A DNA stretch of 64,000 bases from an uncultured Ureaplasma sp. (GTDB lineage: Bacteria; Bacillota_I; Bacilli_A; Mycoplasmatales; Mycoplasmoidaceae), in NCBI GenBank assembly GCA_947039515.1, contig CAMQYY010000002.1, positions 1 to 64,000 of the forward strand. The letters are read 5' to 3'. A program made the position numbers and the translations under genes. Below the pieces are notes generated by a model that made no database searches, was not told the DNA's origin, and saw only the letters and a program-made list of their open reading frames with translations. The stretch's first letter is position 1; the number at the start of each line of letters is the position of its first letter. Below, piece by piece: positions 1 to 64,000 of the stretch.

Positions 1-125
1 TTTACTTTAGGAGATTTAACTTTAACATCTTCTTTTACTTTAGGAGATTCTGTTTTAACATCTTCTTTTACTTTAGGGTCTTCAACTTTAACTTCTTCTA
101 CTTTAGGAGATTCTGTTTTAACTTC
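1..125. repeat. 33-bp tandem repeat inside the minus-strand repeat protein
   Basis: Three units of 33 bp (1-33, 34-66, 67-99) and a partial fourth encode an 11-residue Lys/Glu/Val/Pro unit. The array is cut by the window edge, so the copy number is unknown. The period is a multiple of three, so gain or loss of units keeps the frame. Confidence 0.85.
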
Positions 126-746
126 AACAATTTCAGATTCAGATTCAACAAGTATTAATTCTTGTTCTAATTTAGATTTATTATTTGCTGAAATAGCATT
201 ATTAATTTCAGACATTCTAATTTTTAATTCTTCAATTCTATTTTTATAATTTTCAATTACCTCATCACTATTATCTACTGGTAAAGAAGAAGGAGAATCA
301 TATTCAATTCTTTCTGGTATTTTTTCAACTTGAGTTTCAATAGGAACATGTTGTTGTTCAGGTTGAGAAAATTGATTTTCAATTATAGAAGAAGAAGTTT
401 CGATAGGTACATACTGTTGAGTAGGTTGAGGAAATTGATTTTCAGTAGGCACATACTGTTGAGTAGGTTGAGGAAATTGATTTTCAATAGGCATATATTG
501 TTGAGTAGGTTGAGGAAATTGATTTTCAATAAAAGAATTTTGCTGAGTCTGTTGATTATAATTTAAGTATTTTTTTGGAGTTGAAAAAGGATCACTAACT
601 ATAAGGTTATAATTTGTTGCTGATCTAGGTGATTCAGACTGATAAAAATCATTATTTTCTGACTCATTTAAAAAGATAGTATCTACTTTGTATGTATTAT
701 GTGAACGATTGAAAGTACTACGACCATATAATTTTTTAATTTTCAT
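1..746 (-). CDS. Repeat-rich Pro/Gln/Glu protein, 5' part only
   Basis: Not recognised. The gene starts at an ATG (746-744) preceded by GGTAGG and runs off the left edge without a stop, so at least 248 residues are visible. The first 65 residues are basic, then Ser/Asn-rich. Next come four copies of a 14-residue unit built on ENQFPQPTQQY (the last degenerate), then a predicted charged coiled coil of about 50 residues, then a Lys/Glu/Pro/Val-rich 11-residue repeat (KVKEDVKTESP) that continues past the edge. There is no signal peptide or membrane segment in the visible part. Pro/Gln-rich and Pro/Glu/Lys repeats recall terminal-organelle and cytoskeletal proteins of gliding or adhering mycoplasmas, but that is analogy only. 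It is transcribed divergently from degV. Confidence 0.75.
   Translation of the reverse strand, partial: MKIKKLYGRSTFNRSHNTYKVDTIFLNESENNDFYQSESPRSATNYNLIVSDPFSTPKKYLNYNQQTQQNSFIENQFPQPTQQYMPIENQFPQPTQQYVPTENQFPQPTQQYVPIETSSSIIENQFSQPEQQHVPIETQVEKIPERIEYDSPSSLPVDNSDEVIENYKNRIEELKIRMSEINNAISANNKSKLEQELILVESESEIVEVKTESPKVEEVKVEDPKVKEDVKTESPKVKEDVKVKSPKV
409..534. repeat. 42-bp tandem repeat, three near-identical units
   Basis: Units at 409-450, 451-492 and 493-534 differ by a few bases and encode the 14-residue Pro/Gln-rich unit of the minus-strand protein. A more diverged copy lies just to the left (about 340-390), separated by a short Ser-rich insert. In-frame length variation is possible. 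Confidence 0.85.
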
Positions 747-775
747 AATTTTCGACCTACCTAATAATATTTATT

Positions 776-823
776 ATTATACATAAAAAAAATATAAAAT
801 TCACCTTATTTTTTATGTATAAT
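776..823. promoter_or_regulatory. Symmetric divergent promoter pair (15-bp inverted repeat)
   Basis: The 15-mer TTTTTTATGTATAAT ends at 823 on the plus strand, and the same 15-mer ends at 776 on the minus strand. The two copies form a perfect inverted repeat around an 18-bp centre. Each contains a TATAAT hexamer facing outward, towards degV and towards the repeat protein. Transcription would start near 830 and 769. No convincing -35 boxes are visible, as is usual in mollicutes. Part of the palindrome could also bind a dimeric regulator. Confidence 0.5.
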
Positions 824-853
824 TAACATTAAATAAATATATTGGAGATGCTA

Positions 854-1738
854 ATGAAAGATTGAGCAATTGTAGTAGATACAACATTTAATGAGGAATT
901 ATATGATTTGGATGATTTATTTTTTATTCCTATTGAAATAACCTCAATTGATAAGATTACTAAAGATATAAAAATTTATAAGGATTATGTTGATTTAAAA
1001 CCGGACGTTCTTTTAGATTTAATTAGAAAGAAAAACACTTTGCAAACTTCGCAAATACCTCAAGAAGTTTTTAGAGAAAAGGCAATAGAGTTATTAAAGA
1101 AATATAAGAAAGTAATATTTCTTACATTATCTAAAGGACTAACAAAGCAATTTGATTCTTTACTTTTAGTTGAAAAAGAATTAAATACCGAATTTGGAGA
1201 AGAAAGAGTTATTGCTCTTGACACTAGAGCAGCTTCGATGCTTGGTGTTTACATGACAAAATCTGTTATGAGTAAATTGAAAAATAATCCAAATGTTAGT
1301 AAACAAGAATTACAATTATTAGTAGATAGTATTTTTAATAAAGCTAGACTTCAATGTTTAGTTACAGATGTTAATTTTTTAATTAATGGTGGTAGACTTA
1401 CTGGCCTTAAAGCATTTTTGGCTAAAACATTAGATTTAAAAATTATTGTTGAACTTAATGATGTTGGTGGAATTGATAAATTAGATCAAGATAGAGATAT
1501 TTATAAAGCACTTGATAAAATTTGAAAAAATATTAATGTTAAATTGAATACCCAGGTTAATAGAATTCGTGAAGTTCATTTAATATCATTATGAACTGAA
1601 AAAGAATGTGTTGATTACTTGAATTATATTCAATCAAAAATAACAGATCAAAATATAATCATTAAACATAAATATATGCCAACAACAATTGCATCACATA
1701 CCGGTGAAGTTTTAGCAATTTGTGTAATCACAGAATAA
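854..1738 (+). CDS. degV: DegV family fatty-acid-binding protein
   Basis: 294 residues. DegV proteins bind a single fatty acid; the FakB members present it to the kinase FakA for phospholipid synthesis. Family landmarks are visible: a DTT near the N-terminus replaces DST, TSQ follows at about 65, SKGLT replaces the SSGLSGT loop, DTRAASM replaces DSKSAS, and INGGRLTG and IASHTGE lie in the C-terminal domain. The ATG at 854 was chosen because GGAG (844-847) sits six bases upstream; an in-frame ATG at 848 directly abuts that site and is unlikely. Several UGA codons are read as Trp. No fakA was seen in this window. Confidence 0.9.
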
Positions 1739-1744
1739 TTTTTT

Positions 1745-1978
1745 ATGTATATGTCTAAATTTTATTTAAAAGATATTATTGAAGCTCAAAATTGAAATAT
1801 AATAGATTTAGCAATTGAGAGTGGTTTATCTATTGATTGATTAGAAAATTTTCTTGATGAAAATGTAGTTAGTTTTATTGGAAAAGATGAAGATGCAAAA
1901 TTATGCAAGGCAACTAATCAGCAAATTGGATATTTTTTAAATATAGATAAAGAATTCAAAAGATTTTTGAAGGGATAA
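1745..1978 (+). CDS. Small protein with a helix-turn-helix-like segment
   Basis: 77 residues, six bases after the degV stop and ending just before the next gene, so it is probably co-transcribed. Not recognised by name. The middle (LAIESGLSIDWLENFLDE and the following helix) has the spacing of an XRE/Cro-type helix-turn-helix: small residue, Gly turn, Ser, and a spaced Leu/Trp. That suggests a minimal DNA-binding or protein-binding fold, by pattern only. Two UGA codons encode Trp. There is no clear Shine-Dalgarno; the start may be ATG 1745 or ATG 1751. Confidence 0.6.
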
Positions 1979-1985
1979 TTGTAAA

Positions 1986-2615
1986 ATGGCACGTTCTAAA
2001 TTTTGTGATAATTGTGAAAAAAAAATTCCGTCTTCTCAAGTTTGAGATAATGAACTTTTTTCTAAACTAGCTCTTTGTAATAATTGTGCTACAGATGAAT
2101 ATCTTTCTGAAAAAGAAAAACTAATTGAATCTCTAGAAAATGTTGAAACTGGTTTAGAAGAATTAGAAAAAGCAGAAGCATATGCAAAAAAATTAGTTTC
2201 AGCAATTGATGAATTTACGAGAGGTAAATCTGAAGATTTATCAAAATTTTCTGATATTGATGATTTAGGTGATTTAACTTTTGAAGAAGCTCAAGCGTTG
2301 TTGAATAGTGATGCTGATTTTGTTAGAGAAAAAAATCTTGAAAAAGAAAGACAAAATCAAATAAATAGAGAAAAGCAATTAAGAGAACAAAAAGCTAATT
2401 TAAAAGAAAGTAAGAAAAATAAGAAAAAGGAAGAAAAAGAAAAGAAAAGAAAATTGAAAGTTGATTTTTCAAATTTTTCTGAAGAAGATGCAGAAAATTT
2501 CTTAGTAAGCGAAGGTGTTATAAAAGGAAAGAAAAATAGTATTATTGATTTTGAATTAGATGATAATGATTTTGGTGATTTCGGTGATTTAGACGATTTA
2601 GATGATGAGGATTAG
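1986..2615 (+). CDS. Zinc-knuckle, coiled-coil, acidic-tail protein
   Basis: 209 residues, not recognised. The N-terminus carries CDNC, a spacer of about 20 residues, and CNNC, a likely zinc ribbon. A long Glu/Lys-rich helical region follows, including a very basic stretch around 110-150. The protein ends in an acidic tail of Asp, Gly, Phe and Leu (DFGDLDDLDDED). It has no membrane segment. The stop codon TAG overlaps the GTG start of coaD by one base, so translation is probably coupled. The architecture (CxxC pair first, then coiled coil, then acid) is shared with the protein at 18140-19873 and in part with the SecA tail in this window. Confidence 0.75.
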
Positions 2616-3031
2616 TGAAAGTTTTATTTTCTGGCAGTTTTAATCCCATTCATGCAGGGCATCTAGATATTATTTTAAGAGCAAGTAGTTTATTTGAAAA
2701 AGTATATATTGCTATTAGCATTAATGAAAATAAAAAATATTTAAAAAATATTGATGAAAGATATGAAGAAGCTAAAGAAAAAATATCTTTTTTGAATCTT
2801 AAAAATATTGAAGTTTTAAAAAATGAAGGATTAACAATTGATATTGCTAAAAAGTATCAATGTAAAGCTTTAATTAGATCTATTAGAAATTTTGAAGATT
2901 TGGATTATGAATTTGAATTAGCTGAGAAAAATAAAGCTCTTTCTAAAGAATTAAATATTGAAACAATTTTTCTAGTTTCTAATAAAAATTTTTATAATTT
3001 AAATTCAACAAATTTAAGAAAGCAGAAATAA
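2615..3031 (+). CDS. coaD: Phosphopantetheine adenylyltransferase
   Basis: 138 residues. It transfers AMP from ATP to 4'-phosphopantetheine to make dephospho-CoA. The N-terminus has the nucleotidyltransferase motif GSFNPIHAGH, and the family stretch LIRSIRNFEDLDYEFELAEKNK-like segment is recognisable. The typical length is about 160 residues; here the last helix is missing, and the protein stops soon after the SSTxLR-like NSTNLR motif. The start is GTG, overlapping the upstream TAG. A second CoA gene, coaX, lies at 38166. The pantetheine product would also feed the carrier protein at 3860. Confidence 0.88.
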   Translation: MKVLFSGSFNPIHAGHLDIILRASSLFEKVYIAISINENKKYLKNIDERYEEAKEKISFLNLKNIEVLKNEGLTIDIAKKYQCKALIRSIRNFEDLDYEFELAEKNKALSKELNIETIFLVSNKNFYNLNSTNLRKQK

Positions 3032-3034
3032 ATA

Positions 3035-3574
3035 ATGGAATTAAGCAAATCTCAAACTTGAAAAAATTTAGAAACAGCTTTTGCAAATGAATCAAAAGCT
3101 CATGTTAAATATCAATTTTTTGCTAAAAAAGCTAAAAAAGAAAAGTTAAATGTTATTTCTTCTATTTTTCAAGAATCAGCAGAAAATGAAAAAGAACATG
3201 CAAAAATTTGATATAAAGCGATGCATAATGATGATATACCAGTTACAAAAGAAAATTTATTATATGCTATTTCAGCAGAAAATTATGAAACAAATATTAT
3301 GTATCGTGATTTTGCCAAAATAGCAAAAGAAGAAGGTTTTGATAATATAGCTGACTTATTTAACTTAATTGGAGACGTTGAAAAACATCATTCAGAAAGA
3401 TTTCAGTCATTATTAAAATCTTTAGAGGAAAATTCATTATATGAATCAAAAGACCCTGTTTTATGAATTTGCACAAATTGTGGGCATCTTCATTTTGGTA
3501 AAATACCACCAGATTTATGCCCAATTTGTATACACCCAAAAGCATATTTTGTTAGAGAAAATAAAAGTTTTTAA
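3035..3574 (+). CDS. rbr: Rubrerythrin (diiron peroxide reductase)
   Basis: 179 residues. Rubrerythrins reduce hydrogen peroxide at a diiron site fed by a rubredoxin iron, and are typical of anaerobes. All expected ligands are present: Glu in AFANES near 19, the ENEKEH motif at about 50-55, Glu residues in the AENYET segment at about 95, and VEKHH near 125. The C-terminus has a rubredoxin-like CTNC and CPIC pair. The length is normal. It starts three bases after coaD and precedes a small gene and a terminator. Rubrerythrin is not a standard mycoplasma gene. With the peroxiredoxin at 53457 and TrxB at 30932 it suggests a peroxide-exposed, low-oxygen niche. Confidence 0.93.
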
Positions 3575-3625
3575 TAAATAATATAAATATGTATATATCA
3601 TTATAAATAGAAGGTAGTTATAAAA

Positions 3626-3784
3626 ATGTTTAAATTTAAAAAGAAAAATAAAATTAAAAATGTTGAACTTGAAGAAAATCTTGTTAATTATGATGTTCCT
3701 GACAACGATAATAAACAAAAATATGAATCAACAAAAATTTTGGATATAGATTTTTTTGATGAAGAAATAAAAAAAGAAAAATAA
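3626..3784 (+). CDS. Small charged hypothetical protein
   Basis: 52 residues. A very basic first 14 residues (Lys-rich, FKFKKKNK) are followed by an acidic second half ending FFDEEIKKEK. No known domain, signal or membrane segment was seen. AAGG with a short spacer precedes the ATG. It is the last gene before a strong terminator, so it probably shares the transcript of degV to rubrerythrin. A basic head and acidic tail of this size could be an RNA- or membrane-associated adaptor, but nothing proves that. Confidence 0.55.
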   Translation: MFKFKKKNKIKNVELEENLVNYDVPDNDNKQKYESTKILDIDFFDEEIKKEK

Positions 3785-3790
3785 AATTTT

Positions 3791-3824
3791 AAACTTCATT
3801 AATTTTTTAATGAAGTTTATTTTC
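3791..3824 (+). terminator. Rho-independent terminator after the degV-rubrerythrin operon
   Basis: A perfect 12-bp inverted repeat (AAACTTCATTAA, 3791-3802, with 3807-3818) has a TTTT loop and is followed by a T-rich run. It separates the degV unit from acpP. Confidence 0.85.
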
Positions 3825-3859
3825 ATATATTTTTTATGCAATAAAAAAAGAGGATTATT

Positions 3860-4090
3860 ATGAATAAAACACTTAGTACAATAATTGAAGTAGCTAATAA
3901 TAATAAAATTAAGATTAGTGAAAAAAATCTTAATGTATCATTAAAAGATCTTGGTATTGATTCACTTTCAGTAATGAATTTAATCATCCAAGTAGAAGAG
4001 AAACTTCAAAAAACATTGGATGATGATATTTTAGTAAAAATAAAAACAATTGAAGAATTAGTTAAGGCTTTTGAAGATATTAAAAGTTAA
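3860..4090 (+). CDS. acpP: Acyl carrier protein
   Basis: 76 residues, normal length. The phosphopantetheine attachment serine lies in GIDSLS at about residues 33-38. The protein is acidic with three predicted helices, as in carrier proteins. AGAGG precedes the ATG. Mollicutes usually lack full fatty-acid synthesis, so its partner is likely lipid assembly or an unknown acyl transfer. It is followed closely by a choline-kinase-like gene, which also points to lipid or surface-polymer chemistry. The CoA needed for its modification is covered by coaD and coaX in this window. Confidence 0.92.
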   Translation: MNKTLSTIIEVANNNKIKISEKNLNVSLKDLGIDSLSVMNLIIQVEEKLQKTLDDDILVKIKTIEELVKAFEDIKS

Positions 4091-4096
4091 TTTTTA

Positions 4097-4879
4097 ATGA
4101 ATACTTTTATTAAAAATTTTTTTACTAAAAATATAGACAACTATCAATTGTCAGATATAGAAAAAATACAAAAAATAGAAAAAAGTTATAGTAATAATAT
4201 TTTTTGTCTTCAAACATTTGATAAAAAAAAATTCTTCATTAGGATAGTTAAAAAAAATGATTTTATTAATCGTAATAATGAAATGAATTATTTTTTAAAA
4301 TCAATAGATAATAAACCATTGTTTATTGATCAATTTGGGAATATGATTTCTAATTGGATTGATAATTTTTTAGATATAGAAAATTTTAACAAATCAGAAA
4401 TTAATTTAATTATTGAAAAAATATTATTAATATCCAAATTAGAAGTAGAAAATTTTAATAATTTTGATTATTTTAAATACCTTAAAAAAAATAATAAAAT
4501 AGCAAATATATACATTGATAAATATAAAGAAATTATTAAAAAATATGAAAAAGAGAAATTAGTTTTTGCTCATAATGATTTAAATCTTTCAAATATTTAT
4601 TTTTATAATGAAAAAGTAGAATTTATTGATTGAGAGTGATGTTCAATGAATAATAATTATTGAGATATAGCCTATTTCTTAAAAGACTTAAATTTAGATG
4701 AAGATTTACTCTTTTATATTTCAAATCAATTTTCACTTTTTTTAAATAAAATATATGACTTTCTCTTTATAACAATAATTTATACAATTTCTTGAATTGA
4801 GTTTTATAAAATAAAAAAACTTAATGAATACTATAAACATTTAAATAACATTTTAAATCTTGTATGAAATAAATTTTAA
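4097..4879 (+). CDS. Choline/ethanolamine kinase-like phosphotransferase
   Basis: 260 residues. The protein-kinase-like fold of the choline kinase / aminoglycoside phosphotransferase group is shown by HNDLNLSNIYF (Brenner-type motif: catalytic Asp, then Asn) near residue 156, and by the metal-binding FIDWEW with YWDIAYF at about 174-190. The N-lobe is short and basic. The real substrate (choline, ethanolamine, a sugar or a drug) cannot be told. LicA-type choline kinases decorate surface lipids or glycans, and the acpP neighbour six bases upstream fits a lipid role. No Shine-Dalgarno is visible, so translation may be coupled to acpP. Confidence 0.75.
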
Positions 4880-4893
4880 AAATATTATTTTTG

Positions 4894-4899
4894 TATAAT
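4894..4899 (+). promoter_or_regulatory. -10 box just ahead of a start codon (possible leaderless transcript)
   Basis: TATAAT preceded by TG lies only four bases before the ATG at 4904. A start of transcription seven bases downstream of the box would fall at or inside the ATGATG start. No Shine-Dalgarno is present for this gene. The match could be chance in such AT-rich DNA. Confidence 0.35.
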
Positions 4900-4903
4900 A
4901 AAT

Positions 4904-5521
4904 ATGATGGAAAATAATAGAATTACTAATATCTTAAAATCCTTATTTTGAATCTTATTAATTATTTTACCTATTTTTTTAATTTGAATTCTTTTTGGTG
5001 AAATAAATATTTTAGGTTTAAATTGAATTGTTAGCTTTAATGGCAAATGATATGGAGAAAATCAAATTACTGGTGAAATAAATTTTTGGGTTTGAAATGG
5101 AGAAAATATTTTTAATCCATTATTTCTATTGTTTCCTTTTATTCTAATTCCGTTCAATATATTAATTTTTTTTATGCTATACAAGAATAAAATATTTCAA
5201 ATGAACCAATTTAATTCTTGATTTTCTTTTTTATTAACTGGATTTATTTTTATTATTTCAGCATTAATTGGAAATGAATGATGACATATTATAATCAGAA
5301 TATTAGTAGTAATATTAACTTTAGCAATTTTATTCTTTGCTCTTAATTTTATTACTAATAAAATTATTTTTAATTCAAAAAATAAATATAATTTTCTTTC
5401 AACAATTATCAAAAAGGAAGAAGAAGAAAAAAAATATCATGAAGAATTAGAAAATTTAAAAATATATAAGAAAGAAAAAGAAAATTCAGATGTATCTTCT
5501 ATTATTATTGAAGATACATAG
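4904..5521 (+). CDS. Four-TM membrane protein with charged coiled-coil tail
   Basis: 205 residues, not recognised. Predicted membrane segments lie at about 13-31, 72-93, 105-123 and 128-150. A Trp/Gly/Asn-rich loop of about 40 residues sits between the first two, and the last 45 residues form a Glu/Lys-rich, probably cytoplasmic helix. There is no lipobox. ATG 4904 or 4907 could be used; a TATAAT lies directly upstream. The stop TAG is 14 bases before obg, whose ribosome-binding site AAGAAGGAG lies in the gap, so the two are probably co-transcribed. Confidence 0.72.
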
Positions 5522-5535
5522 AAGAAGGAGTTAAT

Positions 5536-6822
5536 ATGGCATTAGTTGATAAATGTTCAATTCTTTTTGTTGCTGGTAATGGTGGCGATGGTATTGTTTC
5601 ATGAAGAAGAGAGGCACATGTACCTCTTGGAGGTCCAGATGGCGGTAATGGTGGTAATGGTGGTAGTATTATTCTAGTTGGTGATTATAATGAGACATCA
5701 TTACAATATTTGAAATTTAGAAAAAAAATAAAAGCTGAAAATGGTGAAAAAGGTTCTATTAAAAAATGTCATGGTAAAGCTGGTAGTGATATTTATTTAA
5801 AAGTTCCATTAGGAACTATTTTAATAGATGAAGAAACAAATGAAGTTATTGCAGACATTACACAAGATAAAGAACAATTTGTTATTTGTAATGGTGGTGC
5901 AGGTGGTAATGGCAATGCAAATTTTAAATCAAATTTTAATTCTGCACCAAGTTTATATGAATTAGGTGATTTTGGTGAGAAAAAAACAATATTATTAGAA
6001 TTGAAAATAATTGCAGATATCGGTATTGTAGGATTACCAAATGCTGGTAAATCAACATTTATTTCAATGATCTCTAATGCAAAACCTAAAATAGCTAATT
6101 ATCAATTTACAACTCTTTCTCCATCTCTTGGAACAATATATAAAAATAATAAAAGAGTTATTTTTGCAGACATACCAGGATTGATTAAAGGCGCTTCTGA
6201 TGGTGTTGGTCTTGGTCATGATTTTTTAAAACATATTGAAAGAACAAAAATACTTATACATATTATTTCAATGGATAATTTTGATAATGAAGATGTTATC
6301 AATGCTTATAAAATAATAAAAGAAGAACTAAAAAAGTATTCAGAAATATTAGATAAAAAACCAATGATTATTGTTGCTAATAAAATGGATAGCGATTCTG
6401 CTGATGAAAACTACTCTATTTTTAGTAACTTTTTAAAAAAAGAAAAAATAATAAAAATCTCAGCTATTAATTCTGAAAATCTTTCACAAGTAGTTGATTT
6501 ATCATTCAAATTACTTGAAGATATTAGAAAAAAAGAAAATGCGGAAGTAGTAGAAGTTAAATATATTAATGAACTTAAAATAAAGGAAAGAAATCTTGAT
6601 AAAGAAATATCACTTAATTCTATTGGTGAAAATTCTTGAAGAGTAACTAGTGAGTATTTAGAATATTGAACTCATAAGATACCAATTAACACTCAGGATA
6701 ATTTAGTTCGTTATAACCAAAAATTAACTAGTATTAATTTTTCCACATTTTTATTAAAAAATAACGTTAAAATAAATGATACTATTCATATTTATAATAT
6801 TTCTTTAAAATTCGAAGGATAG
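5536..6822 (+). CDS. obg: Obg-family GTPase
   Basis: 428 residues. Obg binds the large ribosomal subunit during late assembly and responds to nucleotide pools. The Gly-rich Obg fold is at residues 1-155 (repeated GGNGG motifs). The G domain follows with GLPNAGKST (P-loop), DIPGLIKGAS (G3) and NKMD (G4). A C-terminal OCT domain of about 80 residues contains several UGA-encoded Trp. AAGAAGGAG upstream fixes the ATG at 5536. nadE follows after two bases. Confidence 0.95.
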
Positions 6823-6824
6823 CA

Positions 6825-7574
6825 ATGAATAACGATGTATATATAAAATATTTAGATTATTTGAAAAATTATTTGAAAGATTTTTTAAAAAATAATAAAA
6901 TTAAAAATGTTATTATCGGTATTAGCGGCGGAATTGATTCCATTTTAACTTTGAAAATATTATCTCTTGTTCTTGATGCAAAAAATATTTATCCATATTT
7001 TATTAATGTTGAAAAAAAACTTACAGATAAATTTTTAAAAAGTGAAGAATATTTAAAATCATTATCAATTAAAATTAATTTAATTGATATTTATAATGAG
7101 TTTGAATCCCTTTCAAATAAAATTGAAATAATTGATAAGAACAACTTAGGAAATTTAAAAGCAAGATTAAGAATGAGTATTCTCTATTCGAAGGCTTTTG
7201 AAAAAAACGGAATAGTTATTGGAACAACAAATTATACAGAAGCATATCTTGGTTACTTCACTAAGCATGGAGATAACGCTGTTGATTTGCAAATGTTGAG
7301 TGGTTTATTAAAAGAAGATATTTATAAGCTAGCATCAATTGTAAATATTCCTGATTTTTTCATTAAACAAGCTCCATCAGCTGATCTTTATTTAGACCAA
7401 ACAGATGAAAAGGAATTAGATATTTCTTATCTAATTATTGATTCATTTTTAAACGATAAAGATATTTTAAAAGATGATATGGAAAAGATAGTTAATATTC
7501 ATAAAAAAAATAATCATAAGTTATTTTTTCCAATATCACCAAAAGTGATTAAAAATAGAAAAAAAATACTATAA
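6825..7574 (+). CDS. nadE: NH3-dependent NAD synthetase
   Basis: 249 residues. It amidates deamido-NAD with ammonia and ATP, the last step of NAD synthesis. The PP-loop motif SGGIDS lies at about residues 34-39, and GTTNYTE, GYFTKHGD and the PSADLYLDQTDE segment are the family signatures for adenylation and substrate binding. There is no glutaminase domain, as in the short ammonia-using form. It is tightly packed between obg and pheS, and its start lies two bases after the obg stop. Confidence 0.95.
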   Translation: MNNDVYIKYLDYLKNYLKDFLKNNKIKNVIIGISGGIDSILTLKILSLVLDAKNIYPYFINVEKKLTDKFLKSEEYLKSLSIKINLIDIYNEFESLSNKIEIIDKNNLGNLKARLRMSILYSKAFEKNGIVIGTTNYTEAYLGYFTKHGDNAVDLQMLSGLLKEDIYKLASIVNIPDFFIKQAPSADLYLDQTDEKELDISYLIIDSFLNDKDILKDDMEKIVNIHKKNNHKLFFPISPKVIKNRKKIL

Positions 7575-7597
7575 TTTATATTTAATTAGGAAATAAA

Positions 7598-8602
7598 ATG
7601 GATACTAAAAAATTAAAAGAAGATTTTATACAAGCTCAATCAATAAGTCAAATTATTGAAACTAAAAATATTTTTATAAAAAAAAATATTAACCCTTTAG
7701 TTGAAGAGTTAAATAAAGAAAAAAATATACAAAACAAAAAAGAATTAGGGATTAAAATAAATTCTTTTAAAAAAGAAATAGAAGAAATTACAAAAGAAGC
7801 AATTTCAAATTTTTCTTTTGTAAAAAAAGAATTCCTTAATTCGAATATGGATAAAACATCATTTGTTCATCTTTATAATCAAGGAAAAAGAAATATTCTA
7901 GTTACATTAGCTAATGATATTAATTATTTTTTTAACAAAATAGATTTTAAATTTATACATGGAAATGAAATTCTTTCTTTAGAAGAAAACTTTTTTAATT
8001 TGAATTTTTCTTTTGATCATCCATCTTTAAGTAAAAATGAAACATTTTATTTAGATGAAAACAAGATATTAAGAACTCATTGTACACCAGCAACATATGG
8101 TGAGATATATAAGAATAGTAACGTTGAAGAATTAAAAGTTATGACTATTGGAACTGTTTTTAGAAGAGATGAAGATGATGCTACTCATACTCACCAGTTC
8201 AGTCAACTTGATTTTATATGAATGAAGGAAAATCTTAATCTTGCTAATTTAAAATGAATTATAGATTCATTTTTAGAGTTTATTTTTGAGAGAAAAATTG
8301 TTTCTAGATATCGTTTGAGTAATTTTGCATTCACATCTCCTTCTTTTGAAGTTGATGTTAAATGTTGAAATTGTAAAGAAAATAGAAAATGTAATGTATG
8401 TAAAGATTCTGGATGAATTGAAATTCTTGGATCAGGAATGGTTCATAGAAATGTTCTTGATAAAGCTGGCGTTAATAAAAAAATGGAATGTATAGCAGCT
8501 GGTATTGGAATTGAAAGAATTGCAATGATTAAATATAATATTTCTGATATAAGAAATATTTACATTAATGATATAGATATGTTCAGACAAATTAAGGAAT
8601 AA
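7598..8602 (+). CDS. pheS: Phenylalanyl-tRNA synthetase alpha subunit
   Basis: 334 residues. It forms the alpha2-beta2 enzyme with PheT that charges tRNA-Phe. The N-terminal coiled coil is followed by class II motif 2 ([23 protein letters not shown]) and motif 3 ([10 protein letters not shown]). A CWNC and CNVC pair before [10 protein letters not shown] is the small zinc-type knuckle seen in several Firmicute and mollicute PheS. Several UGA-encoded Trp lie at conserved sites. pheT starts five bases later. Confidence 0.96.
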
Positions 8603-8607
8603 ATAAT

Positions 8608-11013
8608 ATGATAGTTAGTAAAAACATGTTAGTGGATATGTGTCCTGATATTGAAAGAATATCAAATGAAGAACTTTCAAACGCATTTATCGCTATTGGT
8701 ATTGAAGTAGAAAAAACTTATAAGCATCCAAAGCTTAAAAATTTTTGTATTGGTTATGTTAAAAAAGTTATTAAACACCCTGATGCAAATAATTTAAAAA
8801 TAGCAACAGTTGTTGTTGAAAAGAAAAAAGAATTAACAATTGTTTGTGGTGGAAAAAACCTTATTAGTGATAGATATGTAATTGTTGCTAGAGTAGGTGC
8901 AAAATTACATGATGGTATGATTATTGAAGAAAGAACTATTCGAGGAATTAAATCTTCTGGAATGATTTGTTCTCTTCCTGAATTAACACCATATATTAAT
9001 TATAATTTTGATCCTAATGAAAAAAATAATATTATTTTGATTAAAAAACAAAATTTAGAAAAAAATGCTGGAGCAGGTGATTCTTTTGTTAGTAAATATT
9101 TTAATTTAGATGATAGTTTTTTTGAATTATCAATTCCAACAAATAGACCAGATCTTTTTGGTCTATACTCTTTAATTAAAGAAATATCTACTAAATTAAA
9201 TTTTAATTATAATTATGATTTCAAAAAATCTGAATTATTAGATGATATTTCTTTTAATAGTGGTTCAAAACCAAACTTGTTAATAGAATCTGATAAATGT
9301 ACTTCATTTGGTTATTTGACTTTTAAAAATAGAGGTGTTGATGTTAGTTTAACTCAAAAATCTCTTCTTGTATCATTAGGTCATAAAGTAGAAAATAATA
9401 TATCAGATTTAATAAAATTATTCTTTATTCAATTTGGTATCCCTTATTTAGTTATCAATGAATCTATTGATGAAAACTCAAATATTAGAATAGTAGATTC
9501 AAAAGAAAAAATTCAATTCACTGATATTGATAATAAAAAGTATGATATCCCAGTTAAAACACCATTAATTTATTTTAATGATAAATTAATATCAGTAATG
9601 GGTGCAATTCATAACATTGAAATTAAAAAAAGTGAAGAAACTTCAATTCTTTTATTTAATTTTGATAAATCAACACTTTATGAATTCTTTAGTAAGGTTG
9701 ATGTTGAAACATATAATAGTAAATTTTTAAAAAGAAACCATAATGATTTAATTAATAAATTAGCTATAATAGGATTAATTAATTTAGTTGCAATAACATT
9801 GAAACAAAAAGCAAACTATGATTTTACTTTTAATTCACCTGGTGAATTACCCAAGAGAGTTTTATTTGATTTTGAAGAAGCTCAAAAATTCTTAGCAGTT
9901 CCAATGAAACAAGAAGAAATTTATAATAAATTGATGAATTCATCATTTAATTTTGATGGTGAATATATTTCTCCGCCATGAAACAGATTTGATATTAATT
10001 CTAAATATTCTATTTATTCAGAAATTATTAAATATTTAGATTTTAATAATTTAAAACCAGAACCAATAGCAATGAAAATAAATTCAATTGTTAAAAATGA
10101 TAAATATAATTCAGCCTTTTTTAATTTTTCTCAAAAACTATTATATAAAGGATTTAATGAATTAGTTACTTATAAATTAATTTCAGATGAAAATAGAAAG
10201 TATTTTAATTTCTTTCATTTTTATACAAAATTAGAATTAATGAATCCAATAGTAAAAGATAAATTATTTATAAGAACTAATCCTGTTATTTCTATTTTGA
10301 AGGTTATTCAATATAATATTGAACACAAAAGAAAAATTCAACCATTATTTGAATTTTCATCAGTATGAGATAAAACTAATAATAAATATGACCAATTTTT
10401 ATCGTTAGTAATAACTGAGGATTTAATTCCTAAAAATGCTTTACTTGATTCTCAAGTAAAAACAAATTTAAATACAGTTAAATCATTTATTTATGATTTA
10501 TTATCATATTATTTTGATTCTATTAAATTTGAAGTTATTAAAAATTCTAATGTTTTAGGTATTGATTCAAAATCATTACTTTCTGTTAGTATTGAAAACG
10601 AGAGAATTGGTTATATAGCTCAATTTTCAAAAGAAATTTTAGATAGTTTCAAAATTAAAAATTTAGATAGTTATGTAGTAATGATTAATTTTACTAAAAT
10701 TGAAGATTATATTAATAAAATTAATCATAATAAAATTATTGAACCAAGTATCTATCAAGATTCAATAAAAGATTTAACAATTAGTCTAAATGATGATTCT
10801 AATCTAAATGATATTTTTAAAATAATTTTTAAAAATAATTCGGTTCATAGAGCTGAATTAATTGATTTTTATGAAAGTAATAATGATGATAAATTGTACA
10901 CAATAAGAATCGAATTAAGAACATATGATGAACAATTCACATCAACTATTATTTCTAGTATAATGGATGATGTAAAAACAAGTTTAAGCGAAAAGTGTTT
11001 TATAAAGCAATAA
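8608..11013 (+). CDS. pheT: Phenylalanyl-tRNA synthetase beta subunit
   Basis: 801 residues, typical length. Domains in order: an N-terminal tRNA-binding (OB) domain at about 40-155 (HPDANNLKIATV, GIKSSGMICS); the B3/B4 region with TNRPDLFGLYSLIKEIS; the B5 domain; a degenerate class II core; and the C-terminal ferredoxin-like anticodon-binding domain (SIYQDSIKDLTISL, VHRAELIDFY). Two internal UGA codons encode Trp. It is in an operon with pheS. Confidence 0.96.
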
Positions 11014-11034
11014 TAAAAAAGGTTTAGTTTTTAG

Positions 11035-11709
11035 ATGAGTCGTGAAATAGTAAAAAAAATAAAATTTCCTAAAAGAACAGAAATTCATAAATTGTATAGA
11101 CATTCCATTGAAGATTTTGCTAAAAAAATGGAAAAAATATTTGTTATTAAAGATTATTCTAAAATAGAAAAACAATTAAAAGATTTAGAAATTGAATATA
11201 ATGAATCTCATATTTCATTTGAAGAACAAATAAAAAATTCAAATGTTACAGATTTTTTTAAAAAAGATAAAAAAATTATCGATCAATTTAAGAAAATAGA
11301 AATATCAGACATTGATGATAGTGCTATTAAAGAGATAAGTGTTGGCTATGATGAATTAAAAATGCGTTATCTTAATAGTAAAATTAATTTTTCAACTGAT
11401 GAATTATTGAAATTATATATTGAAAATAATGAGATTAAAAAATTAAATTTAGTTCATGATAATATGAATGAGCTTGAAAATGATATTAAAAACTTTTCAT
11501 TAAATGGTGAAAATGATTTGAAAGATTTAGTAAATATTTTAAATGATGTTAATAATAATAAACTACAAGAAAATTTTTTAAAAGTTGATGTTGATAAAAT
11601 AGAAATTAATAAATCATTGAAGAAATCAAGTAAAATTTATTTTATTTTAGGAGTTATGACTTTAATAATTTCTTTAATCATTTTTATTTTAATTTTTTTA
11701 ATTATTTAA
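11035..11709 (+). CDS. Tail-anchored coiled-coil membrane protein
   Basis: 224 residues, not recognised. About 195 residues of charged, mostly helical sequence are followed by one hydrophobic segment (about 201-224) at the extreme C-terminus, so the bulk should face the cytoplasm. There is no signal peptide. It sits between pheT (22 bases upstream) and cmk (22 bases downstream) on the same strand and is probably co-transcribed with them. A tail-anchored coiled coil suggests a membrane scaffold; no function can be assigned. Confidence 0.7.
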   Translation: MSREIVKKIKFPKRTEIHKLYRHSIEDFAKKMEKIFVIKDYSKIEKQLKDLEIEYNESHISFEEQIKNSNVTDFFKKDKKIIDQFKKIEISDIDDSAIKEISVGYDELKMRYLNSKINFSTDELLKLYIENNEIKKLNLVHDNMNELENDIKNFSLNGENDLKDLVNILNDVNNNKLQENFLKVDVDKIEINKSLKKSSKIYFILGVMTLIISLIIFILIFLII

Positions 11710-11731
11710 TTTAATAATTTAAGGATTAAAA

Positions 11732-12388
11732 ATGAAAAAAAAAGTAGTTTCAATTTCAATAGACGGACCATCTGGTTCTGGTAAAACAACAATTGGAAAA
11801 CTTATGGCTGAAAAAATAGGAATGTTTTTTATCAGTTCAGGTTTAATTTATAGAGTTGTTGCATTATATTTAATTGAAAATAAGATTGAACCTAAAAATA
11901 TTACTGAAGAAATTTTAAGAGATATTAATATTGAATATATTGATATTGATCATGTTATTTTAAATAAAAAAAATGTAATAAAAGATTTATTTAGTACAGA
12001 AATTTCTAAATCAGCTTCATTATCAGCATGAAATCCAATTGTTAGAAAACATGTTAATAAAATTATTAAAAAAATTGCAAGTGAGATTGATACAATTGTT
12101 GAAGGAAGAGATATCGGAACCGCTGTTTTACCAAAATCTGTTTTCAAAATATTTATTACTGCTGATATAAGAATTAGAGCCCAAAGAAGAAAAGAACAAG
12201 TTAAAACTATAGAAGAATATAGAAAAATTTTAGATGATATTGTTGAAAGAGATGATAGAGATACTTCAAGACCTGTTGATCCATTAACTCCTGCAATAGA
12301 TTCTTATCTTTTTTTAAATAATGATTATACAGTTCAAGAGGCTACTGATATTTTAATTCAAGAATATCATAAAAAAGTTAAATATTAA
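11732..12388 (+). CDS. cmk: Cytidylate kinase
   Basis: 218 residues. It phosphorylates CMP and dCMP with ATP. The P-loop is DGPSGSGKTT, the family motif EGRDIGTAVLP is at about 128-138, and DRDTSRPVDPL is the LID and substrate region. AAGGA lies upstream of the ATG. It ends the plus-strand run that began at acpP, and its terminator lies within the 3' end of the convergent gene. Confidence 0.95.
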
Positions 12389-12391
12389 AGT

Positions 12392-14146
12392 CTATAAATT
12401 CTTAATAACTTTATTAAGAATTTTTTCTTTTTTCTTTTTTGTGAAATTAATATCAACATAAGCTAAATTTTTTAAGTTTTCATTATAAATATTATTTTTT
12501 AGTATTTGATTTGTAATTACATTTGCTTCTAATAAGTTTTTATTAATAATATCTTCTATATTTAAATTTTTAATTACTTCAAAGTTATAATTAATATTAC
12601 TAGTTATTTTTAGAAAATCTCTTGACCATTGTTCATTGATATTTTTTTTATCAATGTCCTTTTTCATTTTTTTAATATAAAAATTAATTTCATGAGAAAT
12701 TCCCTTGATTTTCATTTTACTTTTCTTAAATTCTCTTATTTCTTTAGTACATAAAGATCCGAATTCTGTTAATGATGAATTTTTTTCAATTAAAGTATTA
12801 AATATTTTTTGATATGAGTTATTAATTGTTTTTTTAGAAATGCTAATAATGTGTTTTGTAAAAATATTATTATCAATTTTTTTAAGATCAAATTCCAAAT
12901 ATATTTCATTTTTATTTTTAATAAGATTTAAATTATTAACAATAAAAAAACCTAAGAATAAATATTTATCAATATTTATTCTTTTGAAGATTGTAATTAA
13001 ATTTTGAGTTTTTATAGTATTAAATATTTTTTTATTTAAATCTATATTTAAAATTTTATTATTAAATGATCTATATCCTTCTATTTTGAAATTTTCTTCA
13101 TTAATATTATTATCAGTAATTAGAAATAAATTATTTTCTAAGTCACTATAAAATTTATTTGAAATTAAAAAATTATAACTATTTGTTAATGTTAACATTT
13201 CCATTTTGTTTAATATTGAATGATTTTCAATTAATGAATAACTCATTTTATTTATCTCTTTTATCATTGGTTCGTATTTACTATTTATTAATGAAAAGAG
13301 ATTAAAATTATATTCTTTAATTGTTTTTTTCATTAGTGTTGATAAAAAAGGTAAATGATCATTAAATAATGAAAATAATTCATCAAGTTTATCTGAATCA
13401 TTTTCATATTTTAAAATTTCTGTATATAAATTTGATTTTAATAATTTAAATGATTTTTTGATTTTCTTTAAATTATAAATGTCAAATTTTTTAATCAAAT
13501 CATTTAATTCATCTGATTCGATGTTTTCTCTTTTTATTAGAAAACCAGAAGTATTAAAATCATTTTCAATAAATCTAATATTTTTCTCAAATACATATCT
13601 GCCAATAAATAAATTTCTATCTTCTATTTTAGTAAAAACATAAATTTTATTTTCTCCATGACATTGGTTTATTTTTTGATTTATCTTAGAATTAATTCAA
13701 TTATTCTTTGTTTCTGGATAGTTAATAGCTATAAAATTCATATATTGGTAATTTTTTAAATCATCAATATTTAAAAAACAATCATCTTCAAAATCAAAAA
13801 TAATTGAATTATTTTCATTGTAATTTTTTCCATAAATTAATGCAATTTCATCATTATTTAAAAGAGTAATATTTTCAATTAAACTAGTTTTAGATAAAAT
13901 AACATTAGTATCAATATTTTTTAATATTTCTTCACAATAATCTCTTAAAATAATAGCCATTTTAATAGATTGATTATCATAACTTTTATATGAAAGATTG
14001 ATAATATATTGAAGAAAGTTTTCAATATATTCATATTTAGTATTTTTATTAAGAAATTCTTTGATTTCTGAATGTTCAAAATTACTTCTTAATAATTTTT
14101 TATAGGCTATATTTATTATTTTATTTTTATTCATCTTAAAGTTCAT
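12392..14146 (-). CDS. 584-residue protein of unknown function
   Basis: Not recognised. It is a continuous code-4 reading frame with one decisive UGA (13699-13697) that would split it under the standard code. The protein is Asn/Lys/Ile-rich, without signal peptide or membrane segment, and has alternating helical stretches and a central beta-rich part. A short segment near residue 470 (KGISHEINFYIKKM) faintly recalls a histidine-kinase H-box, but no ATPase domain follows. The ATG at 14146 overlaps the rnhC end by 11 bases; ATG 14134 is an alternative. It lies downstream of rnhC in the same orientation and is probably translated from the same transcript. Confidence 0.72.
12396..12433 (+). terminator. 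cmk terminator inside the neighbouring coding sequence
   Basis: A perfect 13-bp inverted repeat (AAATTCTTAATAA, 12396-12408, with 12411-12423) is followed by TTT, C, then a long T run. The apex must open to give a loop. The whole element lies inside the last codons of the convergent minus-strand gene that stops at 12392. There is no U-run on the minus side, so it serves cmk only. Confidence 0.75.
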
Positions 14147-15041
14147 TTATAGTTTTAAAATTTTGCTTAACAAATTCTTTTAATTGATGTTTTTTCATTA
14201 CTTCTCTTGCTTTATTTTTTATATTTACATTAGATGATCCTAAAGGAATATTAATTTTTGAAATTGATCTTAATTTATCTATTTGTTTCAAAAAATAGTA
14301 TCTAGCAATAATTGAAGCAGCAGCTACTGCAATATATTTCGTTTCTGCTTTTGTCTCAAAGAAATCAATTTTACTTACATTTTGAATATTCGCTTTTTTT
14401 AAATAATCATAATAGAGATTTCTACTAGCAAATTGATCCATTACTATTTTTGTATTAGTTATATTATTTTTTTCTATACCATTAAGTGCATCATTATGTA
14501 ATATTGCCTTTAAAATATTTCCATTTTCATATTTTTTATACAAATTATTATATTCCAAAGGATTTATTTCAGAAACTTTATATAAAATTAGTTTTCTAAT
14601 TTTGTGATATATATCAATAATTTTTTCATCTGTCAAAAATTTTGAATCTTTAACACCTATTTCTATTAAAAAATCAATCTGATTTCTTTTTACATAACAT
14701 GCACAAACAACAATGCCACCAAAGAAGTCACCAACACCAACTTCATCGCTCCCAATAATATCAAAAGAATTTTGAATATCTCTAAAATTTAATGTTAATT
14801 CTTCAACTTTTTTTTCACCTATGTTTAGATCACTTATTTTAAAATTTAATTTTTCATATCATTTTAAAGCTTCCGAACCTTGAAACATTGCCTTTTTTGT
14901 GTTATATATAGTAATGGTACAATTTTGTATTTTATACAATGATTTTATATTTTGGTTATTTGATTTAATTTTATACTTATAGATTTTTTTATTAAGTTCA
15001 TAAATCTCTTCATCTTTTAATAAAATTACAATATTATTCAT
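14136..15041 (-). CDS. rnhC: Ribonuclease HIII
   Basis: 301 residues. It cleaves the RNA strand of RNA-DNA hybrids. The N-terminal 80 residues form the TBP-like substrate-binding domain that marks HIII rather than HII. The catalytic domain opens with GSDEVGVGDFFGG, followed by KDSKFLTDE, the conserved MDQFAS and the AAAASIIAR-like helix. ATG 15041 is chosen because AAGG lies five bases upstream. Three UGA-encoded Trp are present. It shares an 11-base overlap with the unknown gene downstream. Confidence 0.92.
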
Positions 15042-15113
15042 AAATACCTTCAATTTATAATATTTTATATTAATATATAATGTATATACTAATAATAATT
15101 TTGGGAGAAAAAA

Positions 15114-16784
15114 ATGTTTTTTAATGATGAAAATGAATTTAACATTTATTCAGATGTTTTTAATGATAATGTTGATGATGATCCATATGCTTTTGATGAT
15201 GATGACCCATATTCATTTGGAGATGAAGATTCTACTACGAACAATGAAAATGTTGACTTTGAATTAGAAAAACAAATTGCTGAAGAAAAACATAAAATGG
15301 AAATGGCTCGTCTTGAAGCTCAAAGAAAATCAAGAGAGAGATTAGGTCAATTGAATAAAGGAGCTTTTTCAGCATCAGCTACTCCTACAACTTCTATTAG
15401 TATCAACACTGTTAGTGCATTTGATACAAGTTTAGATACTTCTTCAAACATATCAGAAAGTTTTACAGAATCAAACCCATATGATTTTGAAGACAATTAT
15501 GTTACACAAGCAGTTACTCAAAGAGGTATTGATAGTTCTGATACTACAACCAGTTCTCAATTAAAAATGAAGCCTGTTGTTGTTGAAAAATACTTAGTTA
15601 AAAAAGTTGTTCAAACTAATAAAATTACAGTTATATTTTCTTGATTAATTTCATTTGGAATTACTGCTGGTTTAGCATTAATACTTTTGGCTTACTTTGG
15701 TGTTGATGAATCAAGACAAGCTGGTCTTGCTGCTCAATTTAGTTTTTTAGAAAATGATATTTGATGAGTTGCTGTTGGTGCAACTGTTGGACTTTTATTT
15801 GCTCTTTTAATAACAATGATTATTATGATTGTATTCCTTCATAAGAAAACTACAATTATAAACATAACAATTAAAGAAAAAGCTGAACAAATGGCTGCTA
15901 AAGAAGCGCTAGTTCAACGAGCTAGAGAAGAAGCTATTAGACGTTATAAAATTGAAAAAGCAAAACGTGTTATTGCTGAACATCAAAAAAGTAAATCTGG
16001 TATTGATAAAAACAAGAAGGATGCTTCAGTTATTCCTTCAATTAGAAAAATTATCTTTAATACAGATGAAATTAATAGTTATGAACTAAAAAATACTGAT
16101 TTTGAAAAATTAATTTTATCTCCTAGAATTATTCAAGATGGTAATAAATTAAACATTCTTAAAAATTATAATAATGTTTTTACTAACCAATTCAAATTAA
16201 TTACTTCTCCTTTTGTGGAAAATAAAGAATTAGAACCAACATCTGATAAAATGCATGAATTATTGCAAATCAAAAATAATGCAAATTTAAAATTAATTTC
16301 ACCATTCTATGTTTATGAAGTTCCTAATGCTGAAATCGGATTATCTCTATCAACTTGAGAAGATAATAATGAAAAAGTTAAACAAATTTTAATTTCAAAA
16401 CCAACAAGAATTAAAAATAATTTCTTGATTACTAATTCTAATATTCCTGTTTCAAATGAATTTATTTCAAAATTATTTAGTGAAAAATTATCTTATGAAG
16501 ATAAAGAAGATGGAAAAGATATTAACTTAACTATTTATTCAAATAATTCAGAAATTAAAAATGATTTAAAAGAAGTAATTAAAAATTTCTCAGATTATTT
16601 AGAAAAAACACCAGAAACTCAAATTCTTATTTTAGATGGTATTTGTTACATTTCTTCAATTGTTTCAATTGGATTTATGGAACCAGAGTTAGATGATAAA
16701 TCACCTGAAGAAATTAAAAAGATATTAATTGATCAAATTAAAATTGATGCAAAATTTTTCAAAAGACTTAATAAAGCAATATAG
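15114..16784 (+). CDS. Acidic two-TM membrane protein of unknown function
   Basis: 556 residues, not recognised. Residues 1-45 are extremely acidic with repeated DPYAF and DPYSF motifs, and a third, NPYDF, lies near 120. A Glu/Lys/Arg helix (about 45-80) and a Ser/Thr-rich linker follow. Two membrane segments lie at about 177-198 and 217-242, then a basic coiled coil (about 250-290) and a 260-residue globular C-terminal domain. Both large ends should be cytoplasmic. GGGAG precedes the ATG. It is monogenic, with a strong terminator after it. Acidic, aromatic and proline-containing N-termini recall terminal-organelle proteins, so a membrane-to-cytoskeleton anchor is a reasonable guess. Confidence 0.78.
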
Positions 16785-16787
16785 TAA

Positions 16788-16818
16788 AAATAGATATATC
16801 AATATATCTATTTTTTTT
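16788..16818 (+). terminator. Rho-independent terminator after the two-TM protein gene
   Basis: The arm AAATAGATATAT (16788-16799) pairs with 16802-16813, the apex opening to a small loop, and T-run bases follow directly. It lies four bases after the TAG stop. Confidence 0.8.
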
Positions 16819-16826
16819 ATTTCATA

Positions 16827-16984
16827 TGGTATAATTTTTTTGTATAAAGAAAGAGTTTTTTAACTCACCTGATATATTGTTTTTAAAAAATTAATAATAG
16901 GTTAATAAGCTTTTAATATGATAAAAATTTATATTTTGTCTATCACTTATTTATATATACATTGAAAAGATTTAAGGAATTTTA
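16827..16984 (+). promoter_or_regulatory. infC operon promoter and structured leader
   Basis: TGGTATAAT (16827-16835) is an extended -10 box, giving transcription from about 16842. The leader of about 140 nt has a GAGTT/AACTC hairpin (16853-16866), and an ACCT (16867-16870) that can pair with AGGT (16899-16902). In Bacillus the infC-rpmI-rplT leader is bound by L20 for feedback control; that this leader does the same is inference from position and length. Confidence 0.55.
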
Positions 16985-17506
16985 ATGGTTCAAAAAAATA
17001 ATAGCCCTTTAATCACTTCTAAGTCAAACATATCACATATGAATGTTATTGATAGCGATGGAAAAAATTTAGGTAAAATGACTAAAGAAGAGGCACTATC
17101 GCTTGCTGAGAGAGATCAATTGGATCTAGTTTTATTTAGTTTTAAGGATAATCAAGCTTTTGTTAAAATATTAGATTATGGTAAATTTAAATTTGAACAA
17201 AATAAAAAGAAGAAACAAAATACCAAAAATCAAGTAATAACTAAAAAGAAGGAAATAAAAGTAAAACCCTTAATAGGCGATCATGATTTGAAAATTAGAG
17301 CAAAAAATGCTTTAAAATGACTTGATGAGGGTAATAGAGTTTCATTTGTTATTGAAGTAAGGGGAAGAATTTCTTCTAAACCAGAACTTGTTGATAATGT
17401 ACATGAAAAGTTTATTGAATTATTAGAAGATAAAGGTGTTATACAAATTTCAAAAAAAAGAATTAGTAGCACTAGATATGAAACATTAATTGTTCCAAAA
17501 AAATAG
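16985..17506 (+). CDS. infC: Translation initiation factor IF-3
   Basis: 173 residues. IF-3 keeps ribosomal subunits apart and checks the start codon on the 30S subunit. The N-terminal domain (NVIDSDGKNLGKMTKEEA, LDLVLF, VKILDYGKFKFE) and C-terminal domain (GDHDLKIRAKNALKW, GRISSKPEL) are both complete. AAGGA lies six bases before ATG 16985. The start is ordinary ATG rather than the rare codon used by enteric infC. It heads the usual infC-rpmI-rplT operon. Confidence 0.95.
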
Positions 17507-17532
17507 TTAAATTTTTAAAGGATTAAAAAAAG

Positions 17533-17724
17533 ATGAAAGTTAAACAAAAAACAAAAAAAGCAGCAGCTAAAAGGTTCACTGAAACAAAATCTGGTGAATT
17601 AAAAAGAAAGCATGCTTATAGATCACATATGGCTATTGGTAGTACAACAAAAACTAAAAGACATCTTAAAAAAGATGGATTAGTTCATAAAAGTGATCGT
17701 AAAAGATACGAACAATGCTTATAA
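17533..17724 (+). CDS. rpmI: 50S ribosomal protein L35
   Basis: 63 residues, full length. Very basic, with the L35 pattern KTKKAAAKRF near the N-terminus and AYRSHM and KRHLKK in the middle. AAAGGA precedes the ATG. It is the second gene of the infC operon, in the standard order. Confidence 0.96.
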   Translation: MKVKQKTKKAAAKRFTETKSGELKRKHAYRSHMAIGSTTKTKRHLKKDGLVHKSDRKRYEQCL

Positions 17725-17754
17725 TATATTTAAATTTAAAGAACAGAGGATAAA

Positions 17755-18099
17755 ATGAGAGTAAAAGGTGGACCAAGTACTAGACAACGTAGAAAAAAAT
17801 GATTAAAGCAAGCTGAAGGTTATTGAGGTACTAGACATGTTACTTATAAAGTAGCTAAGCAAACTGTAATAAGAGCTTCACAATATTCTTATAGAGATAG
17901 AAGAAAAAGAAAATCAGATTTTAGAAAATTATGAATAGCAAGAATTAATGCTTCTGTTAGAGAAGAAGGTTATACATATTCAAAATTTATTCATGCACTA
18001 TCTATAAAAAATATTGCTCTTAATAGAAAAATGTTGTCTGAAATGGCTATTAATAATTCTGCTGAATTCAAAAATTTAGTTAAATTTGTAATGAATTAA
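17755..18099 (+). CDS. rplT: 50S ribosomal protein L20
   Basis: 114 residues. L20 is an early 50S assembly protein and in Bacillus the repressor of its own operon. The motifs [15 protein letters not shown] and [11 protein letters not shown] are the family core. The Trp in LWIARIN is encoded by TGA, one of the best local proofs of code 4. AGAGGA lies before the ATG. Confidence 0.97.
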
Positions 18100-18139
18100 T
18101 TATTTAACTTATATTAAATAGATAAATTTAAGGTTTAAA

Positions 18140-19873
18140 ATGTCAAAAGTATTTTTTTGTAAAAATTGTAATAAATTCGCTCGAATTTTAGATGATCAAA
18201 AATGTGAAGTTTGTAGAATGTCAATTGATGAAATAGAATTTTTAGTTAGAAATCACCCTGAATTTTTCAAACAAAATGGGAATCAAAATTTAGAATCTAA
18301 TTCAAGTTTAACAGAAACTAGAATTATTGAAATTGAAAAAAAAGAAATTGAAAATGCAAGAGATGCTTTATTTTTAGAAAAAGAAAAAAATATTAGTGAA
18401 CATGTTGATACAGATGAATTAATTGAGAAACAAATAAGAGAAGAAGAAGAACGTTTAGTTAATGAAGAAATTGAATTAGAAAAAGAAAGAGAAAGAATCA
18501 TTAAAAATATTCAATTAGAAGAAGAAAGATTAAAAAAAGAAGCTGAATTGGAAGAAGCTAGATTAGCAGCAGCAGAAGTTGAATTAGAAAAAAATAGATT
18601 AGCAGAAGAAGAAAAAGCTAAAAGAAAAGCAAAATTAGAAGAGGCTAGATTAGTAGCAGAAGAACAAGCTAAAAAAGAAGCAGAATTGGAAGAAGCTAGA
18701 TTATTAGCAGAAGAAGAAGCTGAATTAGAAAAAGCTAGATTAGTAGCAGAAGAACAAGCTAAAAAAGAAGCTGAATTGGAAGAGGCTAGATTATTAGCAG
18801 AAGAAGAAGCTGAATTAGAAAAAGCTAGATTAGCAGCAGAAGAACAAGCTAAAAAAGAAGCTGAATTGGAAGAAGCTAGATTAGTAGAAGAAAAAGCTGA
18901 ATTAGAAAAAGCTAGATTAGCAGCAGAAGAACAAGCCAAAAAAGAAGCTGAATTGGAAGAGGCTAGATTAGCAGCAGAAAAAATAACAAATAAACAACTT
19001 TTGTTAGAACAAATACAAGCTGAAAAAGAAAAAACTAAACAACTTTTATTTGAACAAGTTCAAAATGAAAAAGCTGAAAAAGAAAAAGCAAAACAACTTT
19101 TATTAGAACAAATTCAAATCGAAAAAGAAAAAACCATAAAATTAGAAAAAGAAACAGAAGAAACTATAAAATTAGTAGAAGAAGCTACTGAAAAATTAAT
19201 GGAAAATGATAATGATGTCAATGCTTTAACAGATACTCTTTCTATTGATTTAGATATTGATAAAATTATTGAACCTAATTTTGATTCTAGTTCATTGAAA
19301 GAAAATAATTCTATTTCTAAAAGTAAATTAATTGAATCTATGGATTTTGCAATGGATGACTTATCATCTTGAGATGAACAATCTGAAGAAAGCAAAACAA
19401 TTAATTTAGAAAATGTTGATACCAAGTATAATAATGATGAAGGTCAAGAATTGGACATTGGAATTGTTGATTTTATTACCACTAATATTAATGAAAAAGA
19501 AACCAAGATAATCGAAGAAGATAATAAAACAAAAGAAGAATCAAATCCAATAGAAACTCCACAAGTTAGTACAACTACTGTTTTAACTTCAAGGTTAAAT
19601 TTGGAATCAGTTAAAACCAGTGCCAACACATTAATGGATAAAATTATCAATTTTTTAACTTCTAAAAGAAATGGTAAACCTGTTAAAAATATTTTATCTA
19701 CAATTGGTAATTTATCATTTTTAGATAAAAATGATAAAAAGAAATTTATAGAAATTTGAAAAAAATTAGAATTCATTTCTTCTTTAAATGATGAATCAAA
19801 AATTTCAAAAGATCATATAATTCAAATTTTAGATGCTGAAATTTATATTGATGATATCATTTTATTAAATTAA
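18140..19873 (+). CDS. CxxC-headed long coiled-coil protein
   Basis: 577 residues, not recognised. The N-terminus has CKNC, 11 residues, then CEVC, a probable zinc site. Residues 70-360 form an almost uninterrupted Glu/Lys/Ala/Leu coiled coil, with 30-residue tandem units (EEQAKKEAELEEARLLAEEE and a similar second half). An acidic Ser/Asp-rich linker (about 360-480) and a C-terminal globular domain of about 90 residues follow. There is no signal peptide or membrane segment. It lies 40 bases after rplT and ends at a strong terminator. A rod with a zinc head and a folded tail suggests a cytoskeletal spacer; sequence alone cannot prove it. Confidence 0.8.
18659..18976. repeat. 90-bp in-frame tandem repeats of the coiled coil
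   Basis: Units start at 18659, 18749, 18839 (87 bp, one codon lost) and 18926 (partial). Each encodes a 30-residue Glu/Lys/Ala-rich heptad-like unit. Near-identity at DNA level means copy number may vary between strains. Confidence 0.85.
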
Positions 19874-19885
19874 ATTTTAAAAAGG

Positions 19886-19915
19886 AAAAAAAACTTCTTT
19901 TAAGAAGTTTTTTTA
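19886..19915 (+). terminator. Terminator between the coiled-coil gene and mnmA
   Basis: AAAAACTTC pairs with GAAGTTTTT around a TTTTAA loop and runs into a T tract. Only about eight bases separate the T tract from the mnmA start codon. Confidence 0.85.
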
Positions 19916-19922
19916 TTTATAT

Positions 19923-21026
19923 ATGAAAGAAAAAAAAATAATTATAGCTTTAAGTGGTGGAGTCGATTCTGCTGTTGCTTGTTTTTTATTAAAAAATAAA
20001 AATAAAAATGTTGAAGCAATATTTATGGATAATTGAGATAGTTTTATAAATAATGAATTAAATTACCAAAATAATGAAGAAGGTTGTAATTCTAAACAGG
20101 ATTATATTGATGCTTTAGAAGTAGCAAAAAAATTAAATGTTAAGTTACATAAAGTTAGTTTTACAAAAGAATATTGAAGCAAAGTTTTTCAAAAATTGGT
20201 AATAGGTTATGAAAATGGTAAAACTCCTAATCCTGATATTTTATGTAATAAATACATAAAATTTAATATGTTATTGAATTATGTAACTGAAAATCTTGAT
20301 GCTGATTTTTTAGCAACAGGGCATTATGCTAATATTGAAGAAAAAAATGGAATTTTCTATCTTTTACAACCAAGTGATAAATCCAAAGATCAAACTTATT
20401 TTCTTTCGGAATTAAATCAAGATCAACTTAGTAAAACAATTTTTCCATTAGCAAATATTTTCAAAAAAGATGTTAGAGAAATTGCAAAAAATAATGAATT
20501 TAGTATTTGAAATAAAAAAGATTCAACAGGAATTTGCTTTATAGGAAAAAGGGATTTTCAATCTTTTTTATCAAATTATATTAAACCCAAAATAGGTAAC
20601 ATTATTGATATTGAAAATAATCAAAAAATTGGTAATCATAATGGAGCATTCTATTATACTATAGGACAAAATAAAAATTTAAATCTTAGTGGTTTTGATT
20701 CTAAATATTATGTAATAAAAAAAGATATTAAAAATAATAATATATATGTTTCTAGGAAAGAAATGTATCGTAATAATTTTATAAAGGAAATTATTGTTAA
20801 TCCTCATTTTAATTGAATAAGTGGTATACCTATCGATTTTAATAATATTAATGTTATTATAAGACATCTACAAAAGCATATGGATTGTAGTATTGAATTT
20901 AATGAAGATAAGTTTGTTATTAAATTAAAAGATAATATCTTGAACTCAGTTTCAGAAGGACAATATGCTGTTTTATATAAAGATAATATTTGTCTTGGTG
21001 GCAGTGAAATAGTTAGTTATAAATAA
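19923..21026 (+). CDS. mnmA: tRNA-specific 2-thiouridylase MnmA
   Basis: 367 residues. It makes s2U at position 34 of Lys, Glu and Gln tRNAs, taking sulfur from a cysteine desulfurase such as the SufS encoded at 54141. It has the PP-loop SGGVDS near residue 11, the NPDILCNKYIKF motif with the first catalytic Cys, ATGHYA, DQTYFL, and the second Cys in STGICFIG. The start codon has no Shine-Dalgarno and lies right after a terminator, so its promoter is not obvious. It converges with rbgA across an A17 tract. Confidence 0.94.
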
Positions 21027-21041
21027 AAAAACATCTATTGT

Positions 21042-21058
21042 AAAAAAAAAAAAAAAAA
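21042..21058. repeat. 17-base A/T homopolymer between convergent genes
   Basis: A run of 17 A lies between the mnmA stop (21026) and the rbgA stop (21059). On the minus strand it is a T17 tract touching the rbgA stop, preceded by the self-complementary AAAATTAATTTT, so it may act as the U-run of an rbgA terminator. Runs of this length slip during replication. Confidence 0.8.
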
Positions 21059-21880
21059 TTAATTAAAATTAATTTTAGCTATCATACCATTTGAAATATG
21101 CTTAAAAAATAAATCATATGCTCTTATATAATCATATTCATTATTTATTTTTTTAAAATTATATTTCTCACAAAAAAATATAAGAAATTCATTAAAATCA
21201 ATCTTTTCTTTCAAATCATAAAAAGATACTATTTTTTGATAATAATTACTAATTAAAAAGTTATAACCATATTCTAATATTTTTTCAATTGGTAAAACTT
21301 CCCGTTTTATACAATTGATAAGAGCTAACTTATATCCAGTTTCATAATCATCTATTCTTTTAAATAAAATACCAGGAGTATCAATAATACTAAAAACTTT
21401 GTTTATAATTCTTGTTTCTTGATTTTTAGTAACACCAGCTCTATTTTCAACTTTTAAATTTTTTTTCATAGAAATAAAGTTTATTAAAGAACTTTTGCCA
21501 ACATTAGGAATTCCAATCACCATAATCAAAAATTGAGGGTTTATTAAACCCTTTCTTTTTAAATTCTCAATTTTATCACTAAAAATATTAGATAACTCAT
21601 CAATTATTTTTCTTTTAAATTTACGATCATATATGTTACCAAAAATAATATTCTCATCATTTTTAAAATCATAATCAGTTAAATCAGATTTTAAAGCTAT
21701 TGTTATCTTTTTTTTATTATTAATCATTTTGTCTAAATCTGAATTCCGAGTTAATTCAATAGCTCGAGCATCAACCACTTCAATAATTAAATCAACAACT
21801 TTTATTTTTTTATTAATCCCATCTGTTGCTTTTTTCATATGACCTGGATATCAATTTATTTTTATTTGATTTTCCAACAT
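21059..21880 (-). CDS. rbgA: Ribosome biogenesis GTPase RbgA (YlqF)
   Basis: 273 residues. It acts late in 50S assembly. It has the circularly permuted GTPase order: a G4 variant (ALKSDL) first, then G1 GIPNVGKSS, then G3 DTPGI. The N-terminus INWYPGHMKKA is the family signature; its Trp is UGA, so the start must be upstream at ATG 21880. That start is one base from the ffh stop, giving an ffh-rbgA operon. The C-terminal domain is helical and basic. Confidence 0.93.
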
Positions 21881-21881
21881 A

Positions 21882-23216
21882 TTAAAAATTTTTTCCAAAA
21901 GGATTTTTGCCTTTTTTAATCATATTACCAATATCTAACATCTTCTTGTTAGCATCTTCTCATTGTTTAAGGAGTTTATTTAAGTCATCAGGTTTCTTTC
22001 CAGAACCTTTAACAACCCTAACCTTTCTATTTGGATTTTTTTTAAATATTTTAGGATTTCTTCTTTCCTTTAATGTCATTGATGACATTAAAACTTTTCA
22101 ATCATGCATCTTAGATTCAATTAATGCTATTTTTGAATCAGATAAAGTATTTAAACCTGGTAACATAGAAGCCATACTACCAATAGACCCCATTTTATTC
22201 ATTTGAGAAAATTGAACCATTAAATCCTCTAAATCCATTTTTCCAGACATCATTCTTTGTAATTGACCCTTTAATCTATTTTCATCAACAATATCAGTAG
22301 CTTTTTCAGCTAATGATGCAATATCACCTAAACCAAGAATTCTATCAGCCATTCTATTAGGATAAAAAATATCTAAAGAACCTAATTTCTCACCAGTTCC
22401 AGAAAATTTAAAAGGTAAATTTAAAGTAGAAGATATACTTAAAGCAGCACCAGCTTTGGCATCTGAATCTAGTTTAGTGATAATTACACCTGTTAATTTT
22501 AATTTATTATGAAATTCTTTAGCAACATTTACAACATCTTGTCCAGACATAGCATCTACAACTAATAAGATTTCATCAGGTTCAAATTTCTTTTTAATTT
22601 GAACTAATTCATTCATTAATTTATCATCAGTTTGTAATCTACCAGCAGTATCAACTATTATTACATCATTATTTTTATCTTTTGCAATTTCTAAACTTTC
22701 TTTAATTGTTAAAACGGGGTCTTGTTTTCCTTTTTCTAAAAAATCAACATTAACTTCATTTGCTAATGTTTCTAATTGATCTATAGCAGCAGGTCTATAA
22801 ATATCACAAGCAACAAGTAATGGTTTCTTCTCTTTTTTTTCTTTTAAATATTTTGCAAGTTTTCCAACAGTTGTAGTTTTACCAGAACCTTGCAGACCTA
22901 CAAGCATTATTTTCACGCATTTTTTATCAAGAACTAAATCAGATTTATTTTTACCTAAAATTTCAATCAGCTCTTCTTTAATAACTCTAAGAACAAATTG
23001 TTCAGATGTTTCATTTTTATCAACTATCTGACCAACACACTTTTCTTTTATTCCGGATATAAATGTTTTAATAACAGAAATGCTAACGTCTGAATCTAAT
23101 AAAACCATTCTAATTTGTTTTAATAACTCAGCTATATCTTCTTCAGTTATAGTGGCATTTAATAATTTTTTTTTCATTGTTTTCTGAACAATATTACTCA
23201 TCATTGATTTCAACAT
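21882..23216 (-). CDS. ffh: Signal recognition particle GTPase Ffh
   Basis: 444 residues. With SRP RNA it targets membrane and secreted proteins to FtsY and the translocon. N domain, then G domain (GLQGSGKTT, DTAGRLQTD, TKLDSDAKAG, GTGEKLGSLDIF), then the Met-rich M domain (MMSGKMDLEDLM, RVVKGSGKKPDD). AAAGGA five bases upstream selects ATG 23216 over an ATG at 23231. The end is only visible once a UGA at 22100-22098 is read as Trp. Confidence 0.96.
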
Positions 23217-23282
23217 AAAAATCCTTTGCATTAAACATTTATTATTATTATAATTGATATAGTAATTAAAATTAAGGAAATT

Positions 23283-24113
23283 ATGCCTGAGCTTCCAGAA
23301 GTTGAAACTGTTGTAAGATATTTAAATAACAATATTTTAAATAAAAAGATAGTTGAAATCATTGTTCATAAAGAAAAAATTATCAAGAACACTAACAAAA
23401 AAAATTTTATAAATTTTATCATTAATGAAAAAATATTAAAAGTTGAAAGAAAAGCAAAATATATTATTTTTGTTTTTAGTAATAATAAAAACATGATTTC
23501 TCATTTAAGAATGGAAGGAAAATTTTTTGTTGAAAAAAATGATTCAGAATTAATTAAAAATAAACATTCACATATTTTATTTAAATTTGAAGATGATAAA
23601 TATTTAATATACAATGATACAAGAATTTTCGGAACCATGAATATTTATAATAAAGAAGAGATGTTCAATAATAGAGAACTAATTAGAGTTGGTTATGAAC
23701 CATTTGATAAAAATTGTAATGTTGATTATTTATTTGAAATTTTTAAAAAAAGTAATAGAAAAATAAAAACCATTTTATTAGATCAAAGTATTATTTCTGG
23801 TATTGGGAATATATATGCAGATGAAATTCTTTTTCAAGCAAAAATATTACCTTTTAGAGAATCAAAATCATTAAATAAAAATGATATTAATAATATTTTA
23901 TCAGCTTCAATAGAAATATTGAATAAATCAATATTAAATAAAGGAACAACTATTCATAGTTTTAAATCAAACAGTTTAGAAACTGGTAATTATCAAAAAT
24001 TTTTAAAAGTACACACTAGAAAGGATAAAGAATGCTTAATTTGTAAAGACAAAATAATTAAGACAAAAGTTAATAACAGGGGAACATATTATTGTGAAAC
24101 ATGTCAAAATTAA
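23283..24113 (+). CDS. mutM: Formamidopyrimidine-DNA glycosylase (Fpg/MutM)
   Basis: 276 residues. It removes oxidised purines such as 8-oxoG and nicks the abasic site. The N-terminal catalytic PELPEVETV is intact, followed by the H2TH region (LDQSIISGIGNIYADEILF) and a C-terminal zinc finger with CLIC and CETC. AAGGA lies upstream. The stop overlaps the stop of convergent ispD by a few bases. Its presence fits the oxidative-stress genes elsewhere in the window. Confidence 0.96.
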   Translation: MPELPEVETVVRYLNNNILNKKIVEIIVHKEKIIKNTNKKNFINFIINEKILKVERKAKYIIFVFSNNKNMISHLRMEGKFFVEKNDSELIKNKHSHILFKFEDDKYLIYNDTRIFGTMNIYNKEEMFNNRELIRVGYEPFDKNCNVDYLFEIFKKSNRKIKTILLDQSIISGIGNIYADEILFQAKILPFRESKSLNKNDINNILSASIEILNKSILNKGTTIHSFKSNSLETGNYQKFLKVHTRKDKECLICKDKIIKTKVNNRGTYYCETCQN

Positions 24114-24784
24114 TTATTTTTCTCAATAATCAATTTTGCCAATTCAAAATCCTCATAAGTTGTTATTTTAAAATTTAATTTTTTCCCATAAACTATTTTA
24201 GGGTTATATTTATTAACATAAAGTCCAATAGTATCAGTTATTTTGTTATTAATATCAAAATCATTTTTAATATTTTTTATTATTTCATACTTAAAACTTT
24301 GAGGTGTTTGAAGTGTCAAAAAATCATCTCTATTTAGATTATTTAATGTTGATTTATCACAAATTGTATTTTCAATTTGTATATAAGTTCCTACTATTTT
24401 ATTATTTTTTATATTATCTAAATGATTATTAATAATTTCATTGTCTATCAAAATTCGGTTTCCATCATGGATTAGAATACAATCAATATTTTTTAATTTC
24501 AGATTGATATTAATTCATTCAATTGCTTTTATTAAACTTTTATGTCTAGATGTGCTGCCACTAATTAATTTAATTTTATTATGATATTTTTGATTTAAAA
24601 ATTCATGATATTCATTTTGAATAACTATAATAATTTTGTCAAAATTATTATTTGAAATAAATTTATCAATTGTATATTCAATTAAATGTTTATTTTTAAT
24701 TAATTCCATTTGCTTTAATTTATTACTATTATTAGCAAATCTTTTACCAATACCATTTGATAAAATAATTCCTATTTTTTGCAT
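24110..24784 (-). CDS. ispD: MEP cytidylyltransferase IspD
   Basis: 224 residues. It joins CTP to 2-C-methyl-D-erythritol 4-phosphate in the non-mevalonate isoprenoid pathway. A nucleotidyltransferase start (ILSNGIGKRF with NKLKQM) replaces the usual AAGxGxRM...KQ, IHDGNR replaces HDAARP, and TLQTPQSF is kept. The protein is diverged but every block is in order. It follows nrdA by eight bases with AGGGT before its ATG. A related cytidylyltransferase such as TarI is possible, but ispF nearby at 28403 supports IspD. Confidence 0.8.
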
Positions 24785-24792
24785 ATCTTACC

Positions 24793-27153
24793 CTATGTAC
24801 AACTATCACATATTTCTTCAATACTATCTTTTTCAGTTTTGCAATAATAAAATGTTTTTATTCCAAGATGGAATCCATAAAAATGAAAAAGGGAAAATTC
24901 TGTTAATGATTTAACCTTAGTAAAGTAACTATTAATAGATTGTGATTGATCTAAATAACATTGTCTTATAGCAGCATTTTTTAATAGCATGTATTGATCA
25001 CAGTCAGTTGCAATTTTATAATATTTTCAATTATTTTTTAAATTAGGAGCAAGTGTTGGTAAATTTATTTTTCCATCTTCTTTATAAATAAAATTTTGAA
25101 TCGGTTCTATAGATTCAGTAGCATTAATTATTTTTCCAGAAGTAGCAGTTGGAGCAATCGCCATTATTTGAGCATTTCTCAATCCTGATTTTTTTATTTT
25201 ATTAGATAAGTTATTTCATTTTTTCATATCAGGCTGATAATTAGTTAATTTTAAAGCATGCTTATTAGCACGATATATAGGTAAATCACCTTTTGCTCAT
25301 TTTGTTTTCTTAAAATTATTGAAACTTCCTTTTTCGATAGCTAAATTAGCAGATGCATTAATTAATTCATATGAAATTTCATCCATTATCCGATGATTCT
25401 CTTCTAATGCTTCTTTTGAATCTATAATAATTTTTTTAGTTGCTAAATAATTTGTCAAATTTAAAATACCTACTCCTAAATATCTGAAATTTTGATTAGT
25501 TTTTTGAGCTTCAATTACAGGATACATCCCAATATCAATAGTATTATCTAGTGCTCTTATAATTAAATTTGTGATATTTTTTTTATTTTCAAAACTAGAT
25601 GAAAAATAATTTAATAAGTTAATAGAAGCTAAATTACACAAACTAATATCACCAGCAATTCTCTTATTGATAATAATCTTTGAATCATTAGTATCAAAAT
25701 AAGTTTCTATTTCTTTTGATGATGAACTAGGTAAAGTTATTTCTGTACAAAGATTAGATGAAGAAATATATTCATTTAACATTGAAACTTCATTTACATT
25801 TTCCTCATGGAATAAATATATATTACCTGTTTCAACTCTTTCTTTAAACAGTAAACCAATAATTTTTCTTGCATTAATAGTTTTTTTAGATATCTTCGGA
25901 TCATTTTCATATTTAATGTATAATTCATTGAATTTATCGCCATAACAACTTAAAAGATCTGGTACATCCTTCGGATCGAATAAAGAAACTTTTTCATTTT
26001 TTAAAACTCTATCAATCAATAATTGATTTATTTTTACTCCATATTTTAAGTTTCTAGCCCTATTTTCTTCTGTACCATTATTATTTTTAAGTACAACTAA
26101 ATCTTGAAAATTATTATTTCATCATTGAAAATACAAAGCACAAGCCCCAGGTCTATGTGAGCCTTGATTAAAAGATTTTATAGTTGATTCAAATATTTTA
26201 ACAAATGAAACTGGTCCAGTACTATAATCTCCATTATCACCAATTTTACTACCACTACTTCTAATACTAGAAATATCAATAGCAATTCCTCCTTTATTTT
26301 TTGAATAGATAGCTAAATTTTTAGTTGTATTCAAAATTGAATTAGTATCATCATCAGTTGACATTATTACACATGATGCTAATTGCATTTTATTAGTTCC
26401 TGAATTTAACATAATAGGTGTTGCTAATGTAATATCGTGATTTGAAATCATGTCATAAAATTTTTTAATATAATCTATTCTTTCATCTTTTTTTTCATTA
26501 TAGAAAAGAGTCATAGCAACTCTCATATAAACATGTTGAGGGAGTTCAAATTTTTTAGTTTTTGTTATGTTTTTACAATATTTTTCAAAGAACATATAAA
26601 GACTTTTATATTTAAAAAGAGTATCTCTTTTAGGTTTAATAATTTTTTCTAAAATTTCAATATCTTCATTAGAATAAGTATTATAAATATTTGCATTATA
26701 TATATTATTATCTAATCCCTTTTGGATAACATCTTTAAATTTTGGATAATAGCTGCTCATTTCATTTTTTGAAAGAATTTGTTTTTTATCTCATGTTTCT
26801 TTATAAATTTTTAATAATAAAAGTTTTGAAGCAATATCTTCATATTGAGGCTGAATTCTTGAAATATTATTTACAGCAGTTCTAATAAGTTCATCATAAA
26901 CATCAGTAATTTTTATTTCATCATATAGTTTTATTCTAGTTGCTTTTAGTAAATGTTCAACATTTCCTTCATTGTTATCACACGCTCATAAACATACTTT
27001 ATGCATTTTTTGAACGTCATATTTAACAATTCTTCCATCTCTCTTTGTAATTTTTAAATTATCAATTAATTTTTCTTTTTCAAAATCAAATTGCTCATTG
27101 ATATTATCATTACTTTTTTCAACATCTATTAGACTAATTTTTCTCTCAGACAT
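24793..27153 (-). CDS. nrdA: Class Ia ribonucleotide reductase, large subunit NrdA
   Basis: 786 residues. It reduces ribonucleoside diphosphates using a radical supplied by NrdB. An N-terminal ATP-cone (TKRDGRIVKYDVQKMHKV) gives dATP feedback. The catalytic Cys residues are in LASCVIM, NLCTEI and DISLCNLASINL. The radical-transfer pair is in KTFYYCKT, and the C-terminal shuttle Cys are in EICDSC. LKYGVKINQL and SLFDPKDVPDL match the E. coli type rather than NrdE. Mycoplasmas normally carry the Ib set NrdF-NrdI-NrdE; no nrdI is present here. AAAGGG precedes ATG 27153. Confidence 0.92.
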
Positions 27154-27166
27154 AATTAATTTCCCT

Positions 27167-28291
27167 TTATTTTTCATCAATAATTTTTTCAAGCAAAGAT
27201 TCTAAATTCTTTTCTCCAATATCAAATTCCATTGTTCCAATATTATAACTAATAGATATTTGTTCTTGTTGAGCAGTATTATCTTTATTGATATCTTTAT
27301 AGAATTCAAATCATTTAACAATTTCTATATCATTATTTATTTTATAAATAGGATCTATTCCTATATTATTAAGTCTTAAATTTGCATAATATTTAATAAA
27401 TTCTTCAATAACATTTAATGTTAATGATTTAATAGGACCAAAATCTAAAAGATAATTTGCCCATATAATTTCTTCATTTACTACTTTTTTAACAATTTTT
27501 ATTGTTTCTTCTTCAAATCAATTTGTATTAAAAAGGTTTTTAAAACCTTCATTTTTATCTTTTTTTAAAATATTTAATAAACTTCCAATAACAGCAACAT
27601 GTTTATCTTCATCATAATTAATTAGCTTAATAATTTTTGAGATTCCTGGGATTGCATTTGCATATGAATCATTTATTATATATGTAACAAGGAATGAAAC
27701 ATAAAATTTTATTCCTTCAAGAAAATAAATTTGAATTAACAATGACAATATTGTTTTTTTATTTTCTTCAGTATCAGTTAATAAATCCTTTTTTAATAAA
27801 TATTTTACTTTATCATAAGCCTCAATTTCAGCACTAACTCTATTTTTAATAGCATCTAGTTCATATATTCTATTAAAAACATCAGTAGCATCACTTGAAA
27901 ACATTTCTCTAATAATATGAGAGTACGAAAGTGAATGAATTAATTCGAAATATGCCTGTGACTTAAAAACAGATTCTCATTCACTCGAAGTAACGATTTC
28001 ACTCATTATTGAATCTAATCCTCTATTTTGAGTACTGTCCATTAATGTTTGAAATAATAGATTATTAATTATCACTTCTTGAACATGGTTTGGTAAATTT
28101 TCAAAATTTTCCTTATCATGAATTAAAGAAATCTCTTCAGGAGTTCAAAATGCTTGTCGCATAGATCTTTCAATATTTTTTGTTATTTTATTTTTGTAAA
28201 TATCATATCTTTGAAAGCCATTATAACTTCCAAAAAAAATTTTCTGATTATCAATAGGAACAATCAATTCTAAATCTACTATTTTTTTCAT
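27167..28291 (-). CDS. nrdB: Class Ia ribonucleotide reductase, small subunit NrdB
   Basis: 374 residues. All diiron ligands are present: Asp in LMDSTQ, Glu and His in ELIHSLSY, Glu in FLEGIKFY, and Glu and His in YDEDKHV. The radical Tyr is in SLSYSHIIR, corresponding to E. coli Tyr122. Motifs and length match NrdB (class Ia) rather than NrdF. GGAG upstream sets ATG 28291. nrdA follows after 13 bases in the same operon. The enzyme needs oxygen to form its radical, an interesting contrast with the rubrerythrin gene. Confidence 0.92.
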
Positions 28292-28310
28292 AAATATTCT
28301 CCATATACCT

Positions 28311-28323
28311 ATTATGGTACAAT
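28311..28323. promoter_or_regulatory. Overlapping divergent -10 boxes of ispF and nrdB
   Basis: On the plus strand TGGTACAAT (28315-28323) is an extended -10 for ispF. On the minus strand CATAAT (28316-28311) could be the nrdB -10, 20 bases before its start codon. The two overlap by a base or two, so polymerase could not use both at once. Confidence 0.4.
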
Positions 28324-28402
28324 AGTATTATTAAAAATAATACAAGAATAAAAATAGAAACAATATTATGATAATAAAATTTCTTTTAAAGAATGGATTT
28401 TA

Positions 28403-28852
28403 ATGTTTGTTGGATTTGGTAAAGATATCCATAAATTAGAAAAAAAAAATAAAAAAATATTACTTGCTGGAATTGAAGTTGAATCGGAATATTCAATTAT
28501 TAGTCATTCTGATGGTGATGTTTTATTTCATGCAATATCAAGAGGTATTCTTGGAGCACTTTCTTTGGAAGATATTGGAACATATTTTCCAAATAGTCAA
28601 GAAAATTTAAATTTAAATAGTCATGATATTTTAATTTTTTCTATTAACAAAATGAAAGAAAATAATCTTATTATTTCTAATATAGACATTACTATTACTT
28701 GTGAAAAGATTATTTTAAAAAATTTTTTATTAAAAATTAAAAAAAAATTAATTAACGATTTAAGTTGTGAAAATATCAGCATTAAAGCAACTAAATTTGA
28801 GGATGAAAATAATAATTTTATTTTATGTGAAGCAATTTTAATTTTAAATTAG
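28403..28852 (+). CDS. ispF: MEcPP synthase IspF
   Basis: 149 residues, normal length. It cyclises CDP-ME 2-phosphate to methylerythritol cyclodiphosphate in the MEP pathway. The metal site is in GKDIHKL (Asp, His) and SHSDGDVLFHAI (His), and GALSLEDIGTYFP is the family signature. The C-terminal IKATKFEDE block corresponds to the usual KATTTE. It is divergent from nrdB and convergent with ligA, and its partner ispD lies 3.6 kb away beyond nrdA. Confidence 0.92.
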   Translation: MFVGFGKDIHKLEKKNKKILLAGIEVESEYSIISHSDGDVLFHAISRGILGALSLEDIGTYFPNSQENLNLNSHDILIFSINKMKENNLIISNIDITITCEKIILKNFLLKIKKKLINDLSCENISIKATKFEDENNNFILCEAILILN

Positions 28853-28860
28853 TTATAAAT

Positions 28861-30876
<2,016 letters not shown>

Positions 30877-30931
30877 ATATTCTGCTAATTAACTTATAAT
30901 TATAATAATATTTTATTTTTAGCAAGGTTTT

Positions 30932-31855
30932 ATGGAAAAATTTGATTTATTAATAATTGGTGGCGGTCCAGCTGGTTTTACTAGTGCTATTTATGGAGAA
31001 AGAGCTAATTTAAAAACCGCTTTTATTGAAAATGATGTACCAGGAGGAAAAGTTACAAAAACCGCTGTTGTCGAAAATTATCCAGGTTTTGATTATATTC
31101 AGGGCCCAGATTTAGCTCTAAAAATGTTTTCTCAAGTTGAAAAATTAAATTCAAAATTTATCTTTGCAACTGCTAAGAAGATTACTATTGAAAACAATTT
31201 AAAAATAGTTACCCTTGATAGTGGTGAAAAAATCACTGCAAAAGCAATTATAATAGCTATTGGAACTATTAATAGAAAATTAGGTTGTAAAGGTGAAGAA
31301 GAGTTTATTAATAAAGGAGTTTCATATTGTTCTATTTGCGACGGACCATTTTTAAAAAATAAAGTAGCAGCAGTAATAGGATCTGGTAATTCTGCTATGG
31401 AAGAATCTTTATATTTATCTGAATTAGCTAGTAAATTATATTTAATTAACAGATCAGATAAGTTCAAAGGTACTCCTTCATTATTACCAAGACTTGAAGC
31501 AAAAAAAAATATTGAAATTATTTATAATAGTTCTGTTATTGAAATTTCAGGAACTAAAAAAGTTGAACAAATTGATATTGAAGATAAAAATGGTGAGATT
31601 AAACAAATTAAAATTTCGGGAATATTTCCTCTTGTTGGTTTGTTATCAAAAAATATTGAAATTGAGAACGGAGAATTAAAACTTTCAAAAGAAGGGTTTA
31701 TCATAGTCAATGAATCTATGGAAACTTCTATTCCCGGAATATTTGCTGCTGGTGATATAGTTGATAAAAAAATACGACAAATTTCAACAGCTATAAACGA
31801 TGGAACAATAGCAGCATTATCTGCTAAGAAATACATTAATGATTTAGAAGAATAA
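30932..31855 (+). CDS. trxB: Thioredoxin reductase
   Basis: 307 residues. A flavoprotein that passes electrons from NADPH to thioredoxin. It has the FAD-binding GGGPAG, the redox pair CSIC before DGPF, the NADPH-binding GSGNSA and the second FAD motif FAAGDI. AAGG precedes the ATG. It would drive the peroxiredoxin (53457) and ribonucleotide reductase (24793) encoded here through a thioredoxin that is not in this window. Confidence 0.96.
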   Translation: MEKFDLLIIGGGPAGFTSAIYGERANLKTAFIENDVPGGKVTKTAVVENYPGFDYIQGPDLALKMFSQVEKLNSKFIFATAKKITIENNLKIVTLDSGEKITAKAIIIAIGTINRKLGCKGEEEFINKGVSYCSICDGPFLKNKVAAVIGSGNSAMEESLYLSELASKLYLINRSDKFKGTPSLLPRLEAKKNIEIIYNSSVIEISGTKKVEQIDIEDKNGEIKQIKISGIFPLVGLLSKNIEIENGELKLSKEGFIIVNESMETSIPGIFAAGDIVDKKIRQISTAINDGTIAALSAKKYINDLEE

Positions 31856-31913
31856 GTTTTTAATATTATTTATATATAATAATATTAATTAATTATGGAT
31901 AAGTACCAAATAT

Positions 31914-32822
31914 ATGAATCGAAAAGAAGAGCAAGTTAATGATATATCAATATCAAAAGAAATTCAAAAATTAAATTCAAATTTAATTATCAGTTTAGAA
32001 AATTTAAAAAAAACATATGTAACTGATAAAAATGAAACAACCGTCTTACATGATATTAATTTACAAATTGAAAAAGGAGAATTAATTGTAATTCTTGGAC
32101 CCAGTGGATGTGGTAAAACAACTTTAATGAATATTATGTCCGGACTTATCAGTGCGACATCAGGTTCAGTTAAAGTTTGTGATGTTGAGTTAACAGAATT
32201 ATCCACTAATGATAAAACTAAATTTAGACGAGAAAATATTTCTTTTATTTTTCAACAATATGGTTTAGTTCAAAATTTAAATGCTATAGAAAATATTGAA
32301 TTAGGATTATTTCTTTATTTGAAAAATGTTAAATTAAACTATAAGAATAATTTAATAGATTTAAAATTAAAATTAAAAGAAAATTTAATTGATAAAAGTG
32401 AATATACAAAAAAATATATTAATTTAAAAGAAGAATACAAATCTAAAAAAATTAATAATCATGAGGAAATAAATAGTTTATTAAAAACTATGAATCTAGA
32501 AAAGCATGGCAAAAAAATGATAACAAATTTATCAGGCGGACAACAACAACGTGTTTCTATTGCAAGAGCTCTTGCAAAAAAACCAACAATAATTTTTGCA
32601 GATGAACCAACAGGTGCTCTTGATGAATCTACTTCTAAAATTATTCTTGAAGAATTTTTAAGTATCAATAAGAAGTTTCATACAACAATAGTCGTAATTA
32701 CTCACAACCCTATTATTGCAAAACTTGCTAATAAGGTTATTTATTTGAAAGATGGCTATATTAAAAAAATTATTGAAAATGAAAAACCTGCTACTGTATC
32801 AGAATTAGATTGGGAAATATAA
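31914..32822 (+). CDS. ABC transporter ATPase (LolD/MacB type) with inserted coiled helix
   Basis: 302 residues. Walker A GPSGCGKTT, Q-loop FQQYGL, signature LSGGQQQR, Walker B IIFADEPTGAL and the switch His (VITHNP) are all present. Between Q-loop and signature lies a Lys/Leu/Asn-rich insert of about 50 residues, and the N-terminus has a 25-residue extension. The closest family is the exporter group with FtsX-like permeases; similar ATPases with an insert are known in mycoplasmas. No permease gene is adjacent: the next gene is secA, one base later. Confidence 0.88.
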   Translation: MNRKEEQVNDISISKEIQKLNSNLIISLENLKKTYVTDKNETTVLHDINLQIEKGELIVILGPSGCGKTTLMNIMSGLISATSGSVKVCDVELTELSTNDKTKFRRENISFIFQQYGLVQNLNAIENIELGLFLYLKNVKLNYKNNLIDLKLKLKENLIDKSEYTKKYINLKEEYKSKKINNHEEINSLLKTMNLEKHGKKMITNLSGGQQQRVSIARALAKKPTIIFADEPTGALDESTSKIILEEFLSINKKFHTTIVVITHNPIIAKLANKVIYLKDGYIKKIIENEKPATVSELDWEI

Positions 32823-32823
32823 A

Positions 32824-35800
32824 ATGAGCAATAATAACGAATTTACTTTTAATGACATTAAAAATTCATTTTCTTCAAAAAATAGAATTTTAAAGCAAGC
32901 TAAAATTATTGCTAATAAAGTTTTGGAAAAAGAGGAATTTTATTCAAATTTATTAGATACTGAATTAAGAGCTGAGTCTCAAAGAATAATGGATGAAGTT
33001 TCAATGGGAAGATCTACTGATGATTTTTTAGTTGAAAGTTTATCACTTGCAAGAGAAATTATTTATAGAACATATAATCAAAAAGCATATAAAGTTCAAA
33101 TAATAGGAGCTATTATTGTTTATTTTGGTAACTTTGCTGAAATGAAAACCGGTGAAGGTAAAACATTAACATTACTTTTAGTATCTTATGCTGCTGGTTT
33201 AGCAAAAAAAGGTGTTCATATTATTACAGTTAATGAATATTTAGTTAAAAGAGATGCTGAATTTTCAAATGGAGCTCTAAATAAATTAGGCTTAACAGTT
33301 GGGTACATTACTTCAAGTATGGAACCTAATGAAAAAACTAGAATGTATAATTGTGATATTACATATGCACCAAATACAGAACTAGGATTTGATTATTTAA
33401 GAGATAATATGGTTAAAGATTACCATTATAAAATGCAAAGAGGTTTAAATTTTGCAATTGTTGATGAGGGTGATTCTATCTTAATTGATGAATCAAGAAC
33501 GCCATTAATTATTTCTGGAATGCCTAAAAATGAATTTAGTTCTTATATTCAAGCTGATAATTTCGTGAAAAGTTTAAAAACATCTGGATTTGTTATTGAT
33601 GATGAATCTCATACAATAACATTAACAGAAGAAGGTATTGAAAAAGCAGAAGAATTTTTTAAATTTAATAATTTATTTCATATAGAAAATAGTTCAACAG
33701 TTCATAGAATTTTAAATTCCTTAAGAGCTAATTTTCTTTTTACAAATGGTAAAGAATATATTGTTAGAAAAAATATTGAAAAAAACATTGATGAAATTGC
33801 TTTAGTTGATCAATTCACTGGAAGAATTTTAGAAGGTAGAAGTTATAATGCTGGACTTCATCAAGCTATCCAAGCAAAAGAATATGTAAAAATTGAACCA
33901 GAAAATGTTATTGTAGCAACTATTACTTATCAATCATTATTTAGAATGTATAGTAAGCTTTCTGCAGTTTCAGGAACAGCTGCTACTGAATCTGAAGAAT
34001 TTTTAAATACATATAACATGGCTGTTGTTCAAGTTCCAACTAATAAACCAGTTATTAGAGAAGATAAAACAGATTTTGTTTTTGCTAATAAAAGAGCAAA
34101 ATGAAAAGCCGTTATTCTTGAAGTAAAAAAACAAAATAAAATAGGTCAACCAATATTGATAGGTACAGGTTCTGTAGAAGATTCTGAAATTTTACATCAA
34201 GTTTTTACAAAAATGAATTTAAAACACACAGTTTTGAACGCTAAAAACCATGCAAGAGAAGCTGAAATTATTAAAAATGCAGGACAAGTTGGAGCAATTA
34301 CTATCGCTACAAATATGGCTGGTAGAGGAACAGATATTAAATTATCAGATGAAGCAAGAGAACTAGGTGGTTTATATGTTGTAGCCACTGAAAAAAATGA
34401 ATCACGAAGAATAGATAATCAGTTAAGAGGAAGATCTGGTCGTCAAGGAGATGTAGGTAAAAGTAGATTTTACATAAGTTTAGAAGATGTTTTATTTAAA
34501 CGTTTTGCTACAGATAAATTTGAAAAAGCTCAATTTAAATTAGGAGGAGATGTTATTGATTCTAAATTTTTTACTCGTCTTTTAGATAAAACACAGGAAA
34601 GAGTAGAAAATTTAAATTTTGATAGTAGAAAAAACCTATTAGATTATGACTATGTTTTAAGTAGTCAAAGAGAATTAATTTATAAACAAAGAGATAAAAT
34701 ATTAATTTCTGATAATTTATTAAATACTGTTTTAAAAATGTCTAAGTATTTTATTTCTAAAATATTTTCAGAAAATACACATGAACAAAATGTCCATATG
34801 CTTAATAATAAGTCAATTGCAAAAATTTTAAATGACAAATATTTAGATGAAAATAGTAAAATAGATATCCAAAAAATTAAATTAATGAAAGCTGATGAAT
34901 TTAATGAATTTATTACAGAAATTATTAATGAAAAATTAAAAATAATTTTCCAATCATATTCCCCTAATAATGAATGAAAAAATATAATTATTGGTATTTT
35001 AGACTTAACTTGAACTGAACACTTAAATACATTATTTAAATTAAGAGAAGGTGTTTTTTTAAGACAATATGAACAAAAGTCACCACTTAATATTTATATT
35101 TCATCAGCCGATGTTCTTTACAATATCATGGTTTCAAAAACCGGATTTAATATCATTTCAAAAATATTAACTAATGAATATAATACTTCATTTGAAAATA
35201 GAGAAATCTCTCAAAATATTGATAATTTTTTTGCAATAGAAAATAAAGAAGTTGAAGTTGAAGATAAAAACAAAAATATTAATGAAATTTTAGGAATAGA
35301 AAATAATGAACCTTTATTTGATATGACAAGCTCTTTTGATGATGACGATGACGATTATTTTGATTCTAAATATCTTTTAGAAACAAAAGAATTAGAAGAT
35401 TTAATTCCGACAAAAACTATAGTTTTTGACACAGAAGAAACAAAAGAATTAGAAAATTTAGTTTCAACAAAAACTCTAATTTCTGATATAGAAAATAAAA
35501 ATGATGAATGAGAGTTATTTCCATTTAAAGATGAATGACAATTATTTCCTTTTGAAACTGAAGATAATAAGAATTATAATTTTAAAGTTTTGCCTAAAAT
35601 ATTTAAAGATATAGTTCAAAAAACAAATAATTCATTTCAAACATATTCATTAATTTTTAATAATATTGAAGTTAATAACGATTTAGTTAGTAAAATTATA
35701 GAAGCACCTAAAAAAATAAATAATTCATTTCAAACATATTCAATAATAAATAATTTTAAACCAACCATTTCTTTTAACAATAAGATTTTAACTTATTCTA

Positions 35801-36333
35801 TTTTCAATAATTCTAAAATTGAAAAATTAATAGAGCAGTTACCAAAACAAGAATTAAACAATAAATTAGATACTAATAATGATTTTGAAATAATTGTTAA
35901 TCAAAATTTATCAATAACAAATCTAATTCCAAAAATCCTTAATCCACAAATCCATAATCCAACATATTTTTCTATACCAATTATTAATAATTTTCATAAT
36001 CTAACAAATTTAAAAAAACAGCAAATAAAGAAAACAAAAATTTTTGATGTTAGTAAAATTAATGAAATTGATTGAGACAATATTGAAAAAGTTATAAAAT
36101 ATGATTCTGAAAATATTGATCAAACTAAAATAATGACTTTTATGACAGATGAAATTGATTCATATGATTTTTCACTAAAAAAGAAAATATGAAAAAAATA
36201 TAAAGTTAGTTCATCTGAACCAAGAGAATGTTGAAAATGTCAGAAAATAAAATTATTTTCTGAAACAATATCTTTAAATAATGGTGAACAAATTTGTTAT
36301 TTTTGTTGAATTAAAAAAAATCATGGAATTTAG
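32824..36333 (+). CDS. secA: SecA translocase ATPase with a 380-residue C-terminal extension
   Basis: 1169 residues, against roughly 800-950 in most bacteria. The motor drives preproteins through SecYEG. Walker A (MKTGEGKT) is near 107, DEGDS replaces DEAD-S near 212, RGTDIKL near 500, GRSGRQGD near 535, and the helical wing and scaffold end near 790. After that comes unrecognised sequence: an acidic DDDDDDYFD tract near 838, paired repeats (TKELEDLIPTKT; ELFPF and QLFPF; NNSFQTYS twice), and a final CxxC-18-CxxC pair (CWKC, CYFC). Many UGA-Trp codons lie in the tail, and the frame is open to TAG 36331-36333. It starts one base after the ABC ATPase. Confidence 0.93.
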
Positions 36334-36384
36334 GGTACTTATTAAAAACTCTATTTTTTTTATAAATAAAATCTCATTTTCAAC

Positions 36385-36390
36385 TATAAT
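36385..36390 (+). promoter_or_regulatory. Candidate -10 box for the RNase J gene
   Basis: TATAAT lies in the 148-base gap between secA and the RNase J gene, about 90 bases before the start codon. No clear -35, and the surrounding DNA is nearly all A and T, so this is tentative. Confidence 0.3.
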
Positions 36391-36481
36391 TAAATTAACT
36401 AATTAATCAATAATTAATTAAAACTATTTAAAAACAAATAAGAATTTAATTTTTAAATCTTTTATTTAGAAATGAGAAAAA

Positions 36482-38158
36482 ATGAATAATATAATACCAA
36501 CAAATATTTTTGCTTTAGGTGGATTGAATGAAATTGGTAAAAATACTTATGTTGTTGAACATGATGATGAAATAATTGTTATTGATGCAGGTATAAAATT
36601 TGCCAATGCATCTTCTCCTGGGATTTCTGGTATTATTGCTAATTATGATTATTTAATTGAAAATGAAAATAAAGTAAAATGTTTAATAATAACACATGGA
36701 CATGAAGATCATATTGGTGGTGTTCCATATTTAATTAAACAACTTAATATTAAAAAAATATATACACCTCTTTTAGCTTGAAAATTAATTGATCGTCACC
36801 TAAAAGAACATTATGATTTACCTGATTTACCTGAAATAATTATTTATGATAAGGAAACTATTATTAAAACAAAGAATTTTGAAATTGATTTTTGTCAAGT
36901 TTGTCATTCTATTCCAGATGCATTTTCTGTAGCTATTAAAACACCTAATGGAAACATTTTTTCAACAGGTGATTTTAGATTTGACTTTGTTACTAAAACA
37001 ACACAAACTGATTTAAATAAATTATCAGAAATTTCTTCAAGAGGATTGGATGTTTTATTGTGTGAATCAACAAGTTCTGAGGTTCAAGGATTTAGTTCAT
37101 CTGAAAAAGTAATTATTGAAAATATTAGAGAACTTATGATTCAATCAAAAGATAGAATATTTTTATCTACTTTTGCATCTAATATCGGTAGAGTTTCAGA
37201 AATAATCAAAATTGCTAATGAATTAAATAGAAAAATATGTGTTTTAGGCAAATCAATGCAACACAATACTAAAGTTTGCTCTGGTATTGGATATTTAGAT
37301 GATAGTAATTTCATCTCAGTTACTGATATTGTTAATTATAAAAATGAAGAGATTTTAGTTATTTTAACAGGTTCTCAAGGTGAAGAAATGGCTGCTTTAA
37401 GTACTTTATCAAGAGGTGAACATAGTAAGATGAGTTTAAAACCAACAGATACTGTTATTCTTTCTTCGAATCCAATTCCTGGTAATTTCATTGCTGTTGA
37501 AAATTTGATTAACAATTTATATAAAAAAGGTATTAAAGTTATTGAAAATAATCCTAATAAGCCAATTCATTCATCAGGTCATGCAACATCATCTGAACAG
37601 CAATTATTAATTCAAATTTTAAAACCTAATTTTATATTTCCAATTCATGGTGAATATAAAATGTTAAAAACAATGGAAGCAAATGCTCTTGATTTAGGTT
37701 TTAAAAAAGAAAATATTTTAATTACTAAAAATGGTAATAAATTACAACTATTGAATAAAAAATTAACTTATACTAATGATAATGTTGAAGTTAATCCTAT
37801 TTATATTGATGGTAGTTCTGTTAATAGAAATTCTCCAAAAACAATGAAAGAAAGAAATACTTTAAGCACAGACGGAATTATAAACATTTCAATAATTGTT
37901 AATGATAAAAAAGTTTTATTTCCAAATATTAATAATAGAGGCATATTTTTTGCTAAGGCATCAACAGCTTTAATGTCAAGAATGTCATCAAAAATAATAT
38001 CTATTACTACTGAAAATATACCAAAAGATAATACTCCAATCGATATAGTTAAAATAAATAAAGAAGTTAAATTATTTGTTGAAAATATCATTTGAAAATG
38101 AAAACATAAAAATCCAATTGTAAAAATTGATGTTCTACTTAATGAGAAAAATAATTAA
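36482..38158 (+). CDS. rnj: Ribonuclease J
   Basis: 558 residues. A metallo-beta-lactamase/beta-CASP nuclease with 5'-exo and endo activity in RNA decay and rRNA maturation. The zinc site is [10 protein letters not shown] at about 75-84. [21 protein letters not shown], the beta-CASP region, and PIHGEYKML with HSSGHA are all present. The C-terminal domain is complete. Whether it corresponds to J1 or J2 cannot be told. It probably starts a unit with coaX and uvrB, since the gaps are 7 and 19 bases. Confidence 0.93.
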
Positions 38159-38165
38159 TTAAAAA

Positions 38166-38879
38166 ATGAGCAAAATTATTTTAGATATTGGTAATACTAA
38201 TATAAAAATAGGTATTATTGAGAATAATATTCTATCTGAGATTAAAATATACCCAAATACAGAAATAGAAAAATTACTCTTTGATGATTTATTTTTTAAT
38301 AATTATATATACATAAGTTCTAATAATAAGAAGATATTAAAAAAAATTATTAATTTTTTAAATAATAATAATATTAACTATTATCTTTTTAAAAATAGTT
38401 TTTTTAAAAATAAAGTTAATATAAATAAAAGTATCAACATTAATGAGCTAGGTAGTGATATTCTAATTTATCTTTATTTTTTTAAAAAAAATAATATTCA
38501 AAATCATTTAGGTTTTTCATTTGGAACAACTAATTTTTGTTTAATTTATAAAAATGAATTAAAAGGAGTTATTATTATGCCTGGTAATGACTTAGTCATT
38601 AGTTCTATTTTAGAAAATACTGATATTAAAAATATCAAGTTAGAAGAAGATATCAAATTCCCAATTGATACATCTCAATCAATATCAAAAGGCTTATTTC
38701 ATACATTATATGGGTCTATAAATTCAATTATTAAAGAATATGAGATAGATAAAATTTATTTAACTGGTGGTAATCTTAATTTCATTAATAATGATAAAAT
38801 TAATAGTAATGAAGTAATAGTCATTAAAGAAATTATTTTAAAAACAATTTTAGATATAATCAATGATTTTAATCTTTAA
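38166..38879 (+). CDS. coaX: Type III pantothenate kinase CoaX
   Basis: 237 residues. It phosphorylates pantothenate in the first step of CoA synthesis. The ASKHA phosphate motif DIGNTNIKIGI opens the protein. ELGSDIL replaces the usual GxDR segment, FGTTNFCLIY contains the second motif, and MPGNDL corresponds to the GGxIxPG loop. It is diverged but the motifs are in order. Seven bases follow the RNase J gene. CoaD, encoded at 2615, acts later in the same pathway. Confidence 0.82.
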   Translation: MSKIILDIGNTNIKIGIIENNILSEIKIYPNTEIEKLLFDDLFFNNYIYISSNNKKILKKIINFLNNNNINYYLFKNSFFKNKVNINKSININELGSDILIYLYFFKKNNIQNHLGFSFGTTNFCLIYKNELKGVIIMPGNDLVISSILENTDIKNIKLEEDIKFPIDTSQSISKGLFHTLYGSINSIIKEYEIDKIYLTGGNLNFINNDKINSNEVIVIKEIILKTILDIINDFNL

Positions 38880-38898
38880 TAGAATAGAGAATTTATAA

Positions 38899-40887
38899 AT
38901 GAAATCTTTTGAGTTAAAATCAGAGTTTAAACCTAGTGGAGATCAACCTCAAGCTATTGATAAATTAATTAAAAATATTGATTTACAAAAAATCAATACT
39001 CTTTTGGGTGTAACTGGAAGTGGTAAAACATTTACAATTGCTAATGTCATTGAAAAAACTAATATGAATACTTTAATCATTGCTCATAATAAAACACTAG
39101 CAGGTCAATTATATTCAGAATTGAAAGAAATGTTTCCAAATAATAATGTTGGTTACTTCACATCTTACTTCGATTTCTATCAACCAGAAGCATACTTACC
39201 AGGCTCTGATACCTATATTGAAAAATCTTCTCAAGTTAATAGAGAAATTGAAATGCATAGAATAGCATGTATTTATCATTTACTTTCTAATGAACCCACA
39301 ATAATAGTTTCATCAGTTGCATCAATTTATCCTACAGCTTCACCAGAAAATTATGAAAAAGAGCGAATTTTTATTAAAAATAATATGCAAATTTCAATAA
39401 AAGAATTAAGAAAAAGATTAATTGTTTTAGAATATACTTTCAATGCAATAGATTTAGCTCCAGGTACTTTTAGAATTAAAGGAGATGTTATTGATATTGC
39501 TCCACCATACACAAGTAAGGAATTCTTAAGAATTTCTATGTTTGGTAATAATATTGAATCAATTACACTCAATAATACTTTAACGAGCGATGTTGTTAAA
39601 AAAATTGAAAATTTTACAATAGGACCATCTAAAGAATATATTGCTAATTTGGATAATAGAAAAAATGCACTTGAAAATATTAGAAATGAAATGGTGGAAC
39701 AAGTAAAGTTTTTTAATGATAATGAAAGATTTATTGAGGCTCAAAGAATAGAACAGAGAACTTTAAATGATATTGAATCAATAGCTGAATTTGGTATTTG
39801 TAATGGAATTGAAAACTATGCTTCACAATTAGAATATCGAGACGATGGTTCAACTCCTTATACTCTTTTTAATTTTTTTAAATATTTAAATAATGAATGA
39901 TTACTAGTTATTGATGAAAGTCATATTACTCTTCCTCAAATAAGAGGTATGCATAATACAGATAAGTCTAGAAAAAAGAATTTAGTTGAATATGGCTTTA
40001 GACTTCCTTCATCTTTTAATAATAGACCACTTAATTTTGATGAGTTTATGGAAAAAACAGATAAAATTATTTGTGTTTCAGCTACACCTAATGAATGAGA
40101 AGTTGAACAATCTAATAATATAGTTGTTGAACAAATAGTTAGACCTACAGGTTTATTAGATCCTATTATTGAAGTTAGAACTACAAAAAATCAAATGGAT
40201 GATTTAGTTAATGAAATTTTTAAACAAAGAAAAATTAATGAAAAAACATTTATAACAGTTTTAACCATTAAAATGGCAGAAGAATTATCTGATTATCTAA
40301 AAGAAAGAAAAATAAAAGCTGCATATTTACATAATAAATTAACTTCATTAGAAAGAACAAAAGTTATTCTTGATCTTAGAAAAGGTGTTTATGATTGCAT
40401 TGTTGGAATTAATCTATTAAGAGAAGGTCTTGATGTGCCTGAAGTTTCTCTTGTTGCTATTTTAGATGCTGATAAAACTGGATTATTTAGAAATGATAAA
40501 TCATTAATTCAAATGATAGGTAGAGCTGCTAGAAATATCAATGGTAAAGTTATTATGTATGCAGATACTATCTCAGATTCAATGAAGTTTTCTATTTCAG
40601 AAACAAAAAGAAGAAGAAAAATTCAAAATGAGTACAATATTCAAAATAATGTAATTCCAAAATCAATAACTAAATCTATCAAGGAAAGTGTTTTCAACAC
40701 TTCTGAATCAATTCAAGAAGTAATTAAGGAAAAATCAATTCCTTCAAAAATTAAGAAGTTAAAAAAATTAATGCTTGAAGCAGCCAAAAATCAAAATTAC
40801 GAATTAGCTGCAATTTATAAATCTGAAATAACAGAATTATCAATTATGAATGATTCCAATAAAGAAAAAAATACTAATAATTCTTAG
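38899..40887 (+). CDS. uvrB: Excinuclease ABC subunit B
   Basis: 662 residues, full length. The damage-verifying helicase-like subunit of nucleotide excision repair. Walker [10 protein letters not shown], the beta-hairpin region with [26 protein letters not shown], motif V ([14 protein letters not shown]) and motif VI (QMIGRAARN) are present, with a C-terminal UVR domain. Its last codons and stop overlap the convergent pgi gene by 14 bases, and a terminator hairpin lies in the overlap. Confidence 0.97.
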
Positions 40888-40897
40888 TATTTTTTTT
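40870..40897. terminator. Bidirectional terminator inside the uvrB/pgi overlap
   Basis: AATACTAA (40870-40877) pairs with TTAGTATT (40884-40891) around a six-base loop. A T-run follows on the plus strand and another on the minus strand, where the plus strand has seven A. The arms contain the stop codons of both genes (uvrB TAG 40885-40887; pgi TAG at 40876-40874). Confidence 0.75.
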
Positions 40898-42151
40898 AAT
40901 ATATTTTTTATAATTTTCAACACCTGGTTGATTAAAAGGGTTAACATCATTTAAATAAGCAGAAATAGTTGCTGAAAGACATAATCAAGTATAAATATAA
41001 CCAAATGATTTTTCGGATAAATCTTTTAATTCTAAAACTAAAACATTAATTTTAGCATCACTAAAATGAGCTTGAGCTACTGATCTTGCTATAATTTCAT
41101 TAATCTTATTAAATTGATAATTTTCTAAGTAGTCTAATTCATCATCATTATTAAAAAAGGATTTTTTGATAATATTATCATCTTGATATTCTTGCACATA
41201 GAGTATAGTTTCAAAAAAATTTTTACTAGATTCTTGATAATATTGTCCAATTGAATGTAAATCATTAGGATAATGTGATATTGTTGGGAAAACTATATTT
41301 TCTCTCTTTCCCTCTGTTTCAGCAAATATTTGTTTGTAGTGTTCTGAAATATAATCTAAATTTTCATCAAAATTAGCAAAAACTTCAATAAACTTATTTT
41401 TTTTACTAATCAAAAAATCTCTTAAACTAACATAATAAAAATTTTTATTATTTAAAACATCCTCATTTTCAAATTCATCAATAACAAGTTTACTTCCAGA
41501 AAATATTTCGCTAATGTTGACATTTTTTAATTCAAGAGCAAAAATTCCGACACTAGTTAATGCTGAAAATCTACCACCAATATTAGATGGTATTTTTAAA
41601 GTCATATAGTTTTCATTATTTGCTATTTTTCTTAAGATTCCAGAATTTTCATCAGTAATAAAAACTATTCTATTATTAATTTCATTTTTATATTTATTCA
41701 ATAACTCTTCTCTTAAAATTCTAAAATTTATTGATGTTTCAAGAGTTGTTCCTGATTTTGATACAATTGTTAAAGCTCAATTTTTGTTTTTTAACTTATT
41801 CTTTAATGTATTTAATTTATTATTAGAAAAATCTGTTAAATAAATAATTTCAATATTAGAATCATAATATGATTGAATCATCTCAATACCTGCTTTTGTG
41901 CCAATAAAAGAACCACCAATACCTATAAAAACAACTACTTCAATTTTAAGAGAAACTCACTTATCTTTTATATCTTTTATTTTTTTTAATTCAGATTTTT
42001 CTAATCCATTTTTAGCAAGATCATATCAACCTAAAAATTCATTTCCAAGACCATCTTTGTTAATAATTTTATTTTTAATATCTATTAAAGAATTTTCATA
42101 TTCTTTAATATCAAAACCTTCTTCAATATATTTTTTATCTATTTTTAACAT
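40874..42151 (-). CDS. pgi: Glucose-6-phosphate isomerase
   Basis: 425 residues. It interconverts glucose 6-phosphate and fructose 6-phosphate, showing that sugars feed glycolysis. GIGGSFIGTKAG and VSKSGTTLETSINF are the phosphosugar-binding SIS motifs, GGRFSALTSVG carries the conserved block, and the catalytic Glu/His regions follow. Several UGA-encoded Trp. Its ATG lies inside the 3' end of rsgA (17-base overlap), so translation is coupled; it ends the minus-strand operon. Confidence 0.95.
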
Positions 42152-42989
42152 TTTTAATTTCCCTTAAAATTCTTAGATAATCATTGTATCGTCATTGTGG
42201 TAGAAATTTATCTTCAACAGCGGCTTTAACATTACATCTATCTTCACTATCATGAAGACAATTTGTATACCTACATAACTTACTCAAAATATTAAAAGTA
42301 TAAAAAGATTTAGACAGTTCCTGTGGAGTACCTTTGAATTCAATGGTTGAAAATCCTGGTGTATCTACAATATAACCATCTCCTAAAACCATTATTGATG
42401 CATATGTTGTTGTATGTTTTCCTCTATTTAATGATTTAGAAATTTCATTAGTTTTTAAATTAAAACTTGGATCTAACTTATTAATAAATGTTGATTTACC
42501 AACTCCAGAATTACCTACTAAACAAATTGTTTTACCCTTAATTATTTTTTTAAATCTTTTTATATCATTATCATTATTACTATCAACAACAAAATAACCT
42601 TCATCCTTTAAATTTTTAATAATATTTTCATCTTTTATTTTTTCGATATCTGTTTTAGTGATAATCATATCAACTTCAACACCTTTAGATTCATAAAGAG
42701 CCATCATTTTACTTAATAGGAATGTTGAAAAGTTAGGTTCAACAGTTGATTGAACTACAAATATATAATTTATATTACAAATATTAGGTCTATCTAATTC
42801 ATTAAATCTGTCATAAACTTTATCAATAATATATTTTTCACCTTCAATTAGGTAGTGAACTCTATCGCCAACCATTAAGTTAAAATCACTTTGTCTCAAG
42901 CTTCCCTTGATAATAGCTTTATGAATTGTATCTGTATTATCTCTAAGTCAAATACTATTTCGTATTTTTTTTGTTATAGTTCCAAACAC
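42135..42989 (-). CDS. rsgA: Ribosome small-subunit GTPase RsgA
   Basis: 284 residues. It helps mature the 30S subunit. An N-terminal OB fold (LMVGDRV) is followed by the permuted GTPase order: TKTD first, then GNSGVGKST, then DTPGF. A C-terminal zinc knuckle (CRYTNCLH, then C) completes the family pattern. The likely start is GTG (42989-42987), overlapping the pknB stop by one base as TAGTG, with AGG about nine bases upstream. The prpC-pknB-rsgA order matches that in Bacillus. Confidence 0.92.
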
Positions 42990-44128
42990 TAAATAAGACC
43001 TATTACAGAAAAAGTAATGACAATTACTAAAATAAAAGTGATTATGAAACCAAAAATTATAAACATACTATTTTTACTTTTTATAAAACTTTTTTCTTTA
43101 TTTATATTCATTAAATCAATATTAGAATTAGTCACATATTTTCTATTTGATAAAGGTTTTAATAATTCTTCATCAAATCTACTTGCTGCATCTCATGTTA
43201 AAATATCTGCATATAATTCATTAATATCTTTATATCTAAATTTAATCTCATCAGGTTTAGATGCTGTACATCTAAAGAAAATATTTTCAAGTGAATTTGG
43301 AATAGTTGGAATACTTGAATTCATAGGAAGGACATCATAATTTAATCACATAGAAATTTTTTCAAGATCAGTCATATCATTTTTATATTTCATAGGTAAA
43401 GAACCAGTTAATATTTGATGTAAAATAACTCCAATAGAATGAATATCAAATTGAAAAGTAATAGCATCAGCTAATTTTTTTTCACTATCAACAACACCTT
43501 TTTTAATATTTTTAATATGTTCTCTTGTATCTAGAACATCTGGAGATGAATAAGGAACTGAACAATAGATAGCTTCTTCATTTGATTGAAGCACATTATC
43601 ATATGTAAAAGTAGATATTCCGTAATCAATAATTTTTATTTGTTCAAAGTCATTAGTAATCATAATATTTTCTATTTTTAAATCTCTATGAATAATTGAT
43701 CTTTTATCTGAATAAAAATGAAATCCTTTTAATCCTTCAATAATTTGTTTTATATATTCAATTGCTACAGATGGATTTAAAAGAGTTTTTTTCTTTAAAT
43801 ACTCACCAAGAGTTGTACCCTCAACATATTCTGTTATGATAGTTATTTTATTTTCTTCTAATTGATAATCTACTGGATATGCAACAAAATTATTTTTCAA
43901 ACGTGAGCTTAAAGCTAGAGTTAATTTCAATTCATCTTTTGCTTTTTCTCAAGTTACATCAGCTGATTTATCATTTTTTCTTTTAATTTCTTTTACAATA
44001 AATAAATTAGGATTTTCTGAAAAGTCATCGGTTTTTTTAACACAAAAAATACCACTACTCATTCCACCAGTATTTAATTCTTTTACTAATTCATATTGTC
44101 TATTTAGAAAGTATTTCTTATTACTCAT
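42989..44128 (-). CDS. pknB: Ser/Thr protein kinase, PknB/PrkC type
   Basis: 379 residues. The Gly-loop is NTGGMSSG, Lys in FIVKEI, the catalytic loop HRDLKIEN (Ile replaces Pro), the metal loop DYG instead of DFG, and the activation-loop end SSPDV instead of SPE. One membrane segment lies near the C-terminus (about 350-376). No PASTA repeats follow it, unlike PrkC of walled Firmicutes; that fits a cell without peptidoglycan. Its start overlaps prpC by eight bases and its stop overlaps rsgA. Confidence 0.93.
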
Positions 44129-44882
44129 ATTGATCACCAATAATAACAATTGATAAATTATCATTACTAGAATTAGCAAGTGCATTACTAATAATATTTG
44201 AACAAGCTTCTGATAATTTATTCTTTTTATTTTTATAAATTATATCTTCAATAATAGAAATATCTGAAAAATTATGAACACCATCAGATGTTAAAACTAA
44301 GTATGAATTTTTTTCTAATTCAATAGTAAAAGATTCTGCATCAACACTTCTATTGCTTTCAACACCAATAAATTGTAATAATGAATACAAATCATTTTTA
44401 TATTTTGTATATCTCTCTTCTGGTGCATTTGTTCTTTTAAAGAAATTTAAAAGGTTTTGATCAATAGTGATTTGTTTTGATTTTTTACTTTTTATATAGT
44501 AAGCCCTTGAATCACCGACATTATAAATATAAACTTTATTTTTAATAATGATTCCACAAACCATAGTTGTTGCCATTGACATCATAGATTTTGATTTATT
44601 TTTCTCTAAAAAAAGAGTTATATTATGACGAGATTCCTTGATTATTTCAGTAACTCATTTATCCATTTCTATTTTACTAAAATGGTCAAAATTAACTTTT
44701 AAAAAAGATTTTTTAAAAGTTTCAAGAACAATATCACTAGCATTACTTCCACCTTTATAACCTCCTAAACCATCACATAAAATAGCAAGAAAATTATTGG
44801 ATTCATTTTTTCCAGACCAAGCAACATCCTCATTATTAGGTCTTACAACACCTTTTTCTGAAGCAAAATCAAATACAATCAT
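44121..44882 (-). CDS. prpC: PP2C-type protein phosphatase
   Basis: 253 residues. It removes phosphate from Ser/Thr and is the usual partner of PknB/PrkC. Metal-binding motifs are in order: RPNNED near 14, CDGLGG near 37, GDSRAYY, TSDGVHNF, and the final DNLSIVI. AAAGG precedes ATG 44882, four bases after the rlmN stop. The overlap with pknB implies equal synthesis of kinase and phosphatase. Confidence 0.93.
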
Positions 44883-44886
44883 TTTT

Positions 44887-45906
44887 CTACCTTTCTAATT
44901 TAGCTCTTAATTGTCCACAAGCACCATCGATACTTGTCCCTTTTTCTTGTCTTATAGTTGCAGTTATATTATTTTCTCTCAAAATATCATAAAAATCTTT
45001 TATTTTTTTTGACCTTGAAAATTCACTACCTACTACTTTATTATAAGGTATTAAATTAACATAACATAGAATATTTTTTAATAATCCAGCAAGTTCAATT
45101 GCATTTTCCTTTGAATCATTAATTCCATCTAACAAAATATATTCAAATGTAACTCTTCTTTTAGTTATTTCTGTATATTCTTTGATATTTTGAATAATTG
45201 AATTAATATTGTAAGCATTATTAATAGGCATTATTTCACTTCTAATTTTATCATTAGGTGCATGCAAACTTATTGCTAATCCAATTTGTGGAAAATTTTT
45301 AATTCAATCAGGCATAACTTTCATAATTCCAGATGTTGAAACAGTTATTTTTCTTGCCCCAATTTTTAAATCTTTATTAACAATTGTTAAAAATTGTTTT
45401 AAATTTTCGTAGTTATCAAATGGTTCACCAATACCCATAACAACTATATTTCTAAGTTCTTCATTTTTTTCTTTTAGTTTTTCTTTAACTCATACTACTT
45501 GGGCAACAATTTCACCAACAGTTAAATCCCTCTTTTTTTTTAATTGTCCAGATGCACAAAATTTACAACCTATATTACAACCAACTTGAGTAGTTAAACA
45601 AACACTATAACCATAATTAAATTTCATAATTACTGTTTCAATTTTATTTTTATCATCTAGTTCAAATAAAATTTTAATTGTTTCATCAACATCTTCTTTA
45701 ATAATTATCGGTTTCAATTTTTTAATTTCAAAATTACTTTTCAATCAATCAATATTATTTTTACTAATATTAGTCATTTCAGAAAAATCTGAAATATAGC
45801 CTTCATATATTCATTTAAATACTTGTTTAGTTAAATAAGGCTTAAAATTATTTTTTTGAAGAATTTCATTTAAATTATCAAATGTATAATCATAAATATT
45901 ATTCAT
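44887..45906 (-). CDS. rlmN: 23S rRNA (A2503-C2) methyltransferase RlmN
   Basis: 339 residues. A radical-SAM enzyme that methylates A2503 of 23S rRNA and A37 of some tRNAs. The cluster motif CNIGCKFC is intact, GIGEPFDNY is the family block, and the resolving Cys lies in the GACGQL motif close to the C-terminus. Several UGA-Trp codons are present. It needs a 4Fe-4S cluster, so it depends on an iron-sulfur assembly system such as the SUF set at 52112. Its start overlaps the gmk stop by eight bases. Confidence 0.95.
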
Positions 45907-46480
45907 TTTTACATATTCTTTCGTATAAAATATTTGAAATTTCTTCTACTGCTATTTCGATTTGATCATTTATAATATTAAATTCATAAAGATCCTTTTC
46001 TTCCATTTCTAAAATTGCTTTTTCAAGTCTCTTATCAATATTTTCAGAAGTTTCAGTTTTTCTATGTTCTAGTCTATTTTTTAGTTCATTAATACTTGGT
46101 GGTAATAGAAAAAAACTAATGTCATGAATATTTTTTTTCATAATATTTTTAGCTCCTATTAATTCTATTTCAAGAAGAACATTAAATCCATTATTCAAAT
46201 CATTATCAACATCACTTTTTAAAGTTCCATATTTATTATTAACATATTCTGCTCACTCAAGAAAATTTTTATTTTTAATATTTTTTTCAAATTCTTCTTT
46301 AGATACAAAATGATAATCAACGTCTTGAATTTCTTGATGCCTTTTATCTCTTGTAGTCATAGAAATAGAATATTTTAGATTTAATCTTTTATCTAAAAAT
46401 AACTTTTCTATTACAGTTTTTTTTCCAACCCCACTAGGACCACTAAAAATTATTAGAATACCTTTTTTAATGTTACTCAT
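45899..46480 (-). CDS. gmk: Guanylate kinase
   Basis: 193 residues. It converts GMP to GDP. The P-loop is SGPSGVGKKT (Lys replaces the usual Gly before Thr), the GMP-binding SISMTTRDKRHQE and DVDYHFVSKEEF follow, and the LID helix is complete. One UGA-Trp is in the middle. It lies ten bases after miaB and overlaps rlmN. Confidence 0.95.
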
Positions 46481-46490
46481 AAGTTCTTAC

Positions 46491-48401
46491 CTAATCTTTT
46501 ATTTGAATTCCATTTAATGAAAATCGAGAACTAGTCAATATTTTTACTTTTACAAACTCACCAATTTTTCCATCACCATCAAAGTTAACAACTTTTCAAT
46601 TAGGTGAATAACCAGTTAGTTTATCAGGATTAGTTCTACTATTGCCATCAATTAAAACTTCAATTACCTTACCAATGTACTTATCATTATTTTCTTTAGA
46701 ATATTTTTTAACTAATTCATTAAGAGTATGTAATCTTTGTTTTTTAATATCATTGCTTATTTCATCTTTGATAGTTGCTGCATAAGTGCCTTCTCTTGGA
46801 GAGAAAATAAAAGTATAAGCATTATCATATTTAATTATATTATATAAATTAATAGTCTCATTAAATTCCTCATCAGTCTCATTAGGAAATCCTACAATGA
46901 TATCTGTTGAAATAGACGCATATTTAATATTTTCTCGAATGTATTTAATTTTTTGAATATAGTCTTTTATCAACATAGAGCGATTCATTTTTTTTAAAAT
47001 AGATTCAGATCCTGATTGAATTGGAAGGTGAAAATAAGGCATAATATTTGGATATTTTTTAATTAAATCAATAATTCTATTATCTCAGTTTCATGGATTG
47101 GAAGTTGTAAATCTAATTCTTTTAACCCCTGTTTTAGCAACATCTTCTAATAGACTATAGAAACTATCCTTTTCCTCAAAATCAATTCCATAATCATTTA
47201 CATTCTGACCTAAAAGAGTAATTTCAAGATATCCTTCATCAATTAGATGTTTAACTTCATCTAAAATATCTTTTTTTAACCTGCTTCTAATTTTACCTCT
47301 TGTATATGGAACTATACAATATGTACAAAATTTATCACATCCAAACATAATATTTATTCAAGCTTTTTGATTATTGTCTCTTGAAATTGGTAGATTTTCA
47401 ATAATATCACCCTCTTTTGATCAAACCTCAACAATCATCTGAGAACTTAGTTTTGCATTTTCTAAAATATCAACAAGTTTATGAATATTGTGTGTTCCAA
47501 TTATAAAATCTACATATTGATATTTATTTAAAATAGTATTAACTACTTTTTCACTTTGACTCATACACCCACTAACACCAATTAACATATTAGGATTTTT
47601 TGATTTGTAGTTTTTTAGGGAACCAATTTCACCAAAAACTTTATTTTCAGCATTTTCTCTAATTGCACAAGTGTTTAAAATAACTAAATCACTACTAAAA
47701 ATATCATCATTTCATGTATAACCAATCTTTTCACAAATACCTTTGAATGTTTCGCTATCTCTAACATTTGATTGGCATCCATAAGTTTTAATATGATATG
47801 TTTTATTTTTACCAAGATTACTATTAATATCGTTAAAATTAATTTCTTCTTTTATTATTTTTGCATTTTCTAATCTCTTTCTAGCTAATTTAATATTAGG
47901 TTTTAAAAGCTTATTTTGCTTGATCATCAAACATTTTATATTAGTATAATCATTATTTTTATCAAGTTCATATTCTAATTTTCAATCATCACTATAATTA
48001 ATAAAAAAAAGTTCAATAAGTTTATTTAATTCTTCTATTTCTTGATTATTACTATTTTGAACTAAATTATATAGTTCATTAATGTTTAAATTTATTTTAT
48101 AAATTTCTTGAAACCACAAATCAGTTTTAAAACTGATTTGATTAAATTCAACAAAATTACATTTACTAAATAAGTTCTTTAATAAATCATAACTTTCATA
48201 GTTACTACTATGTTCAATAAAAAGATCATTTGGTTGGATAAAATTCTTAATTTCCAAAACCTTTTTTTGATTATCTTCTAATGTTGAAAATGAAACTTTT
48301 AACTCATTTAAAAGTTTCTGATTTAAAAATCTTTTGGCATTTATATTTAAAATACCATTTTTACTTTGAATATCACAAAATAATAAAGTTATGTTTTCCA
48401 T
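46491..48401 (-). CDS. miaB: tRNA methylthiotransferase MiaB with an unknown N-terminal domain
   Basis: 636 residues. The C-terminal 470 are MiaB, which adds the methylthio group to i6A37 of tRNAs: Cys in [15 protein letters not shown] and SGCMSQ, the radical-SAM CDKFCTYC, and a C-terminal TRAM domain. The first 165 residues are unrecognised and run in frame into MiaB through a UGA-Trp (47984-47982) without TAA or TAG. GGAG five bases before ATG 48401 is a strong ribosome-binding site, while the internal ATG at 47927, where ordinary MiaB would begin, has none. It is therefore most simply one fused protein. An internal second start cannot be excluded. Confidence 0.82.
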
Positions 48402-48428
48402 TAAAACTCCATAATTTTTTATTCCTAT

Positions 48429-48460
48429 TTAAAATAAAAATCACATCATGAAGATATGAT
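48429..48460 (-). terminator. Terminator after the large lipoprotein gene
   Basis: On the minus strand ATCATATC pairs with GATGTGAT (one G-T pair) around a five-base loop and is followed by TTTTTATTTT. It lies ten bases beyond the lipoprotein stop and 30 bases before miaB. Confidence 0.75.
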
Positions 48461-48470
48461 CAATATTCTA

Positions 48471-51400
48471 TTATCTAGGACGTTTAAAATCTTCTACTAA
48501 ACCACTACCAAGCGCATTATTTAATCTAACATCATAAACAATAACTTTTCCTTGATTTACAACCATATTATTAAATGCTTCTCCTTGAAGAGATGTGTTA
48601 TTATTAGCAAAATCAACTAATCCTCAAAAGAAAGCTTCATCACTTGAATTTAATAAATTAGGAATAGCTCAGTTAATTCCGTTTTCTCCAAATGCTTTAT
48701 TAACATCAGCATTATTGAATTGAGTTAAAACAATTTGAGTATTTTGATCAGTAGGTGATCCAAAAAATTTATTATTAGATGAAGTAGCTTCTGGATTTAG
48801 AATTTGTTTATTTAAAACAACTTCAAAAGCAACATCAGGAATAATATTAACATCCTTGACTTGAATTATTAATTGTGCTTTTTGTTCCTCAAGAGTTTTA
48901 GCATCAAATATAGGCTTTGTGTCAATATTAAAATTTACAACTAATTCATTTATAAACACTTCCAAAGAACTAAAATTATTTATTGTTTCAATAGTATTTA
49001 CTACATTAGTTCTATTTTCATAGTTATATAATGTACCACTATTTTTTACTATACTAGTACCATCATTTGTCACCAATGAATTATCAAAAACAGCTTTTGA
49101 AACATATGAAGGCAAGTCATTATTGCTTTCGAATTGTAAACCATAAAAACCAGTATAATCAGTAGTAGCATTATTCGTAGTTTTTATTGCATTGAAATAA
49201 TTACTATCATTTGTTAATGTTGTATTTGCACCATCAAATTGATTATTAGTTACTGTTGGTGGCGTTTGTCCTTGATATCCATATGTGTTTGAATATTTAG
49301 TTAAAGCTATAGGATTTTGAACAAAACCAAAATCATTATCTAAATTAGTTCCATAATTTTTAACAATATCAGCATAATCTGAATCTAATCATATATAAGA
49401 AGCCTTAGCATTGTTTAAAGTATTATTACTTAAATAATTTTTATATGGTTCAAATGTATAAGTTTTACTTTCTGCATTTCAACCAAGAGCATATTGAATT
49501 GTTAAAATGAATTGATATAAAGATTTTATTTCAGAAGAATTTATAATAATCTCACCAGCCTGATTTTTTGTAATATTTTTATCATGATCATTAACAGCTA
49601 TTGTTAAAAGTTGAGAATAATTATTTCAATTTCCATCACTATATAAATTAGAATTATCTGTTATATATTTTTTTAATATATATTGTTTTTGAAAAATATT
49701 AGCAATTTGATTATTAATATAATTAGTAGTTTCAGAAGGTGTTGCATTAGCAGTTGGTCTAGTAGTAGCAAGACCTCCGCCGACATTATCAATTACAAAT
49801 TTATTAGTTTTTGCATTATAAATTGGAGCTATTTCTTCTTCTATTTTTGAAATGATAATATCATCAGAAATATCAGAACTAATTACTGATTTAATTGATT
49901 CATTAATTAAACTATTATTAGTTAATATATTTTGATTATAAACTCCATAAAACGGATCTAATTTTTGTTTTTCTAAATTCAATCCATCAACATAAGTATT
50001 AACTAGAGGATTTACAGCACTAACTAATGCAGAATATTTATGATCATCAAAACTTCAAACATTATCTGTTAACTTATTAAAATAACCAATACTATCATAA
50101 TTACCATTAGTTATATTTCTTGTATATGGTAAAATTCCAGCTATCCCGTTGCTAATAGTTGAATCATTTTCATTGAAAAAGTTTGGTAACGAATACTTAT
50201 TTGTATAGCTATCTTGAACAGCATATAATTTTGATTTAATGTTATCATTAACATTTCTTCAAGTTTCCTCCTCTTTTGCAGCTAAAATAGCAATTGCTAA
50301 AGGAGATTCATTAGGCAATAATAATTCAAAAGTTTCAGAATTTCCATCTCTATCAATTTTACTTATTTGTTCTGAGAATAAAAATACATTACCTGTAGTA
50401 GGAAATTCTGGAGGTAAATTTGCTCCTCTTTCAATAATATATTTAACTAATAAACTACTTCTGTTTGTTGAAAAATAAGAATTTATTAAATTATTTAAAT
50501 TAAAGCTTTCAGAAGTTAACCCACTTTTATTAAAACCTTCTCTAGTTTGAACATGTCTTCACTTTAAAGTATTTTTCATTTCTTCAATAACACCATCAAA
50601 ACCAATAGTAGGATCAGCAGATGCCATTTTCATTGCTTGGTATCTATCAATACCCATAATATGAACTCCAGCTTCATTTCTTGATAAAATAAATGGAGAG
50701 TCAGCTCCTAAATCAACAGTATCAGAAATATGAGTCATTCCAGTATATTTACCAGTTAATGAAGAAGCAATTTCAGTTGGCAAAGCAAAAGCACCAGTTC
50801 TAGCTGTGTTTGTTAAAAAATTATCCATAATACTTACTGTGCTTATAGCTTCTTGTGTTGTTACATTCGGATCAGTTACATTGTATAATACATTATTCAT
50901 TTTATAACTACCAGCCGAAGCAAAAGGTAAAAATAGATTATCAAAAGATGTTTTTTTAGTTACTAAAAAAGAAGTAGCAGTATCATCAGTATATTCACCA
51001 TTATTATAGGGAATATCAATACTTCCACCAGCACTATTATTTAAAAATTTACCTTCAACTAATTGAGGGACTAAATTTAAATATTTTTGAGAAGCATTAA
51101 CACCATTAACTGTTGAAATACTTGGCTCTTCATAAACTTGTCAAGCATAATTAGGTTCAACAGGAATAGGATTAATTTGTTCTTTATTGAAATCTTGAAT
51201 TTTATTAACATCAAATCATTTTGATTCAGAAGATGAGTTCATAGGAGCTTGATGTTTATATAAAGACATTGAAGTTAAATAAGGCATTTCATTTCTTACA
51301 TATTCATCAAAAATAAATTCTTTAAAATCAGCTATACCTCTTTCAATATCACCAGCTTCATTACCACTTAAACCTTCAGTTCCAAAAACAAAATTATTAC

Positions 51401-52001
51401 TAGTTCCTACTGTTGTTTTACCATTTATATTATTCACATTATTGATTTCTAATTCAGTAGGATTTTTCTTATTACTAGCTGTTGATAAATATATATAATC
51501 TTTTTCAATTAAAGATGTGAATTCATTATTAGCTAATGTAATCATTTGTGATTTTTTTCAATCTTCAACATTACCACCAAATGGTGAAAGCAATTCATTT
51601 TGAATAAAATAAGGAGCATCAGAACCATTTTTTACATTATATTCCTCTAATTTTGCATCTCATAATTCATCTGTAGAAGTCGTTCAATCTTCTCATTTTT
51701 CCTCAATGTTACTAGCTGTAGAATTAATATTTTTAAATCAAGAATAAATGAATTCATTAGCTAATGAATTCATTCAAGTATTCATTCCGCCCACTGTTGA
51801 TAAAGATTGCTTTGAAATATCTGCTAAATTCTTGTTATTAGAACCACTTGAATAAAAAATATTACCATTACCAGTATTAACTTGTTGATCTGTAATTGCA
51901 CTTGAAACACCTGACCCACAACTAGATAAAAAAAGAATAGATCCTAAAGCAACAGATAAACCAGTAATTCCCAAAGATCATTTTTTAATTTTTTTAGTCA
52001 T
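48471..52001 (-). CDS. Large surface lipoprotein, 1176 residues
   Basis: Not recognised beyond being a lipoprotein. A basic start (MTKKIKKW) and a hydrophobic stretch end in the lipobox LSSC, with Cys28 as the lipid-bearing residue. The mature part is Asn/Ser/Thr-rich, without other membrane segments, and looks extracellular. Many UGA-Trp codons lie throughout, and the frame is open from ATG 52001 to TAA. GAGG stands four bases before the start. It is a single-gene unit with its own terminator and is the only secreted protein clearly seen in the window. A role in adhesion, nutrient binding or immune variation is possible; no tandem repeats or homopolymers were seen. Confidence 0.88.
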
Positions 52002-52052
52002 AAAACCTCATTTTATAAAACATTATAATTATATAATATTTATATAAAATTA

Positions 52053-52061
52053 TGTTAAAAT
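52053..52061 (+). promoter_or_regulatory. Extended -10 box of the sufC-sufD unit
   Basis: TGTTAAAAT fits the TGn-TAnAAT pattern. Transcription would start near 52068, giving a 44-base leader that contains GGAAGA before the sufC start. Confidence 0.4.
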
Positions 52062-52111
52062 GTATTTTATTAAAAGTAGAAATATGTTAGTCACATACAC
52101 GGAAGAACACA

Positions 52112-52846
52112 ATGCTTAAAATTGATAAATTATCAGTTAAAGTAGACAATAATAATGAAATTTTAAAAGAAATAGATATATCAATTAATGATGGAGATGT
52201 TGTTGTTATTTTAGGTCCTAATGGTCATGGTAAGTCAACACTTTTAAAATCAATAATGAATCATTATTCGTTTGAAATATCTCATGGAAATATTTTCTAT
52301 AATAATATAAATATTACCAATATGAAAACAAGTGAAATAGCTAAATTAGGTTTTTTTCTATCTTCTCAAAGTCCTATTGAAATTAGTGGAATTACTAATA
52401 TTGATTTTTATAACTCATTACTAAAAGAAAATTCAAATAAAAAAGTTTCAATTTTTGAATCATATAAAAAAATTAATAATTATCTTGAAAAAGTTAATTT
52501 TGATAAAAATATTTTAAAGAGATATATTAATCAAGGATTTAGTGGTGGAGAAAAAAAGAAAAATGAAATCATGCAAATGTTATTATTGGATCCTAAAATA
52601 ATAATGCTTGATGAAATTGATTCAGGATTAGATGTTGATACTTATGAAATAATTATAGACATTCTTTTAGAAGAAAAAGCAAAGAAAAAAACAATTATTT
52701 TTATTACACATAATATAAAATTAATTGAAAGATTGAAACCTAATAAATTCTTTTTACTTGGTAATGGCAAAATAATTCAAACTGGTAATTATGAGACAGC
52801 TAATGAAACGCTAAAAAAAGGATTTAATAAATATTTAAATAAATAG
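52112..52846 (+). CDS. sufC: Fe-S cluster assembly ATPase SufC
   Basis: 244 residues. The ABC-type ATPase of the SufBCD scaffold. Walker A is GPNGHGKST, the signature FSGGEKKKNEIMQM is the SufC hallmark, and Walker B with the D-loop reads LDEIDSGLDVD. The switch His is in FITHNI. Divergent from the lipoprotein gene; sufD follows after seven bases. Confidence 0.95.
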   Translation: MLKIDKLSVKVDNNNEILKEIDISINDGDVVVILGPNGHGKSTLLKSIMNHYSFEISHGNIFYNNINITNMKTSEIAKLGFFLSSQSPIEISGITNIDFYNSLLKENSNKKVSIFESYKKINNYLEKVNFDKNILKRYINQGFSGGEKKKNEIMQMLLLDPKIIMLDEIDSGLDVDTYEIIIDILLEEKAKKKTIIFITHNIKLIERLKPNKFFLLGNGKIIQTGNYETANETLKKGFNKYLNK

Positions 52847-52853
52847 GAATATT

Positions 52854-53453
52854 TTGGAAAAAATAAAAATTGATAGTTTTTTACTATTAGATAAGAAGAA
52901 TGATGAAGAATATAATTATTATAATCAAGATGTTGATTTTAATATTTTAGATATTAATAATTTTGTTGATATTTTGAAATTAGAGATTAATTTATTTTCA
53001 TCAAATTTAAATTTGAATATTTCTGGGATCAATAATATAAAAAAAAAGATTGATATTTTAATTAATTTTTGCTCAGCTGACAATAATGCAAAAATTAACA
53101 TTAATTACTTGTGTAAAAATCAAAAAACATTAGATATTAAAGTTAATGGTAAAATTATTGAAAATTTTTCAAATAATAAAATCCTTTTTTCTCTAAATGG
53201 TATTCTTGATGAAGAAAATACTTCAGTTATTATGAAACCAATTTTTGAAGTATATAATAATGAATTAGAGGCTAATCATTCATGTAATATAGGAGCAATT
53301 AATAAAGATATTTTATGATTTTTAATGTCTAGAAATTTTTCTAAGAAAGAGGCAATAAAAAAAATAATTTGATCTCATTTTAACTTAGTTTTAAAAAACT
53401 TAAGTGAAGATAAAATAAATTATTTTGAAAAAATGATTAGTGAAAAACTCTAA
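52854..53453 (+). CDS. sufD: Short SufD-like scaffold protein
   Basis: 199 residues, about half the usual SufD length of roughly 400. The C-terminal part is clear: PIFEVYNNELEANHSCN followed by the MSRNFSKKEAIKKII helix matches the SufB/SufD end. The N-terminal half of the beta-helix is missing or greatly shortened. The start is TTG (52854) with AGGA five bases upstream. The position directly after sufC supports the call. Whether such a short partner still forms a SufBC2D complex is open. Confidence 0.8.
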
Positions 53454-53456
53454 TTT

Positions 53457-54053
53457 TTATTTTAAATCATTTGAATTATTTTTTAAATAATTGCTAACAC
53501 CTTCTGGTGTAGCTTTCATAGCTTCATTACCTTTTTTTCAATTAGCAGGACAAACATCACCATTTTCATTATGGAAATTTAAAGCATCAGCCATTCTTAG
53601 CATTTCATCAATACTTCTACCTAAAGGTAAATCATTAATAACACTATGTCTTATAATCATATTACTATCAATTAAAAAACTTGCCCTCAAAGAAATACTT
53701 TCATCAAATAAAACATCATATTCTTTTGAAATTTCTTTCTTAATATCAGAAATTAATGGATACTTTATTTGTCCAATTCCCCCATTATTAACTTCTGTAT
53801 TTTTTCAAGCCAAATGACAAAATTCATTATCAACTGAACAACCAATAATGTTATAACCTCTTTCATTAAATTCTTTTAATTTATTATCAAATGCAATTAT
53901 TTCTGAGGGGCAAACAAATGTGAAATCTTTTGGATAAAAAAACAAAATTAATCCGTTTTTTCCAATGTGTTCAGATAACTTAGTTTCTTTTATTTCATTA
54001 TTTCCCATAACTGTTAAAGCAGTAAAATCGAAAGCTTTTTTTGTAACTATCAT
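53457..54053 (-). CDS. Typical 2-Cys peroxiredoxin (AhpC/Prx family)
   Basis: 198 residues. It reduces peroxides with thioredoxin-supplied electrons. The peroxidatic Cys lies in FTFVCPSEI near 49 and the resolving Cys in GDVCPANW near 170. The Thr and Arg of the active site are present ([13 protein letters not shown]). AGGAG precedes ATG 54053. It sits between sufD and sufS on the opposite strand, splitting the SUF locus, and ends four bases from the sufD stop. Confidence 0.94.
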
Positions 54054-54140
54054 AAATATATTCTCCTAAATCTATATTTATAACTATAATATTTTTATTA
54101 ATAATATTTAATATTATTTATTTATTGTATAGGAATTCTA

Positions 54141-55340
54141 ATGTATAAGAGATATTTTCCATGATTTAAAAACAATCCTGATTTAGTATATTTTGATAGT
54201 GCAGCTACAACTTTAAAAGTTCAAATTGTAATTGATAGAATAAATGAATATTATCTTAATCAATCTTCCAACTCACATAATACAGACTCTAATTTCACTA
54301 ATAAAGTTAATATTGTTATTGAGGAAGCAAGAAAGAAAACTGCTGATTTTTTTAATGTTGATTATAATGAAATAATTTTTACATCAGGTGCTACAGAATC
54401 TTTAAATATGATTGCTAGTTCTCTAAGTGAACTTGTTTCAAAGGATGATGAAATCATTTTAACTCATTTAGAGCATGCTTCAAATCTTCTACCTTGATAT
54501 AACTTAAAAGATGAACATAATTTAAAAATTAGATTTGTTGATATAGATAAAATTGATTTAAAACCAGAAGATTTTCTTAAACATCTAACAAATAGAACTA
54601 AAATAGTTTCATTTACTGCAGCTTCAAATGTTCTTGGAAATAAAATTAATGCAAAACCAATAATTGAAGCAATTAGAGAGTTTAATAAAAATATTTTTAT
54701 TTGTTTAGATATAGCTCAAGTTATCCAACATTATTCAGTAGATTTAAAAGATTATGATGTTGATTTTGCAGCATTTAGTTGTCATAAATTATTTGGGCCA
54801 ACAGGAATTGGTGGAGCTTATATTAAAAAAGAATTAGCCACTAAAATTAAACCTTATAAATTCGGTGGAGGAATGAATTCTAATATTAAGAAGCAGAAAT
54901 TTGATTATAAAGATAACTACTCAAAATTTGAGGGTGGAACCCTTAATATGGCCGGAATATATGGTTGATTAGGTTCATTAGAATTTATTAATGAAATTGG
55001 ATATAAAAATATTTCTAAATATGAAGATAAATTAATCAATTATGCTATTGAAAAACTTTCAAAAATAGAAAATATAATTATCTATAATTTAAAAAATTCA
55101 AGGATTATATCCTTCAATATTGAAGGAGTTTTTTGCCAAGATTTAGCAGGTTATTTAGGGACAAAAGGGTTTATAGTAAGATCAGGATTTTCATGTGCTA
55201 AATTATTAAATAATGTTCTAAATTGTGATGGTGTTGTTAGAATTTCCTTTTCTATTTATAATACAACAGAAGAAATAGATAAATTATTTGAAGTATTAAA
55301 AAAATTTAAAAAAGGAGATGAAATAAATGTCATCTTATAG
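54141..55340 (+). CDS. sufS: Cysteine desulfurase SufS
   Basis: 399 residues. A PLP enzyme that takes sulfur from cysteine. The N-terminus has YFDSAATT, the PLP-Asp is in CLDIAQ, the Schiff-base Lys in SCHKLFGPTG, and the persulfide Cys in RSGFSCAKL. AGGA lies before ATG 54141. The last 14 bases overlap sufU. It probably serves both Fe-S assembly and tRNA thiolation (MnmA). Confidence 0.95.
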
Positions 55341-55767
55341 CAAAGATTTGTATAAACAAATAATTTTAGAACATTATGATTTTCCAAATAATAAAGTAGA
55401 TATATTAGAAAATAAAAACAAATATAAAAGTTATCATAGTAAATCAGAATCATGTATTGATGATTTTGAAATTTTTATAAAAATAGAAAATGATGTTATT
55501 ATTGATGTAAAATTTATAGGTGTAGGATGTGCTATTTCAACTTCTTCAACAGATATTTTATGCAGCAATATTTTAAAAAAAACATTGATAGAAGCTCAAA
55601 CTATAATTAATGAATATAAAAAAATGATTGATAATATTGAATATGATAGAGAAATTTTAAATGAAGCTATTGCATTCGAAAATATTTATAAACAACAAAA
55701 TAGAATCAAGTGTGCTTTAGTTGGTTATGATTCAATTACAAATTTAATAAAAGATATGAATAAATAA
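55327..55767 (+). CDS. sufU: Sulfur acceptor / Fe-S scaffold SufU
   Basis: 146 residues. It accepts persulfide from SufS and passes it to SufBCD. The three conserved Cys are in SESCIDD, GVGCAISTSS and RIKCALVGYD, with the metal-binding Asp in the first block. AAGGAG eight bases upstream inside the sufS end gives coupled translation. sufB begins directly after its stop. Confidence 0.93.
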   Translation: MSSYSKDLYKQIILEHYDFPNNKVDILENKNKYKSYHSKSESCIDDFEIFIKIENDVIIDVKFIGVGCAISTSSTDILCSNILKKTLIEAQTIINEYKKMIDNIEYDREILNEAIAFENIYKQQNRIKCALVGYDSITNLIKDMNK

Positions 55768-57081
55768 ATGCTTAAACCCAAAAAAGGTATTAATCAAGAA
55801 ATAATTAAAGAAATTTCTAGCCTAAAACAAGAAGATGAAAAAATGTTATCTATAAGACTAAAAGCTTATAAATCTTTTTTGTTACAAAAAAATCCAGATT
55901 GATGTCAAGAGGATTTAAAAAATATTGATTTTAATGATTTTATTTATTTTAAAAAAAATATTTCTCCAATAAAAGAAAATTGAAATGATGTTGATAAGGA
56001 TATTAAAAATATTTTTGAAGAATTAAATGTTATTGAAACTGAAAAAAAATATTTAGATGGAATTAATGCTCAATATGAATCTGAATCTGTTTATCATTCA
56101 TTTAATAAGGAATTGGAAGATAAAGAAATTATTTTTTTAGATACTGATACAGCTTATAAAAAACATCCAGAATTATTTTTGAAATATTTTAATAAACTAG
56201 TTCCTTATACTGATAACAAATATGCAGCTTTAAATACATCAGTGTGATCTGGAGGAACTTTTATTTATGTTCCCAAAAATGTGAAGCTAGACAAACCATT
56301 ACATTCATATTTTAGATTACAATCAAAAAATATGGGTCAATTCGAAAGAACTTTAATTATTTTAGATGAGAATAGTAGTTTACATTATATTGAGGGGTGC
56401 ACAGCTGAAATTTATGATGATAATAACCTTCATGCAGCAGTTGTTGAAATATATGTTGAAAAGAATGCTGAAATGAAATATACAACTATTCAAAACTGAT
56501 CAAATAATGTTTTAAATTATGTAACTAAAAGAGCAATTGTTCAAGAAAATGCAAGTATGACTTGAGTTGATGGTAATTTAGGTTCTAAACATAATATCAA
56601 ATTTCCAACTTGTATTTTAATGGGTAAAAATTCTAGTGGTAATTGTATTTCAATAGCAAAGGCTAAAGAAAATATTATTCAAGATACCGGTGCTAAAATG
56701 ATCCATATTGGTGAAAATACTAAAAGTAGCATCATTTCAAAAACAATTGGATATGAAAATTCTAAAACTTATTTTAGAGGTTATGTAAATATTAAAAAAA
56801 GTGCTAAAAATTCATATTCAAAAATTGTTTGTGATAATTTACTTTTATCATCCAAACTAGAATCATATACATATCCATATGAAAAAATAGATAATATGTC
56901 ATCAGTTATTGAACATGAAGCTCAAATTTCAAAAGTATCAGATGAACAATTATTTTTCTTAACAAGCAAAGGTTTCGATGATATAAAGGCTGAAAACCTA
57001 CTTGTTTTAGGATTTATTGATCAATTCAATAAAGAGTTACCGATGGAATATGCTGTTGAACTAAATAGATTAATGAAATAA
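55768..57081 (+). CDS. sufB: Fe-S cluster assembly scaffold SufB
   Basis: 437 residues, close to normal. The central beta-helix blocks are clear: [25 protein letters not shown], and [15 protein letters not shown], with [19 protein letters not shown] at the C-terminus containing the conserved Glu/His. The ATG is contiguous with the sufU TAA. It completes a C-D-S-U-B set in the Firmicute order. Most mycoplasmas have only SufS and SufU, so a full set is notable. Confidence 0.95.
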
Positions 57082-57103
57082 AAAAAATTAATTGTTTTTT
57101 TTT
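57079..57103 (+). terminator. Weak A/T-only terminator after sufB
   Basis: An A8 run and a T9 run flank the loop TTAATTG right after the sufB stop. It lacks any G-C pair in the stem, so the hairpin is weak. Confidence 0.35.
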
Positions 57104-57110
57104 ATATTTA

Positions 57111-57119
57111 TGATAATAT
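57111..57119 (+). promoter_or_regulatory. Candidate promoter of the 57155 gene
   Basis: TGATAATAT fits an extended -10 (TGn then TAATAT) with a start of transcription near 57126. AGGAG then stands a few bases before the ATG at 57155. Confidence 0.45.
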
Positions 57120-57154
57120 ATAAACATTATATAAAATAAAATAGGAGAAAAATA

Positions 57155-58318
57155 ATGGCTAATGAACAAAATATAAATATGCCTATTAATAACCAACCAG
57201 TTGTTAAAAGTAAAATTGATTTAATTAAGTGTATTGATGAAATAGGTGTTTCATTAAAAACTCAAGAACAAGTGATAATTCCTTCTTTTGTACCAGGTGG
57301 ACAACCTACAAGAGATGAATCAACAAGAACAGGTGTATTACCACTTTTATGTTTCGGACCATCTGATCTTAAATCTGATATTTCAACTTTAGTTATTGTT
57401 AATGAGCACAAACCTGAAAGTATTTCAAATGCTATTAGAACTTATGATTTTGCTGCTGGTGTATTGACTTCAAAAGCACAAAATGAATTTAAAAAAGTAA
57501 GTAGAAAATTAGATGTTTTAAAAAGAAAATCTGCTTCAATCCAAAAAATTAGAGAAAATAGATTTGTTAATCATGCTAAAGCTTTAGATTTTTTTGCTAA
57601 ACAACAAAAAAATGATGCTACTAAGTATAATGATGCTCAAAAGAAAATTGCTGCATTAGCTATGAAAGACCCAGCAAAAGCTGAAATGCAAAAAATGAAA
57701 TTTGCACAAATTCATGATGTTCAAGCTAAAAAACTATTAAGCGTTGTATCTAATATTGAAAAAAATGATTTAACTAGTCAAAATGTTTATATTAATGAAA
57801 TTAGAAAATTTATTTCTGATAATAATGCAAATGCTGAATGAGTAAAAATTGATGTTTCTGATTTACCAAATTTAGTTTCTTTACCAGAACAACCATTAAA
57901 TCAAATTCCATTAGTTCTTGTTGATCAAGCTGGTAAAAATTATGCTAGAACTCCTTATTCAACAGTTATTGCTAAAAATACTGATGCTAAAATAGCAAAT
58001 CCAGTATCTATTATTGTTTTAGAAAAATTCAATGATATCAATGATTTAGAATTAAGATCTTTTATGCTTAAAGAATTTGCTAAGAGAGAAACTGCTACTA
58101 TTTTAGCAAATAATGAAGCTATCGGAAGACAACAAATTGCTATTGCTCAACAAGCATTAACTGTTGAATTGAGAAAAGCTGCAGCTTTTAAACAAAATTC
58201 AGTTAATTTAGCTGCATTGAATACAAGAGCAACAAATTTTAGTAATGAATTAACTCAAAAAATAGTTTCATTTAGACAAAATCATGAACAAAAATGAGCT
58301 CAAAAAATCCAAGGATAA
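57155..58318 (+). CDS. Soluble Ala/Lys/Gln-rich protein, probably abundant, function unknown
   Basis: 387 residues, not recognised. No signal peptide, membrane segment or Cys motif. An N-terminal domain of about 115 residues (PSFVPGGQPTRDEST, LPLLCFGPSDL) is followed by a helical Lys/Ala-rich region (about 115-225), a second beta-rich part (about 228-295) and a helical Ala/Gln-rich C-terminus. It is a single-gene unit with AGGAG, an extended -10 box and the strongest terminator in the window. Its composition is richer in Ala and Gly than its neighbours. That context suggests high expression, as for a structural or storage protein. Confidence 0.82.
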
Positions 58319-58340
58319 ATCCAATTTATTCTTTTAAATA

Positions 58341-58375
58341 AAAAAAAGACATATTTCATTTATGTCTTTTTTTTT
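58341..58375 (+). terminator. Strong terminator after the 57155 gene
   Basis: Seven A plus GACATA (58341-58353) pair with TATGTC plus seven T (58361-58373), a 13-bp stem with a seven-base loop, followed by more T. Confidence 0.92.
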
Positions 58376-58458
58376 ATTTAAAATATCTATTTTTATATAT
58401 TCATTTACAAGTAATTTCATTCATTTTATATATTTATCATCCATCGCTTTTTTCTATA

Positions 58459-58500
58459 TAAAAAAAATCAAACAAATAATTTTTTAATTATTTGTTTGAT
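58459..58500 (-). terminator. rpsT terminator formed by the gene's own last codons
   Basis: A perfect 15-bp inverted repeat (58467-58481 with 58486-58500, loop TTTT) is followed on the minus strand by a T8 run. The upstream arm contains the final codons of rpsT and the loop side starts at its stop codon. Confidence 0.85.
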
Positions 58501-58729
58501 TTAGCAACTTACTATTTCTTGATTTAATTCTATTAGCTTTATTTCTATGAATTCGATTATTTTTAGCACCTTTATCAACTAGCGAATATATTTTAGTTAA
58601 ATTTTCTTCTGTTGGATTTACTTTATTTTTTTTAATAGCAGTTCTCATTTCAGAATTTTTAGAATGATTTAGAAAACGCTTTTTTTCATCTTGATTATGT
58701 CTTTTTATATTCGATTGGATATTAGCCAT
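58484..58729 (-). CDS. rpsT: 30S ribosomal protein S20
   Basis: 81 residues, normal length. Basic and helical, with the S20 start MANIQSNIKRHNQDEKKRF and the IHRNKANRIKSRNSKL end. AAGGAA precedes ATG 58729. Single gene; its stop lies inside the terminator stem. Confidence 0.95.
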   Translation of the reverse strand: MANIQSNIKRHNQDEKKRFLNHSKNSEMRTAIKKNKVNPTEENLTKIYSLVDKGAKNNRIHRNKANRIKSRNSKLLNQTNN

Positions 58730-58845
58730 TTTTTTCCTTATTAATTAACAAATAAAATAATAACATATTAAAATAAAAAATGATATATATAAAATATTAA
58801 CTTATATTAATTTGATGAACTTAATAATTTTTTTTGAGGTACTTT

Positions 58846-59559
58846 ATGAATACTGGATCGACAACATTAACTTCCATGATGCCAATTTTATTTATTGTAA
58901 TTATTGGTGTAGGTATTTTCTTATATTCAAAAAATAAAAAGAAAAAAAAAGAAGAAGAAACAACCTTTGTTAATAAGAAAAAAGATACTAAAAATAATGA
59001 ACCTTGAATAATTACAAAAAAATATTTACAAGATACCAAAGAGATTGGAAAAGAAATAATTGAAATCTATGTAGCTAAGAGAAAAGATCCACGTGATATC
59101 ACTAATATGAATAAGGAAGAGAAATTAAATCATGATAAGAAATTAAAGGAATTAAAGCAATTAAAAAAAACTAATATAAATGAATATAAAATTAAAATGG
59201 ATGAAATTAAAAAGGATAAAAAAATTGCATTTCCTGAAGAATATGTAATCTTATTCAAAACAAGAAATGCTAAAACAAAAGAATTAGACGAACCAAGAGC
59301 TATTCAATGTGCAATAGTTTATAACAGAATAGCTAAAAATGATACAAGAAGAGAAGTTGTTTCTACTTTAACTAATTATGAAGAAGAAATGATTTGAATT
59401 GCTCCTATTAAAGAAAAAGATGATATCGCATTAAAAAAACGTAATGATATTAATGAAAAAAATAAGATTAATAGAATGAAGAAAGAAGAAAAAAAATCCA
59501 ATTCTAAATTTTATCAAAATCTAAATAAAACAAAAGAAAAAATAAAAAATGTTAAATAA
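58846..59559 (+). CDS. Single-pass membrane protein with a highly charged cytoplasmic domain
   Basis: 237 residues, not recognised. Residues 12-28 form one membrane segment (PILFIVIIGVGIFLY) followed directly by a poly-Lys stretch, so the remaining 205 residues should be cytoplasmic. The centre (about 85-175) looks folded, with one UGA-Trp (EEMIWIAP); the end is Lys/Asn-rich. GAGG six bases before ATG 58846. Its last 11 bases overlap the fmt start, so it is co-translated with fmt. The N-terminus is superficially YajC-like, but the domain after it is not. Confidence 0.72.
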
Positions 59560-60505
59560 AGAATATATTTTACAAAACACAAGAATTATTTTTTGTGGAA
59601 CACCATTGATAGCTAGTAGGATTCTTCAAACATTACTAGATTTAAAAGCAAATGTTATTGGATGCATTTCTCAACCAGATAGAGAATTAGATAGAAAAAA
59701 AAAAATTATTTTTTCTGAAACTAAAAAAGTAGCTATTACTAACAATATAAAACTTTTTCAACCTGAAAAAATATCAAACATTTATAATGAAATTAATGAA
59801 TTGAATCCTGATTTAATTATTACATGTGCTTATGGTCAATTTATTCCAGAAAATATTTTAAATATTCCTAAAATAGGAGCTGTAAATATTCATACGTCAC
59901 TTCTTCCAGAACTAAGAGGTGGTGCACCAATTCATCATGCCATTGTTAATGACAAAACAAAAACAGGTGTTAGTTTAATGAAGATGGTTAAAAAAATGGA
60001 TGCAGGTGATATTTTTTTTCAAAGAGAAGTTGAGATATTCATTAAGGACACTTATGATGACTTATATTTGAAGCTTATGCAAACATCAGTAGATATGATT
60101 AAAGATCACTTATATGATATTATTTCTAAAAATTATGTTTTAATACCTCAAGATGAGAATAAAGTAACTTTTGGTAATAATATTAAATTAGAAGAAACTT
60201 TTATAAATTTCAATAAGAACTCGAAAGAAATATATAATTTAATAAGAGGATTATATTCAAAACCTTCTGCTAAAATTAATTTTAACAACTCAATAATAAA
60301 AATATTAGAATCAGAGATTTCAAACTTTAAATCAAATATAAAACCTGGAACGATTTCGAAAATTGATAAAACAGGAATTTATATAACTACAAAAGATTAT
60401 GATATTTGTTTTAAAAAAATTCAATTACCATCTAAAAAACCGATATGTGTTTCAGATTTTATTAATGGAAATATTTTCTTTAAAATTAATGATTATCTAA
60501 ATTAA
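59549..60505 (+). CDS. fmt: Methionyl-tRNA formyltransferase
   Basis: 318 residues. It formylates initiator Met-tRNA using 10-formyl-THF. [10 protein letters not shown] opens the Rossmann fold; [17 protein letters not shown] holds the catalytic Asn-His, and the Asp follows in MDAGDIF. The C-terminal OB domain is present. ATG 59549 lies inside the end of the upstream gene. Confidence 0.95.
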
Positions 60506-60519
60506 GGAGAATTATCAAT

Positions 60520-62316
60520 ATGGATAAATCAAAAATTAGAAATTTTAGTATTATAGCCCATATTGATCATGGTAAATCTACATTAAGTGACAGAATAATA
60601 GAAATGACTAATACCCTTGAAAAAAGAGAGATGCAAAACCAGATACTAGATAGTATGGATATTGAAAGAGAAAGAGGCATCACTATTAAATTAAATGCTA
60701 TTCAAATCAAATATACTGACAAAGATAATGATGAATATACGTTTCATTTAATTGACACACCAGGTCATGTTGACTTTACATACGAGGTTTCAAGAAGTTT
60801 AGCAGCTTGTGAAGGTGCTTTACTAATTATTGATGCTGCTCAAGGAATTGAAGCCCAAACATTAAGTAATGTTTATTTAGCACTTGAAAATAATTTAGAA
60901 ATAATTCCTATAATTAATAAGATTGATTTACCATCAGCTGATATAGAGAGAGTAAAGAAAGAAGTGGAAGATATAATTGGATTAGATTGTTCTAATGCTC
61001 CTTGCATTTCAGCAAAAACTGGACTTAATGTGGATTTAGTTTTAAATGCAATTATTAATGAAATTCCTGCACCAAAAATTGCAGATGATTCTTTGCCACT
61101 TTCAGCATTAATTTTTGATTCATATTATGATGCTTATAAAGGTGTTGTTTGTTTTGTTAGAATAAGAGATGGAAAAATTGCTGTTGGAGATAAAATTAAA
61201 CTTATTTCGAATGATGCAGAATTTATTGTTACTGAAGTTGGTGTTAGAACACCTAAAATAATTAATAAAAAATTTCTTGAAGCTGGTGAAGTTGGTTGAA
61301 TAGCAGCTTCTATTAGAAACATTAAAGAAATAGGTGTTGGTGATACTATTACGCTAGCTAATAATCCAACAAAAAACCCATTTCCAGGATATAAAAAAGT
61401 TTCACCAATGGTTTACTGTGGATTTTATCCTATTGATACATCAAAATATGAACTTTTTAAAGAAATTATGTTGAAAATAAGTCTTAGTGATTCCTCATTA
61501 ATATATGAATATGAAACTTCTCAAGCATTAGGATTTGGTATTAGATGTGGGTTTTTAGGTTTATTACACATGGATGTGATTAAAGAAAGAATTACTAGAG
61601 AATTTAATATTGAACTAATAGCATCAGCACCTTCTGTTTCTTATAAAATTATGAAGACAAATAATACAGTTGAATATATTGATAATCCTTCTGATTTACC
61701 TGAAAGAAATTTAATTTCTAAAATAGAAGAACCAATTGTTAAGTTAATTATTATTACTCCAGAAGAATATCTTGGTGGCATAATGGAATTGTGTCAAGAT
61801 TTTAGAGGTTCTTATGAAGATTTAGAATATTTAGATAAAACTAGAAGAAGATTAATTTATTCAATGCCATTAGCTGAAATAATGCATAATTTTTTTGATA
61901 AAATTAAATCAGCATCTAAAGGTTATGCGACCATGGATTATGAAATAAGTGGTTATAAGTCTGAAAAATTAGTTAAGGTTGATATTTTATTGAATGGTGA
62001 TAAAGTAGATGCTTTAAGTTTTATAACTCATATTGATTTTGCACAAAAGAAATCAAAACAGATTTGTTCTAAATTAAAAGATTTAATTCATAAACATCAA
62101 TTTGAAATTCCTATTCAAGCTGTTATTGGTGGAAAAATTATTGCTAGAGAAACAATTAAGGCAATGAGAAAAAATGTACTAGCTAAATGTTATGGTGGTG
62201 ATATAACTAGAAAGAAAAAATTATTAGAACAACAAAAAAAAGGAAAAGAAAAATTAAAAGCAATTGGTAGTGTTAATGTTGAACAAGATGTTTTTATAAA
62301 AATTCTTGAAAATTAA
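60520..62316 (+). CDS. lepA: Elongation factor 4 (LepA)
   Basis: 598 residues. A ribosomal GTPase that back-translocates or aids ribosome assembly under stress. GTPase motifs: [26 protein letters not shown]. Domains II, III and V follow, with the LepA-specific C-terminal block ([18 protein letters not shown]). AAGGAG is upstream. One UGA-Trp at 61297-61299. Confidence 0.97.
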
Positions 62317-62374
62317 TTATTTCCAAATGTTTTAATATTATTTAGTGCTATAAATTGAAATAGAGGTGTTTTAT

Positions 62375-62563
62375 ATGGCAAAAAAAAATGAAATAAATGT
62401 TTGAGGTGTTTTAGGAAGTTTATTCTTCGGTCTTGGATTAGGGTTAATAGTTTACTTATTAACAAAAATGTTGAACTTATCAGGATGAGTTTGATTCATT
62501 CCATTCTTTTTTTTACCACCATTTATAGGCGCTATAATATATGCGCTATCAAACGGAAAATAA
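62375..62563 (+). CDS. Small two-TM membrane protein
   Basis: 62 residues, not recognised. After a basic start (MAKKNEIN), two hydrophobic segments lie at about 10-30 and 38-58, joined by a short loop with Trp residues encoded by UGA. GAGG about eight bases before the ATG. It stands between lepA and the S10 operon with its own terminator. Small size keeps confidence moderate, but the ribosome-binding site, UGA-Trp and hydrophobic pattern favour a real gene. Confidence 0.65.
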
Positions 62564-62576
62564 TATAAATAAATAT

Positions 62577-62609
62577 AAAATAAGAATAAAGTTAATTTAT
62601 TCTTATTTT
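62577..62609 (+). terminator. Terminator before the S10 operon
   Basis: AAAATAAGAATAAA pairs with TTTATTCTTATTTT around a short loop and ends in T-rich DNA. Confidence 0.8.
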
Positions 62610-62655
62610 ATTATTGCTTTTAAATTTTAAAATGTTAAACTTTAAAAGTATTTCA

Positions 62656-62752
62656 TATAATGACATAGATTGCTGATACACTAAAAGAAGTTGTCAAGTA
62701 TCAGGTAACTAGTCAAAACAAAAAAAGATAATCAATTCGGGGGCAATAAAAT
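62656..62752 (+). promoter_or_regulatory. S10 operon promoter and leader
   Basis: TATAAT (62656-62661) predicts transcription from about 62668. The leader of about 85 nt has a TGATAC/GTATCA hairpin (62674-62703) and a G5 Shine-Dalgarno-like stretch (62738-62742) ahead of rpsJ. L4 controls the S10 leader in E. coli; a similar role here is only inference. Confidence 0.5.
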
Positions 62753-63055
62753 ATGAATAATGAATTAAGAATAAAAATATTTTCATATGACCATCTATTA
62801 TTAGATAGTTTTATAAAATCTTTGCTTAAAATACTTGAAAAAGAAAATGCAAAAATAAAAGGTCCTATTCCTTTAAAAACAAAGAAAGAAATTTTTACAA
62901 TTTTAAGATCTCCACATGTTAATAAATCAAGTAGAGAACAATTTGAAAGAAAAACTCATAAAAGATTAGTTATTATTGAAAACGTAAATCCGGCTATTAT
63001 GAATTCTTTGAAAAAAATATTACCACCAATTGGTATCAAAGTTTCAATAAAATAA
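62753..63055 (+). CDS. rpsJ: 30S ribosomal protein S10
   Basis: 100 residues. First gene of the S10 operon; S10 also works in NusB antitermination. [22 protein letters not shown] and [12 protein letters not shown] are the family core. Standard length. Confidence 0.97.
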
Positions 63056-63083
63056 TTTAAATTATATAAAATAAGGAAATATT

Positions 63084-63803
63084 ATGAAAGCAATCTTAGG
63101 AACAAAAATTGGAATGACTCACGTTTTTGCAAAAGACGGTAGATCAATACCAGTTACAATAATTCATATTGAACCTAATCAAGTATTAGAAGTAAGAACA
63201 AAAGAAAAAGATGGTTATGATGCTATTCAAGTTGGCTATATGTCAATCAGTGATAAAAATGTTACCAAAGCAAGAAAAGGTCATTTTGAAAAAAATCAAT
63301 CTGATTCAAAAAGATTTATTAGAGAATTTAGAGATGTAACTGGTTATAAAACTAGTGATTTACTTAAAGTTGATTTATTCAATAATGGTGATATTGTTGA
63401 TGTACAAGCCTTTAGTAAAGGTCATGGTTTTACAGGTTCTATTAAAAGACATAATTTTGGAATCGGTCCAATGGGACATGGTGCAGGTTATCCACATAGA
63501 TATGTAGGTTCAATTTCTGGTGGTCGTGGTGGTAGCCAAGCTCAAAGAGTTTTTAAAGGTCAAAAAATGCCAGGTCATTATGGTCATGAAAAAACTACAA
63601 TTCATAATTTAACAATAGTTGATGTTCAATTAGACAAAAATTTAATTTTAATAAAAGGTGCTGTTCCAGGTCCTAATAAAAGTTTGGTTAAAATAAGACA
63701 AACAGCTAGACATTTAAATAAAAAAAATGTGATTGAATTAATTAATTTAAATTCAAGTGTAAAAAGTGAACCAATTATTGAAATTTCTGAAAACAAAGGG
63801 TAG
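63084..63803 (+). CDS. rplC: 50S ribosomal protein L3
   Basis: 239 residues, slightly longer than the usual 210 because of a C-terminal tail. ILGTKIGMTHVF starts the protein, and the central loop GSIKRHNFGIGPMGHG reaches the peptidyl transferase region. AAGGAA precedes the ATG. Second in the S10 operon. Confidence 0.97.
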   Translation: MKAILGTKIGMTHVFAKDGRSIPVTIIHIEPNQVLEVRTKEKDGYDAIQVGYMSISDKNVTKARKGHFEKNQSDSKRFIREFRDVTGYKTSDLLKVDLFNNGDIVDVQAFSKGHGFTGSIKRHNFGIGPMGHGAGYPHRYVGSISGGRGGSQAQRVFKGQKMPGHYGHEKTTIHNLTIVDVQLDKNLILIKGAVPGPNKSLVKIRQTARHLNKKNVIELINLNSSVKSEPIIEISENKG

Positions 63804-63809
63804 TTAACA

Positions 63810-64000
63810 ATGACTGATATTAAAATATATGATATTGATGGTAATAGTAAATCTAAATTTAAATTAGATAAAGAACTATTAGTTGATGTTCCTCATCAAC
63901 AAGCAATATTTGATTGTGTTATAGCAGAAGATGCTGGTATGAGACAAGGAACTCACTCAACTTTAACAAAAGGTGAAGTTAGAGGTGGTGGTAGAAAACC
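63810..64000 (+). CDS. rplD: 50S ribosomal protein L4, 5' part
   Basis: Visible: 63 residues, cut by the window end. VDVPHQQAIFDCVIAED corresponds to the start of the L4 fold, and MRQGTHSTLTKGEVRGGGRKP is the exit-tunnel loop. Six bases separate it from rplC. L4 is the classical regulator of this operon. Confidence 0.95.
   Translation, partial: MTDIKIYDIDGNSKSKFKLDKELLVDVPHQQAIFDCVIAEDAGMRQGTHSTLTKGEVRGGGRK

Follow-up and report, generated by a model that had tools for sequence, protein, structure and literature searches.

Relatives of the uncultured Ureaplasma sp. studied here normally reduce ribonucleotides with the class Ib or Ie system NrdF-NrdI-NrdE. The 64,000-nucleotide stretch of its DNA that was analysed (the window, 22% GC) instead carries a gene pair of class Ia type, nrdB and nrdA, which raises the question of where this ribonucleotide reductase (RNR) came from and what it does in the cell. 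Replacement by horizontal transfer or retention of an ancient form had both been suggested in the initial annotation. Based on the results of this study, the pair probably encodes a functional housekeeping class Ia RNR, which the common ancestor of the clade that now carries it would have captured in a single event from genes circulating among large tailed phages.

Both genes annotated at 24793-28291 were found on the minus strand, in the order nrdB then nrdA, with reading frames intact under code 4 (TGA = Trp). The small, radical-generating subunit is encoded by nrdB (27167..28291, 374 aa, four TGA codons read as Trp; identified by Pfam, residue mapping and AF2 fold) and the large, catalytic subunit, with an N-terminal ATP cone, by nrdA (24793..27153, 786 aa; Pfam and residue mapping). 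The 13 nt between the nrdB stop and the nrdA ATG (27154..27166, minus strand), read directly from the sequence, hold the ribosome-binding site AAAGGGAA, and the true nrdA start was accordingly placed at the ATG at 27153; the previously listed TTG at 27192 was rejected as a merely mechanical ORF start. The two genes probably form a single transcription unit. They are flanked by an ispD-like cytidylyltransferase gene (24110..24784, minus strand; TIGR00453, 121.7 bits, below cut-off) and an ispF-like gene (28403..28852, plus strand; TIGR00151, 104.1 bits, below cut-off), and the thioredoxin reductase gene trxB (30932..31855, plus strand; TIGR01292, 337.7 bits against a cut-off of 343.45) lies about 2.6 kb from nrdB. 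The other chromosomal neighbours are ligA, secA and a mutM-type gene, labelled from its sequence alone. The order at the ispD-like gene is common to the window and genome G158, and an ispF-like gene adjoins nrdB also in G158 and G105.

Judged by sequence, NrdAB looks like an ordinary class Ia RNR, the novelty of which is evolutionary. NrdA consists of an ATP cone (PF03477, 28.1 bits against a cut-off of 25.8), as had been proposed, with all-alpha and barrel domains (Ribonuc_red_lgN; Ribonuc_red_lgC, 425 bits). NrdB is an R2 protein (Ribonuc_red_sm, 147 bits), and its AF2 model (pLDDT 83) is nearest in fold to E. coli NrdB structures (TM ~0.8). The QTLMDS and SYSHIIR motifs and the radical tyrosine noted earlier in NrdB are all present, the last being Y123 (E. 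coli Y122). The six metal ligands of NrdB (D85, E116, H119, E192, E228 and H231), its Y123, W49, D227 and Y349, and C259, N465, C467, E469, C504, Y767/Y768 and C780/C783 of NrdA (numbered from E3 of the ATG start at 27153) are kept in 18 mollicutes and ten phage relatives, one truncated NrdA in this count being without its C-terminus. When mapped onto E. coli, the features of a class Ia small subunit (the tyrosyl radical site with its pocket, six iron ligands, W48, D237 and Y356) and of a class Ia large subunit (the barrel, the five redox cysteines including C225, C439, C462 and the C-terminal CxxC, Y730/Y731 and N437/E441) are all retained, as is the N-terminal ATP cone. In contrast to class Ie enzymes, in which the metal-binding carboxylates are lost through Val/Pro/Lys changes, NrdB keeps four carboxylates and two histidines, and the pair also differs from mollicute class Ib/Ie systems in having an ATP cone and no NrdI.

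The description of the pair as E. coli-like therefore stands for the motifs but not for descent, as identity to E. coli NrdAB is about 30% and the two fall in separate clades. The NCBIfam class 1a equivalog cut-offs were not reached (NrdA, NF006578, 487.9 against 813 bits; NrdB, NF006576, 163.9 against 346 bits), whereas the phage families phrog_84 and phrog_86 scored far higher (749 and 274 bits). Unlike E. coli, the mollicute pair has the order nrdBA, a C-x2-C tail and no adjoining YfaE-type ferredoxin gene. Its ATP cone retains K9, R10, K21 and W28, but T55 is replaced by Ile, H59 by Tyr/Phe and H88 by Lys; in the ten phage relatives, T55 is Ile in nine and Val in one, H59 is Tyr/Phe in all and H88 is lost in all. 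The substitutions T55I, H59Y and H88K suggest that feedback by dATP would be weaker or different.

The window's assembly (G000; 687 kb, seven contigs, 86% complete) holds one RNR large subunit and one small subunit. No nrdI was found next to nrdBA, in agreement with the initial annotation, or anywhere in the assembly, and the search that had been proposed for nrdE and nrdF, extended to class II and class III (NrdD) genes, likewise detected none there. NrdAB would then be the housekeeping source of dNTPs in this cell. As NrdI is absent, the likeliest cofactor is a di-iron tyrosyl radical: the NrdB site would be activated by O2 to form the radical at Y123 without NrdI, and the radical would pass through NrdB W49/Y349 to NrdA Y768/Y767/C467, where NDPs are reduced. 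A thioredoxin is encoded elsewhere in the genome, glutaredoxin/NrdH was not detected in it, and trxB is close by, so that the C-terminal CxxC of NrdA (C780/C783) is likely re-reduced by thioredoxin/TrxB.

Phage-type NrdAB was found in 18 of 298 genomes of the order, every one in the window's own family, Mycoplasmoidaceae, and a scan of all 95 genomes of the family returned the same 18 carriers; one additional weak match (E 4.5e-8) came from a genome with NrdF. The carriers, among them uncultured Ureaplasma MAGs, Mycoplasmataceae MAGs and Candidatus Ureaplasma intestinipullorum (L063), all fall in a 30-species clade that includes the Ureaplasma-type MAGs. NrdI, NrdEF and any second class I enzyme are absent from all of them, and no genome of the family combines NrdAB with NrdEFI. 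In G105, G093, G102 and G149 (90-95% complete), NrdAB is the sole RNR found. Elsewhere in the family, class Ie NrdF (FMVGVHARSY) occurs in most of genus g2, part of g3 and G063, class Ib (MMEQMHAKSY) in g4, g6 and g8, class III NrdD in almost every g7 genome and throughout g10, and class II NrdJ in G060, while G030, G111, G075, G170 and G203 gave none of the three RNR families searched above threshold (G111 and G203 being outside the large-subunit search). Thus the general statement that mycoplasmas normally encode NrdF-NrdI-NrdE is correct for the order but not for this family, in which class Ib, Ie, phage-type Ia, II, III or no RNR is found. In a survey of 58 Ureaplasma assemblies (PMC10121223, eLife 2023), RNR matches were reported only for the Candidatus Ureaplasma intestinipullorum MAG, with neither class nor origin given in the passage concerned; this is apparently the same gene pair. 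The present results qualify the published statement that Ureaplasma is without ribonucleotide reduction.

The best database relatives of the pair are the enzymes of Vibrio phages Va1, phiTY18 and pv27, with 51% (NrdA) and 49% (NrdB) identity. Together with IMG/VR phages (phrog_84, phrog_86), they form a Va1 group with 50-53% (NrdA) and 46-52% (NrdB) identity that shares with the mollicutes the nrdB-nrdA order, the CESCT C-terminus, the YLFHEENVN motif and the ATP-cone substitutions T55I and H59Y/F; the core motif FHEENVN is found in 18/18 mollicutes, phage Va1 and 13 of 14 IMG/VR relatives. No known phage relative exceeds about 53%, and the remaining phages are at or below 44%, mostly about 27-34%. 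IMG/VR contributed Va1-like phage contigs of up to 205 kb, plus more distant phages, and tail, tail-fibre, baseplate, late sigma, primase and helicase genes surround the phage nrdBA. The Va1-group genes thus sit in large tailed phages of other hosts, whereas the mollicute pair is chromosomal, uses code 4 and is the host's own RNR. A virus scan with NrdB peptides drawn from mollicutes alone gave no match, but one based on a wider alignment did. In some Campylobacter phages (L284-L287 with L362-L367), NrdA is in two distant pieces, the N-terminal one beside nrdB and the C-terminal one tens of kb away, and in the IMG/VR phage L081 (5845-10209) a homing-endonuclease ORF interrupts nrdA.

In separate trees of NrdA (98) and NrdB (95), the mollicutes and the Va1 group formed one clade; the phages of Cobetia, Yersinia and Campylobacter branched outside it, the E. 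coli and T4-like enzymes fell in another clade, and the concatenated trees nested the mollicutes within phages (95/97 and 91/95). Placement of both subunits in the mollicute NrdE/NrdF clade, which had been named beforehand as the outcome that would speak against transfer, was rejected in AU tests (p 0.003 for NrdB, 6e-8 for NrdA). An origin of NrdAB in the phage gene pool is therefore well supported. An all-phage clade beside the mollicutes, however, was not rejected (p 0.063 and 0.129), and for this reason strict nesting, and with it a transfer from phage to host, is preferred without being established, which leaves room for an unsampled cellular donor.

Such a donor would be a bacterium from which Va1-type phages and mollicutes each took the pair. 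Besides the AU results, the GenBank entry of Campylobacter phage NCTC12673 mentions similarity to the RNR of Brachyspira, a genus outside the sampling of the trees, and the bacterial genome scan used two peptides. These two conserved NrdA peptides, however, matched only mollicutes among about 85,000 species genomes, and no such bacterium appeared in the Bacillota sampled or on plasmids. The best trees also put phages on both sides of the mollicutes, and we consider this source unlikely. Two particular donors were rejected, i.e., class I enzymes of the other Bacillota sampled (best score ~118 bits, compared with ~645) and NrdA carried on plasmids (~33% identity).

Much less probable is that class Ia is an old trait retained by mollicutes, from which the phages obtained it. 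NrdAB does predate the split of five genera, but its range is limited to a single clade within a single family, and nothing this similar was seen in the remainder of the order and class; the hosts of the named outgroup phages are Proteobacteria and Campylobacter, and transfer from mollicute to phage needs the reverse topology. Retention of an ancient form is thus not borne out, and replacement by horizontal transfer agrees both with the phage affinity and with the mutual exclusion of NrdAB and NrdEFI. That the pair is assembly contamination or a prophage remnant, as a draft in seven contigs might allow, can be dismissed: it contains in-frame TGA codons at 22% GC, lies among housekeeping genes in the same order as in G158, and recurs in 17 other genomes including G084, a single 1.28-Mb contig in which contamination is excluded.

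Under the preferred reading of capture from phages, the pair would have been taken once, from the pool formed by the Va1 group and related phages, by the ancestor of a Mycoplasmoidaceae-type mollicute clade. In an RpoB+RpoC tree (2345 columns), all 17 sampled carriers fall within the 30-species clade formed by g1, g3, g5, g9 and g11. Over the 17 shared taxa, the RF distance between the NrdAB tree and the RpoBC tree is 4, with each genus monophyletic and the inner order nearly equal. This near-match implies one early acquisition, before the five genera split, and mostly vertical descent, followed by loss or replacement by class Ie. Identity of the two topologies was rejected (AU p 0.006), chiefly owing to the deep order of g3, g9 and g5, and one transfer between genera is therefore possible. 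Some descendants would later have lost NrdAB or exchanged it for class Ie NrdEFI, and in several members of the clade it would now be the only RNR. G063 (L051), of the Ureaplasma-type genus g5, has class Ie NrdF-I-E, and its NrdEF groups with g2 (97), so that it was probably reacquired separately.

These results provide a well-sampled case in which a cell apparently swapped an essential DNA-precursor enzyme for a phage-lineage version, which was then kept as the housekeeping enzyme of a mollicute clade through the divergence of five genera. Metal-free class Ie and phage-type class Ia in close relatives, once within genus g3, offer a natural comparison of the two enzymes between similar cells. 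A wider reading can be put forward tentatively: the DNA synthesis of the clade may run on an RNR captured from a T4-like phage. The basal genera of the family, with class III only, have an anaerobic appearance, and the aerobic RNRs (Ib, Ie, phage Ia and II) may have been gained separately, so that an essential function might have disappeared and then returned through transfer by phages, the host keeping their relaxed dATP feedback.

Other unusual RNRs were also observed in the order. In G060 (g2, Mycoplasmatales), the sole RNR detected is a B12-dependent class II NrdJ (L233, 4911-7526; PRK08115, 1221 bits), and G015, of family f8 of the same order, has a different NrdA/NrdB pair (L050, 3319-6870), which resembles neither NrdEF nor the phage type. 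A split class III RNR was found in g7 (L391, 4215-4448; L392, 1273-1569; L393, 3492-3692; L394, 3210-3425) and also in g10: the NrdD core stops short of the glycyl-radical domain and is followed by nrdG, and the motif CPxCGS...SRxTGYLSLDERFGxGK is on a separate ORF of 67-99 aa. This ORF might serve NrdD as a detached radical domain, which would make it comparable to YfiD/GrcA; about 30 genomes of the family give the same two-piece NrdD match.
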